From Sulfurimonas sp. HSL-1716 (GTDB lineage Bacteria > Campylobacterota > Campylobacteria > Campylobacterales > Sulfurimonadaceae), in assembly GCF_039645975.1 (NCBI RefSeq), contig NZ_CP147918.1, positions 1,674,001-1,738,000 on the forward strand: a DNA stretch of 64,000 nucleotides, in the 5' to 3' direction. The translations under genes were made by a program, and so were the position numbers. Below the pieces are notes generated by a model that was not told the origin of the DNA, did not search any database, and was given only the letters and a program-made list of their open reading frames with translations. How positions within the stretch are numbered: position 1 is the stretch's first letter; each line of letters begins with the position of its first letter. This document shows, one piece after another, positions 1-64,000 of this stretch.

Positions 1-1
1 A

Positions 2-1033
2 AAAGAGGCGGTAGAAGTGACTTTCACCGCAACGCAAAAAGATCAAAAAGACGCGATGTTCTTCATTCTCAATCCAAAACCGAGCTCAAAATATAAGATA
101 GAACTTTTGACCCAAGAAAGCAAAAAACTCTCTTATCATAACTACGCGGCGACTTTCAGGTTTGTGGTGTTTCCTCTTGTTAGCGGAGACATCGACGTTG
201 ATTTTGATTTTATCATCAAGGTGGCGAGCGACGATGTCATGGCACAGATATATACGGGAGATTACTCCAGGGTCAAATGGGTCGAGATGCCGAGTATTCC
301 GGTAAAAATACCGCCGCTTCGCCTGCATGTAAAACCTTTAAAAGAGAAAGTTGATCTCGTGGGAGATTTTAAAATCGATTCGCACCTGCAGGCTTCACAG
401 ACAAATCAATACGGCGCAGCAAATATATCCTACGTGCTAAGCGGCACCGGTTATGTCAATGACGACTTGAAACTGCTTGAAAATGTCTCCGGCGCGACTA
501 TTTTTTCGGATATCAAAGACGAAATATCCAAATACACCGCACAAGGACTAAAAATCAAACGCGATTTTTCTTATGCCCTTATCGCTCAAAAAGATTTTGT
601 TATCCCTGCACTCACACTTAAAGCATATTCGCCTACAAAAAATAAATATTATACGCTAAGCACCCAGGCTTACCCCATAAAGATCACGTCCATAAACCCC
701 GATACACTTGTAGACGATAAAGATTTCCCAAAAGAAAACGGGTACGACCTTAGCACATTGAAAAATATCTTCATCGCAATCATCATCTTTCTGGCAGGAT
801 TCATTACGGCTAGACTCAGTTCAGAATTCAAATTTAAGAAAGTGACGAAAAAGCACCGCTTTAGAGATATAAAAGATGCAAAAAGTCCAAAAGAGCTTAT
901 TATCGTTTTACTGCAGAACTATAAAAATAGAGATATACAGGAGTATATAAACGAACTCGAACGCTTGGAGTACAAATCTTCTCAAAGAAGTTTCAATGCA
1001 ATAAAAGAGGAGATATTAAAAAAATTTATGTAA
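2..1033 (+). CDS. BatD-like protein, 5' end cut by window
   Basis: This is the C-terminal part of a BatD-type (Bacteroides aerotolerance operon) protein. The frame is open to the left edge: the codons before the first GTG (position 17) are all sense, so the true start lies outside the window. The visible part is mostly beta-rich and probably periplasmic, followed by one membrane segment (around residues 249-268 counted from that GTG, FIAIIIFLAGFI) and a basic cytoplasmic tail of about 70 residues. BatD proteins have this plan: several Ig-like periplasmic domains, then a C-terminal helix. Phrases such as KIPPLRLHVKPL and QKDFVIPALTLKAYSP fit the family. Its exact role is unknown; Bat proteins are linked to stress tolerance and envelope functions. 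Identification is by pattern memory only. Confidence 0.6.
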   Translation, partial: KEAVEVTFTATQKDQKDAMFFILNPKPSSKYKIELLTQESKKLSYHNYAATFRFVVFPLVSGDIDVDFDFIIKVASDDVMAQIYTGDYSRVKWVEMPSIPVKIPPLRLHVKPLKEKVDLVGDFKIDSHLQASQTNQYGAANISYVLSGTGYVNDDLKLLENVSGATIFSDIKDEISKYTAQGLKIKRDFSYALIAQKDFVIPALTLKAYSPTKNKYYTLSTQAYPIKITSINPDTLVDDKDFPKENGYDLSTLKNIFIAIIIFLAGFITARLSSEFKFKKVTKKHRFRDIKDAKSPKELIIVLLQNYKNRDIQEYINELERLEYKSSQRSFNAIKEEILKKFM

Positions 1034-1091
1034 CCAATCTGAGACAGTTGTGTATTACCATCTCACTAACGATTTAACGTGAGGTGACAAT

Positions 1092-1271
1092 ATGGAACTA
1101 AAGATACAAAAGCTGCAGCAGCGCCTTGTAAAGTACTACTTTATAGCGCAGGAAAATGTATGTATTATCATAGATGAAGAGTATGATTTCATTGAAAACT
1201 GCTTTACGGACGCCAACATGAACGTAGAAGATGTGGCAAAAGCGCTCATCGATATCTATATGGTGGCGTAA
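1092..1271 (+). CDS. small conserved-looking protein, 59 aa
   Basis: A 59-residue ORF with ATG start. The run GAGGTGA ends a few bases upstream of the ATG, and the next gene begins 2 nt after its stop, so it is probably co-translated with the acyltransferase gene downstream. The product begins MELKIQKLQQRLVKYYF and is acidic towards the end (DEEYDFIENCF, NVEDVAKALIDIYMVA). It looks soluble and helical, with no signal peptide or membrane segment. I do not recognise a family. Spacing, Shine-Dalgarno site and ordinary codon use make it likely to be real. Confidence 0.6.
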   Translation: MELKIQKLQQRLVKYYFIAQENVCIIIDEEYDFIENCFTDANMNVEDVAKALIDIYMVA

Positions 1272-1273
1272 CT

Positions 1274-2986
1274 ATGCAGGTATCGGTAGAGAATTATTTA
1301 CAACACAACTACAGCGGCTACAACAAGCTTCCCTCTCTTTTAAAAAACTTATCGTCTGCCATTTTGAAAAAGCTTTTCCATGAGAACGAGATAAACAGCT
1401 TTTTGGCAAAAAACCGTCACAAAGACTCTTTCGGTTTCGTCGAAGCTGTTTTGGATCATTTCAATGTCGATATAACCATCCATAAAAACCAGCTGCAGCG
1501 CATACCCTCTTACGGAAGATGTGTCGTTATCGCGAACCATCCGCTGGGAGCGCTCGATGCACTTGCTCTTTTATACGTATTAAAGGACGTAAGAAAAGAT
1601 ATCAAGATCGTCGCAACAACCTTTTTGGCTTCTATCGAAAATCTCGGCGAACTCATCATCCCCGTCGACAACATACGCGGAAAGATGGAAAAGAGTTCTC
1701 TTGAGAAGATGTATGACGCTCTGAAAAAAGAGCAGCTCATCATAGTGTTTCCCTCAGGCGAAGTAAGCCGCGCACGCGTAAACGGCATCAAAGACACGAA
1801 ATGGAGAAGCGGATTTTTGCGTATCGCTTCAAAGATGCAGGCCCCTATCCTGCCTATCTATATCAATGCCAAAAACAGCAAGTTTTTCTACACCCTTTCA
1901 AGCCTGAACAAATCTCTGGCAACCATCACTCTTCCAAACGAGATGTTCAAGTTCTACGGGAAAAAGATAGAGTTCAAGATAGGAAAATCGATCCCTTACG
2001 AGAACTACAATATCCCCGCCCTTTCCACAAAAGATACGGTTAAGCTCTTTAAAAAACACCTCGAGCGTCTGGCGACGAACAAATCATGCCTCTTTAAGAC
2101 GCAAAACGAGATAGCACTTGCAGAAAACCATCAGGAGCTCAAAAATGAACTTCTCAAGGCAAAAGCATTGGGCGAGACCAAAGACGGCAAAAAAATATTC
2201 CAGTATTCATCGACGGAAGAAACATCCGTTTTAAAAGAGATAGGAAGATTAAGAGAGATAAGTTTTCGTCATGTCAAAGAGGGAAGCGGCAAAAAAAGGG
2301 ACATCGACGAATACGATCTGATCTATGAGCATATAGTCCTTTGGGATGACAACGATCTGGAAATCGTCGGTTCATACAGAGTTGCAAAGACAAAAGAGGT
2401 ACTGGAAAAATACTCCAAAGAGGGATTGTATACGGCTACCTTGTTTGATTATCAGGAGAGTTTTCAGGAGTATTTTGCCCAAGGGTTGGAGCTCGGACGC
2501 AGTTTCATCCAGCCAAAATATCAAAACTCAAGAGCACTTGACTACCTCTGGCAGGGGATCGGGGCATACTTGCGGGAAAATGCGAACATACGATATATGT
2601 TCGGCCCCGTAAGCATCTCAAAATCTTATAACTATGAATCAACGGCTATGATGATCTATTTTTATATGAACTATTTCGGTTCGGACATCTTGTATGTAAA
2701 ACATAAAGAGCGTTTCATCATCTCATCACAGCTGGAATCCGAATTTGAAAAGATATTTGAGCTGGACAACTACAAAAAAGACCTCATAACGCTCAGAGAC
2801 AGACTTCAGCTTCAGGGGCTTGCGATTCCGACGCTATACAAACAGTACAGCGACCTGTGTGAAGACGGCGGCGTGATGTTTACGGATTTCGGACTGGATA
2901 AGGATTTTGAAGATTGTGTCGACGGTTTTATCATCGTCGACATCACAAAACTAAAAGCGCATAAAAGAGAGCGGTACATGGGCTAG
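1274..2986 (+). CDS. olsF: OlsF-like bifunctional acyltransferase (ornithine lipid synthesis)
   Basis: A 570-residue fusion of two acyltransferase domains. Residues about 60-290 are a PlsC/OlsA-type O-acyltransferase: the catalytic HPLGALD stands where phosphate acyltransferases have HxxxxD, and FPSGEVSR replaces the usual FPEGTRS. Residues about 310-560 are an OlsB-type (GNAT-fold, hemolysin-like) N-acyltransferase, with EIVGSYRVA, ELGRSFIQPKY and FGPVSISK. In OlsF enzymes of gamma-, delta- and epsilonproteobacteria and Bacteroidetes the C-terminal domain acylates ornithine and the N-terminal domain adds the second acyl chain, giving the phosphorus-free ornithine lipid. The gene follows the 59-aa ORF by 2 nt and converges on a GGDEF-EAL gene. 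The fusion is directly visible; the substrate is inferred from the family. Confidence 0.72.
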   Translation: MQVSVENYLQHNYSGYNKLPSLLKNLSSAILKKLFHENEINSFLAKNRHKDSFGFVEAVLDHFNVDITIHKNQLQRIPSYGRCVVIANHPLGALDALALLYVLKDVRKDIKIVATTFLASIENLGELIIPVDNIRGKMEKSSLEKMYDALKKEQLIIVFPSGEVSRARVNGIKDTKWRSGFLRIASKMQAPILPIYINAKNSKFFYTLSSLNKSLATITLPNEMFKFYGKKIEFKIGKSIPYENYNIPALSTKDTVKLFKKHLERLATNKSCLFKTQNEIALAENHQELKNELLKAKALGETKDGKKIFQYSSTEETSVLKEIGRLREISFRHVKEGSGKKRDIDEYDLIYEHIVLWDDNDLEIVGSYRVAKTKEVLEKYSKEGLYTATLFDYQESFQEYFAQGLELGRSFIQPKYQNSRALDYLWQGIGAYLRENANIRYMFGPVSISKSYNYESTAMMIYFYMNYFGSDILYVKHKERFIISSQLESEFEKIFELDNYKKDLITLRDRLQLQGLAIPTLYKQYSDLCEDGGVMFTDFGLDKDFEDCVDGFIIVDITKLKAHKRERYMG

Positions 2987-3005
2987 AGTGTTTAAAAAAC
3001 ACTCT
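2985..3005. terminator. hairpin between convergent genes
   Basis: AGAGTGTTT-AAA-AAACACTCT forms a perfect 9-bp stem with a 3-nt loop. It lies across the stop codons of the olsF-like gene (plus) and the GGDEF-EAL gene (minus), so one structure could end both transcripts. There is no long T-run after it on either strand, so efficiency is uncertain. Confidence 0.5.
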
Positions 3006-5712
3006 GATTATCTCTTCTATGATCCGCTTTCATAAACTTTTCAAACTCTTCGGGACTTAAAGGCTCGCTGTAATAATACCCCTGTACTTCGTCACAGCCC
3101 TGTTCTCGGAGGTATTGCAGCTGTTCGGCCGTCTCAACACCTTCAGCAATAGTTCGTATCCCTAGTCTGTTAGACATGTTGATAATAGCGCTTACTATCG
3201 CCTTGTCATCGGGATCCGTCCAAATATCATGGATAAAGGATTGGTCTATCTTCAATTTTGAGACTTTTAGTTTTTTAAGATAGCTCAAAGAGGAATAGCC
3301 TGTTCCAAAATCGTCTATCGACATACGTATCCCCTGTTCATGAAGATTATCCATAACATCGTACGAATGCATCGCAACGGCTTCGGTCAGCTCCAGTTCC
3401 AGACATTCCGGCGGCAATCCGATCTCATCGAGTATAGTAGTGACTTTTTGGACAAAGTTCATCTGACGAAACTGGATCGAGGAGATATTTACCGCCATAA
3501 TAAACGACGTAGGATCCTTTTGCTGCCATTTTTTTGCCTGAACGATCGCTTCTTTAAGTACCCACTCGCCTATGGAGAGTATTTTGCCGCTCTCTTCTGC
3601 CAGCGGAATAAACTCTGCAGGCTCTATATTTCCAAATTCCGGATGTTTCCATCTTAAGAGAGCTTCGGCACCTATGACGCATCCTTTTGTCATAGAGAAC
3701 TGCGGCTGATATACCAGAGAGAGTTCGTTATTGTCTATCGCATGATGAAGGGCATTGCTAAGCTGCAGATTTCTCGAGAAATCCTTTTGCAGTATGTTCG
3801 TATAAAAATAATATTTGTTGCGCCCCTCTTTTTTTGCCATATACATCGCTGCATCCGCATTTTTGGCAAGAGTTTCCTGATCAAGGCCGTCTTGCGGATA
3901 GATAGCGATACCGATAGATGCCGTAACCATCAGCTCGTGGCTATCGATCTTGAAAGGTTTGTCGATAACAAGAAGCAGTTTATCTGCCACTTTTTGAACA
4001 CCGTTCATATCGGTTTTAGGCAGCAGAAAAATGAATTCGTCGCCTCCAAGTCTTGCCACGGTATCCACATCGCGTAAAACAGATTCGAAACGTTTGGCCA
4101 TCTCAACCAACAGGTTATCGCCGACACTATGCCCGAGAGTATCGTTTATATCTTTAAAATGGTCGAGATCAAGGAACATTATCGCAAAATGTTCGTTATT
4201 TCTTTTTGCCGTATTGATAACGTATTGTGTCAGCTCTTCCAGTTGAAGCCTGTTTGGAAGCCCTGTAAGCGAATCAAAGTTTGCAAGACGATGTATCCGT
4301 TCTTGAGAATATTTTTTTTCTGTTATATCTTCTTTGATTATTATGTAGTGATATACTTTTTTATCCATTTGAAAGATCGGCGATGCTTTTACGAACTCTG
4401 TATGCTCTACTTTGTCTTTATCCCAATTTATTATCTCTCCTTCCCACTGTTTTCCCAAAGAAAGGGCATGCATCATATCCTCATAGCCGTTCTTTTGTGA
4501 TTCACAGTCTTGAAAAGAGCAGAGATTTTTACCGATCGTATCCTCTCTGGAATGTCCCGTACATTTTAAGAAAGCAAGATTCACATATTCGATATCTCCC
4601 TTTGTATCCGTAATGACGATACTGTTTGGACTCTGTTCGATGGCTTTTGAGAGTTTGAGCAGTTCATCGGCTTGAGATAAAAGAAGATATCTGCTTTTAA
4701 TAAGCGACAAGATGATAAAAAGTAAAAAGAAGTATATCGTCAATCCTATTATCGTCATCATCAGCGGATAATAATTGTTTACGGATATATCGAACTGTCT
4801 TGTACTGGAAAGGTGAATGATCCACGTACGGTTATCGATCTTCATCTTTTTCTCTACATTGTATTTTGAAATATATGAAGAGGGAGTAAAAGATCTGTAC
4901 AACAGATGTTCTTCAGACAGATCGCTGCCGTCGTATATCTCAAAATTCAAAACCGATTTTTCCAAGACCAGCTTATCCATAAGATCGTTCATACGAAAAG
5001 CGCTGTAGACAAAACCTATCAAAGCTTTTCTGCGCTCTTCGACGCTGTCTGTCTTGGTATGTTTTTTATACAAAGGCAGATACATTAGCATTCCTGGTTG
5101 AACATCGGAATCTATCTCCTGAACAAGCGTTACCTTGCCAGAGATAGAAGGAAGCCCCGTATCTCTTGCCGTCTGCATCGCTTGACGGCGTACGGGTTCT
5201 GAATACATGTCGTATCCGATAGCTTGTATATTGCGTATATCCAGCGGCTCCAGATATAAGATAGCGCTGTATTTTGCCCTCTTTCCCTGAGGCTTGACGG
5301 TAAAAGATTTAAAGCCTTCCTGACGCATCTTTTCTTCCGTTGGAGCAACCTGCTCAGGAGTAAGCATAACCGAGTACCCTATTCCCTGAATACCGGGATA
5401 GTTGGTTTTGAGATCCAAAGAATCGACAAAATCATGCCATTCTTGTTTGCTGACGTCTTCGCTTCCGCGGAAAAATCCTATTCCGCTTTGCAGAACGCTC
5501 TTGTAACTGGACATCCGTTTTTCAATACGGTCCATGTTCTCAAGAACATTGGTCTCGAACTTATCTTTAATGAGATTATCGTAGTAGTTTTTTGAAGCGA
5601 ACCAGACGACTAGAGAGAAAATGATGGATAAAACGATAATGATTAAAACCGTTATCTTATTATAAACAAAACTTTTTTTAAAAAATCTAAATAGATCGAA
5701 ATATTTGAACAT
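2992..5712 (-). CDS. CHASE-PAS-GGDEF-EAL c-di-GMP signalling protein
   Basis: A 906-residue inner-membrane protein. Membrane helices near residues 18-40 and 316-340 flank a periplasmic CHASE sensor (SGIGFFRGSEDVSKQEW, IQGIGYS). A PAS domain follows (about 345-455, with ITDTKGDIEYVN), then a GGDEF domain with intact RLGGDEF near residue 556 and an EAL domain with AEALLRW near 681 and DDFGTGYS. Both catalytic domains keep their signature residues, so it could both make and break c-di-GMP in response to an external ligand. The ligand is unknown (CHASE domains often bind small hydrophobic or purine-like molecules). It is monocistronic; a GGAAC stretch upstream may serve as a weak ribosome binding site. 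Confidence 0.9.
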   Translation of the reverse strand: MFKYFDLFRFFKKSFVYNKITVLIIIVLSIIFSLVVWFASKNYYDNLIKDKFETNVLENMDRIEKRMSSYKSVLQSGIGFFRGSEDVSKQEWHDFVDSLDLKTNYPGIQGIGYSVMLTPEQVAPTEEKMRQEGFKSFTVKPQGKRAKYSAILYLEPLDIRNIQAIGYDMYSEPVRRQAMQTARDTGLPSISGKVTLVQEIDSDVQPGMLMYLPLYKKHTKTDSVEERRKALIGFVYSAFRMNDLMDKLVLEKSVLNFEIYDGSDLSEEHLLYRSFTPSSYISKYNVEKKMKIDNRTWIIHLSSTRQFDISVNNYYPLMMTIIGLTIYFFLLFIILSLIKSRYLLLSQADELLKLSKAIEQSPNSIVITDTKGDIEYVNLAFLKCTGHSREDTIGKNLCSFQDCESQKNGYEDMMHALSLGKQWEGEIINWDKDKVEHTEFVKASPIFQMDKKVYHYIIIKEDITEKKYSQERIHRLANFDSLTGLPNRLQLEELTQYVINTAKRNNEHFAIMFLDLDHFKDINDTLGHSVGDNLLVEMAKRFESVLRDVDTVARLGGDEFIFLLPKTDMNGVQKVADKLLLVIDKPFKIDSHELMVTASIGIAIYPQDGLDQETLAKNADAAMYMAKKEGRNKYYFYTNILQKDFSRNLQLSNALHHAIDNNELSLVYQPQFSMTKGCVIGAEALLRWKHPEFGNIEPAEFIPLAEESGKILSIGEWVLKEAIVQAKKWQQKDPTSFIMAVNISSIQFRQMNFVQKVTTILDEIGLPPECLELELTEAVAMHSYDVMDNLHEQGIRMSIDDFGTGYSSLSYLKKLKVSKLKIDQSFIHDIWTDPDDKAIVSAIINMSNRLGIRTIAEGVETAEQLQYLREQGCDEVQGYYYSEPLSPEEFEKFMKADHRRDNQSVF

Positions 5713-5818
5713 ATGTTTCGGTTCCGCTAAATGATATATATACTTACATTCTACCGAAAAAAAAATTTTTATAGATTATTTCACGGCAAAAATTTGCTTT
5801 TATTATGAAGAGTGTGGA

Positions 5819-5838
5819 TTCCGGAGATATTTCCGGAA
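5819..5838. terminator. hairpin at end of molybdoenzyme operon
   Basis: TTCCGGA...TCCGGAA is a perfect 7-bp inverted repeat with a 6-nt loop, just past the stop of the last gene of the molybdoenzyme operon (minus strand). No T-run follows on the minus strand, so it may be a weak terminator or an RNA-end stabiliser. Confidence 0.4.
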
Positions 5839-5846
5839 CTTTTAAT

Positions 5847-6308
5847 TCATGTAAAGAACTCGGTAAATACTTTGTCAAGATATTTTTTAGTACTTTGCGC
5901 TTTTGCTATTTTTTTGTCGAAGATCGGCTTTGTAGAAGGGAACCGTTCAGAATACTCACGATAAAGATCGCATTTCATATCCATATTTTTAACGAACTGA
6001 TCCATAACAAGCCTCATATCGTCAGGGTTTGAAACCCATTTCATAAAGTTTTGGAACATTCTTTCTCTGATGTCAAGCGCAAAATGCTCATCCAGCTCTG
6101 CTGCCATCGCTTTGAGATCCCATCTTGAAAAATAAACACCGCTCTTTGCAGGAGGCATCACCTCTTTGTACATAGCCACAAGATAATCGGGATAATCCTC
6201 ACGGCTTTCGTCAGTTACACAGCTATCGTCAACACAGCTTTCTTGCTGCATATTTTTTTGAAGTGCCTCAAACTCGTTTCTCAGTTCATTTAGATCTTTA
6301 ATATCCAT
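5847..6308 (-). CDS. hypothetical protein, last gene of molybdoenzyme operon
   Basis: A 153-residue soluble, acidic and probably helical protein without signal peptide. It begins MDIKDLNELRNEFEALQ and holds two cysteines close together (ESCVDDSCVTD, residues about 23-30) that could bind a metal or form a disulfide. I recognise no family. Its start codon overlaps the stop of the AroE-like gene by one base, so it is translationally coupled and belongs to the molybdoenzyme operon. A role in assembly or delivery of that enzyme is only an inference from position. The stretch MPPAKSGVYFSRWDLK might help find homologues. Confidence 0.7.
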   Translation of the reverse strand: MDIKDLNELRNEFEALQKNMQQESCVDDSCVTDESREDYPDYLVAMYKEVMPPAKSGVYFSRWDLKAMAAELDEHFALDIRERMFQNFMKWVSNPDDMRLVMDQFVKNMDMKCDLYREYSERFPSTKPIFDKKIAKAQSTKKYLDKVFTEFFT

Positions 6309-7060
6309 TATTTTATATCCTCAATTAAATGTATTGTAAAAAAATCCAGCAGATTATCAAACCCTCTATAGCCTTCAAAGCTTTTCAGATTTGAAAAGCT
6401 TTTTGAATCTTTTAGATCAAGGTTCATCGCTGAAGGCTTTGCTACGGCCGATGATATATCATCGGTCGTCGTATCTATGAGCATATCATATCCGCTGAAA
6501 TCGATTCCGTTAGGTGAAAGATAGTTTATATCTATGTCCATATGCAGGTCCCGGCTCATTGCCAGAAGCTTCTCTATCTCTTTGTCGTAAAAAGAAACTT
6601 CGCAATCTTTTAGCAACAGTGCCAGTCCGCGTGCGAGCGGCTCATCGCCTATGATTGCTATCTTTTTTATGTTTTTATGCGCTTTTATAAACTCTTTTAC
6701 GACATCGGCAGATATAAAATAACCGCGAAGGGTCTGCCCCTCTCTTTTTACAAAATCACACCCGCCGCTTTTCTTTACCGTCTCTGAGGAGTCGTCAAGC
6801 AGATCGAGTATCTCTTTTTGATATTCGAGGCTGAGCACGGCACCGTTGACATGCGATTTTTTCATATTCGCAAGAGTAAAATAAAAATCGTCTTCTCTGA
6901 TGTTCATCGGTATCATCATTCCATCTATACTTTGCTCTTTTAACGCTTTATTAAAGTTGTGGCTGAGCCTGTTTTGCGATGCGGACACTGCAATATAACC
7001 GTATAAAATGGTCTCTTTTCCTATTCTGTCGTCAAGGTTCATACTGTTTTCTTCGTTCAT
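6308..7060 (-). CDS. shikimate dehydrogenase (AroE)-like protein of molybdoenzyme operon
   Basis: About 250 residues. The N-terminal half resembles the substrate domain of AroE-type dehydrogenases (YGYIAVSASQNRLSHNFNKA, where AroE has G-x-P-x-x-H-S-x-S-P), and AIIGDEPLARGLALLL near residues 135-150 resembles the start of a Rossmann NADP domain. The usual catalytic Lys/Asp pattern is not clear, so it is probably not a true shikimate dehydrogenase. The start was moved to position 7060: GGGGAG lies 4 nt upstream, and this ATG overlaps the polyferredoxin stop as ATGA. Position ties it to the molybdoenzyme, perhaps for cofactor handling or assembly. Function unknown. Confidence 0.62.
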   Translation of the reverse strand: MNEENSMNLDDRIGKETILYGYIAVSASQNRLSHNFNKALKEQSIDGMMIPMNIREDDFYFTLANMKKSHVNGAVLSLEYQKEILDLLDDSSETVKKSGGCDFVKREGQTLRGYFISADVVKEFIKAHKNIKKIAIIGDEPLARGLALLLKDCEVSFYDKEIEKLLAMSRDLHMDIDINYLSPNGIDFSGYDMLIDTTTDDISSAVAKPSAMNLDLKDSKSFSNLKSFEGYRGFDNLLDFFTIHLIEDIK

Positions 7061-8154
7061 CTGACTCCCCATAGTTCTCTAGCTTCTTCCTCTTCGGTCA
7101 TACATCTGTTACACAAGATCTCTCCGCCTCTGTAGGCAAAAGGGGTGTTGCATTCGTTGCATCTTTTCATATCGAACCTAATAAGCTCTTCCGCTTTCGG
7201 CTCAAAAAAGTTTTTAAGATTAAACGTCTGTTTAAGCATTAATGAGCCGGGCTCACAGACGTCATGACAGCTTTGACACTTTACACAAGCGAGCGGATTA
7301 AAGGCGATAAAAGAACCTTTTATATCTGAACTGAGCGCTCCGGTAGGACAGATCCTGTAACACATCTGGCAGTTCGTACACGTTTGTGCATCAAGCTCTT
7401 TTTGAGAGATAAAAGAGATATCTTTGGCGCTGATAATATGAAATTCTTGAGGAACGTCCGCACGTTTTAACGCCATTAAAAGCAGACTTCTTCTATCAGG
7501 CACTTTTTTCTGTTTTATTTTGACGATATCGGCTGTGGTGACATTATGTAACTTTATTTCGTCGTCCCCTTCGTCCACTCTGTTTAAAAACTGCTGTTTT
7601 ATCTGTGAAACGCGCTTTACAGAGTCTTTTGTAAGCAGATCGCGTCTTGATATCGCCTTTGTTTCCTCCTCAAGCGTGTAAGAAAGCGTTTTGACATGCA
7701 GACGTTTTGTCTGCATCATCGCCTCAAGCAAGAAGTTCGCCTCCTCTGCTCTGTCCTTTATGATCTGCAGATTGGTCTTTGCGATCGCGCATTCCGCACA
7801 CGGTCCGATATCAAGAGTTATCTCCTCTTTACTAAAAAGTGAGAGACTGAGAAGTTCATCTGCGCTGAATGCGGCAATACACGGAAGCTCGCTTTTACAG
7901 GTCAGTACCTCTTTGTCCTCTTCTAAGAACTTAAATATATAGTTGATAGGGTTAAAATCGTCCAAAGTATACGCTGCAGTCGGACAAGCGGCACCACAGC
8001 CGCCGCAGCCCACACATTCGCTGGGAATAAAAGAGACTACATTGTCCTGTACCTTTATGGTATCTACCGGACAAGCACTCACGCAGCTTTCACATGCCGA
8101 GAGCTTATTGCTGGTATGGACACATTTGGAGATATCTAATGAAAGCAAACTCAT
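7057..8154 (-). CDS. polyferredoxin with C-terminal zinc-ribbon-like motif
   Basis: A 365-residue cytoplasmic iron-sulfur protein. It has four ferredoxin-type Cys groups: CESCVSACPVD (about residue 21) and CVGCGGCGAACPTA (about 46) at the N-terminus, then CTNCQMCYRICPTG and CVKCQSCHDVCEPG near residues 260-305. The C-terminus carries CNEC...CNRC, which looks like a zinc ribbon. No Tat or Sec signal is present, so it acts inside the cell, unlike the exported FeS subunit of the same operon. Overlaps with both neighbours (4 nt each) show tight coupling. It probably moves electrons for maturation or for a cytoplasmic partner of the molybdoenzyme; that role is inferred. Confidence 0.8.
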   Translation of the reverse strand: MSLLSLDISKCVHTSNKLSACESCVSACPVDTIKVQDNVVSFIPSECVGCGGCGAACPTAAYTLDDFNPINYIFKFLEEDKEVLTCKSELPCIAAFSADELLSLSLFSKEEITLDIGPCAECAIAKTNLQIIKDRAEEANFLLEAMMQTKRLHVKTLSYTLEEETKAISRRDLLTKDSVKRVSQIKQQFLNRVDEGDDEIKLHNVTTADIVKIKQKKVPDRRSLLLMALKRADVPQEFHIISAKDISFISQKELDAQTCTNCQMCYRICPTGALSSDIKGSFIAFNPLACVKCQSCHDVCEPGSLMLKQTFNLKNFFEPKAEELIRFDMKRCNECNTPFAYRGGEILCNRCMTEEEEARELWGVR

Positions 8155-8801
8155 GCGTTATAGTCGTATCCGTTATTTTTCAATGCGGTGAGATATTCAA
8201 AATCACTCATCATGAATTCCAAAGCCAGTTCCGCCGCATCGAAATAAAATGCGGTACCCGCTTCAGATTTTACGTTAAGCAAAAACATCGGAGCCCATTC
8301 GAGAATATGCTCTTTTAAGAAGTTGTATTCTATCTCCGCTATCTCCGCGGCAATCTTGAACTCGCCGTCTTCAATTGCTTTGTATTCCGCTTCGCAAAGC
8401 TTATACATGAATTCAAGTTCCACCCCGATATGATCCGCACTCATAACGCGTGCTTTATCAAGTTCGACTCTAAAGTCAAAATCATTATAAAGAACCTGAA
8501 CCGGATTGTCTCCGCCTGTTTCCATCATCTGATCCTCTCTGAGATAAAACGATTCATAAGGAACTAAATGAAGTAAAAAAAGGTTAGTAAAATCAACATT
8601 TAAATATTTTTCAATCAAGTCTTTAGAATTTAATTCTTTACGTTTTCCCCAGTCTTTAAACGACGGAAAAAAAGATAATATATTTTCATCTTCGACTATT
8701 GATTTTAGCAACGTTTCATCGATTTCATTCATTAATATACGAGATATAAGAGCATACAGGTTAACGCGTGATAATTGTTCGGTTTTAAGGGTTGCTTGCA
8801 T
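8151..8801 (-). CDS. TorD-family chaperone for molybdoenzyme
   Basis: A 216-residue all-helical cytoplasmic protein of the TorD/DmsD type. Typical marks are DFTNLFLLHLVPYESFY near residues 70-87 and MSADHIGVELEFMYKL near 118-133, matching the conserved proline, tyrosine and D-H-x-x-x-E-L-E-F patterns of the family. TorD proteins bind the Tat signal and apo-form of a specific molybdoenzyme and hold it until cofactor insertion. The client here is almost certainly the 1091-residue catalytic subunit encoded just upstream, which has a twin-arginine signal. Stop and start overlap the polyferredoxin gene by 4 nt. Confidence 0.82.
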   Translation of the reverse strand: MQATLKTEQLSRVNLYALISRILMNEIDETLLKSIVEDENILSFFPSFKDWGKRKELNSKDLIEKYLNVDFTNLFLLHLVPYESFYLREDQMMETGGDNPVQVLYNDFDFRVELDKARVMSADHIGVELEFMYKLCEAEYKAIEDGEFKIAAEIAEIEYNFLKEHILEWAPMFLLNVKSEAGTAFYFDAAELALEFMMSDFEYLTALKNNGYDYNA

Positions 8802-8841
8802 CGATAAGGTACCTTTTGGAGAAATGTTTTTGAAGTATATT

Positions 8842-8865
8842 AAAGCGCCGCTTGATGCGGGCTTT
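8842..8865 (-). terminator. intra-operon hairpin after catalytic subunit
   Basis: AAAGC-G-CCGC TTGAT GCGG-GCTTT forms a 9-bp stem with one bulged G. It sits in the 74-nt gap between the catalytic-subunit stop and the TorD start. It may cut back expression of the chaperone and accessory genes relative to the structural genes, or protect the 3' end of the structural message. No T-run follows. Confidence 0.4.
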
Positions 8866-8875
8866 AATTATTAAA

Positions 8876-11800
8876 TTATACGTCTTTAATCTTGACTGCG
8901 TAAGCTTTTTCCGAAAGAGGAACAGCCGGACGCGGCATATGACGCGGACGACGAAGCGTATCGCCTGCTTGAAGCGGACGGGTAAACTCATCTCTCCACG
9001 CCTGATAGATCTTGAAGTTATTCGCATAATTAACGACGATATCGCCTATCTTGTCATCGACTTTCGCTTTTTCGATAGTCACTTTTTGATGCCAAGAGTT
9101 ATGACCTGCGATAGGATCCGGATGCGGAGGGATAACGGCATTTTGCCATGCACCGCTCAATCCGTCCCACCAGATATTGTCAAGATCTTTATTGTACTCT
9201 TTGAACTGCCAGACATCATGACGAGGACGTATCCCTTCGACAGGTTTTAACGTACCGACTTTGCCGTCGTTCGTCATATCGTATCTAGGAGCACCAAGAC
9301 CCATGATTCCAAGTTTATGGTTAAACCCTGGAATCTCTACGGAATCTTTGAGTTTCCAACGGCCGGCATGGTGAGAACAAGCAAGAACACCCGGACGGGT
9401 CGCCTCGGTCGGCACGGCCATAGCTACGAAATAACCGCTGTCTAAACCGGAAACGGTATCCGTGATTTTCACGCGAATAGCGTCACCGCGTTTGATTCCG
9501 AGTTTCTCTGCATCTTTTGTATATATCCAGACCGGATTATGGTTTTGAGATATCTCCATAAGATGTTTGGAGTTTACAGAACGCGTATGGATATTATACG
9601 GTAATCTGTAAATCGTATTTAGTGCAAACTCATTGTCGCCTTTTAAGTGCGTATGGTGTACCTGAGTCACGATATGTTTCATCTTCTCGTATTCGCCTTC
9701 ATTACGCGGATACACAGGAACAGCGTATTCTGGCCATTTCCATTCTGCAAACCACTCAGAGAAGAACTCAAGTTTTTTACTTAGTGTATGGAAACCTTCA
9801 TGAAGCTTACCGTTGATATCTATACCGATAGACTGTTTACGTCCGCCCTCTTCCATCCATAATGTTCCGAACTTATCTTTGGTAACTTCATGTTTAGGAA
9901 CTTTTTTACCGTGTACGATATAGTTGCTTCCATCGAATCTAAGTTCCTCTTCCTGCGGTTTATAGACATGAGTTTTCTCAGTCCAAGCACCGTGGTCACG
10001 CATATACTCGTAAACAGGGAACTCTGAGTTCGCATACAGTCTTTTAGCCGTATCGTTTAGTCTCGGAAGCAAACTCATAGCCGCATCGAAATATTCCGGT
10101 ACAGTTACGGCACGAGACGGATCTTTTTTAGATGCCCAGTGTTTACGGATGCCCAAGCTTCCGTCCGGGTCGACATGGTGAACCATGATATTTGCCCAGA
10201 ACTCCGTTTCTTCCCAGATCTCGCCCAGACCGTATTTCATGTGTGCTTCTAACGTCGCACGTGCAGGATCTTTTGCTTTCCATCCCATTTTCTCAGCCGC
10301 GACACGAAGTACCGCTTGACGGAACTCTATACGCTGTTCCGGCTTAGATGGAGTCGACTGCTGATCGTTACGCTCACCTGCAAGACCTACAGGAAGGATG
10401 TAATCACAATACCAGTTTGTCTCACTCCATGTAGGAGAAAGGTTAAATGACATCTCGACCTTAGACTCGTCTTTAATCGCTTGGATCCATCTGAACCCGT
10501 CTGGATTGATCCATACCGGGTTATACATACGAGGGAACCATACGGCAAGCTTGGTCGGGACGTTAAGCCCTTTTGCTTTCCATTTTTGCTGCCACTCGGT
10601 ATCCATGAGCAGGTGAGGAAGCAGGTAACTCATCTCATATGTAGAAAGCGGATATTCCGGCGGCCACATAAGTTCGTTCCAGACATCGACTTTTGGAGCT
10701 TTTTCACCAGCTACGGTCGCTTTATCGCCTTTACCCGCAACACCGATCTCATGCCAGTGGTGCATACCTGTTCCACCGACATCACCGCGTAACGCACCGC
10801 GAAGAACCAACGGCAAGAAGCCTGCACGTGTGTTCATCCAGCCGCCGCGGTGTCCCATTGCACCGGCACGCCATAGGTAAGTCGCTATCTTGTCGCCTGC
10901 GAAAATAAACATATCCCAGAGTTCATCTAGTTTATACTCCATGCCTTCCATCTTACACTCTTTGACTACGAATTCCGCAGTATACGGAGCGTAAAGTTCT
11001 CTAGCTAAAGCGATGAAATCTTTATAGCTGTTACCTTTTGGCATCTTAGAGATATAGCCGTAGCTTACCATCTTTTTAAGATACTCTTTATTCGCCATCA
11101 GACGATCCCAGTTTACCCACTCTTTAACGAAATCATGAGCAACATAATCATTACCGTCTATATCTTTTTCGTTTAAGATACGATTGGCGAGGTGAAGATA
11201 AAGCGCTGCTTCCGTACCCGGCCATACCGGTAACCAAAGATCTGCCATACCTGCAGAGTTACTCATACGAGGATCGATTACGACGAGTTTTGCACCTTTT
11301 CTTCTTGCATCTGCAATGTAAGCAGCCGATTGTTGAAAGTAGTGACCGGAATCGGCTGCATGAGACGATTGTAAAAAGATCAAGTCTGCATTTGCCCAGT
11401 CCGGAGAGTTTCTGTCATCGTTGGCCCATTGGATCGTAGCCTCACGTGCACCTGCAGAACAGATGTTCGTATGAGAGTTAAATCCGTCTGTACCCATAAC
11501 ATGCGATACACGGTGACCAAAACCGTTCTCGTTCGGACGTCCGACATGATACATGATCGATTTTCTAGACAGCTCATCGCCGACTTTAAGAGTATCATGC
11601 ATCTTTTTACCGATATCGGCCATAGCCTCATCCCAAGTTGCACGAACCCATTTCCCTTCACCGCGTTTAGAACCCGGTGCACGTTTAAGCGGGAACGGTA
11701 TACGATCCGGATCGTACATCTGAGAAGTAACCGCATACCCTTTTGCACAGTTACGTCCGCGAGAACCCGTGTGTAAAGGGTTACCCATATATTTACGTAC

Positions 11801-12151
11801 CGTCATGGTATCTTTGTTGACCCATGCAGTAAGCCCACATCCCGCTTCACAGTTCGAACAGACCGTAGGAACGATCGTATAGTTGTTTACCTGTATACCG
11901 TCCGGATTTTCTTTGCTTTTTACGCCGTGGCGTTCGATACCGCCGCGTTTCCAATCAGTACCGTCAAGTTCGGCAAAATGATCCCACTCTTTTTGAGGAG
12001 GATAAAATGACAAAGAATCCGGCGTATTGGTAAATTTTGATTCAGTAACAGATTCCGCTACGGCATCCGTACTAAATACACCTCTTGCTAATGTGACGCC
12101 AGCAACTGAAAATGCAGCGCCTTTTAAAAATGTTCTTCTTTCTAAATACAT
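8876..12151 (-). CDS. Tat-exported molybdopterin oxidoreductase, catalytic subunit (Psr/Ttr/Soe type)
   Basis: A 1091-residue DMSO-reductase-superfamily enzyme. It begins with a twin-arginine signal (ERRTFLKGA, residues 4-12), then a [4Fe-4S] site with Cys98, Cys101, Cys105 and Cys135. The likely molybdenum ligand is Cys231 in HTNICSAGA. A bis-MGD fold follows, with WLPVWPGTEAALYLHLANR, and the cofactor-capping domain ends the protein. It acts in the periplasm with the FeS and NrfD subunits encoded upstream. At over 1000 residues it is longer than Wolinella PsrA (about 760) and nearer TtrA or SoeA in size, and the order FeS-NrfD-catalytic matches ttrBCA. Substrate (polysulfide, sulfite, tetrathionate, other) cannot be fixed from sequence alone. 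Confidence 0.85.
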   Translation of the reverse strand: MYLERRTFLKGAAFSVAGVTLARGVFSTDAVAESVTESKFTNTPDSLSFYPPQKEWDHFAELDGTDWKRGGIERHGVKSKENPDGIQVNNYTIVPTVCSNCEAGCGLTAWVNKDTMTVRKYMGNPLHTGSRGRNCAKGYAVTSQMYDPDRIPFPLKRAPGSKRGEGKWVRATWDEAMADIGKKMHDTLKVGDELSRKSIMYHVGRPNENGFGHRVSHVMGTDGFNSHTNICSAGAREATIQWANDDRNSPDWANADLIFLQSSHAADSGHYFQQSAAYIADARRKGAKLVVIDPRMSNSAGMADLWLPVWPGTEAALYLHLANRILNEKDIDGNDYVAHDFVKEWVNWDRLMANKEYLKKMVSYGYISKMPKGNSYKDFIALARELYAPYTAEFVVKECKMEGMEYKLDELWDMFIFAGDKIATYLWRAGAMGHRGGWMNTRAGFLPLVLRGALRGDVGGTGMHHWHEIGVAGKGDKATVAGEKAPKVDVWNELMWPPEYPLSTYEMSYLLPHLLMDTEWQQKWKAKGLNVPTKLAVWFPRMYNPVWINPDGFRWIQAIKDESKVEMSFNLSPTWSETNWYCDYILPVGLAGERNDQQSTPSKPEQRIEFRQAVLRVAAEKMGWKAKDPARATLEAHMKYGLGEIWEETEFWANIMVHHVDPDGSLGIRKHWASKKDPSRAVTVPEYFDAAMSLLPRLNDTAKRLYANSEFPVYEYMRDHGAWTEKTHVYKPQEEELRFDGSNYIVHGKKVPKHEVTKDKFGTLWMEEGGRKQSIGIDINGKLHEGFHTLSKKLEFFSEWFAEWKWPEYAVPVYPRNEGEYEKMKHIVTQVHHTHLKGDNEFALNTIYRLPYNIHTRSVNSKHLMEISQNHNPVWIYTKDAEKLGIKRGDAIRVKITDTVSGLDSGYFVAMAVPTEATRPGVLACSHHAGRWKLKDSVEIPGFNHKLGIMGLGAPRYDMTNDGKVGTLKPVEGIRPRHDVWQFKEYNKDLDNIWWDGLSGAWQNAVIPPHPDPIAGHNSWHQKVTIEKAKVDDKIGDIVVNYANNFKIYQAWRDEFTRPLQAGDTLRRPRHMPRPAVPLSEKAYAVKIKDV

Positions 12152-12162
12152 CTATTACCTCT

Positions 12163-13059
12163 TTAACTCAAGTTTAATAATTGTGGAATAACCAGCCATA
12201 CATATTTGACAATCCAGAGACCTGCAATTGCCAGTATAGAAGCCAACTTCAATAAACTTTCACTTCTACTGGAGATACTAAGTAGAACTAAAACCATAGG
12301 CAGGATGAAAGCCGCAGCTTGTCCTATCCAGAACATAGTCGTGTACTGACCCGCACCTTTGACCGCTTGAAGCGTCACGATGATCTCTTCGCCTTTCATC
12401 GGTCCAAACACCATCTCGCTCATATATACTATGAAAGCCACGAAGGCACTAAGACCCAGGATGAGACCAAGATCTCTTTTTGCTTCGTAAGACAATCTGC
12501 CGCCCATCAAAATCAGTGTTGCAGATCCTGTCAGCGTTGCCGCTAGAAGCATCTGAACAGCTTCTGTAGGCATCTGCCACAGTTCGCGGGCAGTAGCTTC
12601 GGCCATGATCGCCGCCGTGTAAAGCGTAACAGGGATAGAGATCACAACAGCCCAAGTAAGCATCTTGTCAAAAGATGCCGTATTTTTCTTAATAAACACG
12701 GTAAATGCCATCAGGAACAGCAAGGCCACCAAACCGGTCACGATCCAAGCGCCGACCGTGATCGCCGATGTAAAATGAGGCTGCGTGAATATATGCCAGA
12801 ACCTAAAGATATGGTGCAGGTCGATCACGGTAAACAGCAGGAATATATGTATAAATACAAGTGATACCACCGTTACCGGAAAACGCAGATATCCGGCTTC
12901 GTTCGGATATTTTTTCAGTAGATAAAAAAGTAAGAAGATAACACCCGTACCAATACTTTTCGCCCACATGTTCATAGTAATAATCCAACCCCATACGATG
13001 CCTGGCAAGCCTACATCTAGAGTTACTACCGCATTTGTTGCTTCAATTGCTGCATGCAT
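12163..13059 (-). CDS. NrfD/PsrC-type membrane anchor subunit
   Basis: A 298-residue integral membrane protein with about eight hydrophobic helices, of the NrfD/PsrC family. These subunits carry no haem; they bind quinone and exchange electrons with the FeS subunit on the periplasmic face. The N-terminal helix region VGLPGIVWGWIITMNMWAKS and the acidic-polar pair in TAAIMAEATARELW fit the family. The start overlaps the stop of the FeS-subunit gene by one base, and the catalytic-subunit gene follows 11 nt downstream, so the three subunits are one translation unit. Confidence 0.85.
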   Translation of the reverse strand: MHAAIEATNAVVTLDVGLPGIVWGWIITMNMWAKSIGTGVIFLLFYLLKKYPNEAGYLRFPVTVVSLVFIHIFLLFTVIDLHHIFRFWHIFTQPHFTSAITVGAWIVTGLVALLFLMAFTVFIKKNTASFDKMLTWAVVISIPVTLYTAAIMAEATARELWQMPTEAVQMLLAATLTGSATLILMGGRLSYEAKRDLGLILGLSAFVAFIVYMSEMVFGPMKGEEIIVTLQAVKGAGQYTTMFWIGQAAAFILPMVLVLLSISSRSESLLKLASILAIAGLWIVKYVWLVIPQLLNLS

Positions 13060-13694
13060 TAATGGTGCCCTCCTACCGGTAAGTGTGTTATGTTATTGAA
13101 CAATGAATAACCTTCAACGCGCTCTGACGCCAACGGATTAAGATTCACGTCTCCGCCGCCTACGTAATAATGATGAGGATTCGTTCCTTTTTCAGGTTTT
13201 CTCACTCTTGTATCATGATGGTCTTGAATGTATCTGCTGATCTCTGATGTCGGATCGTCCAAATCGCCGAATATGTTTGCCTGTACAGGACAAGCCACAA
13301 CACAAGCAGGCATCATACTAGAAGCGATACGATGTGCACAATATGTACATTTATCAGCTGTTTGAGTTTCAGGATCGATATAAATAGCTCCGTACGGACA
13401 AGCCATGATACAACCTGCACATCCGATACAACGCTCTTTATCTATATTTACGATTCCGTTTTCAATATAGTGCAGGGCACTGACCGGACATATACGTTCA
13501 CATGGCGCATTCGCACAATGGTTACAACGTAACGGTGTAAATGTACGCTTCGTTTCCGGGTACATTCCAACATCCACATACTTAACGCGAAGTCTCCATG
13601 TACTTAGCGGAACTTCGTTTTCCACTTTACATGCGATTTCACAACCTTTACATCCCATACAAAGATGCAAATCAACTAGAAAGCCCAATTGCAT
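13059..13694 (-). CDS. DmsB/PsrB-type four-cluster FeS subunit
   Basis: A 211-residue electron-transfer subunit with 16 cysteines in four ferredoxin-like groups: CMGCKGCEIACKVEN, CNHCANAPCERICPVSA, CIGCAGCIMACPYGA and CTYCAHRI...CVVACPVQA. This is the standard four-[4Fe-4S] layout of DmsB, PsrB, TtrB and NrfC, linking the catalytic subunit to the NrfD anchor. It has no signal of its own and is presumably exported with the Tat-signal partner. A TTG at 13715 would give a longer form, but AAGGAG lies 5 nt before the ATG at 13694, so that start is chosen. It is the first gene of the operon. Confidence 0.87.
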   Translation of the reverse strand: MQLGFLVDLHLCMGCKGCEIACKVENEVPLSTWRLRVKYVDVGMYPETKRTFTPLRCNHCANAPCERICPVSALHYIENGIVNIDKERCIGCAGCIMACPYGAIYIDPETQTADKCTYCAHRIASSMMPACVVACPVQANIFGDLDDPTSEISRYIQDHHDTRVRKPEKGTNPHHYYVGGGDVNLNPLASERVEGYSLFNNITHLPVGGHH

Positions 13695-13734
13695 ATACTC
13701 TCCTTCACCTACCAAGTAGATATTTTAGCGTTTT

Positions 13735-13759
13735 ATTAGTCGAACTAATTTTTATTATA
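13735..13759 (-). promoter_or_regulatory. molybdoenzyme operon promoter with palindrome at the start point
   Basis: Reading the minus strand, TATAAT (13759-13754) is followed 4 nt later by the palindrome ATTAGT-TCG-ACTAAT (13749-13735), and the FeS-subunit ATG lies about 40 nt further on. A transcript would start inside the palindrome, so it looks like an operator for a dimeric regulator. Promoter and operator are inferred from sequence only. Confidence 0.5.
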
Positions 13760-13996
13760 AAGATACCGTAAAATACGTCTCTCACAGCATTTTCGCTATT
13801 TCGATCTTAACCAATGTTTCTTTAACTGAAACTAAAATTTGATATTTTTTTTGATAAAAGTGTGATAAATTCGCAATTGTGCAATAAAGGAGCAAGATTA
13901 TTTTTTTTTATAACTGAAAGCAGAATCCTTTAAAAAAGGATTCATCAATTTTACTTAATATTATGTTAAATTTAAGTTGACATTAAGCTCTGTTTT
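13760..13996. other. A+T-rich intergenic region between molybdoenzyme operon and hisD
   Basis: About 240 bases with no ORF of note, upstream of the molybdoenzyme operon and downstream of hisD. It holds long A and T runs (for example around 13900-13910), a 9-bp hairpin at 13923-13943, and probably upstream activator sites of the operon promoter. I see no RNA gene. Confidence 0.5.
13923..13943 (-). terminator. hairpin downstream of hisD
   Basis: GAATCCTTT-AAAA(A)-AAGGATTC forms an 8-9 bp stem about 54 nt after the hisD stop on the minus strand. No T-run follows directly. It could end the aroK-trx-hisD transcript. Confidence 0.4.
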
Positions 13997-15286
13997 TTAC
14001 TTTAAGCGGACTCGGACCGATTGCTCATGTGCTGTCAAACTTTCCGTATTTGCAATTAGTGCACATGCTTCGCCGATCTCATTGATCGCAGCCGAGCTAA
14101 AAGAGATGATGGAACTTTTCTTCATAAAGTTCTCAACCCCCAAAGGAGAGTAGAATTTTGCCGTGCCTCCGGTAGGAAGCGTATGGTTCGGTCCGGCAAC
14201 ATAATCGCCTACTGCTTCTGGAGTGTAGTGGCCCAAGAAAATCGCTCCGGCATGTTTGATCGAGGCAAGAAGCTCAAATGGGTTGTTCGTCGCGACTTCA
14301 AGATGCTCGGGAGCTATCTCGTTCATAAGTTTGACCGCCTCGTCCATATCTTTTGTCACTATGATCGCGCCTCGTTCTTCGATCGATTTTCTTGCTATCT
14401 CTTCGCGCGGGAGTTTTAAAAGCCATTTCTCGATCTCGACTTTTACTTCGTCTGCAATTCGTTGTGAAGGAGTGATAAGGATCGAACTCGCCATCTCGTC
14501 ATGTTCGGCTTGCGAAAGCATATCGATCGCAAGATGATTCGTGTTCGCACTTTCATCGGCAAGGATACCTATCTCGCTCGGTCCTGCTATCATATCTATG
14601 TTCACATCCCCAAACACCATTTTTTTGGCAGTCGCGACAAAGATGTTTCCAGGACCCGTGATGACGTCCACTTTCGGGATCGTTTCTGTACCGTACGCCA
14701 TAGCGGCGATCGCACTTGCTCCGCCCACTTTGTATACTTCACTGACACCGCACAAATGACAAGCCGCAAGCAGAAGTTCGTTTGGTTCATTATCCGGCGT
14801 CGGTGTACAGACCACTATCTTTTCGACGCCTGCGACTTGAGCCGGGATAACGTTCATCAAAAGCGAAGAGGGATACGCCGCTTTTCCGCCAGGGATATAT
14901 AATCCGGCAGAATCTACCGGCGTCACTTTTTGTCCGAGAATGGTTCCGTTGCTCTCCGTATCGAACCAGCTTTTCGGTTTTTGTTTTTCATGATAGGCTT
15001 TGATACGCTCGTATGCCAGGTGCAGTGAGTTTTTCAGATCGGCATCCAATACATCGTAGGCCTGCTGCATGAGTTTCGTATCGATCTTAAGATCATCGTC
15101 ATTTTGCGGAGTCCATTTGTCAAACTTTGCAATATGCGCTTTTAACGCACTGTTTTTGTCTTTTTTTATTTCGTTTATTATGTTGCCCACGATTCCGCTT
15201 ACATGTTCTATATCCATCTTACCGCGGCTAAGCAGGTCGTTAAATTTATTATCGAAATCCTTTTCGGACGTATTTGTGAAGATCAT
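13997..15286 (-). CDS. hisD: histidinol dehydrogenase
   Basis: A 429-residue enzyme that oxidises L-histidinol to L-histidine in two NAD-dependent steps, the last reactions of histidine synthesis. The length is normal. Family marks include [21 protein letters not shown], the strongly conserved [13 protein letters not shown], the zinc/catalytic SQAEHD and APEHLEVA, with [19 protein letters not shown] near the end. The ATG start has AGGAA about 8 nt upstream. It is third in a minus-strand unit behind aroK and a thioredoxin-like gene. Other his genes in the window (hisA, hisH) lie about 36 kb away, so the pathway genes are scattered. Confidence 0.96.
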
Positions 15287-15314
15287 ATCTATTCCTATAT
15301 ATTTTTATAAAAAA

Positions 15315-15761
15315 TCATAACTTATTTCTAGTATAGTTGTATTTATCCAGCTTTTTCACTTTTTGAAATCTTCCTTTTATAATATCCAAGGCTTTAAGAA
15401 GATTTTTTGCATCTATCGCACCCATGATAGGCTTGCTTAGAGGTTCTCCCTTGTCGTCTAAAAACCAAAGGGTAGGCGTTCCGGGACGCCAGAACTCTTC
15501 GGGGCAGTAGTCGCCGTCATCCGTATACGCGATATATGTAACAAAATTTTTGTTCAACTCGTTTATCACACCGCTGTCTGAAAGAGTCGTTCTTTCAAGC
15601 AGTACACAGTATCTGCAGGTATGTCGCGAAAGAATAAACATCATAGGTTTCCCTGCACTTTGTGCATGAGCGACAGCGTCTTTAAAACTTTTTTCTAAAT
15701 GCAACTCACTTGCAAACAAACTTGAAAACAGGAATAAAAGACTCCATATTATTTTTTTCAT
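15315..15761 (-). CDS. secreted thioredoxin-like protein
   Basis: A 148-residue protein with a Sec signal peptide (MKKIIWSLLFLFSSLFASE, cleavage after the SLFA region) and a thioredoxin fold with active-site CRYC near residues 50-53, set in FILSRHTCRYCVLLERT. The cis-proline strand is PGTPTLWFLDDKG. Further cysteines are few. It is presumably a periplasmic thiol reductase or isomerase (SoxW/DsbD-gamma-like, thioredoxin_7/2 family). It overlaps the aroK stop by 4 nt. A second secreted thioredoxin of similar plan (CPWC) lies at 38905. Confidence 0.8.
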   Translation of the reverse strand: MKKIIWSLLFLFSSLFASELHLEKSFKDAVAHAQSAGKPMMFILSRHTCRYCVLLERTTLSDSGVINELNKNFVTYIAYTDDGDYCPEEFWRPGTPTLWFLDDKGEPLSKPIMGAIDAKNLLKALDIIKGRFQKVKKLDKYNYTRNKL

Positions 15762-16267
15762 AACTTTACCTTTCTTAGTATCTCTTTTACTATCTTTTCT
15801 ACACTTTTATCCGTCACGTCGATCGTAATGTCCGCCGCTTTTTGGTATTGCGGATATCTTTGTTCATACAGCTCTCTGGCTTTTTCCAGATCTTGGAAAA
15901 GCGGACGTTTTTTTATCTTGTTCTGAGCTTTCGGATGATTTATTATACGCTCATATATCTTATCAAAAGGTGAATCAAGAAAAACGACGGTTCCTATCTT
16001 TTTAAGGTTCTTTACTTTATAAAATCCTCCGCCCGTAGAAATCAGCGTATCTTCGACACTTTTTTCAAGCCATTTTGCCACCTTTGCTTCTATGTCTCTG
16101 AAATATTTTTCGCCCTCTGTCGCAAATATCTTTTTTATTGTCCTGTTTTCCATACTCTCAATGATATCATCGGTATCTATTGCGACTATATCCGCCTGTT
16201 TTACCATTTCACGGGCAACACTGCCCTTGCCTACACCCATAAAACCTATTAATATTATATTTTTCAT
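15758..16267 (-). CDS. aroK: shikimate kinase
   Basis: A 169-residue kinase that phosphorylates shikimate at O3 in the chorismate pathway. Visible are the P-loop GFMGVGKGS near the N-terminus (the usual GKST is GKGS here), the shikimate-binding DTDD, the conserved FRDIE and STGGGF, and the lid motif RPLF. A GTG at 16285 would add six residues, but the ATG at 16267 is preferred because GGAAAG lies 4-5 nt before it. It heads the aroK-thioredoxin-hisD unit. The S-to-G change in the P-loop serine position is mild but worth noting. Confidence 0.92.
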   Translation of the reverse strand: MKNIILIGFMGVGKGSVAREMVKQADIVAIDTDDIIESMENRTIKKIFATEGEKYFRDIEAKVAKWLEKSVEDTLISTGGGFYKVKNLKKIGTVVFLDSPFDKIYERIINHPKAQNKIKKRPLFQDLEKARELYEQRYPQYQKAADITIDVTDKSVEKIVKEILRKVKL

Positions 16268-16349
16268 ATATCTTTCCGAAACCACAATCTCATTTTATTG
16301 TGCAAGTATACTTTAAAAGCCCTGACAACAGTATAAATACGTTTTATAC

Positions 16350-16355
16350 TATAAT
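16350..16355 (+). promoter_or_regulatory. -10 box for leaderless cupin transcript
   Basis: TATAAT followed by exactly 7 nt and then ATG (16363). There is no usable Shine-Dalgarno site, so transcription probably starts at or next to the A of the start codon. The same spacing occurs at 25219, 32126 and 54272. Confidence 0.5.
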
Positions 16356-16362
16356 ACGGATT

Positions 16363-16677
16363 ATGAAGAACAGAGTGCGGAACATATTCGAAGATATCAA
16401 TTCTCCAAAAAGAGGGAAAGAACTTTTTAAAACACTCTTATCGCACAAAAACGTAAAGATAGAGTTTATACACTCGAACAGTATTGAAAACGGAGTCTTG
16501 TACGATCAAGATCACGATGAGTGGGTCGCTGTTTTAACAGGCAGTGCGGTACTGGAGATCGGAGATGTCAGGCATACGTTAAATGAAGGAGATTTTATAT
16601 TTATAAAAGCAAATACGCCGCACCGGGTCATCTCGACGGACGAAAAGACCCTTTGGCTGGCAGTACATATATTTTAA
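16363..16677 (+). CDS. small cupin-domain protein
   Basis: A 104-residue single-domain cupin. The second half has the typical double-stranded beta-helix motifs: [15 protein letters not shown], then [17 protein letters not shown] with a metal-binding-type His. The N-terminal region [15 protein letters not shown] matches small cupins often seen in Campylobacterota. The enzymatic role, if any, is unknown. The longest frame begins at a GTG at 16300, but that region contains the -10 box; ATG 16363, 7 nt after TATAAT, is the likely start and would make a leaderless mRNA. The stop overlaps the stop of the convergent chemoreceptor gene. Confidence 0.75.
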
Positions 16678-18263
16678 CTTCTAAACTCGTCTATTCTGGA
16701 TTTAAGCGAATTGGCAACCTCTAGGAGTTTTGACGATTCCGTGTCTATAAGGTTTACACTGTTTTCGTTTTGTTTTGAATACTCGTCTATCTTGTTTATT
16801 CTCTCGATTATCCATTCGATATTTTTAACTATCTCCTGCGTATCGTCAAAAGATTTGTCCGCAACTTCTATTGAGAAGTTCATAGCTTCTGAGGTCGTGT
16901 TTATCTTGCTTTCGACATCAGATGAGATCTCCGTCAAAGCAGAAAGATTTGAAGCGTTCTGCCCCATCGAGTCGCTTACGTCGTTAATGGACTGAACGAT
17001 CGTTCCTACGCTTATCTCGATCTGCATCAAACTTTTTTGCGTTCTCTCGGCAAGTTTTCTTACCTCATCGGCAACAACCGCAAATCCACGGCCATGCTCA
17101 CCCGCACGTGCCGCTTCGATCGCAGCATTGAGTGCCAGAAGATTGGTCTGGTCTGCTATATCTTTGATGATATCGAGTACCTCTTTTACCTGATCGGCAT
17201 CATTTTTGAGTCCGCCGAGCTGTGAAGCCAGTTCGCTCTCGACCTCCATATATTCATCGACCCTTCCTACCAGATGGCTAAGAGCGTCTTTTGCCGTTAA
17301 AAGCTCTTGATTCGCAGATGAGATATGTTCCTGCGTCTCTTTCGTAACATCGATCGATCTGTTTAGAATATCTTTAATAGAACCTGTTTTTTGTGTCGTC
17401 TGATTTACTATATCCCTCTCGCCGGAGATACTTTTATTTATCAACTCAGCCTGACTTGACATGTTCTTTGCTATATTGATGTTTTGTTCACCCAGATTTT
17501 TCACTTCGTTTATCGTATCTTGTACAACTTCTATGAAACTGTTCACCGAGGATGCCGCATATGCAAACTCGTCCTTGCCCGATACATTGATACGTTTCGT
17601 TAAGTCTTTGTCGCCTTCAACCAAAGAATGTGCGCGGCAGCCTAAGTTTTCCAAAGGATTTATAACCGCTTTTGAGAAGAACCACATAACAAGAGCGACG
17701 AAAATAAGACATGCACCCGTCAGATACATAAGAAGTGTCATCTTCGTATGAGAGATATCTGCATCGTTGCCTGCAAGCGACACCGTCATATCCATGACGC
17801 CAAGAGCATCTCCTACTTGTGTGTTTACATGGCATTCCAAACAGCTTTTGTTCGCTATCAAAGGTTTCAACAATCTTATCGTATGGTGCCCGACGTTTGA
17901 TTCGATGATATCATTTTTTCTTGTTTCAAACACTTTTTCTACAAGAGGATCGTCTGTAAATTTTGCCTGCAGGCCGAACAGCTCGATAACCTTTTTCGAT
18001 TTGGCAACGCTTATGTTGTCTATCCCTTTGATTATCTCTTGAGACTGCTTTAACGTTTCTTCGACTACTGCAGGATCTCCGGCAAGCATACTTCTGGAAA
18101 GGGTTTGAAAAACGGAATCACTAAGCATATGTAAAGATTTTTGAGCGGTTTTATTTGAAAATTCATTGAAAGTCTCTGAAAGATAAATATACACACCTAT
18201 AATACTTAATATACTGACTGCTATTGTCGAAAAGATTATCTTGGACTTGACTGTTGAAAGCAT
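16674..18263 (-). CDS. methyl-accepting chemotaxis protein with periplasmic CxxCH haem motif
   Basis: A 529-residue chemoreceptor. One helix near residues 8-28 and another near 178-197 flank a periplasmic domain that ends in CLECH (141-145) followed by GDALGV; CxxCH is the covalent c-type haem site. A HAMP segment (NPLENLG...) leads to a standard MCP signalling domain with the hairpin tip [20 protein letters not shown] haem sensor could report redox state, oxygen or NO. The same periplasmic domain is found in the EAL protein at 41867. The gene is monocistronic, AAGGG serving as Shine-Dalgarno, and its stop overlaps that of the convergent cupin gene. Confidence 0.88.
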
Positions 18264-18302
18264 AAAACACCCTTATAAGATTTTGTCTCACAATTGTAGC
18301 AT

Positions 18303-18348
18303 ATCAAAAGGAATATTAAAAGAAAAATCAAAAGGAATATTAAAAGAA
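18303..18348. repeat. 24-bp direct tandem repeat upstream of fbaA
   Basis: The 22-nt unit ATCAAAAGGAATATTAAAAG(AA) occurs twice, at 18303-18324 and 18327-18348, with period 24. It lies between the divergent chemoreceptor and fbaA genes, just before the -10-like TATAATAATAAA region. It may be a recent slippage duplication or a pair of regulator sites. Confidence 0.6.
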
Positions 18349-18394
18349 CTCTTTTGTATAATAATAAATCAAAAAAATTAAGGCAAATGAGATT

Positions 18395-19474
18395 ATGAGT
18401 AAATGTATTCTTGATTTAGTAAAACCCGGCGTACTATCCGGTGATGACGTTAGTTTAGTATATAAGACCGCTAAAGCAGTCGGTTTTGCGATTCCTGCCG
18501 TTAATGTTGTCGGGACTGATTCGATAAATGGCGTGCTGGAAGCGGCTAAACTGGTAAATTCTCCCGTGATCATTCAGTTTTCAAACGGGGGCGCCAGCTA
18601 CTATGCAGGAAAAGGCTTAAGCAACGAGAACGAAAAAGCTGCGATACTGGGTGCGATATCGGGAGCAAAGCATGTTCATATGATAGCTGAAGCTTACGGC
18701 ATTCCCGTTATACTTCACACAGATCATGCCGCACGTGAACTTCTGCCTTGGATAGATGCATTGCTTGATGCCGGAGAAGAACATTTTGAGCAAACGGGCA
18801 AACCGCTGTTTAGCTCCCATATGCTTGATCTTTCGGAAGAACCTATCGAGCAGAACGTTGCTACGTGTAAAGAGTATCTTGCACGTATGGACAAGATTGG
18901 TATGACGTTGGAGATAGAACTCGGCGTGACGGGTGGAGAAGAGGACGGCGTCGACAATACCCATCTTGACAATTCACTTCTTTATACACAACCCGAAGAG
19001 GTGGCTTTTGCATATGAAAAACTCTCGTCGGTAAGCGACAGATTTACGATAGCCGCTTCTTTTGGAAACGTTCATGGCGTATATAAACCTGGTAACGTGG
19101 TGCTTACTCCAAAGATCTTGGACAATTCTCAAAAATATATTCAGGAAAAATACAATACCGAAGAGAAACCCGTAAACTTCGTCTTTCACGGCGGCAGCGG
19201 TTCGACTCTCGAAGAGATCCGCGAAGCGATCGGCTACGGTGTCATCAAAATGAACATCGATACCGATACCCAGTGGGCTACTTGGGCGGGCGTAAAAGAA
19301 TATGCCCAAAAGTATAAAGACTACCTTCAAGGACAGATCGGAAATCCTGAAGGCGACGAAAAACCGAATAAAAAATATTATGATCCGAGAAAATGGCTAA
19401 GAGCAGGACAAGTATCCCTGATCGAGCGTGTGAAAGTCGCTTTCAGCGACCTCAACGCACTAAACAGAAATTAG
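18395..19474 (+). CDS. fbaA: class II fructose-bisphosphate aldolase
   Basis: A 359-residue zinc-dependent aldolase that cleaves or forms fructose 1,6-bisphosphate in glycolysis and gluconeogenesis. Length matches the long FbaA subtype. Visible marks are FAIPAVNVVGTDSINGVLEA at the N-terminus, the zinc-site LHTDHA near residue 110, GVTGGEEDG, FGNVHGVY and FVFHGGSGST near the C-terminus, and VIKMNIDTDTQWA. Shine-Dalgarno is TTAAGGCAAATGAG upstream of ATG 18395. It overlaps the end of the convergent PLP-enzyme gene by 15 nt. Confidence 0.96.
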   Translation: MSKCILDLVKPGVLSGDDVSLVYKTAKAVGFAIPAVNVVGTDSINGVLEAAKLVNSPVIIQFSNGGASYYAGKGLSNENEKAAILGAISGAKHVHMIAEAYGIPVILHTDHAARELLPWIDALLDAGEEHFEQTGKPLFSSHMLDLSEEPIEQNVATCKEYLARMDKIGMTLEIELGVTGGEEDGVDNTHLDNSLLYTQPEEVAFAYEKLSSVSDRFTIAASFGNVHGVYKPGNVVLTPKILDNSQKYIQEKYNTEEKPVNFVFHGGSGSTLEEIREAIGYGVIKMNIDTDTQWATWAGVKEYAQKYKDYLQGQIGNPEGDEKPNKKYYDPRKWLRAGQVSLIERVKVAFSDLNALNRN

Positions 19475-20356
19475 ACCTTTATATCTGTATCTCTCCAGCA
19501 TACTTACATTCCCGGTGGTTCCGCCGCTGTGGATGTAGAGTATCTCTTCATCCGTTTTTTCCAAAATCATCTTCCACAGTTTAGGGGCATAGACCAGATC
19601 AAACTCGATACCGCCTTTTTTAAGTTTTTGATATATCTCGATAAACTCTTTGTAGGGTTTTGCAAAATGATACTTTTTTTCACATTCAAGCACGATCAGA
19701 TTCTCTGGTATCTTTTCAAGTGCGGACATCTGCTGTATAAGATAGCTCTTATCACCTATCGCGGGAGTCGTGTATATCTTGTATTCAGGCAAAGCCAAAG
19801 CCAGATACAGCGCTGTCGTTCCGGTACCTGAAGGGGTTGCCAGACTTCTTATATGCAAGCCCGATTCTCTTATCTCTTGCGCTAACTCTTCCACCCCCGC
19901 TTTTGCACTTTTATCCGCACCGCCCTGATGCAAAACAAAACTCTTTTCATCAAGGTTCAGCATCAAAGAGGATATGTAGTCTTTATATAACTCCTCTTCA
20001 AGCTCTTTATGGATCATTCCAAGCCCGCGGGCCATTGCGTAATTGGAATTCGGATTTTCTTTTATATGCAGAGATTTCGTATAGTACTCAAATCTCCAGC
20101 CTTTCGTTTTGCAGAGCGCGGCGATGGCAAGCATCGCGTTTGATTGTGTACCGCCGTAAGAAATTATTGTATTGAATCTCGATTCGGGGGTATGAATAAG
20201 AGTATAGAGTTTTCGATATTTGTTTCCGCTCAAATAGGGGTCTATCAGATCGTCTCTTTTAACGTAGAAGAGACGTCCATCAAGAGGATACTCTTGGATG
20301 GACGATAAAGAAGTTATGTTATTTTTTAGCCGGTACAATTTGTGCAGATTTTTCAA
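19460..20356 (-). CDS. PLP-dependent ACC deaminase / D-cysteine desulfhydrase family protein
   Basis: A 298-residue fold-type II PLP enzyme. The catalytic lysine is in SGNKYRKL, preceded by FYVKRDDLIDP; SYGGTQSNAM and the phosphate-binding PSGTGTTAL complete the cofactor site, and YIHSGGTTGNVSM lies near the C-terminus. The family acts on D-cysteine, 1-aminocyclopropane-1-carboxylate or other small amino acids; substrate is not fixed by sequence. The only available starts are TTG codons inside the end of the upstream parvulin gene (20356, or 20338); neither has a clear Shine-Dalgarno site, so the start is uncertain and may depend on re-initiation. Confidence 0.8.
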   Translation of the reverse strand: MKNLHKLYRLKNNITSLSSIQEYPLDGRLFYVKRDDLIDPYLSGNKYRKLYTLIHTPESRFNTIISYGGTQSNAMLAIAALCKTKGWRFEYYTKSLHIKENPNSNYAMARGLGMIHKELEEELYKDYISSLMLNLDEKSFVLHQGGADKSAKAGVEELAQEIRESGLHIRSLATPSGTGTTALYLALALPEYKIYTTPAIGDKSYLIQQMSALEKIPENLIVLECEKKYHFAKPYKEFIEIYQKLKKGGIEFDLVYAPKLWKMILEKTDEEILYIHSGGTTGNVSMLERYRYKGLISV

Positions 20357-21161
20357 GTTCTTGCATTTTAGCTTGAACTACCGTTTTAAATTTATCCATT
20401 TTCAGACGCTGTTCGATAAAGTTTTTTACTTCGTTTAATGACAGGGTACGCGCCGGTTTTTTATCTTTAAGATAGATGATATGATACCCAAACTCACTTT
20501 TTACAGGTGTCGGAGTTATCGTTCCTACATCCATGCCAAACACCGCTTTGTCAAACGCGGGAACCATTTGACCTTGCGTAAATGTTCCTAAATCTCCGCC
20601 TTTTGAAGCAGACGGTCCTGTAGAGTTGGCTTTTGCCAGTTCAAAGAATTTCTTTTCAAGATCGCTGCCTTTTAAGAATTTCATCTCTCCTATGAGCTTT
20701 TTGGCTTCATCTTCTGTTTTGACTAAGATATGGTACGCATGAACACGCTCTTTTTCTTGGAATTCCGATTTATTTTTTGTGTAATAATCTTTTATCTCTT
20801 TATCCGTTACGCTTATCTTGTCGGCTACTTTTTTCTGCCACAACTGTACTGCAAGTCTTTTTTTGATCTGTTCGGTAATCTTTGCCAGTTCCTCTTTAAA
20901 CTCTTTGCTTTTGTCTATTCCCTGCTTTTTAGCATCGTTATATACGACTTCTTGCATAACCATCTCTTGAAGTATACGTTGTCCGAGCTGCTGCTGCTTA
21001 TCTTGAGGCAGTGATTTGAATCTGCCCTGAGTCGCCTGCATCAACGCTTCGTTTACCTCATCTGAAGTTATCGCTTTACCGTTTACCGTTACAAGTGTAC
21101 TCGCGCTTAAAGTCGTTGCAACCAAAGCGGCAGTAGTTAAAACTTTTTGTGCTATATTCAT
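20319..21161 (-). CDS. periplasmic peptidyl-prolyl isomerase (parvulin/SurA-like, Peb4 type)
   Basis: A 280-residue secreted chaperone-isomerase. It has a Sec signal (MNIAQKVLTTAALVATTLSA), a SurA_N-like helical region (LVTVNGKAITSDEVNEAL) and a parvulin/PpiC domain (ERVHAYHILVKTEDEAKKL, GGDLGTFTQGQMVPAFDKA, SEFGYHIIYL). This is the plan of Campylobacter Peb4/CBF2, which helps outer-membrane proteins fold. The C-terminal tail is Lys-rich. The gene likely drives the overlapping PLP-enzyme gene downstream. AAGGGAATAT upstream of the ATG supplies the ribosome binding site. Confidence 0.9.
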   Translation of the reverse strand: MNIAQKVLTTAALVATTLSASTLVTVNGKAITSDEVNEALMQATQGRFKSLPQDKQQQLGQRILQEMVMQEVVYNDAKKQGIDKSKEFKEELAKITEQIKKRLAVQLWQKKVADKISVTDKEIKDYYTKNKSEFQEKERVHAYHILVKTEDEAKKLIGEMKFLKGSDLEKKFFELAKANSTGPSASKGGDLGTFTQGQMVPAFDKAVFGMDVGTITPTPVKSEFGYHIIYLKDKKPARTLSLNEVKNFIEQRLKMDKFKTVVQAKMQELEKSAQIVPAKK

Positions 21162-21221
21162 ATATTCCCTTTTTTTTCTTTTCTTTATAATAGTAGTTTA
21201 TAGCTTATATGTTAACAATTA

Positions 21222-23177
21222 TTAAACAAAATTATCCAAATTGGTCCTATTTGTTAACTTTTCGCTTAAATACCTGTCAATTACCTGCAGCAAAAACTCT
21301 CTGTCTATCGGTTTTGCAAGATGCGCATCCAGTCCTGCACTTAATATCCTCTCTCTGTCACCCGAAAGAGCATGCGCCGTCAAAGCGATTACCGGGGTAA
21401 AAACTTTTCTTTTTTTGTCATACTCTTTTATCAGTCTCGTTGCTACAATACCGTCCATTACAGGCATATCGATATCCATAAGAACAAGATCGAAATCCTC
21501 TTTTAAGAACATATCTATAGCCATCTGCCCGTTATCGGCGGTAGATACGCTATAGTTCTCATTTTCAAGGATGGTGCGCAAAAGTTTCCTGTTGATCTCA
21601 TTGTCTTCGGCTATCAGTATTTTAGCCGAGTACAATTTTGAATCAAGGTTTTTGAACGTCGAATATTTTAATTTGCTCGGCGAAGCTTTTTTCCATAAAA
21701 CCTTCAATACATCGTAAAGTTTATGCGGCAGAAGAGGAAGTATCACAAAACCGTCTATCTCGTCGATGATCGCTTCGCAGCCAGATTTTGCATCTTTATG
21801 GCACACTTGTACGATCTGCAGGTTTTTATAATGTGTTTTAATGGATCTTACTCTCGAACTGCTTATATAATCGGTCAGGATAAACAGTGCCAATGAAGAA
21901 TCCAGCTCTTTATGAGCCAGTCCGTCGATCTCAACGACGTTCACCTCAAATCTTCTGAGATACTCCTCAAGGACCTTCTGCTGTATGGACGAACCTTTCT
22001 CTTCCGCCCACACGGCAATCTTCGATCCTGAGACGAACTCATACGGTGTTTTTTCTACGATCTTGTGTATTATCTCGAAATAAAAACGGCTGCCTTTGCC
22101 GAGCTGGCTTTTGACTTTGAGTTTCGAACCGAGCATACTTAAGAGTCTATGTGACAAGTTCAGACCTATACCGATACCGCTTTCAGCCACTCTTTGCTTT
22201 TCATAGACGGCGGCAAAAGGTCTTAATATCGTTTTTAGTTTATCCTGCGATATCCCTATACCGTTGTCGCTCACGGAATACTCTATCTGTACGTTTTCCT
22301 GATTATATCTTGCTTTGAGCTCTACGACGATCTTGCCGTCTTTATCCTTAGAATACTTCATAGCATTTGATATAAGGTTCATCAGAACTCTTTTTATCTT
22401 GTAAAAATCCCCTTCCATCTCTTTTGGGATATGAGGATCGATAAGAAAGAATATCTGCAGTTTTTTATTGCCTGTGATACTGCAATATTCGCCAAAAAAC
22501 CTTTCAAACTCCTCAAACGGATAAAACGGTTCGTTCTTCACTTCTACCACACCGCTTTCGATCTGCATCATATCAAGAAGGTTTTCTATATTATCCATCA
22601 TCATATGAGAGCTGCTATCTATATTGTTGACATATTCTTTTTGCGAATTATCGAGATTCGTGTTCTTTAAAAGTTCGGCAAAGCCTATTATACTGTTCAT
22701 CGGCGTTCTAAATTCATGAGATATGTTTTTTAAAAACTGCTTTTTAAAGTTCTCAAAATATTCATGCGCCTTTTTCGCTCTTTCGATAATATACTGATTT
22801 TCAAGCAGGATCAGATGAAGCACGACACCGTTTAGTGCAAAACTTTGCAATCTGAGGGTGCATGGGATTATCTCCTGTTCTTTATTCTTTATATCGATGC
22901 AGTGGTCTTTTCCCTCTTCGAGTTTATTTATCCAGCCTGCAACGGAGATGTCCACACATCCCTCTTTAGGCTCCACCAGCTTGTTCATATCGTCATAATA
23001 CTCTAAAAACTCGTCGTAGGTCGAGAAGCCCAAAGCTTCATAAGTGGAATAGTTACAGCCTAAAAGCTCGCCTTTGTCGTTAAATATGAAAAATAGATGT
23101 TTTTCAAGTTTGGCAAATGCCACTATGATTTCGGCATGTTCTGGAAATTGTTCGATTACTTTTGTTAAACCTTGCAT
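21222..23177 (-). CDS. hybrid sensor histidine kinase with receiver domain
   Basis: A 651-residue cytoplasmic hybrid kinase. Residues about 20-135 look like a PAS sensor; the dimerisation helix holds the phospho-His in ISHEFRTPMNS (about 154), the ATPase has DNGIGIS and GIGIGLNLS, and an intact C-terminal receiver has LVLMDIDMPVMDG (Asp about 566) and ALTAHA. Between them, about 385-500, is a region that resembles a receiver but lacks the acceptor Asp. No membrane helix is present. It is a paralogue of the kinase encoded just upstream (23179-25140), one nt separating the two genes. Its target is unknown; a stand-alone HPt protein is encoded at 59096. Confidence 0.9.
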   Translation of the reverse strand: MQGLTKVIEQFPEHAEIIVAFAKLEKHLFFIFNDKGELLGCNYSTYEALGFSTYDEFLEYYDDMNKLVEPKEGCVDISVAGWINKLEEGKDHCIDIKNKEQEIIPCTLRLQSFALNGVVLHLILLENQYIIERAKKAHEYFENFKKQFLKNISHEFRTPMNSIIGFAELLKNTNLDNSQKEYVNNIDSSSHMMMDNIENLLDMMQIESGVVEVKNEPFYPFEEFERFFGEYCSITGNKKLQIFFLIDPHIPKEMEGDFYKIKRVLMNLISNAMKYSKDKDGKIVVELKARYNQENVQIEYSVSDNGIGISQDKLKTILRPFAAVYEKQRVAESGIGIGLNLSHRLLSMLGSKLKVKSQLGKGSRFYFEIIHKIVEKTPYEFVSGSKIAVWAEEKGSSIQQKVLEEYLRRFEVNVVEIDGLAHKELDSSLALFILTDYISSSRVRSIKTHYKNLQIVQVCHKDAKSGCEAIIDEIDGFVILPLLPHKLYDVLKVLWKKASPSKLKYSTFKNLDSKLYSAKILIAEDNEINRKLLRTILENENYSVSTADNGQMAIDMFLKEDFDLVLMDIDMPVMDGIVATRLIKEYDKKRKVFTPVIALTAHALSGDRERILSAGLDAHLAKPIDREFLLQVIDRYLSEKLTNRTNLDNFV

Positions 23178-23178
23178 T

Positions 23179-25140
23179 TTACACCATCATTTCTGAGAGA
23201 TACTTATTTAAAATAAGATCCAGTTTATTTCGCGTAAGAGGTTTGGACAAATAATCATCCAACCCCTCGGAAAGCAGTTTTTCCCTATCACCTTCCATGG
23301 CCAGTGCAGTGACTGCGATAATAGGCATCGTGTGTCCGTTGCTGCGCAGATGTTCTTTGATCTCCCTTGTTGCCATGACCCCGTTTTTTACGGGCATATC
23401 GATATCCATAAAGACGATATCGAAATCCTTGTTGTTACAGATATCTACCGCTTCTTGTCCGTTTGAAGCGGTTACCACGCGGATATTATACTCTTGCAGC
23501 AGGATCTTGATAAGCCTCTGATTGATCAGGTTGTCTTCAACAACCAGCGCTTGAATATCCGCTCTCATCCGTTTGGATGTTTTTTCTTCTGCCGGCTTTT
23601 GTAAAAATATTTTATCCAGATGCTCCGATACGCTCGAAGGAAGCAGAGGTTTTGTTATGACCTCATCGATCACATGCGTCATCTTCGTCTGCAGCGTCTC
23701 GCCGATATCGAGCAAAAATATGACAGGAGCTTTTTTATTATGCGTTCCCAGCTCCATAAGCCATGAAGATTTGTCCTGCGAAGCAACAATATAAAGCGCA
23801 TCCGTGTCTTCATATATGTTTTGATCTATACTATTGACCTTTGTAACCCCGAGAGAAAAGGAGCGCAAGTACGACGTCAAAAGGTTGGCATCGTCTATTT
23901 TTGCATCATCCAAAAGCAATACTTTCACATTTTTTTGCACCGCTATTTTAAACGACTGTCCGCTGTATTTCTCAAAATCCAATGAAAAGTTAAATATCGA
24001 ACCTCTTCCCTCTTCGCTTTGAATCTTGAGCTCGCCGCCTAAAAGATGAATGAGTCCGTAAGAGAGGCTGAGCCCGACTCCCAGTCTTTGATCCGCCTCT
24101 TCTGAGGATATAAAAGGCTGCGTGATCTCGGATAACCTGCTCGCAGATATTCCTTTACCGTTGTCTTTAACACTGAATGCAACGCTGCAAGCTCCATGAG
24201 GAAGCTTTTTGAGCAGTTTGATATCGACCATGACCTTTCCGCCCCTTGGCGTGAACTTTATGGCGTTTTGTACCAGATTGTTTATTATCTGCCTTATTTT
24301 ATGGATGTCGCCCTCTATAGTTTCGGGAAGCTTCGAGTCTATGAAGAAACTGACGTTTATCCCTTTATCGACCCCGTCCTCGGTAAAATATTTTGCGATC
24401 TCCTGCATATCGTGAACCAGAGAGAACTCTGTTTTGCTTACGCTTAATCTGCCGCTTTGCATCTGTGCCAGATCGAGAAGCGTCTCGATATTGGACATCA
24501 AGCTTCTTGCGGAGCTGTTCGTCATTTTGAGATATTCTGCCTGTTTTGGGGTTGGACCGGTTTTTTCCAGCAGATATAAAAATCCGAGTATTCCGTTCAT
24601 CGGTGTACGGAACTCATGCCCTATATTTGAAAGTATCTTCGTTTTTAACGCGTCGATCTCGCTGGCTTTGGCTTTTGCATTTTCAAGTTCCGTGATGTTT
24701 TTGAGCTCTAAAATATACAGCTCCTGACCGGTTTCTTTAAAGACCGTGTTTTTTGCCACAAGCTCCAAAACCTTTTCCTCTTTGGATCGTACTTTTACCC
24801 GATATCCCGCTTTATTATGGATGCGGATATAGTCCATCCAGCTCTTGTCGTCTTCTGTAAATATCTCTTCTGCTTCAGATACAAAAAGCTCTCTTATACT
24901 CTCATAATTGTTTCTAAAATCATCTATATGCTCAAATCCGAAAACTTTAAAAAAAGAGTTGTTCGCACCGATATATCCGTTTTTCTTATTAAAAAAAAGG
25001 ATGATAGAGTCATTGAGATCCAAAAGTTTATAAAAAAGATTTTTGTTTACGACTTCCTGTCCGTCCAAAAAACTCGAAGCTGAAACAGCCTCTTCCTCTT
25101 TATTGAAAAGTTTTGAGAATAAATCAAAAACAGACATCAC
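23179..25140 (-). CDS. hybrid sensor histidine kinase with receiver domain (paralogue)
   Basis: A 653-residue cytoplasmic hybrid kinase with the same domain order as its neighbour: PAS-like sensor (LNDSIILFFNKKNGYIGANN), HisKA with IGHEFRTPMNG (His about 174), ATPase with DNGKGIS and LGVGLSLSYG, a degenerate receiver-like segment (VLLLDDAKIDDANLL, acceptor Asp not evident), and an active receiver with IVFMDIDMPVKNG (Asp about 577) and AVTALA. The sensor domains differ most, so the pair may read different signals into one output. First gene of the pair; AAGGA precedes the start. Confidence 0.9.
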   Translation of the reverse strand: MMSVFDLFSKLFNKEEEAVSASSFLDGQEVVNKNLFYKLLDLNDSIILFFNKKNGYIGANNSFFKVFGFEHIDDFRNNYESIRELFVSEAEEIFTEDDKSWMDYIRIHNKAGYRVKVRSKEEKVLELVAKNTVFKETGQELYILELKNITELENAKAKASEIDALKTKILSNIGHEFRTPMNGILGFLYLLEKTGPTPKQAEYLKMTNSSARSLMSNIETLLDLAQMQSGRLSVSKTEFSLVHDMQEIAKYFTEDGVDKGINVSFFIDSKLPETIEGDIHKIRQIINNLVQNAIKFTPRGGKVMVDIKLLKKLPHGACSVAFSVKDNGKGISASRLSEITQPFISSEEADQRLGVGLSLSYGLIHLLGGELKIQSEEGRGSIFNFSLDFEKYSGQSFKIAVQKNVKVLLLDDAKIDDANLLTSYLRSFSLGVTKVNSIDQNIYEDTDALYIVASQDKSSWLMELGTHNKKAPVIFLLDIGETLQTKMTHVIDEVITKPLLPSSVSEHLDKIFLQKPAEEKTSKRMRADIQALVVEDNLINQRLIKILLQEYNIRVVTASNGQEAVDICNNKDFDIVFMDIDMPVKNGVMATREIKEHLRSNGHTMPIIAVTALAMEGDREKLLSEGLDDYLSKPLTRNKLDLILNKYLSEMMV

Positions 25141-25218
25141 ATATCCTTATGATTAAAGGGATTCAAACTATTCTATCATATTCTAACTAAAAAATGTAGT
25201 CTTTTTATTTTATCTCGA

Positions 25219-25224
25219 TAAAAT
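25219..25224 (+). promoter_or_regulatory. -10 box for leaderless nth transcript
   Basis: TAAAAT, then 7 nt, then ATG at 25232. No Shine-Dalgarno site is present in between or just upstream. Spacing is the same as for the cupin, HTH and waaC genes. Confidence 0.42.
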
Positions 25225-25231
25225 TATATTT

Positions 25232-25879
25232 ATGAAAACAGCCACAAAAAAAGAGATCCAAGAGATACATAGAATTTTTTTAGAACACTACAGCGATGCC
25301 GTAACAGAACTCCGTTACGACAACGCCTACGAACTTGTCGTCGCCGTAGCGCTTTCGGCACAATGTACGGACAAAAGAGTCAATATCATAACCCCTGAGC
25401 TTTTTAAAAGATATCCCGATGCCCGGACTTTGGCATCCGCCGATATCGACGAAGTAAAAGAACTGATCAGAAGCTGCTCGTTTTTTAACAACAAAGCCCT
25501 AAATATTGTCAATATGGCAAAACGCGTGGTCGAAGTCTATAACGGAGAGATCCCTCTTAATGAAAAAGATCTTATGACATTGGCCGGCGTCGGGCAAAAA
25601 ACGGCACATGTCGTTATGATAGAGTACACGAAAGCAAATCTTATGGCAGTCGACACACATGTTTTCAGAGTTTCGCACCGGCTTGGTCTCAGCCGCGACG
25701 ACACAGCGTCAAAAACGGAAGCAACGCTGGTAAGAAAATTCAAAAACGACCTTCATGCGCTGCATCAGGGGATGGTTCTTTTTGGCAGATACATCTGCAC
25801 CGCTAAAAATCCCAAATGCGATACAAAATGTTTTTTAAAAGAGTTCTGTAAAAGTACCGAAAGCTTTAAACCCAAATAA
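25232..25879 (+). CDS. nth: endonuclease III
   Basis: A 215-residue base-excision DNA glycosylase/AP lyase for oxidised pyrimidines. The helix-hairpin-helix LAGVGQKTAHVV carries the catalytic Lys (about 120), and VDTHVFRVSHRLGL the catalytic Asp (about 139). The C-terminal [4Fe-4S] motif is C-x6-C-x3-C-x5-C (CTAKNPKCDTKCFLKEFC); the usual spacing is C-x6-C-x2-C-x5-C, so there is one extra residue between the second and third cysteine. The codons are unambiguous. The ATG lies 7 nt after a TAAAAT box without a ribosome binding site. Confidence 0.95.
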   Translation: MKTATKKEIQEIHRIFLEHYSDAVTELRYDNAYELVVAVALSAQCTDKRVNIITPELFKRYPDARTLASADIDEVKELIRSCSFFNNKALNIVNMAKRVVEVYNGEIPLNEKDLMTLAGVGQKTAHVVMIEYTKANLMAVDTHVFRVSHRLGLSRDDTASKTEATLVRKFKNDLHALHQGMVLFGRYICTAKNPKCDTKCFLKEFCKSTESFKPK

Positions 25880-25880
25880 C

Positions 25881-27137
25881 TTAGATACAGACAACCGTAT
25901 TGCGCCCGCCCTCTTTTGCTTTGTAAAGCGCGTCGTCCACCCTTTTGAACCAAACGTTCAAGGTGTCTCTTTTGGATACTTCACTGACGCCGCAGCTTAT
26001 AGTGATATTTTCCACAACGCTGAACCTTCTTTGTGCAACGGCTTTTAAAATTTTGTTCGCGACAAGAAATGCATTTTTCTCGGATGTGTTTGGAAGAAGT
26101 ATGATAAACTCTTCTCCGCCCCATCTTCCTAAGACGTCACTGTCTCTTAAAGAGGATTTTATCTCAAAAGCCACCTCTTTGAGTATCTCATCGCCTATAA
26201 GATGTCCGTATCTGTCATTTACGTTTTTAAAATGATCTATATCGCATATGATCAGCGAAGACACTTTGGAATATCTATGAAACTCAGCCATCGATTTTGC
26301 TATGAAATCATTGAATTTATTTCTATTGAACACTCTTGTGAGCATATCCATCGAAGCTTTTTCCTCCAGATGTTTCGTATTGGTTATATCTTCTCTCACC
26401 GATATATATCCCACTTTTGTTCCGTCTTTTTCATATTTGGGATGAACCCGCGTACGTATCCAAAACGGAGTACCGTCTTTTTTTCTGTTTTTCAGTTCTC
26501 CTATATATGTCTCGTTGTTGACAATTATGTCCCAAAAATTTTTGTATACTTTCTGCGGTGTCTGCTCATCTTTTAAAATATTGTGCTTTTTGCCTAGAAC
26601 TTCCTCTTTTGTAAAACCCGTAAGATTGCAAAAAGCTTCGTTACAGTCGGTTATTACACCGTCTAAATCCGTAATGGATATAGGTATGTACTTATCTATC
26701 AATATCTTTGATGACGTAAGTTCATAGTTTAGGATTTGAAGTTCTTTATTTTGACTGTGCATCTTTCTTGTGGTATCCACATGTGCGCTGATATCTTCTA
26801 TGATCCCCGTTACAAACTCCGTTTCGTTCATACACAGCGTATCTACGGCTATGCGGAGATGTATTAGCAGATCTCTGTTTTTTAGGGTATGTTCAAAATA
26901 CTGAGGAGCAGTCGTCTCAAAGCTGTTTCGCACCGCAAAATTTAATTTATCGTTTATCAGAGTATCGGAAAAAAGGTCTGTTTCAAGAGTGTTAAATTTT
27001 TGCATAAAAGCTTTGTTAAAATGCAGATCATCGACCGAAAGGTCGGGATCTCGCTTTAATTTCGCTATAAAACTGGCAGCGGGAATATGTTCAAAAACAG
27101 TTTTATAGCTAATATTATTATTTGAAAAACAACTCAT
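25881..27137 (-). CDS. PAS-GGDEF diguanylate cyclase
   Basis: A 418-residue soluble protein. A first PAS-like region (residues about 8-115) is followed by a clear PAS/PAC domain (ITDLDGVITDCNEAFCNLTG to GYISVREDITNTKHLEE, about 152-260) and a GGDEF domain with RWGGEEFIILLP near residue 337. GGEEF is an active-site variant found in many working diguanylate cyclases. It therefore probably makes c-di-GMP under control of a cytoplasmic signal. No membrane segment is seen. It converges on nth with 1 nt between stops. The start ATG follows TATAGA by 8 nt with no ribosome binding site, so this message may also be leaderless. Confidence 0.9.
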   Translation of the reverse strand: MSCFSNNNISYKTVFEHIPAASFIAKLKRDPDLSVDDLHFNKAFMQKFNTLETDLFSDTLINDKLNFAVRNSFETTAPQYFEHTLKNRDLLIHLRIAVDTLCMNETEFVTGIIEDISAHVDTTRKMHSQNKELQILNYELTSSKILIDKYIPISITDLDGVITDCNEAFCNLTGFTKEEVLGKKHNILKDEQTPQKVYKNFWDIIVNNETYIGELKNRKKDGTPFWIRTRVHPKYEKDGTKVGYISVREDITNTKHLEEKASMDMLTRVFNRNKFNDFIAKSMAEFHRYSKVSSLIICDIDHFKNVNDRYGHLIGDEILKEVAFEIKSSLRDSDVLGRWGGEEFIILLPNTSEKNAFLVANKILKAVAQRRFSVVENITISCGVSEVSKRDTLNVWFKRVDDALYKAKEGGRNTVVCI

Positions 27138-27208
27138 TTTAACAGTCTATAACTATTTTCATTACAATTTTCTTAAAGAATTTTTTATCGATAATTTAGG
27201 GAAAACTA

Positions 27209-27466
27209 TTGGCTACTAACGATATTTTAGATACAATCTCTTTTATGTTAAAAGTATCCGTTTTATTATTTACTCTGTCGGCTCTGTTGTTTACCGGATG
27301 CGTCAACAGACGCGGGATATCTGCAAAATACTATAATGACTGCAACGAGTATTACGATTCAAAAGGGTATTACCATAAAGATTGCGATAAAAATATAATA
27401 GAATATGAAGACGTGAAAAAAATATTTAAAAAGAAAGAGGAGAAACCGACCGGAAACGTCTGGTAG
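27209..27466 (+). CDS. small lipoprotein
   Basis: An 85-residue lipoprotein. The hydrophobic stretch MLKVSVLLFTLSALLFTGC ends in a lipobox (LFTGC), so the mature protein is about 54 residues, Tyr- and Asp-rich (YYNDCNEYYDSKGYYHKDC) and ends in a Lys-rich tail. Three cysteines besides the lipid Cys are not a known motif. Start choice: TTG 27209 has AGGGA 5-6 nt upstream; the ATG at 27245 would give a tidier signal but has no ribosome binding site. Function unknown. Confidence 0.65.
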   Translation: MATNDILDTISFMLKVSVLLFTLSALLFTGCVNRRGISAKYYNDCNEYYDSKGYYHKDCDKNIIEYEDVKKIFKKKEEKPTGNVW

Positions 27467-27481
27467 GTTTTACTGCCATAT

Positions 27482-28198
27482 CTATTTTATAGCGATGAAA
27501 GTCGCGAAATTCCCCCATCTAAATACCGCCTCACAATGAGAAAAGCCGCACTCTTTTGCCATTTTTATGTTTTCTGACTCACTGTAGGGGATCAAAACGT
27601 TCTCTAAAGCTTCCCGCTTTTGCATGATCTCATATTGGGAATAGCCCTGCTCTTTTTTAAAATCGTAATAATAGTCTATCAGCTCTTTATTGAGAAGCTT
27701 ATGTTCGCTTATTATCTTTTCACTGAATATAAACACCCCGTTTTCGTTGAGACTGCCGCAAATCTTTCTTATCAGTTTTTCACGCACCAGCGGACGAACG
27801 AACTGCAGGGTATAGTTACTTATAAAAACATCGGCTTTTTGATAATCGAACTCCAATATGTCGCCTTCGAGAACCTCTATATCCGAATCAAAGGCATCTA
27901 TCTTTTTCTTTGCCTGCTCAAGCATCGCTTTTGAGTTGTCTATGCCAATGAGGCGGACTCTCTCTTTTGAGAGATCTCTTTCTATGCTCAAAAGCGTCGA
28001 AGCGGTCGAACAGCCCAGATCGTAGACAATCGAACCGTTTTTAAGATGCCGGCTGGTGAAATGTTTCGTGATCTCCTGAGATTCTTTGTAAAACGGAACC
28101 GAACGGGAGAGCATATCGTCAAATACGGCTGCGACATCCTCGTCGAACTCAAACTGTTTTTCTATCGGTTTTGTAAAGACTTTATCTTTTTTCATCAT
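27482..28198 (-). CDS. cmoA: carboxy-S-adenosyl-L-methionine synthase
   Basis: A 238-residue methyltransferase-fold enzyme that turns SAM and prephenate into carboxy-SAM for wobble-uridine (cmo5U34) tRNA modification by CmoB. Typical CmoA features are [20 protein letters not shown] at the N-terminus, the SAM motif [22 protein letters not shown] and NYTLQFV. Length is normal. It lies 23 nt after the stop of the secreted-protein gene upstream on the same strand. cmoB is not in the window. Confidence 0.93.
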
Positions 28199-28221
28199 CG
28201 CTCTGTCAGGTTCGGATCTGC

Positions 28222-28767
28222 TTATTGAAACCAGTGGCGCTTAATAAGCGTCGCACCCTTGTATTCATCTATCAGCACCTTTTTTACTTCATCGTCCGAG
28301 ACGGACAGAAGAACGCTTTTTCCTCCGTCGTCTATCTTTATCATCTTAGGATTTTTATTGATATATACGAAATTTCCGCTTCCAAGATGCTCGAAAACGA
28401 AAGATAAAATATGGTTTGATTTGGGCAGCTGCAGCGCTTTTAAAGAGATGTCGTCAATCATGAACTGATAGATAAGACGTTTTGAGAGCAGCAAAGAAGC
28501 GAAATAAGACGCCGTCTCTCTGGATTCTTTCGTTGAAACCAGTTTCGACTGCATCGTACCGAGAGGGTTGATATTGTCTATGTTTGCACAGGCGATACCC
28601 ACCATCGAAATGAACAGCTCGTCCTGACGGCCGCCGTAATATTGCTTCAGTCCGTCGGTACAGACAATGTCATATTTTTTATTTTTAAACTCTTTTATAA
28701 ATTCTTCGGTTGTTTTAGCACTTATGTTAACAAAAAAAAGCATACAAATCAAAACGAAATTTCTCAT
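28222..28767 (-). CDS. secreted hypothetical protein
   Basis: A 181-residue protein with a Sec signal ([19 protein letters not shown]). The mature part has two cysteines ([19 protein letters not shown]) that could form a disulfide, and no membrane helix. I do not recognise a family; similar small periplasmic proteins are common in Campylobacterota. It precedes cmoA in a two-gene unit. AAGGAAACC upstream of the ATG is the ribosome binding site. Confidence 0.72.
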
Positions 28768-28860
28768 AAAGCGGTTTCCTTAATAATTCTTGTGTAAAAT
28801 TATATCTAATTAAAGATAGTTCTCGATACAATCCACATTATTGTTTAAAGTTTGGAATAT

Positions 28861-29511
28861 ATGACAAATAAAAAATTTAGCAACACTGATATCGTCCTTA
28901 TCGATATAATCGGTTTTTCGCACAACACGTCAAAAGAGCAGCTTGAGATCATTACCTATTTGACAAAAAGCTACTCCAAGATGATACGAACACTGCTGAA
29001 CAATTCGCAAATGAGCTTTAGTAAAATGATCGAAGGCATCGTCCCTACCGGCGACGGTTTTTACTGCATCTTAAATCCGAGGCTAAAAGGCTACGGAGTC
29101 ATACTCGGACTCAATTTTATCTATTTTTCAGAGATGATCATCAAAAGAAACAAAAAATTCACGGGAGTAAAAGTAGCAGTTCATGCGGGAGAGGTTTATC
29201 CGTTTACGGACATACTGGGGCACACGAACTTTATCGGTGACGGATTAAACGACTGTTCAAGATATCTGCAGATAAAAAATGTGAGTCCCTCGGCTCTCAT
29301 CGCTTCAAAAGCCGCTTTTGACTCGTTTGAAAAATTTTTGAGTTTTCATCCCGATTTTGAAGAGCTTATGATTGAAAGAGAACTAAAACGCAGCTCTTTA
29401 CAGGAATTTGAGGATAAACATGGTAAAATAAGGGCTACTTATCTCGTTTGGCTAAGACACTCTGGTATAATTAATCCGCCAAATACGAATTTCAACTCTC
29501 TTTTAATGTAA
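28861..29511 (+). CDS. class III nucleotide cyclase-like protein
   Basis: A 216-residue protein resembling a stand-alone class III adenylate/guanylate cyclase domain. VLIDIIGFS (first metal Asp, residue 15) matches F-x-D-I-x-G-F; PTGDGFYCIL (Asp about 65) matches G-D-G/A; AVHAGEVY matches the strand usually written G-I-H-x-G; and FIGDGLNDCSRYLQ keeps the N-x3-R pair (about 129-134). The purine-selecting Lys before GDG is Val here, so substrate or activity may differ. ATG 28861 with GGA 5-6 nt upstream is preferred over TTG 28852. It heads a run with a coiled-coil gene and fapA. Function unproven. Confidence 0.6.
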   Translation: MTNKKFSNTDIVLIDIIGFSHNTSKEQLEIITYLTKSYSKMIRTLLNNSQMSFSKMIEGIVPTGDGFYCILNPRLKGYGVILGLNFIYFSEMIIKRNKKFTGVKVAVHAGEVYPFTDILGHTNFIGDGLNDCSRYLQIKNVSPSALIASKAAFDSFEKFLSFHPDFEELMIERELKRSSLQEFEDKHGKIRATYLVWLRHSGIINPPNTNFNSLLM

Positions 29512-29520
29512 GGAACTAAA

Positions 29521-30207
29521 ATGCGTTTTACAATTGATGAATATTCAAAACAGTTTAAAATGTCCAAAGAGATGATAAACTCAAAACTGCGGTCTAAAAA
29601 ACTAAATTACATCATTGAAAACGGTACGACTTATATCATAGTGACACGAAGTTCGCTCGATCAGGAAAAAAGAGAAGAGATTCATCAGCACAACATGCAA
29701 AAAAAATCACAGGAAACAGCCTCGAACATAACCACTAAAAAAACGACGGTTGGCATGATCTTGTCGCTATATCAAAGAGAGAACGCTCAGCTTAAACAGA
29801 AGATAAAAGAGCTGGAAAAGAAGATAGACTCTCTTGTAGACGACAAAGAGCAGATGCTTAGGGATGAGAGAGACAGGATAGAGACTATCTATGCCTCAAA
29901 AGACGAACAGCTTAAAACCATACTCGAGCTTATCAATAAAAAATTCTTACTCGAACAAAAGACCGAGACCGTACATGAAGTAAGCCTTAGCGAACTTGAT
30001 ACGATAAATGCTTCTATCGACGACAATTTTTCATTTGTAGAACTGAAACATTATCTAAAGACATTGGACATAGAACCGTATCAAAGAAAGATCATCAAAA
30101 GACGATTTTTAGATGCAAGAGAGCATGACATACGAGTCATTGAGCAAAACGGAAAGATCTATCTGGATTTTGCGAAATATGACTATTCAGATCTCTTAAA
30201 GTACTAA
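29521..30207 (+). CDS. HTH-like N-terminus plus coiled-coil protein
   Basis: A 228-residue soluble protein. The first 45 residues (TIDEYSKQFKMSKEMINSKL...) look like a small MerR/excisionase-type helix-turn-helix. Residues about 75-135 are a long coiled coil (QRENAQLKQKIKELEKKIDS and on), and a compact C-terminal domain ends in YDYSDLLKY. It follows the cyclase-like gene by 9 nt and precedes fapA by 22 nt. DNA binding is plausible but unproven. Similar proteins seem limited to Campylobacterota as far as I can recall. A ribosome binding site AAGGAACTAAA stands before the ATG. Confidence 0.68.
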   Translation: MRFTIDEYSKQFKMSKEMINSKLRSKKLNYIIENGTTYIIVTRSSLDQEKREEIHQHNMQKKSQETASNITTKKTTVGMILSLYQRENAQLKQKIKELEKKIDSLVDDKEQMLRDERDRIETIYASKDEQLKTILELINKKFLLEQKTETVHEVSLSELDTINASIDDNFSFVELKHYLKTLDIEPYQRKIIKRRFLDAREHDIRVIEQNGKIYLDFAKYDYSDLLKY

Positions 30208-30229
30208 GATACCATTATTCAGAGAATAG

Positions 30230-31888
30230 ATGCAAAAACCGACACTAACAAGAAATATCGATTCCTTACTCAAAGAGTTTGCATCGGATAACTATACACC
30301 TCTCGACAGCTGTGATTTTAGTCTGGAGGGCACCGTCACATATGTAAAGTACCCCAGTGACGAAAGCTACACAAAAATACCGGATGATCATTATAAACAG
30401 TATTCACAAGATATAAACAATGTAGTAAAAGACAAGATAAACATCAACCAAGTCTATAAAATAACTCTGTTCATAGCACATGAATGTACCATAAAACTTG
30501 AATATAAGATCAATTTCGATGAGTTCAAAACACATCCCAAACTTATCGTTCTTCCGACATCGCATATTCCGTATAAAACGATAAAGCCCAAAGAGCTCTA
30601 TGTACTGTTGATAAGCGAACTCAACAAGATCAAAGCCAAAAACAGAATTCTTGTCAATTTCCATCATAACAAAATGCTTGAAGATCTTAAAAAGTTTGTC
30701 AGACATCTGTATGCGGGAAAATTTGTAAAACCTGTCAAAATACAGCTCTTTGAAGGGATAGAACCCGAACTTTCGATGCAGAGTTCCATAAATCTGATAT
30801 TTAAGAACAAAACCTCTCCCGATCATCAGCTCATAGAGGTCGATAAAGACGAGATCATTTTGGAATATAGAAAACCGATATACGGCTCCAATGGTTTTAA
30901 CTGCTATGGAAAACTGATAGAACACGGTGATCTCGAAGCAAAAAGTTTTGATCTGCAGATAGACGACGAATCTATATATACGGTTGAAAAAGACAACATG
31001 CTTATTTTAAAAAGCAGAAAAAAAGGTTTTGTGGATTATAACGACGGGAAGATCGCCGTCAGCAACGTCGTGAAAGTAAATAAGATAAACCGTATCCAAT
31101 CCAAGATAACAGACGATGAAGACAATGAGATAGAGGTAGTCGTCGCTCAAAACGATATAACAAGGGACAGCGTCGGGGAAGGTGCGGAGATCGTCTCCGA
31201 GCGTATACATATCAACGGTCATACAGGCAGTAAATCTTTGCTAGAAGCCACAGATCTCGTCATAGACGGAGCAACCCACAAAGACTCCAACATATTCGCA
31301 AAAAATGCAAAGATCAACAGACATAAAGGCACCTTAAGATGCAACAAAGCAGAGATAACACTTCTTGAAGGCGGTAAAGTACATGCATCTTATGCCGAAG
31401 TGGGAACTTGTCTTGGAGGAAGTATCTATGCCAGGGACGTGGTCATAGATCATGTCAAAAACAATGTCACCGTTTATGCTTCCAATTCGATAACGGTAAG
31501 GCTTGTCACCGGAGAAGACAACAGCTTTATCATCGACTACAGAAAGATTCCAGTCGTTACAAGTCAGATATCTTTAATAGATGCCGATATAGACGATCTG
31601 AAGTTCAAACTCGAAGATGCTCTAAAAAGTGACAACAACACCGCTGCATCCATAGAGGAGAAGATCGACGAGTTAAAACATGAAAAAGAGCAGATAATAA
31701 GCTCTTCGTTAAAGGCTTCTATCAGTATAAAGAATCCTCTGCGCGGTCTTAATATAATCAAATTCGTTTTCTCCGACAAAGATGAGATACTCTATAAAAC
31801 CTCCCCAAAACAGTACGAGAAATTTTATATCAAACTCGATGATGAAAAAGTAACACTTTATCCGGTAGGTGTCACAAAAAATATCTGA
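30230..31888 (+). CDS. FapA/DUF342 family protein
   Basis: A 552-residue cytoplasmic protein of the FapA (flagellar assembly protein A, DUF342) family. The middle part (about 225-430) is a right-handed parallel beta-helix rich in short beta repeats (VSERIHINGHTG, ATDLVIDGATHKDSNIFAKN, GGSIYARDVVIDHV), followed by a coiled coil (about 455-500) and a small end domain. FapA of Vibrio vulnificus helps the polar localisation of the flagellum, but DUF342 proteins vary in role. No membrane segment. Third gene of the trio that starts with the cyclase-like gene. Confidence 0.8.
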   Translation: MQKPTLTRNIDSLLKEFASDNYTPLDSCDFSLEGTVTYVKYPSDESYTKIPDDHYKQYSQDINNVVKDKININQVYKITLFIAHECTIKLEYKINFDEFKTHPKLIVLPTSHIPYKTIKPKELYVLLISELNKIKAKNRILVNFHHNKMLEDLKKFVRHLYAGKFVKPVKIQLFEGIEPELSMQSSINLIFKNKTSPDHQLIEVDKDEIILEYRKPIYGSNGFNCYGKLIEHGDLEAKSFDLQIDDESIYTVEKDNMLILKSRKKGFVDYNDGKIAVSNVVKVNKINRIQSKITDDEDNEIEVVVAQNDITRDSVGEGAEIVSERIHINGHTGSKSLLEATDLVIDGATHKDSNIFAKNAKINRHKGTLRCNKAEITLLEGGKVHASYAEVGTCLGGSIYARDVVIDHVKNNVTVYASNSITVRLVTGEDNSFIIDYRKIPVVTSQISLIDADIDDLKFKLEDALKSDNNTAASIEEKIDELKHEKEQIISSSLKASISIKNPLRGLNIIKFVFSDKDEILYKTSPKQYEKFYIKLDDEKVTLYPVGVTKNI

Positions 31889-32125
31889 CGCTTCTGCCCC
31901 CTTCTCTCTTTTAATCTTAGAACTTCGACAAAACTGCATCGATTGAAATTTTTTAAAATCTCTTCAGAATTTTTTTTATAAATTAAATACGTTTTTCCGT
32001 ATACAATATACTTTTAATACATTATAATATACTTATTTCATTATAATTAATTCTATTAAATGTATATTTTATACTATTAATATAGTTTTTTATATTTATT
32101 TTCGTATAATTTAAGCTTTAATCTG
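31889..32125. other. very A+T-rich intergenic region
   Basis: About 237 bases made almost only of A and T, with many overlapping TATAAT- and TATACTT-like hexamers and no ORF of note. It separates fapA from a small HTH gene. It may hold several promoters or a nucleoid-protein binding zone, as HU itself is encoded 0.6 kb downstream. Confidence 0.45.
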
Positions 32126-32131
32126 TATAAT
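32126..32131 (+). promoter_or_regulatory. -10 box for leaderless HTH-gene transcript
   Basis: TATAAT, then 7 nt (AGTGGCT), then ATG at 32139; no ribosome binding site. Best example of the spacing shared with the boxes at 16350, 25219 and 54272. Confidence 0.5.
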
Positions 32132-32138
32132 AGTGGCT

Positions 32139-32381
32139 ATGGAAATCATCGATCTGTTTAATATTCTTCACAATGCCGTCGAAGCTCGGTACAACGGTAA
32201 AAAGATATCTCAAAAAGATATGGCTAAAAAATTAGGCATACCTATGAGAACATATCAGGACTGGAGGCTTGGAAATACAAAGCCTCAGGCCTCGGCAGCC
32301 GTTATCAAGATGTTAGGATATTTGGAAGACGATGAGATCATAAGAGTAGTCAGAAAAATAAATAAGCTTGGAGACAATTAA
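32139..32381 (+). CDS. small helix-turn-helix DNA-binding protein
   Basis: An 80-residue XRE/lambda-repressor-like protein. The HTH is ISQKDMAKKLGIPMRTYQDW followed by RLGNTKPQ, a typical recognition helix for a Cro/C1 fold. A GTG at 32133 would add two residues, but ATG 32139 lies 7 nt after TATAAT. The next gene starts 1 nt after its stop and uses GGAG inside this gene as ribosome binding site, so the two are one unit. Target unknown; it may regulate its own operon or the downstream HU gene. Confidence 0.75.
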   Translation: MEIIDLFNILHNAVEARYNGKKISQKDMAKKLGIPMRTYQDWRLGNTKPQASAAVIKMLGYLEDDEIIRVVRKINKLGDN

Positions 32382-32382
32382 G

Positions 32383-32616
32383 ATGAATACATTAACCGAA
32401 AAAGAGAAAAGCGGACTTGAGGATGTGTTTAATTCAATTCATGTAGATAAAACAAAACACTCCATAAGTACCTATTTATCCTCGTTTTTACTGGTGGACA
32501 AGAATGTGTTTAAGCCTAAAATGCTTAGTTTCAAACTAAAAAAGAGTACTAAATTAACTAAAATATCACAATTATTTACAAATTATGTAAGAAAGAAGAA
32601 AAATTTAAGCAAATAA
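32383..32616 (+). CDS. small basic hypothetical protein
   Basis: A 77-residue protein, Lys-rich towards the end (SQLFTNYVRKKKNLSK). It has no signal peptide or membrane helix and no family I recognise. The frame starts at TTG 32368 inside the HTH gene, but ATG 32383 with GGAG 9 nt upstream is the likelier start. Coupling to the HTH gene suggests a shared role, perhaps DNA- or RNA-related given its charge. Confidence 0.6.
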   Translation: MNTLTEKEKSGLEDVFNSIHVDKTKHSISTYLSSFLLVDKNVFKPKMLSFKLKKSTKLTKISQLFTNYVRKKKNLSK

Positions 32617-32621
32617 ATTAT

Positions 32622-32670
32622 AAAGTATAGCTAGCTGAATCACTAGTAAGTGCCTTTAATACTATACTTT
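32622..32670. promoter_or_regulatory. inverted repeat upstream of HU gene
   Basis: AAAGTATAG (32622-32630) and CTATACTTT (32662-32670) are perfect 9-bp inverted repeats, 31 nt apart, with palindrome GCTAGC between them. They lie 50-100 nt before the HU start. They could form an operator pair or a weak hairpin ending the upstream transcript. Confidence 0.45.
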
Positions 32671-32721
32671 TAGGGCCATTTACAGTGCATCGCGATCTTC
32701 AAATAAATTAAGGGTGGATGA

Positions 32722-33006
32722 ATGAATAAGGCACAATTCGTTGAATTAGTTCAAAAAAGTGGTAGCTACAAAACTAAAGTTGAAGCTGAAAATGCAATAA
32801 AAGCTTTCACAGAAGCTGTAACGGAAGCGTTGGTTGCTAAAGAAGATGTATCTCTTGTCGGATTTGGTAGTTTTGGTGCTGCTCTTCAAAAAGGAAAAAG
32901 TGGTAAAGTTCCTGGTACTAACAAAACTTATACTACTCAAGATAAAATGGTTCCTAAATTTAAAGCTGGAAAAGGTCTTAAAGACCGTATCTCTGCTGGC
33001 AAATAA
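32722..33006 (+). CDS. hup: HU-family DNA-binding protein
   Basis: A 94-residue histone-like protein that bends DNA as a dimer. It has MNKAQFVELV at the N-terminus, VGFGSFGAA at the saddle, and the DNA-binding arm GKVPGTNKTYTTQDKMVPKFKAGK with the intercalating Pro in GKVPGTN. Length is typical. The TAAGGGTGG stretch upstream of the ATG is a strong ribosome binding site, fitting high expression. A stable hairpin follows the stop. Confidence 0.93.
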   Translation: MNKAQFVELVQKSGSYKTKVEAENAIKAFTEAVTEALVAKEDVSLVGFGSFGAALQKGKSGKVPGTNKTYTTQDKMVPKFKAGKGLKDRISAGK

Positions 33007-33016
33007 CTCTTTTTTT

Positions 33017-33039
33017 AATGCCGCTGATATAGCGGCATT
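33017..33039 (+). terminator. hairpin after HU gene
   Basis: AATGCCGCT-GATAT-AGCGGCATT is a perfect 9-bp stem with a 5-nt loop, 10 nt after the HU stop. A run of seven T lies before it rather than after it, so it may act as an RNA 3'-end stabiliser more than a classic intrinsic terminator. Confidence 0.6.
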
Positions 33040-33114
33040 GTCATCTTCGTATGATTAGTTTAGTATTTTATGAAATATTAACCTTGTCATACAAATCTCT
33101 TATGAAGTCATAAA

Positions 33115-34536
33115 ATGTTTTCCTCTCTCTTTTCAAATCTTTTTCCTAAAAACAAAAATTTGCTCAAAGTACCTGATTCCATATTGGTAAACAAAGTACA
33201 AGAGTGCGCACATGAAAATTCGCTTTATATTTTCAAAGACGCCAAGATCTTTCATCATGCGGATATACTGGATATTCCGCTGTTGGTCGTAGATCCTAAA
33301 AGAGGCATATATATCTTTGAGTATAAGACGTGGTGCTACAATGAGATAAAAAGCCTTAAAGCTGCCAAATCATCGCAGCAGGATTCTTCAAAAAACTCCC
33401 TTGCTTTTGAATCGAAACAAAAGTATATAAAAAGAAGGTTCAACGAGATTCTTAACAACGATGGAGCCGATATATTTAACTTCGTTCTGATGGAAAACCT
33501 TACAAAAGAGGAGTTTGAACGTCTCGACAGCTCATTTCATGAGTTGATACCTCAAAGCAGAACGCTTTTTAGTTCCGATTCCGTAAATGAGATCAAAGAG
33601 AAGCTCTTCGGTGTTTCTGACAAAAAACATGATATTTTAGATATCAATAGTATCATCTCGACTCTATTCGTCCAAAATACTATCATCTGTGAAGATCACT
33701 CCATACAGATAACCTCCGACGATCAAAATGCGATCATACGTCATGATTTTCGCGGTATAAACTTTATATCGGCAAAAGACTGTTCGGGAAAAACAAGCAC
33801 TATTCTTTTAAAAGCCGTATACGAGCACCTGCTGAACAAAGAAAAAAATATCTGTATTATTGAACCGACGAATATCGCTTGTGAACTTTTTAAGCAGAAA
33901 CTTTTATATCTGGTAGAGCACTCTATCGTCGAAGTCGACTTTTCAAAGATTTCGGTTATTACGACACATGATTTTAAAAATAAAAAAACGGACTATATTC
34001 TTGTAGACAATGCTTCAATGCTCAATAAAAGTTTTTTGGATTATCTGACAAGCCTGAAAAAAGATACTGTGATTTTTGAAAATCACGACGAATTAAAAAC
34101 ATACAGATTCTCATTAAACAACAACTACAGAGCTCAATCTACGATAGAGCTCTTAAACGGCAACCCATATGCTTTGACATTTGTGAATATACGAAGACTT
34201 TTAGAAAAAGGTGTTCTTCCTAAAGATATTCTCATAATAACTACAGAAGACGACGACAGATATAAAATTCTTGAAGATCTGCACTCTTTTGTCGAAGACG
34301 TACCAGTGATCTTAGATCCGTTTGAGACTATAAACAATCAGGAATTAGGCCATATCCTTATAGCCAACTACGATGAGATATTCGGTTTTTCAAGAGATTA
34401 TGTATTTATATTTGATCCTAAAGATATAGAGACGAATATCATAAATTTTATATTTTCAAGAGCCGGTAAAAAAACATTTGTAATATATGACCAAGACAAT
34501 AAGCTTATAGGAAAAATGGATGCAAAAGATATCTAA
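33115..34536 (+). CDS. NERD nuclease-like domain plus degenerate UvrD-type helicase
   Basis: A 473-residue protein. Residues about 20-130 look like a NERD (nuclease-related) domain: [23 protein letters not shown] matches its D...E-x-K core. Then come traces of an SF1 helicase in the right order: P-loop [11 protein letters not shown] (about 218-228, first Gly replaced by Ala), Walker B-like YILVDNAS (about 297; usual DE is DN), NNNYRAQS (about 335, UvrD motif N-Y-R-S) and [12 protein letters not shown] (motif VI-like). Loss of the Walker B Glu suggests weak or no ATPase. The end overlaps msrB by 17 nt. A role in DNA processing is inferred only. Confidence 0.6.
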
Positions 34537-34912
34537 AACAGACAAAGAGTGGAAAGAACAATTGTCTGCCGAAGCATACGAAGTGTGCAGAGCGCATGGA
34601 ACAGAAGCGCCTTTTAGCGGCAAGTTTTATGATTTTAAGGGTGATGGCATTTACAGATGTATCTGCTGCGGCCAAGAACTCTTTGACAGCAGCACAAAAT
34701 ACGATTCAAAAACGGGATGGCCAAGTTTTTATGAAACTGTTCGAGACGAAGCCGTTGTCGAAGAAAAAGACACCTCATACGGCATGACAAGAGTCGAAGT
34801 GAAATGCTCTAAATGCGATGCACATTTGGGGCATGTCTTTGCCGACGGTCCTATGCCTACAGGGCTTAGATACTGCATAAACTCGGTTTGCCTGGAATTT
34901 AAAGAGAGATGA
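34520..34912 (+). CDS. msrB: peptide-methionine (R)-S-oxide reductase
   Basis: A 130-residue MsrB that reduces methionine-R-sulfoxide in proteins. It has the zinc cysteines YRCICCGQ and [10 protein letters not shown], the substrate motifs [12 protein letters not shown] and [19 protein letters not shown], with the catalytic Cys in RYCINS. No signal peptide, so it is cytoplasmic. Its ATG lies inside the end of the NERD gene in another frame, suggesting translational coupling. msrA is not fused here and not seen in the window. Confidence 0.94.
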
Positions 34913-34997
34913 TCTTCAAAGTATTTTCCATCGGATAATTTTTTTATTTATACCGCTTATTTGATATAATGCCCAAAAAAATACGGAGAACGAAACT

Positions 34998-35531
34998 ATG
35001 AAAAAAATCCTACTCTCGCTGCTGCTGAGCTTTTCTTATCTTATGGCAGGCAACCCGATAGCCGTACTTCAAACGACACAGGGCAATATAGAGCTTGAAC
35101 TCTATCCCGATGCCGCACCGAAAGCCGTTGAAAATTTTATGACCCATATAAAAGAGGGTTATTACGATCATGTGGCTTTTCACAGAATCATACGCGATTT
35201 TATGATCCAAGGCGGAGATCCGACTGAAACGGGCCGCGGAGGGGAATCTATATGGAAAAAACCTTTTAAAGACGAGTTCAAACCAGGATATGCTTTTGAT
35301 GACGCGGGGGTGCTGGCAATGGCAAATGCAGGACCAAACACGAACGGAAGCCAGTTTTTTATCACGACTGCAAGAACCTCTTGGCTCAACGGACATCACA
35401 CTATCTTTGGTCATGTCGTCGGTTCTATGGACGCGCTTATGAAATTAAACAAGGTTCCTACTTCGGGAAGATACGGAGGAGACAGACCTTTGGAGCGCCA
35501 AGAGATCATAAAGGCGTATATTAAAAAATAG
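34998..35531 (+). CDS. secreted cyclophilin-type peptidyl-prolyl isomerase
   Basis: A 177-residue protein with a Sec signal (MKKILLSLLLSFSYLMAGN) followed by a cyclophilin fold: VAFHRIIRDFMIQGGDPTETG, ANAGPNTNGSQFFIT and HHTIFGHVVGSMDAL hold the catalytic Arg, Gln and His positions. It works in the periplasm like PpiA. TATAAT about 30 nt upstream and CGGAGA before the ATG give a normal leadered gene. Confidence 0.92.
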   Translation: MKKILLSLLLSFSYLMAGNPIAVLQTTQGNIELELYPDAAPKAVENFMTHIKEGYYDHVAFHRIIRDFMIQGGDPTETGRGGESIWKKPFKDEFKPGYAFDDAGVLAMANAGPNTNGSQFFITTARTSWLNGHHTIFGHVVGSMDALMKLNKVPTSGRYGGDRPLERQEIIKAYIKK

Positions 35532-35608
35532 TCTCGCTCAAACATGTCTAAGAGCGTTATCCTTGGATATGTTTGATCATCGCTTTCATCAACCGCAGTT
35601 AGATAAAG

Positions 35609-35941
35609 TTACTCTTCGGAATACCTGCTTTGGCTGAACTGTTTCATCCTGAGAGGATATCTCAATTTGTCTTGACGCATCTTTTTATACAGTTTGTCTT
35701 TCATAACGCTCAGTTCTTTGGCATCTACTTCAAAAAACTCCATCATCTTCTTATCCGAAACGTTTGCACTGTCCATCGTAAAAAGTCTCAGCTCTTTTTT
35801 CGTGAGTTTTCTTTTTAAGAGTGCGTACAGCTCTTTTTCATCATCTATTATCAAAGCCGGATCGACTTCATAAAACCTGCTTATCACTTCTCTTATGGAC
35901 ATATCCTCATGATACTGCTTCCATACCGAATTTTCTAACAT
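35609..35941 (-). CDS. hypothetical protein with sigma-like helical C-terminus
   Basis: A 110-residue helical cytoplasmic protein, strongly charged. The second half (LTKKELRLFTMDSANVSDKK to MKDKLYKKMRQDKLR) recalls a sigma region 4-type helix-turn-helix, but the match is loose. It ends 8 nt after the serB start on the same strand with its own start upstream of... the serB stop lies at 35950, so serB is read first and this gene second. Function unknown. Confidence 0.62.
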   Translation of the reverse strand: MLENSVWKQYHEDMSIREVISRFYEVDPALIIDDEKELYALLKRKLTKKELRLFTMDSANVSDKKMMEFFEVDAKELSVMKDKLYKKMRQDKLRYPLRMKQFSQSRYSEE

Positions 35942-35949
35942 CTTTTTCC

Positions 35950-36570
35950 TTATATCTTCTCTAGTATCTTTGTCAGATCTTTTGTATCGATTATGATCGT
36001 CGATTCTTTTTTAAGTATCTCTTTTGCACAAAACGCGACACGCGTACCTGCATGGGCAAACATTGACAGATCGTTCGCTCCGTCGCCCACGACCATCGTC
36101 TCCTCTTCGTTTACACCAAGCAGGTTCTGCAAACGTACCAGCATATCGCCTTTTGAAAAGTTAAACATCATATCACCGCCGACCAAGCCCGTCAATACAC
36201 CCTCTTTATGATGAAGCGCATTCGAGAAATCCGCATCATATCCGAGAATATCTTTCGCATACGTTGTAGCCGTTCTAAAACCACCGCTAAAGCAGACTAC
36301 TTTCATGCCGCGCTGTTTCAACTCTTTTATCGTTTCGACCGCACCGTTCATATATGGCAGCGAATGGCTGATCTCTTCGACTTTTTTATACGGAAGTCCT
36401 TTTAAAAGAGAAACTCTTTCTTGAAGACTTTCAAAAAAATCTATCTCGCCGTTCATGGCGCGTTCGGTAATAGTCGCGACTCTTTCTCCGATGCCGAGTT
36501 CCCTGGCAAAAAAGTCTATCGTCTCGCCATCCATCAATGTCGAATCAAAATCAAACACAGCTAACTTCAA
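35950..36570 (-). CDS. serB: phosphoserine phosphatase
   Basis: A 206-residue HAD-family phosphatase that makes L-serine from O-phosphoserine. The nucleophile motif is FDFDSTLMDGE at the N-terminus, motif II is CFSGGF near residue 93, and motif III/IV is VVGDGANDLSMF near 160. It is shorter than the ACT-domain form, as common in this phylum. The start is a TTG (36570) with only a weak GTGAG upstream; no in-frame ATG lies before the HAD motif. It is divergent from metF. Confidence 0.92.
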   Translation of the reverse strand: MKLAVFDFDSTLMDGETIDFFARELGIGERVATITERAMNGEIDFFESLQERVSLLKGLPYKKVEEISHSLPYMNGAVETIKELKQRGMKVVCFSGGFRTATTYAKDILGYDADFSNALHHKEGVLTGLVGGDMMFNFSKGDMLVRLQNLLGVNEEETMVVGDGANDLSMFAHAGTRVAFCAKEILKKESTIIIDTKDLTKILEKI

Positions 36571-36644
36571 ATTTCACTCACTTTAGTTATAATTACGCAA
36601 TTATACAATAGAGTTTGCCCAAACCTCTTATCTTAGGAATATAT

Positions 36645-37556
36645 TTGTTTACAGAGCTTTTAGATAAATTGAAAAATTCGACCTATATCACGCTTGAGAC
36701 TACACCAGGACACTCTCCAAGGTTCTCAACGGTGATAGAGCGTCTTGAATCTCTTGGACTCGCAGATCTTGTCGACGGATTCAGCACGACGGACAATCCT
36801 TTGGCAAAACTAAAATACAACTCTCTTTTTGCCGCAAAGATGCTTCAAGAGAGATTTAACAAACCCGTTATCGCAACGATGACTATGAGAGACAGAAACA
36901 TCATCGCCCTTCAGTCCGATCTGCTGGGTGCGAACGAAGCCGACATCAGAGCCATACTCGCTCTTACCGGTGACCCTGCAAAACTCTCCGATCAACCCCA
37001 TGTAAAAGGCGTCTTTGAGAGCGACAGCACCCTTTTGCTCGATATCATCTCATGCTTTAACTCCTCTATCGACTACGCAGGAAAACCTTTTAGCGTCAAG
37101 CCTGAGACCATCTACCCGTTTGGAGTAGTGAACTCCTATGCGAAAAATCCCAAGACACTCCAAAAAAAGATGCAGAAAAAACTGGCAAAAGGCGCTCTTG
37201 GTATCATTACCCAGCCGGTTTATGACACAGAAAATACGAAACTGCTTTTGGAACTGATGGAAAAAGCAAAAAAAGAGTGCTGTATCGAAGAAGCAGATGC
37301 GACGCTGATCCTCGGAATCTTTCCGATCACAAAACTCAGGACCGCACAGTTCTTGGCTTCGCATGTACCGGGCATCAACGTTCCCGACATCTGGATAGAA
37401 AAGCTCAGACGCGCAAACGAGATCTCTCCCCAAGAGGAGTATAAAGTGGGATTTGAACTGAGTAAAGAGCTTTTCGAATCGATAAAAGAGATACATCCGA
37501 AGATTCATCTGATGACGGCGAACCAGTTTGAGATCGCCAAAGAGATACTACTGTAA
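36645..37556 (+). CDS. metF: methylenetetrahydrofolate reductase-like protein
   Basis: About 303 residues of MTHFR-type TIM barrel. TYITLETTPGHSPRFSTVIE matches the N-terminal strand (catalytic Glu in LETTPG), IRAILALTGDPAKLSDQPH matches the flavin-binding LRGD region, and GALGIITQPVYD and LILGIFPI follow as in MetF. MTHFR makes 5-methyl-THF for methionine synthesis. The sequence is diverged from E. coli MetF and the family also contains relatives of other function. Start moved from TTG 36615 to TTG 36645, which has AGGA 5-6 nt upstream. It lies divergent to serB. Confidence 0.75.
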   Translation: MFTELLDKLKNSTYITLETTPGHSPRFSTVIERLESLGLADLVDGFSTTDNPLAKLKYNSLFAAKMLQERFNKPVIATMTMRDRNIIALQSDLLGANEADIRAILALTGDPAKLSDQPHVKGVFESDSTLLLDIISCFNSSIDYAGKPFSVKPETIYPFGVVNSYAKNPKTLQKKMQKKLAKGALGIITQPVYDTENTKLLLELMEKAKKECCIEEADATLILGIFPITKLRTAQFLASHVPGINVPDIWIEKLRRANEISPQEEYKVGFELSKELFESIKEIHPKIHLMTANQFEIAKEILL

Positions 37557-37564
37557 ATTTTATC

Positions 37565-37632
37565 TGCCTTAAAAAGGCAAGCTTTAGTGCCTAAGCGGCT
37601 AGCGTAGTGAAATGGGCTTTGCTCATTTTACG
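37565..37632 (+). promoter_or_regulatory. two hairpins between metF and serS
   Basis: TGCCTT-AAA-AAGGCA (37565-37579) is a 6-bp stem just after metF. A longer one follows at 37603-37632: CGTA-(GTG)-AAATGGGC, loop TTT, GCTCATTTTACG, about 12 bp with one 3-nt bulge and a G-T pair. serS starts 29 nt later. Either could be a terminator for metF or a structured leader of serS. Confidence 0.4.
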
Positions 37633-37660
37633 TTTAAAAGTTTATTTTATAAGGGAAAAA

Positions 37661-38905
37661 ATGATAGATTTAAAACTGCTTCAAAAAGATTTTGACAATA
37701 TTTCTGTACAACTTAAAAGAAAAGGGGTCGACGAAGAGATACTTGCCGATCTCAAAGCCAAGAACGAAACTTTAAAAGAGGCGAAAACTGCCTATGAAGC
37801 TGCGCAGGCGGCGCAAAACGAGATGAGCAAGCTCTTTGGCGTCTACAAACGCGAAGGCAAAGATATAACCGAACTCAAAGAAAAAGTGGACGCTAACAAG
37901 ATAAGGGTCACAGAACTCCTCGATGTTCAAAGAGAAGCCGAAGAAACCCTTGTCAAACGTGCCATGGCAGTACCGAACCTTCCAGATGCCGACGTACCCG
38001 ACGGTGAAGATGAAGAGAGCAATGTCGAGATAAAAAAGATCCTCACACCAAGAGAGTTTGACTTTAAACCAAAAGAGCATTGGGAACTCTCAGAACAAAA
38101 CGGTTGGATCGATTTTGAGCGCGGCGTCAAGCTTGCAAAAAGCAGATTTAGCGTCATCGGCGGCGTGGGTGCGAAATTGGAGCGTGCACTTATAAACTTT
38201 ATGCTTGATTTCAACGAAAAACGCGGATTTAAAGAGGTCAGCGTCCCGCAGATTGTCAACCGCAGCGCACTGGAGGGCACGGGGCAGCTTCCTAAATTTG
38301 AAGAAGACCTTTACAAAATAGAGGATGACGAACTCTATCTTATCCCTACCTCCGAAGTTCCGCTTACAAATCTTTATCAGGATGAGATCATCCCTTCTGA
38401 TGAGCTCCCGATAAAGATGACCGCACACACCGCATGTTTTAGAAAAGAAGCCGGAAGTGCAGGACGCGACGTCAGAGGAATCATCAGACAGCATCAGTTT
38501 CACAAAGTCGAACTGGTAGCTATCACCAAGCCGGATGAAAGCGACAAAATATTTGACGATATGGTTGCATGTGCATCGGATCTGCTCGAAGCCCTCGGAC
38601 TTCCGCACAGACTCGTAACGCTTTGTACCGGAGATCTCGGTTTTGGCGCGGCAAAAACGGTAGATCTTGAAGTCTGGCTTCCGGGTCAAGGGCAATACAG
38701 AGAGATAAGTTCCGTATCAAATACTAGGGATTTTCAGGCACGCCGTGCAAAGATCCGTTTTAAAGACGGCAAGCAAAATACGCTTGTTCATACATTAAAC
38801 GGTTCATCATTGGCAGTAGGACGTACGATGGTAGCTATCATGGAAAACTACCAAAACGAAGACGGGAGCATTACCATTCCCGACATACTTGAGAGGTACA
38901 TGTAA
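37661..38905 (+). CDS. serS: seryl-tRNA synthetase
   Basis: A 414-residue class II synthetase that charges tRNA-Ser (and tRNA-Sec where present). The N-terminal coiled-coil arm (about 30-100) is clear, followed by motif 1 ([15 protein letters not shown]), motif 2 ([20 protein letters not shown]) and motif 3 ([19 protein letters not shown]). The frame extends upstream to 37607 but ATG 37661 has AAGGGA 6 nt before it and gives the standard N-terminus [10 protein letters not shown]. The stop overlaps the ATG of the thioredoxin gene by one base. Confidence 0.96.
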
Positions 38906-39333
38906 TGAAATTGATCTTAACGCTATTATTTTTAGGTTTTTCACTTTTTGCATCTGAGCTTGACGATTTTGCAAAGAAAACAGGTTTTGAAAGAGATTAT
39001 GCTACGGCGCTAAAAAAATCCAAGCATCTGGATCTGCCCGTTATGCTTGTTTTGACCAAACAGGATTGTCCATGGTGCAGAAGACTTGAAAAGAACACCC
39101 TTGCTTCGGATACGATACAATCTCGGCTTAAAAATGAGGTTGTGGCAGTCATCGTGGACAAAGACCTGGAGAAAAAACATTTTCCTTCGCAAAAATATCA
39201 AGCGCATATCAGTCCAAAGGTTTTGTTCATCGATCCTAAGCGAAACAAGATACTGCTTGAGATCGACGGGTTTCTGCCTAAAGAAGATTTTGCTATGATG
39301 ATGGATAAAGTAAAAGAGAGATGGAAAAAATAA
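38905..39333 (+). CDS. secreted thioredoxin-like protein
   Basis: A 142-residue periplasmic protein with a Sec signal ([18 protein letters not shown]) and a thioredoxin fold with CPWC in LTKQDCPWCRRLEKNTL (about 51-67) and cis-Pro strand ISPKVLFIDPKR. It shares its overall plan with the CRYC protein at 15315. Probably a thiol-disulfide reductase of the SoxW/thioredoxin_7 kind. It is coupled to serS (1-nt overlap) and to a DUF1566 gene 1 nt after its stop. Confidence 0.82.
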   Translation: MKLILTLLFLGFSLFASELDDFAKKTGFERDYATALKKSKHLDLPVMLVLTKQDCPWCRRLEKNTLASDTIQSRLKNEVVAVIVDKDLEKKHFPSQKYQAHISPKVLFIDPKRNKILLEIDGFLPKEDFAMMMDKVKERWKK

Positions 39334-39334
39334 A

Positions 39335-39745
39335 ATGCTTAAAGCTTTAATGTTCTTGTTACTCTCAAGTACGTTTGTATTTGCAGGCGACTTGATAAGG
39401 AGCAAGAACAGCGTGATCGACATTAAACATCATCTGCAGTGGCAAGACACGGCAGATATGGAGGAAAACGACGCTATATGGAAAATGCAAAAAGCACATT
39501 GTCAGGGACTTCATCTATCGGGTTTTAACGACTGGAGGCTGCCTACAAAAGAGGAACTTTCCGCTCTTGCAAAATCCAAAGAAGCAAAAAAAGTTTTTTT
39601 ACATTTGAGTGATCATCTGTTTTGGAGCGGCGAGGAAAATCCTCAAGACGACATCAACGCATTCACAGTCTATATGCCAAACGGCTACATATCTTCCAGC
39701 GACAAATGCGAAAAAAATCATTCACTGTGCGTTAGATCCCGATAA
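39335..39745 (+). CDS. secreted DUF1566 (Lcl C-terminal-like) protein
   Basis: A 136-residue protein with a Sec signal (MLKALMFLLLSSTFVFAG). The mature part has the DUF1566 signature: LQWQDTADM near the N-terminus, AHCQGLHLSGFNDWRLPTKE in the middle and a C-terminal CVRSR, with Cys pairs likely bridged. The domain is common in secreted proteins of Campylobacterota; its role is unknown but it is related to C-type lectin-like folds. It is the last gene of the serS unit. Confidence 0.8.
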   Translation: MLKALMFLLLSSTFVFAGDLIRSKNSVIDIKHHLQWQDTADMEENDAIWKMQKAHCQGLHLSGFNDWRLPTKEELSALAKSKEAKKVFLHLSDHLFWSGEENPQDDINAFTVYMPNGYISSSDKCEKNHSLCVRSR

Positions 39746-39845
39746 TCCCCTCTTTTCAATATAAGAGCCAAATACCCGCTGGAGTTTTCATTTTTACCTT
39801 TTTATTATATAATGTTATCATTTGTTTCAAAGGACGTCTCTCGTT

Positions 39846-40784
39846 ATGAGTACCACAAAATACATTCCCATCGATAAAAATGTGATTGACGAAGGGATGA
39901 TAGTCGGATTTGACCTGTTTGTCTCGGCAGATACCGATAAAGAAGTGGAATGTTTTAAAAGGACCGGTTCGCTCATAACAAATGACGAAAAAAACGTCAT
40001 CGACACCATAAACACCTTGTATGTCGAAGAATCTCAATATTCGTATTATGAAGAGTTCTATAAAAATATTTTAGAATCTCAAACCCAGTCAACTTATATA
40101 AGCTTTGAAGAAAAATCAGCGAGTATATACAAAAACGCTTCCGCCGTTTTAAATGATCTTTTTATGAATCCCGAAACACTCGCTAATTATGATGTCTGCA
40201 AAAAGGTCGTAAATGAGATAGTAGAGACTATTCTCGATGACGGATTTACCATCAAATCACTCTTGAGCATTGCCGAACATGACTACTATACCCATACCCA
40301 TTCCATAAATGTCGCCATCTATGCCCTGAGCCTGGGTTCATATATCGGATTATCGCAAGAAGCGCTCTCGGAACTCGGTGAATCGGCTCTTTTGCACGAT
40401 CTTGGCAAAAGTAAAATAAATCCGGCTATCATAAATAAAAAAGGCAAGCTCACCGAAGATGAGTTCATGGAGATACAAAAACATCCAAATCTTGGATATG
40501 CGATCGGGATGAAACTGGGTATAAAAAACAAAAACATACTCAACGGCATAAGACACCATCATGAAAAAATAGACGGATCCGGATATCCATCCAAAATGAA
40601 AGGCAAAATGATCCCTCTGTATGCCCGCATAATCGGCATATGTGATATTTTTGACGCTTTGACGACGAGAAGAAGTTATAAAAACCCTATGACAACGTTC
40701 GATGCGTTGAAATTGATGAAGATAAACATGAAAGACCACATCGATATAAACCTGCTTAATAAAATGATCACCATGTTTAAATAA
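39846..40784 (+). CDS. HD-GYP c-di-GMP phosphodiesterase (copy 1)
   Basis: A 312-residue cytoplasmic protein. The N-terminal 120 residues are a distinct partner domain (STTKYIPIDKNVIDEGMIVG). The HD-GYP domain has the HD pair LLHDLGKSK near residue 182, HTHSINVA before it, HHHEKIDGSGYP near 236 and the later ICDIFDALTTRR. HD-GYP proteins hydrolyse c-di-GMP. ATG 39846 is preferred to TTG 39822 because it gives exactly the length and N-terminus of the paralogue at 40928. TATAAT about 40 nt upstream; AAAGGA is rather far (11 nt) from the ATG. Confidence 0.9.
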   Translation: MSTTKYIPIDKNVIDEGMIVGFDLFVSADTDKEVECFKRTGSLITNDEKNVIDTINTLYVEESQYSYYEEFYKNILESQTQSTYISFEEKSASIYKNASAVLNDLFMNPETLANYDVCKKVVNEIVETILDDGFTIKSLLSIAEHDYYTHTHSINVAIYALSLGSYIGLSQEALSELGESALLHDLGKSKINPAIINKKGKLTEDEFMEIQKHPNLGYAIGMKLGIKNKNILNGIRHHHEKIDGSGYPSKMKGKMIPLYARIIGICDIFDALTTRRSYKNPMTTFDALKLMKINMKDHIDINLLNKMITMFK

Positions 40785-40927
40785 GCAGCGCTCTATTTGC
40801 AGCCGTACATCATTCGAACTGAGTCAATATAAACGAACACTTTGCTATAATTAAACCGTTGATTTTTCAAGTCTGACAAACGACGATATCCGCGCCGTAC
40901 TAGAGACAAGATAAAAAGGAAATTGCG

Positions 40928-41866
40928 ATGACATCCGTCAAATACGTTCCCATCGACAAAAGCATTCTTAAAGAGGGAATGCAGTTTGAATTTGATATTC
41001 TTATTCCTTCCGATGCGAATGAGGATATGAGATGCTTCAAGGAAAACGGAACAGCCCTTACAAGTGATGACAAATCGATTATCGATACTGTCGAGACTTT
41101 TTATATAGACGAGTCCAAATATAAGAATTACCAGCTGATATGCAAAACACTTCTACCCGCGGATTCCTCCATAAAAAATGTCAGTTTTACGGAAAAATCG
41201 GCAAGTATGTACAAAAACGCCGCTGCGATATTAAACAAACTTTTCGAAGATCCCGACGATGTATCCAATTATGAAACATGTAAAGAGGTGGTAAACGAAC
41301 TCATAGAAACGGTTACGGCAGAAGATTTTACCATCAAATCATTAATGAGCGTCGCTACACAGGACTACTACATCCATACGCACTCCATTAACGTAGCGAT
41401 CTATTCACTCAGCCTTGGAGCTTTTTTAAGACTCAAACCGAATATCTTGTCTCAGTTAGGCGAAGCGGCACTCTTACACGATCTTGGAAAAAGCAAAATT
41501 CCTCCTGAAATTGTAAATAAAAACGGCGAACTCAATGACGAAGAGTATGAAAAGATGAAAAAACATCCCGCGTTCGGTTATACGATCGCATTAAAACTCG
41601 GTATCAAGAACAAAAATATACTGCAAGGTATCCGTCACCATCATGAGCGGATGAACGGGGCAGGATACCCCTTTAAGATGAAAGGAGAAGAGATCCCTCC
41701 TTTTGCACGGATAATCGGTATATGCGATATCTTCGATGCTTTGACAAGCAAAAAAAGTTATAAAGAGCAGTTAAGTACGTTTGATGCTTTAAAACTGATG
41801 AAGACGAAGATGAAAGACCGTATAGATATAAAACTGCTGACCAAAATGATCATTATGTTCAAATAA
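40928..41866 (+). CDS. HD-GYP c-di-GMP phosphodiesterase (copy 2)
   Basis: A 312-residue paralogue of the preceding gene with the same layout: N-terminal domain TSVKYVPIDKSILKEGMQFE, HD pair LLHDLGKSK, HTHSINVA, HHHERMNGAGYPFKMKG and ICDIFDALTSKK. The two proteins agree along their length, so this is a tandem duplication. It has its own promoter-like CTATAAT in the 143-nt gap and AAAAAGGA 6 nt before the ATG. Its stop codon directly abuts the stop codon of the convergent haem-EAL gene. Confidence 0.9.
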   Translation: MTSVKYVPIDKSILKEGMQFEFDILIPSDANEDMRCFKENGTALTSDDKSIIDTVETFYIDESKYKNYQLICKTLLPADSSIKNVSFTEKSASMYKNAAAILNKLFEDPDDVSNYETCKEVVNELIETVTAEDFTIKSLMSVATQDYYIHTHSINVAIYSLSLGAFLRLKPNILSQLGEAALLHDLGKSKIPPEIVNKNGELNDEEYEKMKKHPAFGYTIALKLGIKNKNILQGIRHHHERMNGAGYPFKMKGEEIPPFARIIGICDIFDALTSKKSYKEQLSTFDALKLMKTKMKDRIDIKLLTKMIIMFK

Positions 41867-43822
41867 CTACAGTTCCGTAGGCTTGCCGAAGTGATGCCCC
41901 TGCGCATAATCGACACCCAGCTCTACTATCTTGTCAAAAACATCCTTTGAACAGACAAACTCCGCAATCGTTTGAATATTCATCTTTTTGGCAAAGTCTA
42001 CAATCGTCTGTGTGATCATCTGCGAATTGGTATCGGTATCTATATTTTTTATCATGGAACCGTCTATCTTTATATAATCGACTTTGAGCTTCATCAGATA
42101 TTCAAAGTTGGAATATCCCGTTCCAAAATCGTCTATCGATATTTTTGCTCCGTAGCGTTTAACGTCATCGATGAACTCTATGACCTGGTTAAAGTTCTCG
42201 ATACCTTCGGATTCAATGATCTCAAAGACGACTCTGTCTCTGATAGGGCTGTTTTTGAGTTTTTCAAGGATCAGAGCATGGATCTCTTTATTCAAGATAT
42301 CTTCGACAGAGATGTTTATCGAAACAAAATAGGAAAGATCCTCGAACTTTTTAAATGTTTTTTCTATCATGATCTTCGTCAAATTATGATAGAGCTTATT
42401 TTTTTTGGAAAGTTCTAAAAAATGTATCGGGGTTATGTATCCGCCCTCATGATCGGATATCCGTATAAGCGATTCGTATTTGACAATTTTTTGCGTTTTT
42501 ACGTCAACAATAGGCTGGAACAAAGGTACCACCCTGTCTTCGTCTATCGCTTTTTTCAATCTTTTGGTCCAGCTGAGATTTTTTTCATACTCTTTTGCCA
42601 TTGCCATCGATTCTTCATATACAAGATAGTTCTTTCTGTTCTTTTTTGCCAGACTCAAAGCGATATCGGCATTTGCCAGAAGCACTTCGGATCCGTACGA
42701 TATGCCGATGGTTGCAGTCAGGCTGACCTCTCCTTTTGAGTCGATATTGAAGCTTTTTTTGTATATCTTCTGGCTTAGGTCGGCAGCGAACTCTTTAAAC
42801 TCCGCTAGATCGATCTTATCTTGACACAGGTAAGCAAATTCATCGGAATGCAGTCTATATACAATGCCTTTTTTGGGTGCCGATTGTATTAAAAATGCAG
42901 CGAACTCTTTTAGTATCACATCTCCGACCTGATCCCCGTAAAGATCGTTGATCTCTTGAAAAGAGTCGATATTTATGATCATCAAAAAGGTATTTACTTT
43001 TTTCTCGAGTTTTTCCGTCAATTTTTTTCTGTTTTCCAAGCCCGTAAGAGTGTCATGATAAAATTGATACTCGATAGAACTCAGCATTTCGTTGAAGGTG
43101 TCTTTTATAGAATCGATCTCTTCGATGTTATCGCACACATCTACACGTTTTGTGATATCTTTGGAGTTGGTTATATTTCTAATAACGTTTGAAAAGTTTT
43201 TTATGGGTTTGATCAAATGGATATTAAGTTCAAAAAATATGGCGATAAATATCACAATGGAAAAGATTATGATAAACACTATGAAAAAATTGATCATCTC
43301 ATCAAGGGATATCTTGAGATTATCGATAGGATAGACGACATTTATAACGCCTAGAACATCACCGATCTCTGCATTCGTATGACATTTGATACACTCGTTT
43401 TTCGCAGTAACGGGATAACTGTATTTGATTACACCCGCCTGTGAAATATCAAGTATCTCTTTGCCTCTCATGGCTTTGATGATAGAACTTTCTGTTTCTC
43501 TTACATTCTTGTCGATATCGATATCGCCGAAACGGTCCGCGACTATTTTGCTTCTATAAGCATTGATCCTCATATTCGGGTCAACCCGGTTAAGTCTTGA
43601 TATTATCTCATAGATGTCGCTCTTGTTCCATCCTCTTTGCATTGCGGAATACAGGGTTTCAAAAACAAACATACTGGTTTTTTTGGCATCCACGTATGCC
43701 AAACTGGATATAGCCTCTTTTTTCATATACTGGCCGTATATAAAAGCGGTCATAAGAGTCAGCAGCATTGTTATGAAAATGATCTTTGCAGTAATCTTTG
43801 CATAAGTCGTTTTTCTAGTCAT
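41867..43822 (-). CDS. membrane haem-sensor GGDEF(degenerate)-EAL protein
   Basis: A 651-residue inner-membrane protein. Helices near 10-31 and 174-198 flank a periplasmic domain that ends with CIKCH (144-148) and GDVLGV, the same haem-type domain as in the chemoreceptor at 16674. HAMP follows, then a GGDEF domain whose active site is HSDEF (about 323), so cyclase activity is doubtful. The EAL domain has ESL in place of EAL (about 448) but keeps NIS, IESE, DDFGTGYS, IKIDGS and AEFV, so phosphodiesterase activity is plausible. It thus probably lowers c-di-GMP under redox or gas control. Monocistronic. Confidence 0.88.
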   Translation of the reverse strand: MTRKTTYAKITAKIIFITMLLTLMTAFIYGQYMKKEAISSLAYVDAKKTSMFVFETLYSAMQRGWNKSDIYEIISRLNRVDPNMRINAYRSKIVADRFGDIDIDKNVRETESSIIKAMRGKEILDISQAGVIKYSYPVTAKNECIKCHTNAEIGDVLGVINVVYPIDNLKISLDEMINFFIVFIIIFSIVIFIAIFFELNIHLIKPIKNFSNVIRNITNSKDITKRVDVCDNIEEIDSIKDTFNEMLSSIEYQFYHDTLTGLENRKKLTEKLEKKVNTFLMIINIDSFQEINDLYGDQVGDVILKEFAAFLIQSAPKKGIVYRLHSDEFAYLCQDKIDLAEFKEFAADLSQKIYKKSFNIDSKGEVSLTATIGISYGSEVLLANADIALSLAKKNRKNYLVYEESMAMAKEYEKNLSWTKRLKKAIDEDRVVPLFQPIVDVKTQKIVKYESLIRISDHEGGYITPIHFLELSKKNKLYHNLTKIMIEKTFKKFEDLSYFVSINISVEDILNKEIHALILEKLKNSPIRDRVVFEIIESEGIENFNQVIEFIDDVKRYGAKISIDDFGTGYSNFEYLMKLKVDYIKIDGSMIKNIDTDTNSQMITQTIVDFAKKMNIQTIAEFVCSKDVFDKIVELGVDYAQGHHFGKPTEL

Positions 43823-43941
43823 CTATTTCAGAAACCTTTATCTCCCCAGAATGATCAGAGAAATATTATATTTTGTTTTCACATTATAATACTATGAAAT
43901 CAGGTAAAAATCTAGTCAAAACCCCTACTAATTCATCTAAA

Positions 43942-43976
43942 TAGATAAAATATCAAAAAAAGTTAATTTTTATCTA
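43942..43976. promoter_or_regulatory. inverted repeat in divergent promoter region
   Basis: TAGATAAAA (43942-43950) and TTTTATCTA (43968-43976) are perfect 9-bp arms 17 nt apart, in the 262-nt A+T-rich region between the divergent haem-EAL and PflB-like genes. TATAAT-like boxes occur on both sides. It could be an operator shared by both. Confidence 0.4.
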
Positions 43977-44084
43977 CCGAATAAAATATTATTTAATATA
44001 TATGTGGTTCTTTATTCTCTTTCTGGTACTTTAATTGCTTATACAATATAATCATGTTTATTACATTAAAGGTATGAGATCACA

Positions 44085-46433
44085 ATGGCTGAAGAAAACG
44101 AAGAGATAATCATTATTCAAGATGAAGATGCGGCGGGCGGCGCCGATTTTATCTCGGATGATGTGGCTTCAGAAGTCAAAAGTGACGAAAAATCCGAAAA
44201 ACAAAAAAAGATCCTTCTGCTGGGCGGCGCGGCGGCAGCTGTTTTAGTGATTGGCGTTGTTATCTTTCTTTTACTAAGAAGCTCTCCTGATAAAACCGAA
44301 ATAAAAGCCGTTCATTTTATAGAAAAAAAGCTCAAAGAAAAACCGAAAAAGGTCATCGAACAAAGCCAGCTTGAAAAAATCATCGCAAAAGCCAATTACC
44401 TCTATACAAACGGCAATAAACAAGAAGCATTGAACCTGTACGAACAGATAGCTCTGTACAGCGAAGCGATCTCCCAGTACAACCTGGGTGTTGCGCAGCT
44501 TAAAGACAAACAATACAAAAAAGCACTATCGACCTTTAAAAAAGCGATAAAAAACAATGAGAAAGTATGCGTAAGCGCCATTAATGCAGCCGTATGCGCG
44601 CATTATCTGAATCAAAAAGAGAGCTTTAGATACTATATAAACCTCGCCCTTGCATATCTTCCAAAAGAGATAAACTCTCCTATGTACTCATACTACTATG
44701 CGCTGATACAGTATTACAAGGGCAACTATCTGGAATCTTTAAGCGGATTGGAACATCCTACTTCAAACGAGTACAAATACCAAAAACAGATCTTAAAAGC
44801 GAAAATCAACTCTTTGTTTGGAAATTATTATGAAGCTATCGATGCTCTTGAAAATCCTTTTGTAGAAGAAAACTCGCTTACTTTAGGACTTTTATACTCA
44901 AATATAGGCGATTTAACGTTAGCTAAAAAACATCTCGCGAGCTCCATCCCTCAAAATCTCTATCCTGTACGCGAAGAGCTTTCTTTGGCTCTTATAAACA
45001 TAAAAGCAGGACAACTGCAAGAAGCTGCCAAACAGTTAAACAATCTCACGGATATGTATCCTCAGGAGGTCTATATTCCCTACCCGGTCAAAGTCTATTT
45101 GAAAGATTCTCTTTTCGATACGGAAGTAGCCCAAACACATTTTAGAAAAAATATGGACAATGAAACATGGATAAAATATGAAGAGATCTTTTATTTCGCT
45201 CCCTATAAGGTTTTTAATGCCGCCAACACGATAAGCTATATCAGGAAGGGAAATGCAAACATGTATATCGACGATATCTCGTCTGCAAAAGATTATCTTG
45301 AAAAAAGCAGATCGTCTTCTACCGTCAACTACGGAATAGCACAGGCGATAAAAAAGGCTCTCTCATTTAGACTCAGGGATGCGAACAAACAGCTTGAAGC
45401 ACTCGTAAAGATTCAGCCCAAACACTCGATCCTGCATTATAATCTAGCTCTTACCTATGCACAGATGGGAGACATTCAAAAAGCATACGAGCATTTTAAA
45501 AGATCCTACCACCTTGATTCAAACAACTATCTTTCTGGAATATTTACCATAATGTGCGCACAGATTCTGCATAAACAAAACGACAAGTTTACATCTATTT
45601 TAAAAGATAATCTCTCGCATGAAGAACCATCAGAGGACACAGATCTCTACACCGCACTGCTGAATATAACACAAAACAATCTCTTAGGCAGTTCAAAATG
45701 GTTAAACAATACGTATCAGGACAGACCGCTTTATCTCATTTTAAATGCAATAATCGCCTCCAAATTGGGAAAAAACGACATAGTGCAGAGATCGGCACAA
45801 AAACTAAGCTTTCTGCTGCCTCATGACATACTGCCTCAGATCATCTACTGCAACAGTAAATTCAAAAACGACGACAGCAAAGAGTATGCAAAAGAAACGC
45901 TGTTTTTTATGAAAAAACAGAATTTCAACTACGAAGACCTTTATTTCGGACCCTATATAACCAGATATCTTTACGTGCAGCAGGCTCTTGTCACCGGAAC
46001 TCTATATCCTTTGCAGCTCAAACTGCAGGAAAAACTAAACACCACGAAAGAGTCTCCCGAAGAGATACTTTACACTCTTGCATTAACGCATCTTTTCAGC
46101 AAAGACGCAGAACAGGCCTATACTATCTTCAACCAGCTGATCGACGACTATAAAATAAACGATGCGCATACGCTGTTTCTCGGAGCGGTGGCTTCTATCG
46201 CAGCGGGGCACCATGAAAATGCTATCGCCCTTTTAGAGCTGGCAAAATTGAAAAATCCGGAATATTCGGAGAGCCGGTTCGCTCTTGGTCTTTTATATCT
46301 TGAACAAAAGAACAACAAAGGAGCGGTCATACAGCTCGGACATATCCAAGAGAGCGGTTTTCAGTCAAACTACTTTACATTCGGTATAGACACAAACGAG
46401 TTGTTTTTCAAAAAAGAGCATCCCGACAAATAA
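44085..46433 (+). CDS. PflB-like TPR membrane protein (flagellar motor)
   Basis: A 782-residue protein with an acidic cytoplasmic N-terminus (about 1-42), one membrane helix (about 43-66, LLLGGAAAAVLVIGVVIFLL) and a long periplasmic part made of TPR repeats, for example NKQEALNLYEQIALYSEAIS, YNLALTYAQMGDIQKAYEHF and ESRFALGLLYLEQ. This topology and length match Campylobacter PflB, which with PflA builds the medial disk and proximal cage of the polar flagellar motor. Identification rests on topology and length; sequence similarity was not tested. Monocistronic and convergent with pssA. Confidence 0.6.
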   Translation: MAEENEEIIIIQDEDAAGGADFISDDVASEVKSDEKSEKQKKILLLGGAAAAVLVIGVVIFLLLRSSPDKTEIKAVHFIEKKLKEKPKKVIEQSQLEKIIAKANYLYTNGNKQEALNLYEQIALYSEAISQYNLGVAQLKDKQYKKALSTFKKAIKNNEKVCVSAINAAVCAHYLNQKESFRYYINLALAYLPKEINSPMYSYYYALIQYYKGNYLESLSGLEHPTSNEYKYQKQILKAKINSLFGNYYEAIDALENPFVEENSLTLGLLYSNIGDLTLAKKHLASSIPQNLYPVREELSLALINIKAGQLQEAAKQLNNLTDMYPQEVYIPYPVKVYLKDSLFDTEVAQTHFRKNMDNETWIKYEEIFYFAPYKVFNAANTISYIRKGNANMYIDDISSAKDYLEKSRSSSTVNYGIAQAIKKALSFRLRDANKQLEALVKIQPKHSILHYNLALTYAQMGDIQKAYEHFKRSYHLDSNNYLSGIFTIMCAQILHKQNDKFTSILKDNLSHEEPSEDTDLYTALLNITQNNLLGSSKWLNNTYQDRPLYLILNAIIASKLGKNDIVQRSAQKLSFLLPHDILPQIIYCNSKFKNDDSKEYAKETLFFMKKQNFNYEDLYFGPYITRYLYVQQALVTGTLYPLQLKLQEKLNTTKESPEEILYTLALTHLFSKDAEQAYTIFNQLIDDYKINDAHTLFLGAVASIAAGHHENAIALLELAKLKNPEYSESRFALGLLYLEQKNNKGAVIQLGHIQESGFQSNYFTFGIDTNELFFKKEHPDK

Positions 46434-46436
46434 GAA

Positions 46437-47162
46437 CTACTCTTTTCTGTTTATAGACCTTTTATTCATATTTACGACCGCTCTTATCAGTCCGTAAAGG
46501 ATATAGACGACAAATATCAAAGCAAAGCCCTCTATAGGATAGACGAAGATACCAAGAGCCAGACACAAAAGCAAAACGAATAATCTCAGTGCATATCTTT
46601 TTGTAAAATTGAGCTTTTTGAAACTAGGATATCTTATATTGCTGACCATTAAAAATGAGATGAGCATCGATAGACCTAAAAGGACATATAAATAACGGTG
46701 TAAAAAATCATATTTTTCAAATAAGAGAATCAAAATAGATATGAAAACAGCTGCGGTAGGGATGGGAACACCTATAAATACAGAGGGTTCGACTTGAGAG
46801 GTCATTACATTGAAACGGGCAAGCCGGATCGCTCCGAATATGACGAATAGCGCGGTTGCAACGATACCGATTCTTCCATAATCATGACCGGCATACATAT
46901 AAAGCAATATCGAAGGAGCAACACCAAAAGCAACCAGATCGGCAAGAGAATCGAACTCTACGCCGAATCTGCTGCAGGTGTTTGTAAGACGCGCCACCCT
47001 GCCGTCCAGACCGTCAAAGATAAGAGCGAGCATAATAAGCCATGAGGCAGTTACGAACTCTCCGTTAATGGAGTTTACGATACTGATGACACCGGCAAAA
47101 ATACCAGAAGCGGTAAATATATTCGGAAGGATATAGATTACGCCGGATTTTTGTCTGGACAT
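46437..47162 (-). CDS. pssA: CDP-diacylglycerol-serine O-phosphatidyltransferase
   Basis: A 241-residue integral membrane enzyme that makes phosphatidylserine from CDP-diacylglycerol and serine. The CDP-alcohol phosphotransferase motif is present in full: FDGLDGRVARLTNT followed by GVEFDSLADLVAFGVAPS. Several membrane helices follow. It is of the Gram-positive/epsilonproteobacterial type (short, membrane-embedded). It follows the psd-like gene by 1 nt, which links the two steps of phosphatidylethanolamine synthesis, but see that entry. Confidence 0.92.
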   Translation of the reverse strand: MSRQKSGVIYILPNIFTASGIFAGVISIVNSINGEFVTASWLIMLALIFDGLDGRVARLTNTCSRFGVEFDSLADLVAFGVAPSILLYMYAGHDYGRIGIVATALFVIFGAIRLARFNVMTSQVEPSVFIGVPIPTAAVFISILILLFEKYDFLHRYLYVLLGLSMLISFLMVSNIRYPSFKKLNFTKRYALRLFVLLLCLALGIFVYPIEGFALIFVVYILYGLIRAVVNMNKRSINRKE

Positions 47163-47163
47163 C

Positions 47164-47790
47164 TTAGGTTATATATCCTAAAAGCGTTTCGCCGGCTCTG
47201 ACCTTCTCACCCACATGCAAAGAAAGCCTGCATGTCATAGGAAGAGTGATGATCGTTTTGCCTTTTGTCATGACACCGTATCTTTTGCCTTGGTTGAATT
47301 CTTGGTCAAGATGCAAGTTTGCCGTTATATCGTCAATGCTGTTGTCTAAGAGATGCTGAATGTGCATGATATGCCCATCTTTGTCTTCAAACGACACTTC
47401 GAACTTTTCATTTAAGAACATGGCTTTTCTTATGTCCGTCGAGAGCCTTGCCCCTTTTCTGATATGAAACGATTTTACTTTTGAGAGGAACGGCACCCTA
47501 AGGATCGAAGTATCGAGCAAAGACGATTTTATTACGATCTCGTATCCGTTATCAAGCGTATTTATTGCTGTTATCTTTCCGTCTACCGGGCTCACGAGAG
47601 AACCTGTTTGAAAGTAGGGAGTCTCTCTTTCAGGATTTCTGTATATAAAAATAAAAAAGATGAGCGCCGCAAAGCTTAAAAATTTAAAGAGACCCCAGCC
47701 AAACAAGGCGAATATAATAAAAAAAGCAACCGCTGCAGCTATATGCTTGTAACCTGCTTTTGAAACTATAAACGTATCATTCATCATCAT
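47164..47790 (-). CDS. phosphatidylserine decarboxylase-like protein lacking the pyruvoyl-forming Ser
   Basis: A 208-residue protein with N-terminal membrane helices (about 14-45) and a PSD-A-type domain (LVSPVDGKITAI, SFHIRKGARLSTD, LHVGEKVRAGETLLGYI). True decarboxylases self-cleave at a Gly-Ser (FGS or LGST) shortly before the C-terminus to form a pyruvoyl cofactor. Here the matching stretch is RYGVMTKGKTIITLP: Lys stands where Ser is expected. The enzyme therefore probably cannot form the cofactor. GTG 47805 is an alternative start, but GAAGAG about 8 nt before ATG 47790 is better. It overlaps ftsH by 14 nt and precedes pssA. Confidence 0.78.
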   Translation of the reverse strand: MMMNDTFIVSKAGYKHIAAAVAFFIIFALFGWGLFKFLSFAALIFFIFIYRNPERETPYFQTGSLVSPVDGKITAINTLDNGYEIVIKSSLLDTSILRVPFLSKVKSFHIRKGARLSTDIRKAMFLNEKFEVSFEDKDGHIMHIQHLLDNSIDDITANLHLDQEFNQGKRYGVMTKGKTIITLPMTCRLSLHVGEKVRAGETLLGYIT

Positions 47791-49780
47791 TTTTTTTCTC
47801 TTCACCTATACCGGGACGCTTTTTGGTCATATTCGCATCCTCTTTCAATTCGTCTTCGATCTCATCGCTTACCGGTTCAAGTTTGCTTTCGATATTATTG
47901 TCTTTTTCAAACTTCTCTATGATCGAACGGACATCTTCGCCTGTTATGTTTTCTTTATCATAAAGCAGCGCAACCATGTTTTCAATAGCGTCACGGTACT
48001 CTTCAAGACTCTTTTTGACTTGGACATAATGTTCATCCAGATTACGTTTGATGAACGAATCCATGTCCTCAGCCATCTTTTCACTGAACTCTCTAGCAGC
48101 AGGTCCGCCGCCGCCAAGGAAAGACTGGCGCTGTTTTTCCAGTACCATAAGTCCGGCAACGTCACTCATTCCATAAACTTGAACCATAGATTTTATGATC
48201 TCCGTGGCACGTTCCAGATCGTTTCCGGCGCCTGTGGATATCTCGCCTAAAAAAACCTCTTCTGCCGCACGCCCTCCTAAAAGCACGTCGACCTCCGCCC
48301 AAAGCTCGTGGCGCTGAGCCATAAATTTGTTCTCTTCGGGAGTGTTTAGCGTATATCCGAGCGCTGCAAGTCCGCGCGGAACAATCGAAACTTTAGAGAC
48401 TTTTTTCGCGCCTTTTGTTATCTCGGCAATCAGCGCATGACCGCTTTCATGGTAAGCGACAATCTTTTTCTCTTTAGGATTGATACGGCGGGATTTTTTT
48501 GCAAGTCCGGCGATAGCACGTTCGACCGCTTCGAACAGATCTTTTTGGGTCACGCTTTTTTTACCGTTACGTCCGGCTAAAAGAGCACCTTCGTTTATGA
48601 TGTTAGCCAAATCGGCGCCCGCAAGTCCGGCCGTAATGCGCGCTATCTCTTCAAGATCCACGTCATCTGCGAGTTTTACGCCTCTTACGTGCACTTTCAA
48701 TATCTCTATACGCCCTTGAAAATCAGGCTTGTCAACCAAGACCTGTCTGTCAAAACGACCCGGGCGCAATAATGCGCTGTCAAGTACTTCCGGACGGTTC
48801 GTTGCCGCTAAGATGATGATAGGCGTATCCGTTCCAAACCCGTCCATCTCCGCAAGAAGCTGGTTCAGCGTCTGTTCACGCTCGTCGTTACCGCCCATCA
48901 TGCCGCTTGCCGCACGGCTTTTACCTATGGCGTCAATCTCATCGATGAAGATGATGGAAGGAGCATCTTTTTTCGCCTGTTCGAACAGGTCGCGCACACG
49001 AGCCGCACCCACACCGACGAACATCTCTATGAAACTTGAACCGCTGACGGAGAAGAACGGAACTTCAGCTTCTCCCGCGACGGCTTTTGCCAAAAGGGTC
49101 TTACCCGTACCGGGACTGCCGACTAAAAGAACCCCTTTTGGTATCTTTGCTCCGAGTTCCACATATCTTTGAGGGTATTTTAGAAAGTCTACTATCTCAA
49201 GGACTTCCTCTTTTGCTTCCTGAGCACCTGCGACATCGTCAAACTTTGTCTTCGGTTTTTCCGAGTTTACGAGTTTTTTCGAATTGCCCATTCCCAGGAT
49301 TCCGCTGCCCATATTTTTTTGCATACGCCCTGCAAAGAACATCCATATGCCGATGATGATCAAAAACGGCAGCAGCCATCCGAACATCTCAGTAAACCAG
49401 TTTGACTCGCTGAAGCCCGAATAATCGATATTCTCTTTATCAAGTAACGGTACAAGAGTGTTATCGCCGCTTACCATACGCGTCGTATAAGAGATCTTTC
49501 TGCCGTCTTCAGTACCTAGCGCACGTATATAGCTCTGCCCGATCTCTACTTTTTGCACTTTTTTTTCATTTACCAAGGTTTTTAGCTCGGAATAACTGAT
49601 CTGTTTGTTTTTGACCGTCGCACCGATCGACGAGCTCATAGGCCCCGATGCACCTTGTTCGCCGATAAGCGTCTTAAAGATCAAGATTATAACTACTGAA
49701 AATATTGCAAAAGTTATAAGCGGATTATTATTGAAGAAATTATTGTTTTTATTATTGCTATTATTGTCGGGAGATCCCAT
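47777..49780 (-). CDS. ftsH: ATP-dependent zinc metalloprotease FtsH
   Basis: A 667-residue membrane AAA+ protease that degrades misfolded membrane proteins and regulators. It has an Asn-rich N-terminus ([14 protein letters not shown]), membrane helices near 21-40 and 130-148, Walker A GSPGTGKT, Walker B IIFIDEID, the second region of homology ([20 protein letters not shown]) and the zinc site HESGH. The tail after residue 630 is acidic and Lys-rich. It heads a run ftsH, psd-like, pssA with overlapping ends; prmA is 6 nt upstream. Confidence 0.97.
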
Positions 49781-49786
49781 AATGTT

Positions 49787-50614
49787 TTATCCTCTTTTTA
49801 AAATTAATGTTACCCATTCATCTTGTGGTATTCGCTCGATCAACTCACAATCCTGATAAAACTTCAACACTTTGTTCTCATATTTGTCTAAAATCCCAGA
49901 TAAGACCATGATCCCGCCGGATTTCGTGATCTTTTTCAGATCGTTTGCAATGTATGTCAAGACGTCCGCTACGATATTTGCTATCGTCACGTCATATTTT
50001 GTATTGCCGGCGGATGCCGAACCTTCCCAGATATTTCTATATTCTACACTATTTTCCGTAGCATTTATCTTAGAATTTTCAACTGATATCGGATCCGTGT
50101 CACAGGCATCAGCTACGGCTCCGAGTTTCATAGCGGCGATACTCAGTATCCCGCTTCCGCATCCCACGTCTATGACCTCATCAGCCTCTTTTACATATTT
50201 TGCGACCGCTTTAAGGCATGTCGCCGTTGTCGGGTGATGCCCCGTTCCAAAAGCCAGAGCTGGGTCTATGGCTATGTTTACTTTGCCGTTTTTCGGCTCT
50301 TCCCAGGTCGGATAGATATAAAATTGATCGATTTCGACCGGAGTCACACCCTCTTGGTATTCTTTGACCCAGTCGCTGTTTTTCTCTTTAGTCAAAACGA
50401 TCTCTATGTCTATAGGCTGTTTCAAAGCTTTTTGCAAAGCTTCGCCAAACTGCTCGACTCCCCATTTTATGGTCTCAAGCTCATCTTCGCTGCGGATGAT
50501 AAAACCGTCATCCGTCTCTTCAAAACCTATAGGTAGAATATCGTTTAAAAAGTCACTAAAAAGATCGTGGTGAGATGAGACTCTCACCGCGAGTTGATTG
50601 TAGAGTTCTTGCAT
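49787..50614 (-). CDS. prmA: ribosomal protein L11 methyltransferase
   Basis: A 275-residue SAM-dependent enzyme that trimethylates ribosomal protein L11. It has the N-terminal substrate-recognition domain and then PALAFGTGHHPTTATCL, the SAM-binding VIDVGCGSGILSIAA and NIVADVL, all typical of PrmA. Its start overlaps the cheY stop by one base and ftsH follows 6 nt later, so cheY-prmA-ftsH-psd-like-pssA form one unit. Confidence 0.94.
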   Translation of the reverse strand: MQELYNQLAVRVSSHHDLFSDFLNDILPIGFEETDDGFIIRSEDELETIKWGVEQFGEALQKALKQPIDIEIVLTKEKNSDWVKEYQEGVTPVEIDQFYIYPTWEEPKNGKVNIAIDPALAFGTGHHPTTATCLKAVAKYVKEADEVIDVGCGSGILSIAAMKLGAVADACDTDPISVENSKINATENSVEYRNIWEGSASAGNTKYDVTIANIVADVLTYIANDLKKITKSGGIMVLSGILDKYENKVLKFYQDCELIERIPQDEWVTLILKRG

Positions 50615-50988
50615 TAACCCTCAATGCCCATAACTGCAGCGAGTTTCTCTTTTAATACTTGAGGAGTAAAAGGTTTGACAATATAGTTGTTTACGCCTGC
50701 TTTTAATGCCGTTATAACTTCGGCTTTACCGCCTTCTGTTGTGACCATGATGATCGGCAAATCTTTAAAACGGGCATCGGCGCGGACTTTTTTAACAAGC
50801 TCCAGGCCGTTCATCTCGGGCATATTCCAGTCAGTGATCAGCATGCCGAGATCCGGATTTTCTGTTAAAACGTTCCACCCTTGCACTCCGTCTTCACCCT
50901 CTAAAATATCTTTATATCCTAGACGAGCCAAAGTATTTTTTATGATACGGCGCATTGTAGAACTATCATCAACTACTAATAATTTCAA
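50614..50988 (-). CDS. cheY: chemotaxis response regulator CheY
   Basis: A 124-residue single-domain receiver. The acidic pair is in LLVVDDSSTMRRIIKNTLARLG, the phospho-acceptor Asp in MLITDWNMPEMNGLELV, then MVTTEGGKAEVITALKAGVN (Thr and Glu) and VKPFTPQ (Lys). These match CheY of Campylobacter and Helicobacter closely, where CheY-P switches flagellar rotation. The start is TTG 50988, with AAAGGA 6 nt upstream. CheA/CheW are not in the window. Confidence 0.93.
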   Translation of the reverse strand: MKLLVVDDSSTMRRIIKNTLARLGYKDILEGEDGVQGWNVLTENPDLGMLITDWNMPEMNGLELVKKVRADARFKDLPIIMVTTEGGKAEVITALKAGVNNYIVKPFTPQVLKEKLAAVMGIEG

Positions 50989-51048
50989 ATATAATCCTTT
51001 AGATAAATTATATATTTTGTTAAGAATTCAGGCTAATAATAGCCTAAT

Positions 51049-51762
51049 TTAGTTTGAAGTAACTTTAAACATGTGCTCTAAGTCCAAAGTACCCTCGTAA
51101 TATGCTTTACCTATGATGACGCCGTCGATCTCGCCGGTCGCCATCAAAGCTTCAATATCTCCGGCATCTTTCACTCCGCCGCTTGCGATCGTGCTCACTC
51201 CGCTTGCTCTTGCGATCTCAAGAGTAAAATCGACATTTACGCCGCTTAATGTACCGTCTTTGCCGACATCCGTACAAATAATAGCCTCGACTCCCGCATT
51301 TGCGAACTCACGTGCCAGATCCGTAGCTTTCATAGAACTTACTTCTCCCCAGCCTTCAACCGCCACAAAACCGTCTATTGCGTCTATTCCCACCGCTATA
51401 GGGTACTTTGCGGCCATCTCTTTGACAAAAGAGGGGTCTTTCACGGCAATTGATCCCAAGATCACTCTGTCGATTCCGATTTCAAGCATTTTTTGTACCG
51501 TTTTTTCATCACGGATACCCCCGCCGAGCTCCAGCTTGACATTGCAGTTTTCTCTTATCTTTATGATCTGTTCAAGATTTTTCGGTTCGCCTGCAAACGC
51601 ACCGTTAAGATCGACAAGATGCACCCACTCAGCCCCCATGCTTTCGAACTTTTTAACAAGTTCCCATGGTTCGTTTGAGTATATCTTCGCGCTCTCCATC
51701 AAGCCTTTTGTAAGGCGAACTGCTTTTCCATCTTTTAAATCGATTGCCGGGTATAAAGTCAT
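51049..51762 (-). CDS. hisA: ProFAR isomerase
   Basis: A 237-residue TIM-barrel enzyme of histidine synthesis that converts ProFAR to PRFAR. The catalytic Asp lies in [13 protein letters not shown], the second in [13 protein letters not shown]; phosphate loops [10 protein letters not shown] and [10 protein letters not shown] are present. It follows hisH by 14 nt on the same strand, the neighbours acting in consecutive steps. AGGAA before the ATG is the ribosome binding site. Confidence 0.95.
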
Positions 51763-51776
51763 AATATCGTAATTTC

Positions 51777-52388
51777 CTATAGTTTTATAAAGTTTTCTAA
51801 TATTTTAAGCCCATTCGTGTGACTTTTTTCCGGGTGCGGCTGAATACCGAAAATATTGTCACGTGCTACGGCACTTGTAAACTCATAGCCATACTCCGTT
51901 TTTCCTATGATGTCCGCTTCGTTTTGGCAGACAACGTGGAAGGAGTGAACGAAGTAAAGGTAGTGCGATTCGTCCATACCGCTAAAAAGCGGATGCTCTT
52001 TCGTGAACATCCTGTTCCATCCCATGTGGGGAACTTTCAAAGGATGAGGAAAACGGTTTTTGTCAAATTCTATCACCTTTCCTTCTATCAGTCCGAGCCC
52101 TTTACTGTCTCCAAACTCCTCACTGCTTTGAAAAAGAAGCTGCATTCCAAGACAGATGCCAAACATATATTTTCCGCTTGCAGCAAACTCTTTTAGAGCT
52201 TCATCCATCCCCCGCTCTTTTAAGTGTTCCATAGCATCGCCGTACGCACCGACCCCCGGCAAGATAAGTTTGTCATAATCTTTAAACTTATGGGGGTCCG
52301 ACACTATAAAGGCATCTTTTCCGAGTTTGGCAAACGCATTCTTTACACTTGCAAGATTTCCCATATTATAATCGACGATGGCTATCAT
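51777..52388 (-). CDS. hisH: imidazole glycerol phosphate synthase, glutamine amidotransferase subunit
   Basis: A 203-residue class I glutaminase that feeds ammonia to HisF. Seen are [28 protein letters not shown], the nucleophile motif [12 protein letters not shown] (Cys about 82) and the catalytic HPEKSH near the C-terminus ([13 protein letters not shown]). Its start overlaps the stop of the upstream Cache-type gene by 4 nt (ATGA). hisF is not in this window. Confidence 0.95.
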
Positions 52389-53299
52389 TTTTGAATCTTC
52401 TCTTTCGTAAATTTTATATAGACCGCCAGACTGATGAGCAGCATTGCGACTCCGCCTACTATGTACAAGGCGTATAAGAGCTTGTCAGGGTCCGTTATCG
52501 CGAACTTAAAGACCAGCATCAAAGCTTCGATGGACAAAGCGATGATGATGGAGCCCAGGAACTTTACCATCGTCTTGTGCGGTCCCGATATGTTATGCTC
52601 TTGCATCTGACCCGTTATCTCCTCTTCGATGATCGTTTTAGTGAGGTCGAACATCGCAAGCGAAAGAGTCAAAAGGATCGTCGCTTCAAAAACGTTTTTT
52701 ATCTCAAAGTTTTTCGGAGATATTTCGTTGACAAAAAAGCTCTGCACCCCTTTGACAAAAAGCAGCATCGCAACGGCAATCAAAGCGATAGCGAATATCC
52801 CGTACGAGTATTTGAAAAAGTTTTTAAAAAAAGTATCGAGAGTGTTGAGATGGGATATCTTGAGAACCTCGTCCAAAGGCATATCCAGACACGCGACATA
52901 CTTTATCTCGCCATGCTCGTCAAATATCGGTTTGGATGCGGTAATGGTCAGTTCAGGACTGAGCAGGGACGGGTAAGGATCGGTAATGGTACATCTTTTT
53001 TCCCTGACGGCTCGGTAATAATAGGCTCTGTCGGCCCTTATCTTGCCTATATCATCTTCTAAAACATTGTCTTTCGCATATGTAGGCGATACCTGAACGC
53101 CTTTATAATCCAAAAGGTATACCGCATCGCAGTTCTGCAGATCGGCTTTTATCTTTAAAAGCCTAGGCATGATCATCTCCGGCGAAAGCGACGGCAGCCT
53201 GTCGGGAATATTTTTAGAAAACAGATAACAAAAATATGCTCTGGCTTTGGTTCTGCCCTGCGAAAAATCTTGAATATCAGACGCAACCATTTTCGACAC
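52385..53299 (-). CDS. PDC/Cache-sensor-like membrane protein
   Basis: A 304-residue protein. Residues about 1-150 look like a single PDC/Cache-type ligand-binding domain (YLLDYKGVQVSPTY, YYRAVREKRCTITDPYPS, ITASKPIFDEHGEIKYVACL). Then come about four helices: near 165-185, 207-222, 247-266 and 275-295. There is no kinase, GGDEF or MCP output domain, so how a signal is passed on is unclear. Annotated relatives in Campylobacterota are called PDC sensor or general glycosylation pathway proteins; I cannot confirm either. It is coupled to hisH. Confidence 0.7.
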   Translation of the reverse strand: MSKMVASDIQDFSQGRTKARAYFCYLFSKNIPDRLPSLSPEMIMPRLLKIKADLQNCDAVYLLDYKGVQVSPTYAKDNVLEDDIGKIRADRAYYYRAVREKRCTITDPYPSLLSPELTITASKPIFDEHGEIKYVACLDMPLDEVLKISHLNTLDTFFKNFFKYSYGIFAIALIAVAMLLFVKGVQSFFVNEISPKNFEIKNVFEATILLTLSLAMFDLTKTIIEEEITGQMQEHNISGPHKTMVKFLGSIIIALSIEALMLVFKFAITDPDKLLYALYIVGGVAMLLISLAVYIKFTKEKIQK

Positions 53300-53351
53300 C
53301 TTTAATAAAATAATTCCGCGATTATACCATCATATTTTTAAATTAACCGCC

Positions 53352-54251
53352 CTATACTATCGCGTTCATTACTTGACAGCGGTTATGTTCGCACTGAAAC
53401 GTCGTATGCGTCACGCCGAAATCTTTTTTCAACACCTTTTCCAAAGAATCCAAAACAGCACTGCACTCCTGCAACGAGATATTGTCCTGAAAGTTCAAGT
53501 GTGCTTCAAGATGGATACTGTGATCGTCCAGCTGCCAAAGATGGACATGGTGTACGTTTTCGATACCGTTTTGCGTCTCTTTTATCTTGTTGATGATATC
53601 TTGTATTGCTATGCCTTCGGGCGTAAACTGCATCAATACGGAGAGCGAAACTTTCATCAGGCTCCATGATGCAACTATCAGATATAAAGCGATGATCATC
53701 GATACGAGCGGGTCGACCCAGTATATCTGATAAAAATACATTAAAAGTCCGCCCGCAACGACCGCGACGGAAGTCACCATATCCGTCAGTAAATGAAGAT
53801 ATGCCGCTTTGATATTCATGTTGTGATGGGCATCATCTTTGACAAGCAGTACGCCAAGAGCATTTAAAAATATACTCAGCACACCCAGCCACACAACAGT
53901 CAACGAATCCACACTCTGCGGATTGATGAGTTTTTGATACGATTCGTAGATCAAAAAGATAGCGACTGCCATAAGAACGGATGTGTTAAAGAACGCCGCG
54001 ATTATCTCTGCGCGTCTATATCCGAAAGTCTTGCTTTCTGTATGTTCTTTATGTGAAAGGCGATTCGCAACATAAGCTATAAGCAGCGTCAGTACGTCGC
54101 TGAAATTATGAAGGGCATCGCTTAAAAGCGCAAGAGAACCGGAGAATATTCCTCCGATGACCTGAGAAAGCGTGATCGTCAGGTTTAAAATGATCGCGAT
54201 CAAAAGATTCTTTCCGCTTACGTGGTGGTGGTGATGGTGATGCTGTGACAT
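53352..54251 (-). CDS. cation diffusion facilitator (zinc-type) transporter
   Basis: A 299-residue CDF exporter with six membrane helices. The second helix holds the zinc-site LSDALHNFSDV (D-x3-D/H-x3), the fifth HLLTDMVTSVAVV, and the C-terminal cytosolic domain ends with histidines (HTTFQCEHNRC). The N-terminus has seven consecutive His right after MSQ, a natural metal-binding tail. The start is ATG 54251 with GGAAGA before it; the longer frame to 54299 would run through the waaC promoter. Divergent from waaC. It probably exports Zn(II) or a similar divalent metal, as CzcD/ZitB do. Confidence 0.9.
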   Translation of the reverse strand: MSQHHHHHHHVSGKNLLIAIILNLTITLSQVIGGIFSGSLALLSDALHNFSDVLTLLIAYVANRLSHKEHTESKTFGYRRAEIIAAFFNTSVLMAVAIFLIYESYQKLINPQSVDSLTVVWLGVLSIFLNALGVLLVKDDAHHNMNIKAAYLHLLTDMVTSVAVVAGGLLMYFYQIYWVDPLVSMIIALYLIVASWSLMKVSLSVLMQFTPEGIAIQDIINKIKETQNGIENVHHVHLWQLDDHSIHLEAHLNFQDNISLQECSAVLDSLEKVLKKDFGVTHTTFQCEHNRCQVMNAIV

Positions 54252-54271
54252 TTTTCTTCCGATGATTTTGA

Positions 54272-54277
54272 TATAAT
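54272..54277 (+). promoter_or_regulatory. -10 box for leaderless waaC transcript
   Basis: TATAAT, then 7 nt (ACCGCCC), then ATG at 54285, with no ribosome binding site. Same arrangement as at 16350, 25219 and 32126. It overlaps the 5' leader region of the divergent CDF gene. Confidence 0.5.
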
Positions 54278-54284
54278 ACCGCCC

Positions 54285-55271
54285 ATGAAACTTAATCACA
54301 TAGCCTTAGTAAGGCTTTCGGCTCTTGGAGATATTGTTAATGCTACAATTGTACTACAATTTATCCGTCAAGAATATCCCGAGATGAAAATCGACTGGAT
54401 CTGCGAGGAAGTTTTTGCACCTCTTTTATATGAACACCCGCTCATAGATCAAGTCCACACCGTAAACTTGAAAAAGATAAAAAAAGAGAAAAGCCTCCGG
54501 CTTTTAAAGCAGACCGTAACCAAGCTGAAAAACCTCCCGAAATACGATCTTATCATCGATATGCAGGGGCTTGTAAAATCAGCGATAGTCTCAAGGATCA
54601 TCGGCAAAAATATTCACGGTTACGATAAAAATTCGGCAAGAGAATCGCTCTCTTCTCTTTTTTACGCATCCACTTCAGACATCCCTTATGAGATCAGTGT
54701 TATCAAAAGAAACACCGCTCTTATAAACGATGCTTTGGGTTTGCATGTAAACGATGAGATGATAGATGCCAAAAAGCCCACTCTGCCCGTTTATGAAAAA
54801 ACTTCCTTTACGCAGGAGAGCTATGCTGTCTTTGTCATCGGTGCTTCATGGCAAAGCAAAATCTATCCAAAAGAGAAAGTCGCAGAGGTCTGTAACGCAC
54901 TTGAGCGTAAGACATATATAGTCTGGGGAAGCGAAAAAGAAAAAAGCGATGCGGAGTTTGTAGCCTTAAACTCGAACTACGCAGAAGTTGCGCCAAGACT
55001 CGATCTCAAAGAGCTGTGTGCACTTATCGGTCACGCATCTTTGGTCATAGGAAACGACACGGGACCCACGCATATGGCATGGGCTTATAACGTACCTTCC
55101 ATCACGCTGTTCGGTCCGACAAACGAGAGGATGATATATCCGACAAACATAAACATCGCGATACATTCGGATTCAAAGGTCGATATATCGCATATCGACA
55201 AAAATGATTTTTCCATAAAAGATATAGACCCGAAAACGATCGCAAACAAAGCTAAGGAGCTTTTAAAATGA
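54285..55271 (+). CDS. waaC: lipopolysaccharide heptosyltransferase I
   Basis: A 328-residue GT9-family glycosyltransferase that adds the first L-glycero-D-manno-heptose to Kdo2-lipid A. It begins IALVRLSALGDIVNATIVLQ, with YDLIIDMQGLVKSAIVS in the middle and the nucleotide-sugar site VIGNDTGPTHMAWA and LFGPTNERM near the C-terminus. The stop overlaps the start of the lauroyltransferase gene by 4 nt, so inner-core and lipid A acylation are made together. The message seems to start at the ATG. Confidence 0.93.
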   Translation: MKLNHIALVRLSALGDIVNATIVLQFIRQEYPEMKIDWICEEVFAPLLYEHPLIDQVHTVNLKKIKKEKSLRLLKQTVTKLKNLPKYDLIIDMQGLVKSAIVSRIIGKNIHGYDKNSARESLSSLFYASTSDIPYEISVIKRNTALINDALGLHVNDEMIDAKKPTLPVYEKTSFTQESYAVFVIGASWQSKIYPKEKVAEVCNALERKTYIVWGSEKEKSDAEFVALNSNYAEVAPRLDLKELCALIGHASLVIGNDTGPTHMAWAYNVPSITLFGPTNERMIYPTNINIAIHSDSKVDISHIDKNDFSIKDIDPKTIANKAKELLK

Positions 55272-56158
55272 TAGGTTTTTATCTGTTTTTAGTGCTGGAA
55301 AAATTTTTGATGCTGCTTCCAAAAAGAACACGGCGCTCTTTTTTCATCGGACTTGCATCTTTGGCATATATGCTGAGCAAAAGATACACCAAAGTCGTAA
55401 GACAGAATCTGGAGTTCGTGTATGGGAACGGCCTTGACGAAAAGTTTATAGAAGAGGTGACAAAGTACTCGTACAAATCTCTTCTTTTAAACTTTTTATA
55501 CACCTTGGAAGGGCGCTACTACTCCATAGACGACATCGCTAAAAAAGTGAAGTTCGAAAATCTCGAGATCATAAAAAAAGTACAAGAGGAGAAGCGTCCC
55601 ATCATCTTCGTCACCGCCCACTATGGAGCTTGGGAACTGGGAGCAGAGATGCTCAGTGCGTGCGTCGAACCGATCATGGTCGTATACAAAGGGATGAACA
55701 ACAAATATTTTGAAAAGTATCTTCTCTCATCGCGTGCAAAATGGAATATGGACTATGCGGAAAAACATGGTGCGGCCAAAGAGCTGGTAAAAAGACTGCG
55801 CGCAAAAAAAGCGATAGCGATCCTGATAGACACGAACGTAAACAAACAAGACGGCATAGAAGCAGAGTTTTTAAACCATCCGACCCTGCAGATAAAATCC
55901 ACGGCTTATCTGGCCAGAAAGTTTGACGCGGCGCTCATCCCGATTTTGATACACGCCGATGAAAACGACGAGAACTATACCATCAAAGTGTATGACGAAC
56001 TTGTTCCGCCAAAAACGGACGACATGGAAAACGACATCCTTGTCTCGACGCAGATGCAGGCATCATGGCTGAGCCGCGAGATACTTAAAAATCCAAAACC
56101 GTGGTTCTGGCTGCACCGCCGCTGGAAAAACGACTACCCTGCCATATACAAGAAATAG
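55268..56158 (+). CDS. lipid A late acyltransferase (HtrB/LpxL-type)
   Basis: A 296-residue membrane-associated acyltransferase of the LpxL/HtrB/MsbB family. The catalytic H-x4-E lies in VTAHYGAWELGAEM (about residues 116-129), preceded by the N-terminal membrane stretch. IDTNVNKQDGIEAEFL matches the conserved D-Q/K-x-x-G region and WFWLHRRWKN the C-terminal motif. It transfers a secondary acyl chain to lipid A; whether lauroyl, myristoyl or other cannot be told. Translationally coupled to waaC. Confidence 0.92.
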   Translation: MIGFYLFLVLEKFLMLLPKRTRRSFFIGLASLAYMLSKRYTKVVRQNLEFVYGNGLDEKFIEEVTKYSYKSLLLNFLYTLEGRYYSIDDIAKKVKFENLEIIKKVQEEKRPIIFVTAHYGAWELGAEMLSACVEPIMVVYKGMNNKYFEKYLLSSRAKWNMDYAEKHGAAKELVKRLRAKKAIAILIDTNVNKQDGIEAEFLNHPTLQIKSTAYLARKFDAALIPILIHADENDENYTIKVYDELVPPKTDDMENDILVSTQMQASWLSREILKNPKPWFWLHRRWKNDYPAIYKK

Positions 56159-56173
56159 CTCCTGTTCCTAAAA

Positions 56174-57205
56174 CTACACCGTTACCGATTTTGCTTCCAC
56201 GAGTTTTAAAAGTGCAAGGAAGAACGAAGTGATCGCAGGGCCCAGTATCATACCCCAGAACCCGAAAGTAGCAAGTCCCGCGATGATGGCGAAAAATATT
56301 ACCAGTTCATTGAGTTTGACGCTCGATTTGATAAACCTGACGTTTATCTCTTTGATGATTACCGGCTTTATGAACGTATCGGCGATGATCGATATCATCA
56401 CCACCGAATAAACGGCGATAAAAATAGCCGCTCCCGTATTTCCAAGACTATATTCATAGACCGCAAACGGAAGCCACATCAAAGCACCTCCCACAACCGG
56501 GATAAGAGAAGCAAATCCGTACATGATGCCAAAGAGTATCCCGTTGTATCCCATAAAAGAGACGGCTACTCCAAAAAGCGCCCCTTCAAACATTGCCGTC
56601 GCGAGGATAGAGTAAAACACCGTGCTCATCACAGAAGAGAGCTCGTACGTCAAAAGCTGATTATCATCCTCTGGAAGTTTTACCACTTTTTTCACAAATC
56701 CGATGATCGCATCCCCGTTAAACTGGGCAAAAAAGTAAAAGACTATCACCATAAGCGCATTTTTCAGATATCCGGCGCTGTATGAACCGATCGTCCCCGC
56801 ATATGAAAGTGCTTTTGATGCCAGATCTCCTATCTGCAGGTCTTTTATCAATCCTACGAGATACGGCTTCAAAAAAAGCAGAAAAGAAGGAGGATTGGCT
56901 ATCAGTTCTCTTAAAGAGTAGTCGATCTTAGCCAAAATATCTGGGTCTAAGTTATTTAGTTTGATAGTAAAGTTCGCAAGGAAGTAACCCAGCGGGACAA
57001 AGAAAAGTATCGCCAGTAAAAAGGTCGTCAGCAAGCTTCCCGTGAACCTTGATTTTGTGAGGGCGGTAAAATAACACTGTATGTTTGCCGTCGATATCGC
57101 CAAAAGCGCAGCTATGAGCATCGTAAGTAAAAAAGGTTCATACAGACGGTACATCCAGTAAAGCGATGCGCCGAAAAGTACGATAAGCAGATGTTGTGAT
57201 TTCAT
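56174..57205 (-). CDS. AI-2E (PerM/YdiK)-family permease
   Basis: A 343-residue membrane protein with about eight helices of the AI-2E transporter family (once PerM). VPVVGGALMWLPFAVYEYSL and FGFWGMILGPAITSFFLALL are the conserved C-terminal motifs. Family members include autoinducer-2 exporter TqsA and Na+/H+ antiporters, so the substrate is unclear. The ATG overlaps the ruvB stop by one base, hence one unit panB-ruvB-permease. Convergent with the acyltransferase gene. Confidence 0.85.
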   Translation of the reverse strand: MKSQHLLIVLFGASLYWMYRLYEPFLLTMLIAALLAISTANIQCYFTALTKSRFTGSLLTTFLLAILFFVPLGYFLANFTIKLNNLDPDILAKIDYSLRELIANPPSFLLFLKPYLVGLIKDLQIGDLASKALSYAGTIGSYSAGYLKNALMVIVFYFFAQFNGDAIIGFVKKVVKLPEDDNQLLTYELSSVMSTVFYSILATAMFEGALFGVAVSFMGYNGILFGIMYGFASLIPVVGGALMWLPFAVYEYSLGNTGAAIFIAVYSVVMISIIADTFIKPVIIKEINVRFIKSSVKLNELVIFFAIIAGLATFGFWGMILGPAITSFFLALLKLVEAKSVTV

Positions 57206-58209
57206 TAAAACAGACTCTCTTTCGGATTTTTAAATTTTATGACGTCAATGGTTTTGTGTGTCGCGATTCTTCCCTTTGCCGTACGTTCAAGGTAGCCGTT
57301 TGCTATGAGGTAGGGTTCGAGTACGTCTTCGACCGTTCCTTCATCCTCGCTGAGCGCCGCAGCAATGGTGCTCAGACCGATAGGCCTGCCTTTTGAAGCC
57401 ACCAAAAGTTCGAGCAGGCGTATGTCCATTTCGTCAAAACCGTGCGAATTGATACCCAGCTCGTTGAGCGCATACTGCGTTCGTTGATGTTCGATATGCC
57501 TTTCGTTGGCGACCTCGGCGAAATCCCGCACACGGCGCAGAAGCCTGAGTGCAATACGCGGAGTCCCGCGGCTTCTTTTTGCTATCTCGATCGCGGCTTC
57601 TCTTTTTATCTCTTTTTCCAGTTTCTTTGACGCCTGCATGATAATGTGCGAAAGTTCCTCGTCAGAGTAGAAGTTCATCCTGAAGTTCATCCCAAAACGG
57701 TCTCGCAGAGGATTGGAGAGCATACCTGCCCGCGTCGTTGCGCCGATGAGGGTAAAACGGGGCAGGTCTATCTTGACCGTCTGAGCCGCTGGACCGCTGC
57801 CTATGATGATGTCTATGCGGAAATCTTCCATGGATGAGTAGAGTATCTCTTCGACCGCAGGAGAGAGGCGGTGTATCTCATCGATAAAAAGGATATCGCC
57901 CTCCTCCAGATTCGTAAGAATCGCCGCAAGATCGCCGCTTTTTTCTATCATGGGCGCAGCCGTGACCTTGATGTTGGCGTTCATCTCGTTTGCGATGATA
58001 AGCGCGAGCGTTGTTTTACCAAGCCCCGGAGGTCCGTAAAAAAGCGTATGGTCAAGCGCTTCGGCTCTTTTTTTGCTTGCTTCGATAAACACGGCAAGAT
58101 TCTTTTTGATCTGCTCCTGACCTATATACTCACTCCAGGCACTCGGCCGCAGCGTCGTCTCGCCGGCCTCATCGGAAGTGAATCTTTCGATCTCTACTAA
58201 ACGCTCCAT
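57205..58209 (-). CDS. ruvB: Holliday junction DNA helicase RuvB
   Basis: A 334-residue AAA+ motor that drives branch migration with RuvA. It begins with the standard [20 protein letters not shown], has Walker [13 protein letters not shown], Walker [12 protein letters not shown], sensor GATTRAGML and the C-terminal winged helix ([32 protein letters not shown]). ruvA and ruvC are not nearby, as usual in this phylum. panB ends upstream of its start by 9 nt. Confidence 0.97.
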
Positions 58210-58218
58210 TTTGCTCTC

Positions 58219-59010
58219 TTAATAACTGTATTTTTCACTTGGGAACTCTCTTGAGCGTACCTCTTTTGCATACTCGGCAACCGCTTCCCTTACCACAGAA
58301 GCACCCTCAAGATACTTTTTGACGAACTTCGGCGTAAACTTCTCGAAAAGCCCGAGCATATCGGAAAAGACAAGTACCTGCCCGTCCACGCCCGCACCCG
58401 CGCCTATGCCCACCAAAGGGATAGAAACGCTCTTTGCCACGCGCTCCGCCACATCCGCTTTCACCCCTTCGATAACCATACAAAAAGCACCCGCGGCTTC
58501 TATGGCTTTGGCATCTTCTATGAGTGAGAGCGCACTTGCTTCGTCCTTGCCTTTTACTTTGTAACCGCCTTCGCTTCTAACAGACTGAGGCAGAAGCCCG
58601 ATATGTCCGCACACCGCAATACCGTTAGAGGTAAGATGTTTTACAATATCGGCTTTATCTGCCCCGCCCTCTATCTTAACGGCGTCCGCCTGCGTACTTT
58701 GAAACACTTTTACGGCGTTTTTAAGAGCCTCTTTTTTTGTCGTATATGTCCCAAAAGGCATATCGCAGATGACAAAACTCGCAGGCGATCCGCTGCATAC
58801 CGCACCGGTGTGGTATATCATTTGCTCTAATGTAGCGCTGAGAGTATCGTCTTTACCCGCGAAACTCGTATTGAGGCTGTCACCGACTAGCAGTATGTCC
58901 GCGCTCTCTTCAAACAGATTTGCAAAGAGCGCGTCATACGCCGTGATCATGACTAAAGGTTTGTCCCCTTTAGAGTTTAATATTTTTGAAATGGTCATTT
59001 TTTTTGTCAT
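58219..59010 (-). CDS. panB: 3-methyl-2-oxobutanoate hydroxymethyltransferase
   Basis: A 263-residue TIM-barrel enzyme that makes ketopantoate in pantothenate/CoA synthesis. Seen are MITAYDALFANLFEES, ILLVGDSLNTSFAG, PFGTYTTKKEALKNA, VKIEGGADKADIV and LVGIGAGAGVDGQVLV (usual metal and substrate loops). The frame extends upstream to 59199 but that part is antisense to the HPt gene and non-homologous; ATG 59010 starts the proper N-terminus MTKKMTISKI. Ribosome binding site is weak. First gene of panB-ruvB-permease. Confidence 0.95.
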   Translation of the reverse strand: MTKKMTISKILNSKGDKPLVMITAYDALFANLFEESADILLVGDSLNTSFAGKDDTLSATLEQMIYHTGAVCSGSPASFVICDMPFGTYTTKKEALKNAVKVFQSTQADAVKIEGGADKADIVKHLTSNGIAVCGHIGLLPQSVRSEGGYKVKGKDEASALSLIEDAKAIEAAGAFCMVIEGVKADVAERVAKSVSIPLVGIGAGAGVDGQVLVFSDMLGLFEKFTPKFVKKYLEGASVVREAVAEYAKEVRSREFPSEKYSY

Positions 59011-59095
59011 CGGTAAATCTTTTCGGATAAATTTCTCTAAAGAGATTTTAACCAAAAAATGATATAATCCAAAGCAATATAGGAGAACTGTACTT

Positions 59096-59500
59096 ATGGG
59101 CGTAAGACGTGAACTGGAAGCAAACTTTGATTTTGAAATAGTCGATGAGTTTTTAGAACATTTTTCTATGATGGTCGACGTGATGGAACCTCTCATCATA
59201 AACCTCGGGAAAAAAAGCAGTTATAAAAACGACATAGGCGAACTTTTTCGCATATTTCACAATCTCAAATCGGCTTCATCTTTTTTAAAGCTCGAACCGA
59301 TCATAAGACTCTCTACCTTTGTCGAAAGCGCACTTGAAACACTTAGAGAAGAGGAAGGTCCAGCGAACGAAGAGGTCATAACATGGCTGCTCAGCATTAG
59401 CGACATGTTTGAAAAATGGTACGATGACCTCAAGCTCGACAACGAACTTTCCAAGATAGAGTTCTCACTATTGAAATTACCTGATATGGACAAAAATTGA
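59096..59500 (+). CDS. stand-alone HPt-domain phosphotransfer protein
   Basis: A 134-residue helical protein of the HPt type. The phospho-His is in LFRIFHNLKSASSFLKLEP (about residue 56), which matches H-x-x-K-S/G of HPt four-helix bundles such as CheA P1. There is no kinase part, so it needs a hybrid kinase partner; the two hybrid kinases at 21222-25140 are candidates. TATAAT and AGGAGA precede the ATG. The stop overlaps the trpA TTG start by 4 nt. Confidence 0.82.
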   Translation: MGVRRELEANFDFEIVDEFLEHFSMMVDVMEPLIINLGKKSSYKNDIGELFRIFHNLKSASSFLKLEPIIRLSTFVESALETLREEEGPANEEVITWLLSISDMFEKWYDDLKLDNELSKIEFSLLKLPDMDKN

Positions 59501-60237
59501 AACAACTCGTAGCTTATATAACTTCCTGTTACCCTGAAAAATCTTTTAGCGTCGATCTTGCTCTTGCTCTTGCGGACAACGGCGTCGATTCCATTGAACT
59601 GGGCATCCCGTTCTCCGACCCGGTTGCGGACGGCCCCGTGATAGAAAGAGCAAACCACATAGCACTGGAGAGCGGATTTAGATTTCATGATGTTTTAGAT
59701 ATCTCCAAAGAGATCGCCGACAAGATAGACACTCTGTGGATGGGATATTTCAACCCGTTTTATCAGTACGGTATGGACGATCTTCTCAAAAAAGCCAAAG
59801 AGCTGAACGTAAGCGGACTTATCATCCCGGATTTGCCGTACGAAGAGGCTCTTGCATACAAAAACGCATTTGACGCCAACTCTGTAGCAAACATCTCTTT
59901 TGTCGCTCCTACAGACTCTAAAGAGCGCATCAAGCAGATAGTGACCGATGCCAAAAAGTTCATCTATATGGTCGCATATACGGGCATCACGGGTTCTGGT
60001 AAGGCAGAAGACCTGACTCCTTTTATACAATCGATAAAAGAGTTTACCGATACTCCCGCATATGTAGGGTTCGGCGTGAACGAAAAGACGGCAAGAGAGA
60101 AAGTAAGAGGAGCTGATGGCGTCATTGTCGGGTCTGCTTTTATACACATCCTTTTAAAAGAGAACCTAAGCTATACGCAGAAGATAGAGGACTGCGCAAG
60201 GCTTGCCTTTATCATCAAAAACGAGATCAACGCCTAA
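59497..60237 (+). CDS. trpA: tryptophan synthase alpha chain
   Basis: A 246-residue TIM barrel that cleaves indole-3-glycerol phosphate to indole. Catalytic Glu lies in SIELGIPFSDPVADGPVIE together with Asp; PDLPYEEA, APTDSKERIKQI and VGFGVNEKT (phosphate loop) follow. The TTG start (59497) overlaps the HPt stop, and an equivalent ATG is not available. It is unusual to find it without trpB beside it; the rest of the trp genes are not in the window. Confidence 0.95.
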   Translation: MKQLVAYITSCYPEKSFSVDLALALADNGVDSIELGIPFSDPVADGPVIERANHIALESGFRFHDVLDISKEIADKIDTLWMGYFNPFYQYGMDDLLKKAKELNVSGLIIPDLPYEEALAYKNAFDANSVANISFVAPTDSKERIKQIVTDAKKFIYMVAYTGITGSGKAEDLTPFIQSIKEFTDTPAYVGFGVNEKTAREKVRGADGVIVGSAFIHILLKENLSYTQKIEDCARLAFIIKNEINA

Positions 60238-60247
60238 TTAATTTTTG

Positions 60248-60276
60248 GCATATAAGCTTTGAAAATGCTTATATGC
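60248..60276 (+). terminator. hairpin after trpA
   Basis: GCATATAAGC...GCTTATATGC is a perfect 10-bp inverted repeat with a 9-nt loop, 11 nt after the trpA stop. A short T-run (ATTTTTCC) comes some 15 nt later. Likely terminator of the HPt-trpA unit. Confidence 0.6.
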
Positions 60277-60355
60277 TGCCGCATTTTTCCACCCGCTCTT
60301 TTTAGTTTAATGTTTATGTTTTATACTTCCGAAAATTTTACAAGGATAAAGATCG

Positions 60356-60562
60356 ATGTATAAGGTAATCATAGAAAAACAGTGCGGATGTTTCAAAAAA
60401 AGCGGTCACGACGCCGAAGTAAGCTTTGACACCAAAGACGACGCGCTCATGCACGCAAACGAGCGCAAAAACCATATGAACGACGAATGGTGCGGCAAAC
60501 ACAACTTTTATATCGAAGAAGAGGGAAACGACCTCATCATCAGAATGCAAATGGCAGGATAA
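60356..60562 (+). CDS. small conserved-type protein, 68 aa
   Basis: A 68-residue protein (MYKVIIEKQCGCFKKSG...) with three Cys and several His (KNHMNDEWCGKHNFYIEE), which could bind a metal. Short soluble proteins of this appearance are frequent in Campylobacterota, and I know no function. ACAAGGATAAAG is a good ribosome binding site 6-9 nt before the ATG. Its end is followed by an 11-bp inverted repeat and then tmRNA. Confidence 0.72.
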   Translation: MYKVIIEKQCGCFKKSGHDAEVSFDTKDDALMHANERKNHMNDEWCGKHNFYIEEEGNDLIIRMQMAG

Positions 60563-60583
60563 ATTTTTCTATTTAATAAGTAC

Positions 60584-60613
60584 ATCTAAACTTATTTATA
60601 AGTAAGTTTAGAT
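60584..60613 (+). promoter_or_regulatory. perfect 11-bp inverted repeat before ssrA
   Basis: ATCTAAACTTA (60584-60594) and TAAGTTTAGAT (60603-60613) are perfect inverted arms with an 8-nt spacer, ending 13 nt before the first base of mature tmRNA. It may end the small-ORF message, act as an operator or promoter element of ssrA, or help 5' processing of pre-tmRNA. Confidence 0.5.
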
Positions 60614-60626
60614 AGTATTTCAGTAT

Positions 60627-61002
60627 GGGGCTGACCCGGTTTCGACGGGATCAGGCAGCTCATGATTGCATGTCGGACTGAGCACTTCCGTTACGCGGCT
60701 CAAATTGCTTAAACGCAAACAATACAAATTATCGCCCAGCTTTAGCAGTAGCTTAAGTTTTAACCCCTCCTAACGAGGCGGGCTGCTTCACCTATGGACT
60801 CTGGATAAGTAGGATTCGAAGTATCACCCTTTATGCAGATATATCTTAGGCTTGTCTCAGCCTATGACGAATCTTCGAGGCTCGTCTTGTGTAGCTTTGC
60901 AAGTTGTGTGAAGCAGGATTAAATCAAACAACTTCTCTAAGCATGTAGACGTTGTGAGTAGCTTGGTTTCGGACTGGAGTTCGATTCTCCACAGCTCCAC
61001 CA
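60627..61002 (+). ncRNA. ssrA: transfer-messenger RNA (tmRNA)
   Basis: A one-piece tmRNA of about 376 nt for ribosome rescue. The 5' end GGGGCTGA pairs with the 3' end AGCTCC-A-CCA to form the tRNA-like acceptor; GGTTTCGACGGGAT is the conserved 5' element and GGAGTTCGATTCTCC the T-arm. The tag reading frame begins in the first third. CCA is encoded. The SmpB-binding tRNA-like ends and several pseudoknot-like G+C stems in between are typical. It lies between a small ORF and an accessory region, and ssrA 3' ends are common integration sites. Confidence 0.96.
60715..60756 (+). other. tmRNA tag-peptide reading frame
   Basis: GCA (resume codon) through TAA encodes ANNTNYRPALAVA. The end L-A-V-A resembles the hydrophobic degron read by ClpXP, and the start A-N-N matches other Campylobacterota tags. 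Thirteen residues then stop. Confidence 0.9.
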
Positions 61003-61181
61003 TTGCAAAAAAAATCTTACATTCCTAAAAACAAAAACTTACTTAAAATACAAACTTTTAGCGAGTTTAAAGCTTAATCTATTGCATATAAATATATACA
61101 AAACCTACAGGTATTTATAATTTATTGTACATTAAATTTCCTCTATGTTGTACATATACTAACAGTGATATAAGTCAAATC
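61003..61181. other. A+T-rich non-coding stretch after ssrA
   Basis: About 180 bases with no ORF of note. It contains A- and T-runs directly after the tmRNA CCA end (possible terminator sequence) and marks the change to the low-G+C accessory block. I see no integrase gene or second copy of the tmRNA 3' end within the window. Confidence 0.4.
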
Positions 61182-61959
61182 TATGACGGTAATGATAACC
61201 TTTTACGCAGATTCAAGAATGCCGTATAAAATGGAGTCTAAAGGAAAAGCATATTACCTTGCATATGTGATCAAGCAGGAACACTCAAAGCTGTTGCAGA
61301 TGCAAGAGGCAGAGTAGTTAAAACGATAACGTATGATAGTTTCGGTAATATACTAGAGGACACAAATCCTAAACTATACCCCAAGGGCCTTCCTTCGGGG
61401 CGCATGTAGATTTCGGGTTTGCTGGAGGATTACAAGACACTGATACAGGTCTAGTACACTTCGGCTACCGTGACTATGACCCGGTACCGCAAAAGACCCT
61501 ATAGGGTTTAACGGCGGTGATACTAACCTTTATGGGTATGTCCTTTATGATCCGGTTAATATGGTGGACCCGTGGGGATTAGTTTGGGTATACAGCTAAT
61601 CAACGGGATATTTATTTCAGGTAAATGATTTTGAAGAAATTATATATGGTGGACAAGGTTATTCTGGACATGGAAAAGGATGGAACAATCCATCGATGCA
61701 AAATATAAGCAATGTAGGACCAATCCCTCAAGGTACTTATAGAATAGGGAGTTCATATAATAGTACAAAAGTCGGACCTTTTGCATTACCATTGATTTCA
61801 GAGAGAAATACTAATACATTTGGAAGATTTAGTTTTTTAATGCATGGTGATAATCAGAAAAGAAATCATAGTGCCTCTAACAGTTGTATGATTTTTGATA
61901 GAGCTATACGTAAACAAGTTGATCAAAGTGGAGATAAAATTTTAAAGGTAGTACCATGA
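61182..61959 (+). pseudogene. decayed Rhs (YD-repeat) core with C-terminal toxin domain
   Basis: Translated in pieces, this reads as the end of an Rhs protein: YDGNDNLL, ADSRMPYKMESKGKAYYLAY, QAGTLKAVADARGRVVKTIT then [56 protein letters not shown]. These pieces fall in different frames: near 61205 sequence is lost, near 61272 there are two extra bases, 61374-61408 is replaced by unrelated sequence with a hairpin, and near 61487-61496 the usual T-G-R-W segment is missing. In the final frame a TAA at 61597 separates the core from the toxin domain. The N-terminal parts and start are gone, so the protein cannot be made as one chain. Confidence 0.85.
61696..61959 (+). CDS. Tlde1/DUF2778-like toxin domain (fragment)
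   Basis: The open frame 61600-61959 resembles L,D-transpeptidase-like toxins of the Tlde1/DUF2778 type that hang on Rhs C-termini: YSGHGKGWNNPSMQN, NVGPIPQGTYRIG, FGRFSFLMHGDN and SASNSCMIFDRAIRK. Catalytic residues would be His50 and Cys64 counted from ATG 61696. The family usually has Gly just before this Cys; here it is Ser. The first in-frame ATG (61696) lies after the GYSGHG strand, so the domain would be made without its N-terminus. Activity doubtful. It ends in an ATGA overlap with the immunity candidate. Confidence 0.6.
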   Translation: MQNISNVGPIPQGTYRIGSSYNSTKVGPFALPLISERNTNTFGRFSFLMHGDNQKRNHSASNSCMIFDRAIRKQVDQSGDKILKVVP

Positions 61960-62447
61960 AAATTTTGAAATATATTTTATTTTTAATTTTGCCTATTACA
62001 TTGTTGTATGGAACTGAATGCCATCCTCTTGCAACATTTAAAAAAATCAATTCTAAAGAACTGTATTTTAAAGAGCAAAATATAAAGATTAAATTAAAAA
62101 CAATGAAAACTATATTTGACAATAGTGCTAATTTAGAGTGGTGGGGTACAGAAAACACAACACCGACGAAAGTAATATCTAGTGTGATTGTTGAAGAAAA
62201 TAAAAATAAAATAGTTTTTCCGGTGTCGGCATATATAGATTTAACAGAACTTTGGGGAGTTAAGGTTATAAAAGTATCAAAAGGTTTTAAAATAGTTTTT
62301 ATAGGCTCTCAAACGGATTTTTTATATCAGGCAACTTTTTTGATTCATAACAATCAGCTTGTAGAAAGAAAAGTAATAAGTTGTACATTCCCTGAAGAAA
62401 GATGGGAAAAAACGACTTATTCATGGATACAAGACACGGGACAATAA
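61956..62447 (+). CDS. secreted candidate immunity protein of the Rhs toxin
   Basis: A 163-residue protein with a Sec signal (MKILKYILFLILPITLLYGTE). The mature protein is basic and beta-rich (VSAYIDLTELWGVKVIKVSK, FKIVFIGSQTDFLYQATFLI) with two Cys (ECHPLA, ISCTFPEE) that could bridge. I recognise no family. The position right after a peptidoglycan-targeting toxin, overlapping it by 4 nt (ATGA), and its export to the periplasm where such a toxin works, fit an immunity role. This is an inference from context. Its frame is intact although the toxin gene is broken. Confidence 0.65.
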   Translation: MKILKYILFLILPITLLYGTECHPLATFKKINSKELYFKEQNIKIKLKTMKTIFDNSANLEWWGTENTTPTKVISSVIVEENKNKIVFPVSAYIDLTELWGVKVIKVSKGFKIVFIGSQTDFLYQATFLIHNNQLVERKVISCTFPEERWEKTTYSWIQDTGQ

Positions 62448-62590
62448 GTAATTTTACTTTATGTATTAAATAAAACATAATATTTTCTTGATTTAATTAT
62501 TTATTTTAAATATTTTGTGTTATAGTGTAACAAATCAAAAAAAACAATTTATAGCAACAGTTGTATTGCTTGAATTTTAAAGGGGTATAG
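62448..62590. other. A+T-rich gap with likely promoter
   Basis: About 143 bases, almost all A and T, with TTATAGTGT near 62520 as a possible -10 and AAAGGGG just before the next ATG as ribosome binding site. No ORF. Confidence 0.35.
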
Positions 62591-63496
62591 ATGATTCGGG
62601 TTTTAGTAATTATATTTGTAAGTTTGTTGCCATTTAGCTTAAATGCTTCGGATGAACATATGGCTAAATCGAAGGGAATAGATCAAGAAAGTATTTTAAG
62701 TTTATATCCCGTACCTTCTCAAGTGGATGTTCCTCAAAATGCAGTAATAAAGGTTCAGTTTAAAATACCTTTAGACCCATCGTCTGTTCAAAAACATAAT
62801 GTTAAATTAGTTGATCTTTCTTCACATCATCATGAGCATATTCGTGGCAATATCGCATATGACAAAGATCAATATCTTCTTACATATACACCCAGTAAAT
62901 TGCTTCAACCAGGTTTTTATGAAGTTGAAATAAAAAGTTTAAAAGCAGCCAAAACACATAAGCAAAGACATATTCATGAAATAAAGTACCATTTTTATGT
63001 TCCTGAAGTTGTAAACGGTTATGCATTGCCTCCGGAACCGGACAAAAAGTTAAACGACTCAACTCTGCTTGGTATAGACTTTAATAATAATGGGATTAGG
63101 GATGATGTTGAGCGACTTGTAATCATAGAAGAATCGAAAAATAGTGAGTATCCTAAAACACAAATAGCAATTTCTATGCAATACGCTTGGGCATGGCAAA
63201 AGATAATTGATTCTCCAACGTTAGAAGCTAGAAAATATTTGGAAAATGCTTCTTCTTGTCAATGGTATTGGTTTGCTAAAAAAACTAAAGATATTGAGGG
63301 TTATGTTGAATCAAGAAAATGGAGAAAAGAGCATATAGGAAAATTAGGTGTAGAGCTTGAGGATAAAATTTTTAATACTAAAGAGCGCACTCTTCAACGT
63401 TTTAAATTTAATGAAGCATGTAGCGGACAAATATTTTCACTTCCAAAAGATACTATAGAAAATTGTCAAATAAATATTGATGAGTTGGGAGAATAG
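62591..63496 (+). CDS. secreted protein with bacterial Ig-like domain
   Basis: A 301-residue protein with a Sec signal (MIRVLVIIFVSLLPFSLNAS). Residues about 35-140 form an SbsA/Big_5-type Ig-like domain (LYPVPSQVDVPQNAVIKVQF, LLTYTPSKLLQPGFYEVEI). Then comes PPEPDKKLNDSTLLGIDFNN plus NGIRDDVERLVI, a calcium-type D-x-N-x-N-G loop, and a helical end domain with four Cys (SSCQW, EACSGQ, ENCQI). I recall similar secreted proteins lying next to Rhs genes in other genomes, but cannot test it. The next gene starts 2 nt after its stop. Function unknown. Confidence 0.7.
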   Translation: MIRVLVIIFVSLLPFSLNASDEHMAKSKGIDQESILSLYPVPSQVDVPQNAVIKVQFKIPLDPSSVQKHNVKLVDLSSHHHEHIRGNIAYDKDQYLLTYTPSKLLQPGFYEVEIKSLKAAKTHKQRHIHEIKYHFYVPEVVNGYALPPEPDKKLNDSTLLGIDFNNNGIRDDVERLVIIEESKNSEYPKTQIAISMQYAWAWQKIIDSPTLEARKYLENASSCQWYWFAKKTKDIEGYVESRKWRKEHIGKLGVELEDKIFNTKERTLQRFKFNEACSGQIFSLPKDTIENCQINIDELGE

Positions 63497-63498
63497 TT

Positions 63499-64000
63499 TT
63501 GAAGAAGTTATTATTTATTTTATCATTAATGATTAGTTCTTTACTTCTTGCTCAAACACAAAAAATTAATGAATGTAAGACTGATATATACTTTGGGAAC
63601 GGTGTATGGAATAAACAATATTCAAGAGATGATTGTGACAAAGATAGTGCAGCGGAATGCAGTGTTAGAGAATTAAATGATTTAATTAACAAAGAAATAA
63701 TAAAAGACGATCCAAAACTAAAAGCTAACTATGGAGAAGTAAAACTTCAGTACAACTGGAGTTATGGCAAAATGATAGATTTACTTGAAACATTTTACCA
63801 ATTAAAAGAGGCTGGTCAAATCAGTGAAAAATCTTTTTTCATTTTAGTTGATGAACTAATGGGAAAACAGGTAAGTGCTATATCAGATGAAAATTTATTG
63901 AATTTAAGACAACAAATTATTAGTGCCATAACAACTGCTGAAGAACAAGATGTAAATAACATGCTTGTAAAGTATTATAATACAAGTTTTCAATACAGTC
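63499..64000 (+). CDS. secreted protein, 3' end cut by window
   Basis: A frame starting at TTG 63499 and open to the right edge (at least 167 codons). It begins with a Sec signal (MKKLLFILSLMISSLLLAQT), then NECKTDIYFGNGVWNKQYS, a phrase I associate with secreted proteins of Campylobacterota that accompany Rhs-type genes, and a helical remainder (LKEAGQISEKSFFILVDELM). It lies 2 nt after the Ig-like gene; GGGAG about 9 nt upstream of the TTG may be the ribosome binding site. The low G+C matches the rest of this block. Function unknown. Confidence 0.7.
   Translation, partial: MKKLLFILSLMISSLLLAQTQKINECKTDIYFGNGVWNKQYSRDDCDKDSAAECSVRELNDLINKEIIKDDPKLKANYGEVKLQYNWSYGKMIDLLETFYQLKEAGQISEKSFFILVDELMGKQVSAISDENLLNLRQQIISAITTAEEQDVNNMLVKYYNTSFQYS

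Follow-up and report, generated by a model that had tools for sequence, protein, structure and literature searches.

A three-gene cluster in Sulfurimonas sp. HSL-1716

Do three closely spaced genes of a sulfur-oxidising bacterium, encoding a cyclase-like protein, a winged-helix-like protein and a FapA-type protein, work together, and in what? They lie in a 64,000-nt stretch of Sulfurimonas sp. HSL-1716 (GCF_039645975.1, NZ_CP147918.1, positions 1,674,001-1,738,000, forward strand), hereafter the window. The features are as follows.

28861..29511, plus strand: g1, stand-alone class III-fold nucleotidyl cyclase-like protein, 216 aa, ATG start
29521..30207, plus strand: g2, protein with winged-helix-like N-terminus, long helix and C-terminal domain, 228 aa
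30230..31888, plus strand: g3, FapA-type (DUF342) protein, 552 aa
32133..32381, plus strand: XRE-type HTH neighbour, outside the module

A sequence-only reading had described three closely spaced plus-strand genes at 28861-31888; the ORF coordinates confirmed this layout and its gaps of 9 nt between g1 and g2 and 22 nt between g2 and g3. The ORF reading also contained an in-frame TTG at 28852, upstream of the g1 ATG. Comparison with the relative locus L052 gave a dN far below dS for g1, g2 and g3 (for two other relatives dS was mostly saturated), and the order g1/g2/g3 recurred in the window's family, Sulfurimonadaceae, indicating that the cluster is more than chance. Its parts are real and conserved. 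Relatives had the XRE-type HTH gene whether or not they carried g1 or g3, and it was therefore excluded from the module. A promoter/terminator scan returned 22 and 5 sites, compared with 15.3 and 2.7 in shuffles, and none was convincing. No description of the cassette was found in the open-licence PMC literature.

g1 has the fold and catalytic residues of class III cyclases

The AlphaFold (AF2) model of g1, built with no templates, had a pLDDT of 91.5 and a pTM of 0.89. It aligned with soluble guanylate cyclase over 179 residues (VIA Z 17.5, rmsd 2.6), and Foldseek matched it to the class III cyclase fold with an E of 3.8e-8. The model and these structure searches bore out the fold that had been proposed from sequence. 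PDB sequence searches with g1, g2 and g3 profiles were unproductive, the best sensible match being adenylyl cyclase 9 (E 0.087).

We aligned the window g1 with 63 of 80 g1 loci (the best 80 of 86; alignment A6). The metal-binding Asp residues D15 and D65 and the transition-state Asn and Arg of the N130-x3-R134 pair were each invariant in 64/64 sequences. Invariant columns numbered 38 of 216, and the probability that all four catalytic residues would be invariant by chance was roughly 0.001, a crude value that treats the columns alike. Purine-specific class III cyclases select the base by Lys with Asp/Thr (ATP type) or by Glu with Cys or similar (GTP type). The g1 family has neither pair: at the Lys site, position 61, the window protein has V61 and the 64 sequences have Ile (45) or Val (19), and at the partner Asp/Thr site the window protein has N123 and all 64 sequences have Asn. 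The earlier claim that both metal Asp residues and N-x3-R are retained and the purine-selecting Lys is missing was thus upheld in the 64 aligned sequences. The base-site positions were assigned by offset from the metal Asp; a CHASE2 cyclase in the window genome has retained Lys and Thr there, in agreement with the assignment, and K101 and D157 of Ma1120 (PMC4215837) agree with it as well.

Class III cyclases (PF00211; soluble guanylate cyclase, Rv1900c, CyaB) have the fold, the two metal Asp and the Asn-x3-Arg in common with g1. In contrast to them, g1 has Ile/Val for Lys and Asn for Asp/Thr, and it is a stand-alone domain that scored below the Pfam cut-off (PF00211, 16.1 bits; cut-off, 21.9). 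Only one of the 64 members of the g1 set was matched by PF00211 at E <= 0.01, and weakly, so domain-based surveys would miss g1; when the window genome was searched with this model at E <= 0.05, the sole match was the CHASE2 cyclase.

These results indicated that g1 is probably an unrecognised nucleotide cyclase, predicted to be active. From its base site, which is not of the purine type, we infer an unusual nucleotide product. Relatives of g1 in genomes G044 and G288 retain the D/D/N/R catalytic residues within a wider signature, I-[PS]-T-G-D-G ... N-x6-N-x3-R, and proteins with this signature would mark a larger unrecognised cyclase group. A catalytically silent fold, serving as an NTP sensor or as a dimerisation partner of g2, would explain the absence of the customary Lys and Asp/Thr base contacts, a divergence that takes the family out of Pfam's reach and the frequent loss of the gene. 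The invariance of D15, D65, N130 and R134, and its retention in the G044 and G288 relatives, argue against silence, which we regard as unlikely.

g3 resembles a shortened FapA

g3 matched FapA_N with an E of 4.3e-6 and 26.7 bits, just below the cut-off of 27.0, and FapA_N was matched by 6/6 members of set A3 at E <= 0.01. Two FapA-type (DUF342) genes were found in the window genome, g3 and a longer one. The g3 product aligned along its whole length with that of the longer gene (26% identity); it differs in lacking an internal stretch of about 52 alignment columns, probably a coiled coil, in forming its own group by profile score and in adjoining g2. The alignment identifies g3 as a putative shortened FapA paralogue, a second copy of the cell-pole scaffold protein. 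In Vibrio vulnificus, FapA is recruited to the cell pole by HubP (PMC12918733). Certain genomes that lack g3, for example G143, G133 and G060, have a different second FapA-type gene at another place.

g2 is predicted to combine a winged-helix-like region with a long helix

The g2 model (pTM 0.32) contained a winged-helix-like N-terminus at about residues 1-40, a long helix at 77-148, which in the model is probably a coiled coil, and a C-terminal domain at 172-216. The C-terminal domain has the same strand-helix-helix-hairpin order as the N-terminus, judged from DSSP order only. VIA searches with residues 1-49 gave low Z values to Xis (5.8), BldC (5.2), MerR proteins (about 4) and pSK1 Par (4.0). 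The HTH-like N-terminus noticed earlier is thus present in the model, with a resemblance to winged helices at low Z, and so is a long helix where a coiled coil had been proposed. In the top VIA rows, g2 matched unrelated proteins through their coiled coils (Z at most 6.5), and Foldseek returned no match for g2 at E <= 0.001.

The DNA tethers RacA, pSK1 Par and RocS have a winged helix and a coiled coil, a layout that g2 may share with its winged-helix-like N-terminal region and long helix; g2 differs from them in that its C-terminal domain is also ordered in the model and repeats the winged-helix-like order of elements. In both RacA and pSK1 Par, the winged helix is of the MerR type and is accompanied by a coiled coil (PMC11500499). 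The PDB profile search showed no sequence homology of g2 to RacA, pSK1 Par or RocS; RacA itself was absent among the structure matches listed, an absence that carries no evidential weight.

A paralogue of g2 lies elsewhere in the window genome, and the second copy, g2, was seen only in the window's family. Two candidate leads were rejected. DUF3972 (PF13118) does not serve as a name for g2 and its paralogue: g2 scored 17.3 bits, under the cut-off of 26.2, and the paralogue of the window genome was unmatched at E <= 0.1. A weak likeness to DUF3972 was seen in 17/51 rows of alignment A7 (window g2 and 50 of 78 full-length g2), matched at E <= 0.05. In some genomes a yajQ-like gene adjoins the paralogue or lies in its vicinity; the neighbourhood is mixed, and therefore nothing was drawn from this proximity.

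The paralogous family matched HTH_17, above the cut-off in 3/8 members scanned. Together with the winged-helix-like N-terminal region, this match would suit an ordinary MerR/Xis-type transcription regulator, with g1 or its product as co-regulator and g3 as a nearby target. However, the helix of g2 spans about 70 residues and no ligand domain could be recognised, and classical MerR regulators differ from it in both respects. We consider such a regulator unlikely.

g2 as a hub with g1 and g3 as optional neighbours

Among 228 family genomes, g2 was found in 203, g1 in 112 (remnants included) and g3 in 86; the 203 include genera g50 and g51, whose weaker matches (E about 1e-52 to 1e-68) are maybe not orthologues. 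Where both positions were among the matches listed, g1 adjoined g2 in 93/94 genomes (remnants included) and g3 adjoined g2 in 64/65. These counts omit 17/112 g1 genomes and 20/86 g3 genomes, in which g2 was present with its position not among the matches listed; G197, a g1 genome, and G280, a g3 genome, had no g2 match. The next gene after g1 was g2 in 78/80 named loci, and some loci, L128 and L144 among them, show an 11-nt overlap of g2 with the end of g1.

In contrast, g1 and g3 were not associated with each other. Intact g1 and g3 occurred together in 39 of the 228 genomes, g1 only in 68, g3 only in 47 and neither in 74 (odds ratio 0.90, p 0.78). The intact counts drop 5/112 genomes, namely the remnants in G350, G167, G258 and G250 and the distant relative in G288. 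They retain G301, in which g1 is divided between two contigs, G197, with one stop, and G244, in which g3 is interrupted. An independent-pairs test gave 6 supported pairs, too few, on a tree of 81 of the 203 g2 genomes, hand-chosen among those with positions listed. Loss of g1 was frequent, and losses of g1 and g3 were independent of each other. An obligate three-gene pathway was therefore rejected. g2 is the hub, and g1 and g3 are its optional, mutually independent neighbours.

Conservation of the trio across Campylobacterota, raised by the sequence-only reading, was ruled out by a 150-genome sample of the phylum: g1 was found in only 8/150 genomes, one of them with a remote relative. Outside the window's family, this sample contained that one remote g1 relative, the g2 paralogue in single copy or not at all, and none to three other FapA-type genes per genome. 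The idea of one small system survived in part: the cyclase fold is shared and the g1-g2 and g2-g3 neighbours are co-conserved, but the trio is not obligate.

The three genes could also lack a common function and merely sit side by side at a conserved site, as other surrounding genes are likewise conserved and g1 and g3 are lost independently. The g1-g2 and g2-g3 adjacency, with overlaps in some species, speaks against this, and an adjoining fba-like gene, by contrast, is found in some species and missing in others. We judge mere proximity very unlikely.

g3, but not g1, is confined to flhA-positive genomes

g3 was present in 86/198 flhA-positive and 0/30 flhA-negative genomes, an association confounded by phylogeny, since 15/30 flhA-negative genomes fall in two genera. 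Intact g1 was present in 99/198 and 8/30, respectively, and in 2/13 good flhA-negative genomes. The comparison used one marker in draft genomes, which makes weak evidence, and lineages that are not independent. In genus g5 (Sulfuricurvum), g3 occurred in 0/29 good genomes, 26 of them flhA-positive. No flagellar gene was recognised by eye among the neighbours of the cluster.

The earlier proposal of a system for flagellar or polar placement fits the distribution of g3, a FapA paralogue seen in flhA-positive genomes only; g1 is intact in some genomes without flhA. A flagellar placement system proper is also hard to reconcile with the 112/198 flhA-positive genomes that lack g3 and with the absence of a recognised flagellar neighbour, and appears quite improbable.

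Cyclic-nucleotide receptors and comparison with Pycsar

CNBD proteins were found in 226/228 family genomes, and such near universality left the CNBD survey without power. An obligatory CNBD receptor is disfavoured by genome G349, where g1 is intact and no CNBD protein was matched.

Pycsar PycC proteins, too, have a class III fold in which the base contacts are noncanonical, the Anabaena uridylate cyclase 8jsz ranked 25th among the Foldseek matches of g1, the distant relative in G288 weakly matched PycC (best 1.4e-4) and the relative in G044 adjoins a ThsB-like TIR gene. A Pycsar-like anti-phage system is nevertheless extremely unlikely, and identity with Pycsar was rejected. In a PADLOC search, g1 matched 0 families at E <= 1, although the library includes PycC models; these models are not specific, since they pick up the ordinary CHASE2 cyclase as well (2.6e-28). 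No cyclic-nucleotide-binding receptor effector (TIR or membrane) was seen adjoining g1, with g2 following it in nearly all named loci and the upstream neighbours profile-scanned in some of the loci, and g1 occupies a single syntenic chromosomal place. The base contacts of EaPycC are F100, R142 and Q144 (PMC11224242), whereas g1 has Leu, Ile/Val and Thr at the corresponding offsets from the metal Asp.

A possible role for the cluster

We tentatively propose, with a probability of about one in three, that the cluster is a Sulfurimonadaceae add-on built round g2, consisting of a DNA-tethering protein that is accompanied in some genomes by a scaffold partner, a noncanonical cyclase or both. g2 would bind DNA through its winged helix, and possibly a second one at the C-terminus, and would oligomerise through the coiled coil, acting by analogy like the chromosome and plasmid tethers RacA and pSK1 Par. 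In flagellated species, g3 may provide a polar or envelope scaffold to which g2 attaches. g1 would convert an NTP, chosen by base contacts unlike those of known ATP and GTP cyclases, to a cyclic nucleotide, and this product might tune the attachment of g2 to g3, either directly on g2 or via one of several CNBD proteins encoded in the genome. A bolder form of this proposal, in which g1 founds a housekeeping (non-defence) class of cyclases whose product, neither cAMP nor cGMP, controls the tie by g2 of the chromosome to a FapA-type polar scaffold, is a long shot.

In a published survey, all adenylate cyclases found in Campylobacterota carry CHASE2, and 21% of species have an adenylate cyclase and 86% have CRP-like proteins (PMC9239204). 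The survey queries were PF00211 and PF01295 (PMC9239204). Since PF00211 hardly reaches the g1 family and g1 occurs in about half of the family genomes, a possible source of cyclic nucleotides may have been overlooked. The pairing of g2 with g3 offers an approach to the FapA scaffolds, about which little is known, and if g1 is active, some of the CRP-like proteins in Campylobacterota could have a ligand.

Layout and surroundings of the cassette

The window lies within a single contig of 2,257,566 bases. ORF coordinates bore out the sequence-only reading of three plus-strand genes with gaps of 9 and 22 nt:

28861-29511, plus strand: g1, cyclase-like gene, 216 aa
29521-30207, plus strand: g2, winged-helix-like/coiled-coil gene, 228 aa, 9 nt past g1
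30230-31888, plus strand: g3, FapA-type (DUF342) gene, 552 aa, 22 nt past g2

The cassette has one syntenic site, with cmoA (and fba in some species) on one side and XRE and hup genes on the other. We take the neighbours to be nth, cmoA, fba, hup, yajQ, serB and metF, names recognised from sequence and not taken from database results. Against the related locus L052, dN/dS was 0.048/1.38 for g1, 0.049/2.93 for g2 and 0.119/2.20 for g3; against L096 and L097, dS was saturated in five of six comparisons. In these relatives, purifying selection seems to act on all three genes. A fast-changing protein (33115-34536; 26-75% identity to same-place relatives), with weak AAA_19 and NERD matches, adjoins an HU-like gene.

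Fold and active site of g1

Sequence libraries miss the fold of g1. The Pfam profile PF00211 scored 16.1 bits (cut-off 21.9), and at E <= 0.01 it matched one of the 64 sequences in the g1 alignment (the window protein and 63 homologues), namely the window's own. When the whole genome was searched with PF00211 at E <= 0.05, the CHASE2 cyclase was recovered and g1 was missed. NCBIfam and PADLOC profile searches gave no useful match; the best PDB sequence match of a g1 profile was adenylyl cyclase 9 (E 0.087), and a larger profile matched no cyclase there. An AlphaFold model from the 64 rows, without templates, had a mean pLDDT of 91.5 and a pTM of 0.89. Foldseek placed the GC-A cyclase domain top in the PDB (3.8e-8), and among the 50 matches listed all 50 were nucleotidyl cyclases; VIA aligned the model with human soluble guanylate cyclase (Z 17.5, rmsd 2.6, 179 residues). 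The model thus upholds the earlier cyclase-like assignment, and we put the probability of a class III cyclase fold at about 0.95.

The sequence-only reading had also described both metal Asp and the N-x3-R pair as kept and the purine-selecting Lys as absent, and the alignment agreed. D15, D65, N130 and R134 were each present in 64/64 sequences, as were Leu13 and Thr63. The Lys place, four before the second metal Asp, held Ile (45) or Val (19). Seven residues ahead of the N-x3-R Asn, where the Asp/Thr partner of that Lys would be, all 64 had Asn; both places were assigned by offset from the metal Asp and Asn. The offsets agree with those of Ma1120, in which K101 and D157 specify ATP, 164 is the Asn place and R168 the Arg (PMC4215837). 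They also agree with the genome's own CHASE2 cyclase: unlike g1, it carries Lys and Thr there. The CTP enzyme EaPycC (metal Asp D102, D146) uses F100, R142 and Q144 (PMC11224242), whereas g1 has Leu13, Ile or Val61 and Thr63 at equal offsets. Because the residues differ from all three, g1 fits none of the checkable base patterns. We predict that g1 is probably catalytically active.

Distant relatives of g1, of 384 aa (genome G044) and 339 aa (G288), have the motif I-P-T-G-D-G and the Asn in common with it, which hints at a wider cyclase group; the second place of the motif is P or S in g1 homologues. At L061 (G044:C6, 4470-6217), the 384-aa gene directly follows a ThsB-like TIR gene (PF08937, 1.3e-15). 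Downstream of the 384-aa gene are genes encoding DUF2779 and HD proteins, as well as CRISPR genes (Cas6, Cas8b). This neighbourhood makes a defence setting possible for the wider group.

Structure and relatives of g2

The g2 model (mean pLDDT 83.8, pTM 0.32) comprised a strand-helix-helix-hairpin (2-40), a helix (77-148) and the first arrangement again (172-216). Foldseek gave no match at E <= 0.001, and the top VIA rows were coiled-coil matches (Z 6.5 and less). With residues 1-49, VIA matched phage Xis (Z 5.8), BldC (5.2) and pSK1 Par (4.0), a winged-helix likeness that is suggestive only. HTH_17 matched 8/8 paralogues scanned at E <= 0.1, three of them over the cut-off. DUF3972 was dropped as a family name, since the scores do not support it.

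The genome encodes a second, shorter g2 paralogue elsewhere (35% identity). In a sample of 150 Campylobacterota genomes, 47 had g2-type members, and two copies occurred only in Sulfurimonadaceae (10/12 genomes). In five loci of other Campylobacterota (L178, L179, L181, L183, L186), a single-copy winged-helix/coiled-coil gene is followed by lipoprotein-like and 391-393 aa genes, and in four of the five a 74-aa gene precedes it. In G061, G063 and G105, a yajQ-like gene lies downstream with one gene between.

Distribution and linkage within the family

Among 228 Sulfurimonadaceae genomes, g1 occurred in 112 (remnants counted), g2 in 203 (E <= 1e-40) and g3 in 86 (E <= 1e-80). Co-conservation of the trio had been named as a check, and it stood for the adjacent pairs. 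In 93/94 genomes with both places listed, g1 and g2 shared a strand and were no more than 188 nt apart; the exception was a remnant at 316 nt. For g2 and g3 the distance was at most 40 nt in 64/65, the exception being an interrupted g3 in G244. Full-length g2 was present in 78 of 80 named g1 loci, the best 80 of 86; some, such as L128 and L144, showed an 11-nt g1-g2 overlap. Co-conservation did not stand for g1 with g3: 39 genomes had both (g1 intact), 68 g1 only, 47 g3 only and 74 neither (odds ratio 0.90, p 0.78), and in 139 good genomes the association was, if anything, negative (odds ratio 0.49, p 0.04). A g2 tree covering 81 genomes, in which 30/78 inner branches were poorly supported, required at least 15 changes for g1 and 10 for g3. 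g1 decays in place, as fragments in G167, G250, G258 and G350. Because adjacency to g2 is tight, g1 and g3 are unassociated and g1 decays in place, g2 is the hub, with g1 and g3 as optional partners.

Two contigs of the Faavne_M6_B10 MAG carry copies of the cmoA-fba-g1-g2 locus, one with fba split and g1 shortened (L173) and one with fba, g1 and g2 broken up (L175); a mixed bin or a second, decayed strain could explain this.

g3, flagella and candidate receptors

FapA_N scored 26.7 bits on g3 (Pfam cut-off 27.0) and matched 6/6 members of the g3 alignment. Compared with the longer FapA of the same genome (G000:C1:1277354-1278784), g3 shows 26% identity over the alignment and lacks an interior segment of about 52 columns. 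At L191 (G244:C1:1788500-1796000), about 2.5-3 kb of inserted DNA with minus-strand ORFs of 134, 200 and 364 aa splits g3, and g1 and g2 are intact. G060, which has no g2 match, carries a divergent second FapA-type gene of 604 aa (L065, G060:C14, 3215-5029). Immediately downstream of it are homologues of two genes (35950-36570 and 36615-37556) that in the window sit some 4 kb past the cassette.

The flagellar marker flhA (PF00771) was found in 198/228 genomes. g3 occurred in 86/198 genomes with flhA and 0/30 without it (good genomes, 62/126 vs 0/13), and intact g1 in 99/198 and 8/30 (70/126 vs 2/13). g1 was therefore rarer without flhA, not absent (p 0.02; good genomes, 0.007), p values that overstate the case because half of the 30 flhA-negative genomes belong to two genera (g50 and g51); many are also drafts. 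g3 was absent from all 29 good genomes of genus g5, 26 of which have flhA. These counts agree with a g3 that serves the flagellated pole and with a g1-g2 pair that does not depend on it.

Besides one canonical cyclase, the genome encodes four cyclic-nucleotide-binding domain (CNBD) proteins that score above the cut-off, and CNBD proteins occurred in 226/228 genomes. A CNBD receptor for the g1 product is possible, and it seems not to be obligatory, because G349 has g1 and no CNBD protein was found there.

Proposed mechanism and meaning

By analogy with RacA and pSK1 Par, which both combine a MerR-type winged helix with a coiled coil (PMC11500499), g2 would bind DNA and oligomerise. In Vibrio vulnificus, HubP brings FapA to the pole (PMC12918733), and by analogy g3 would be a scaffold partner; g1 may make a cyclic nucleotide that modulates g2. 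This is the likeliest scheme, yet taken whole it is tentative, with the odds against it. We found no description of the cassette in open-licence PMC papers. A Campylobacterota signalling survey, with PF00211 and PF01295 as queries, reports only CHASE2 adenylate cyclases (PMC9239204); the first of these queries hardly reaches g1.
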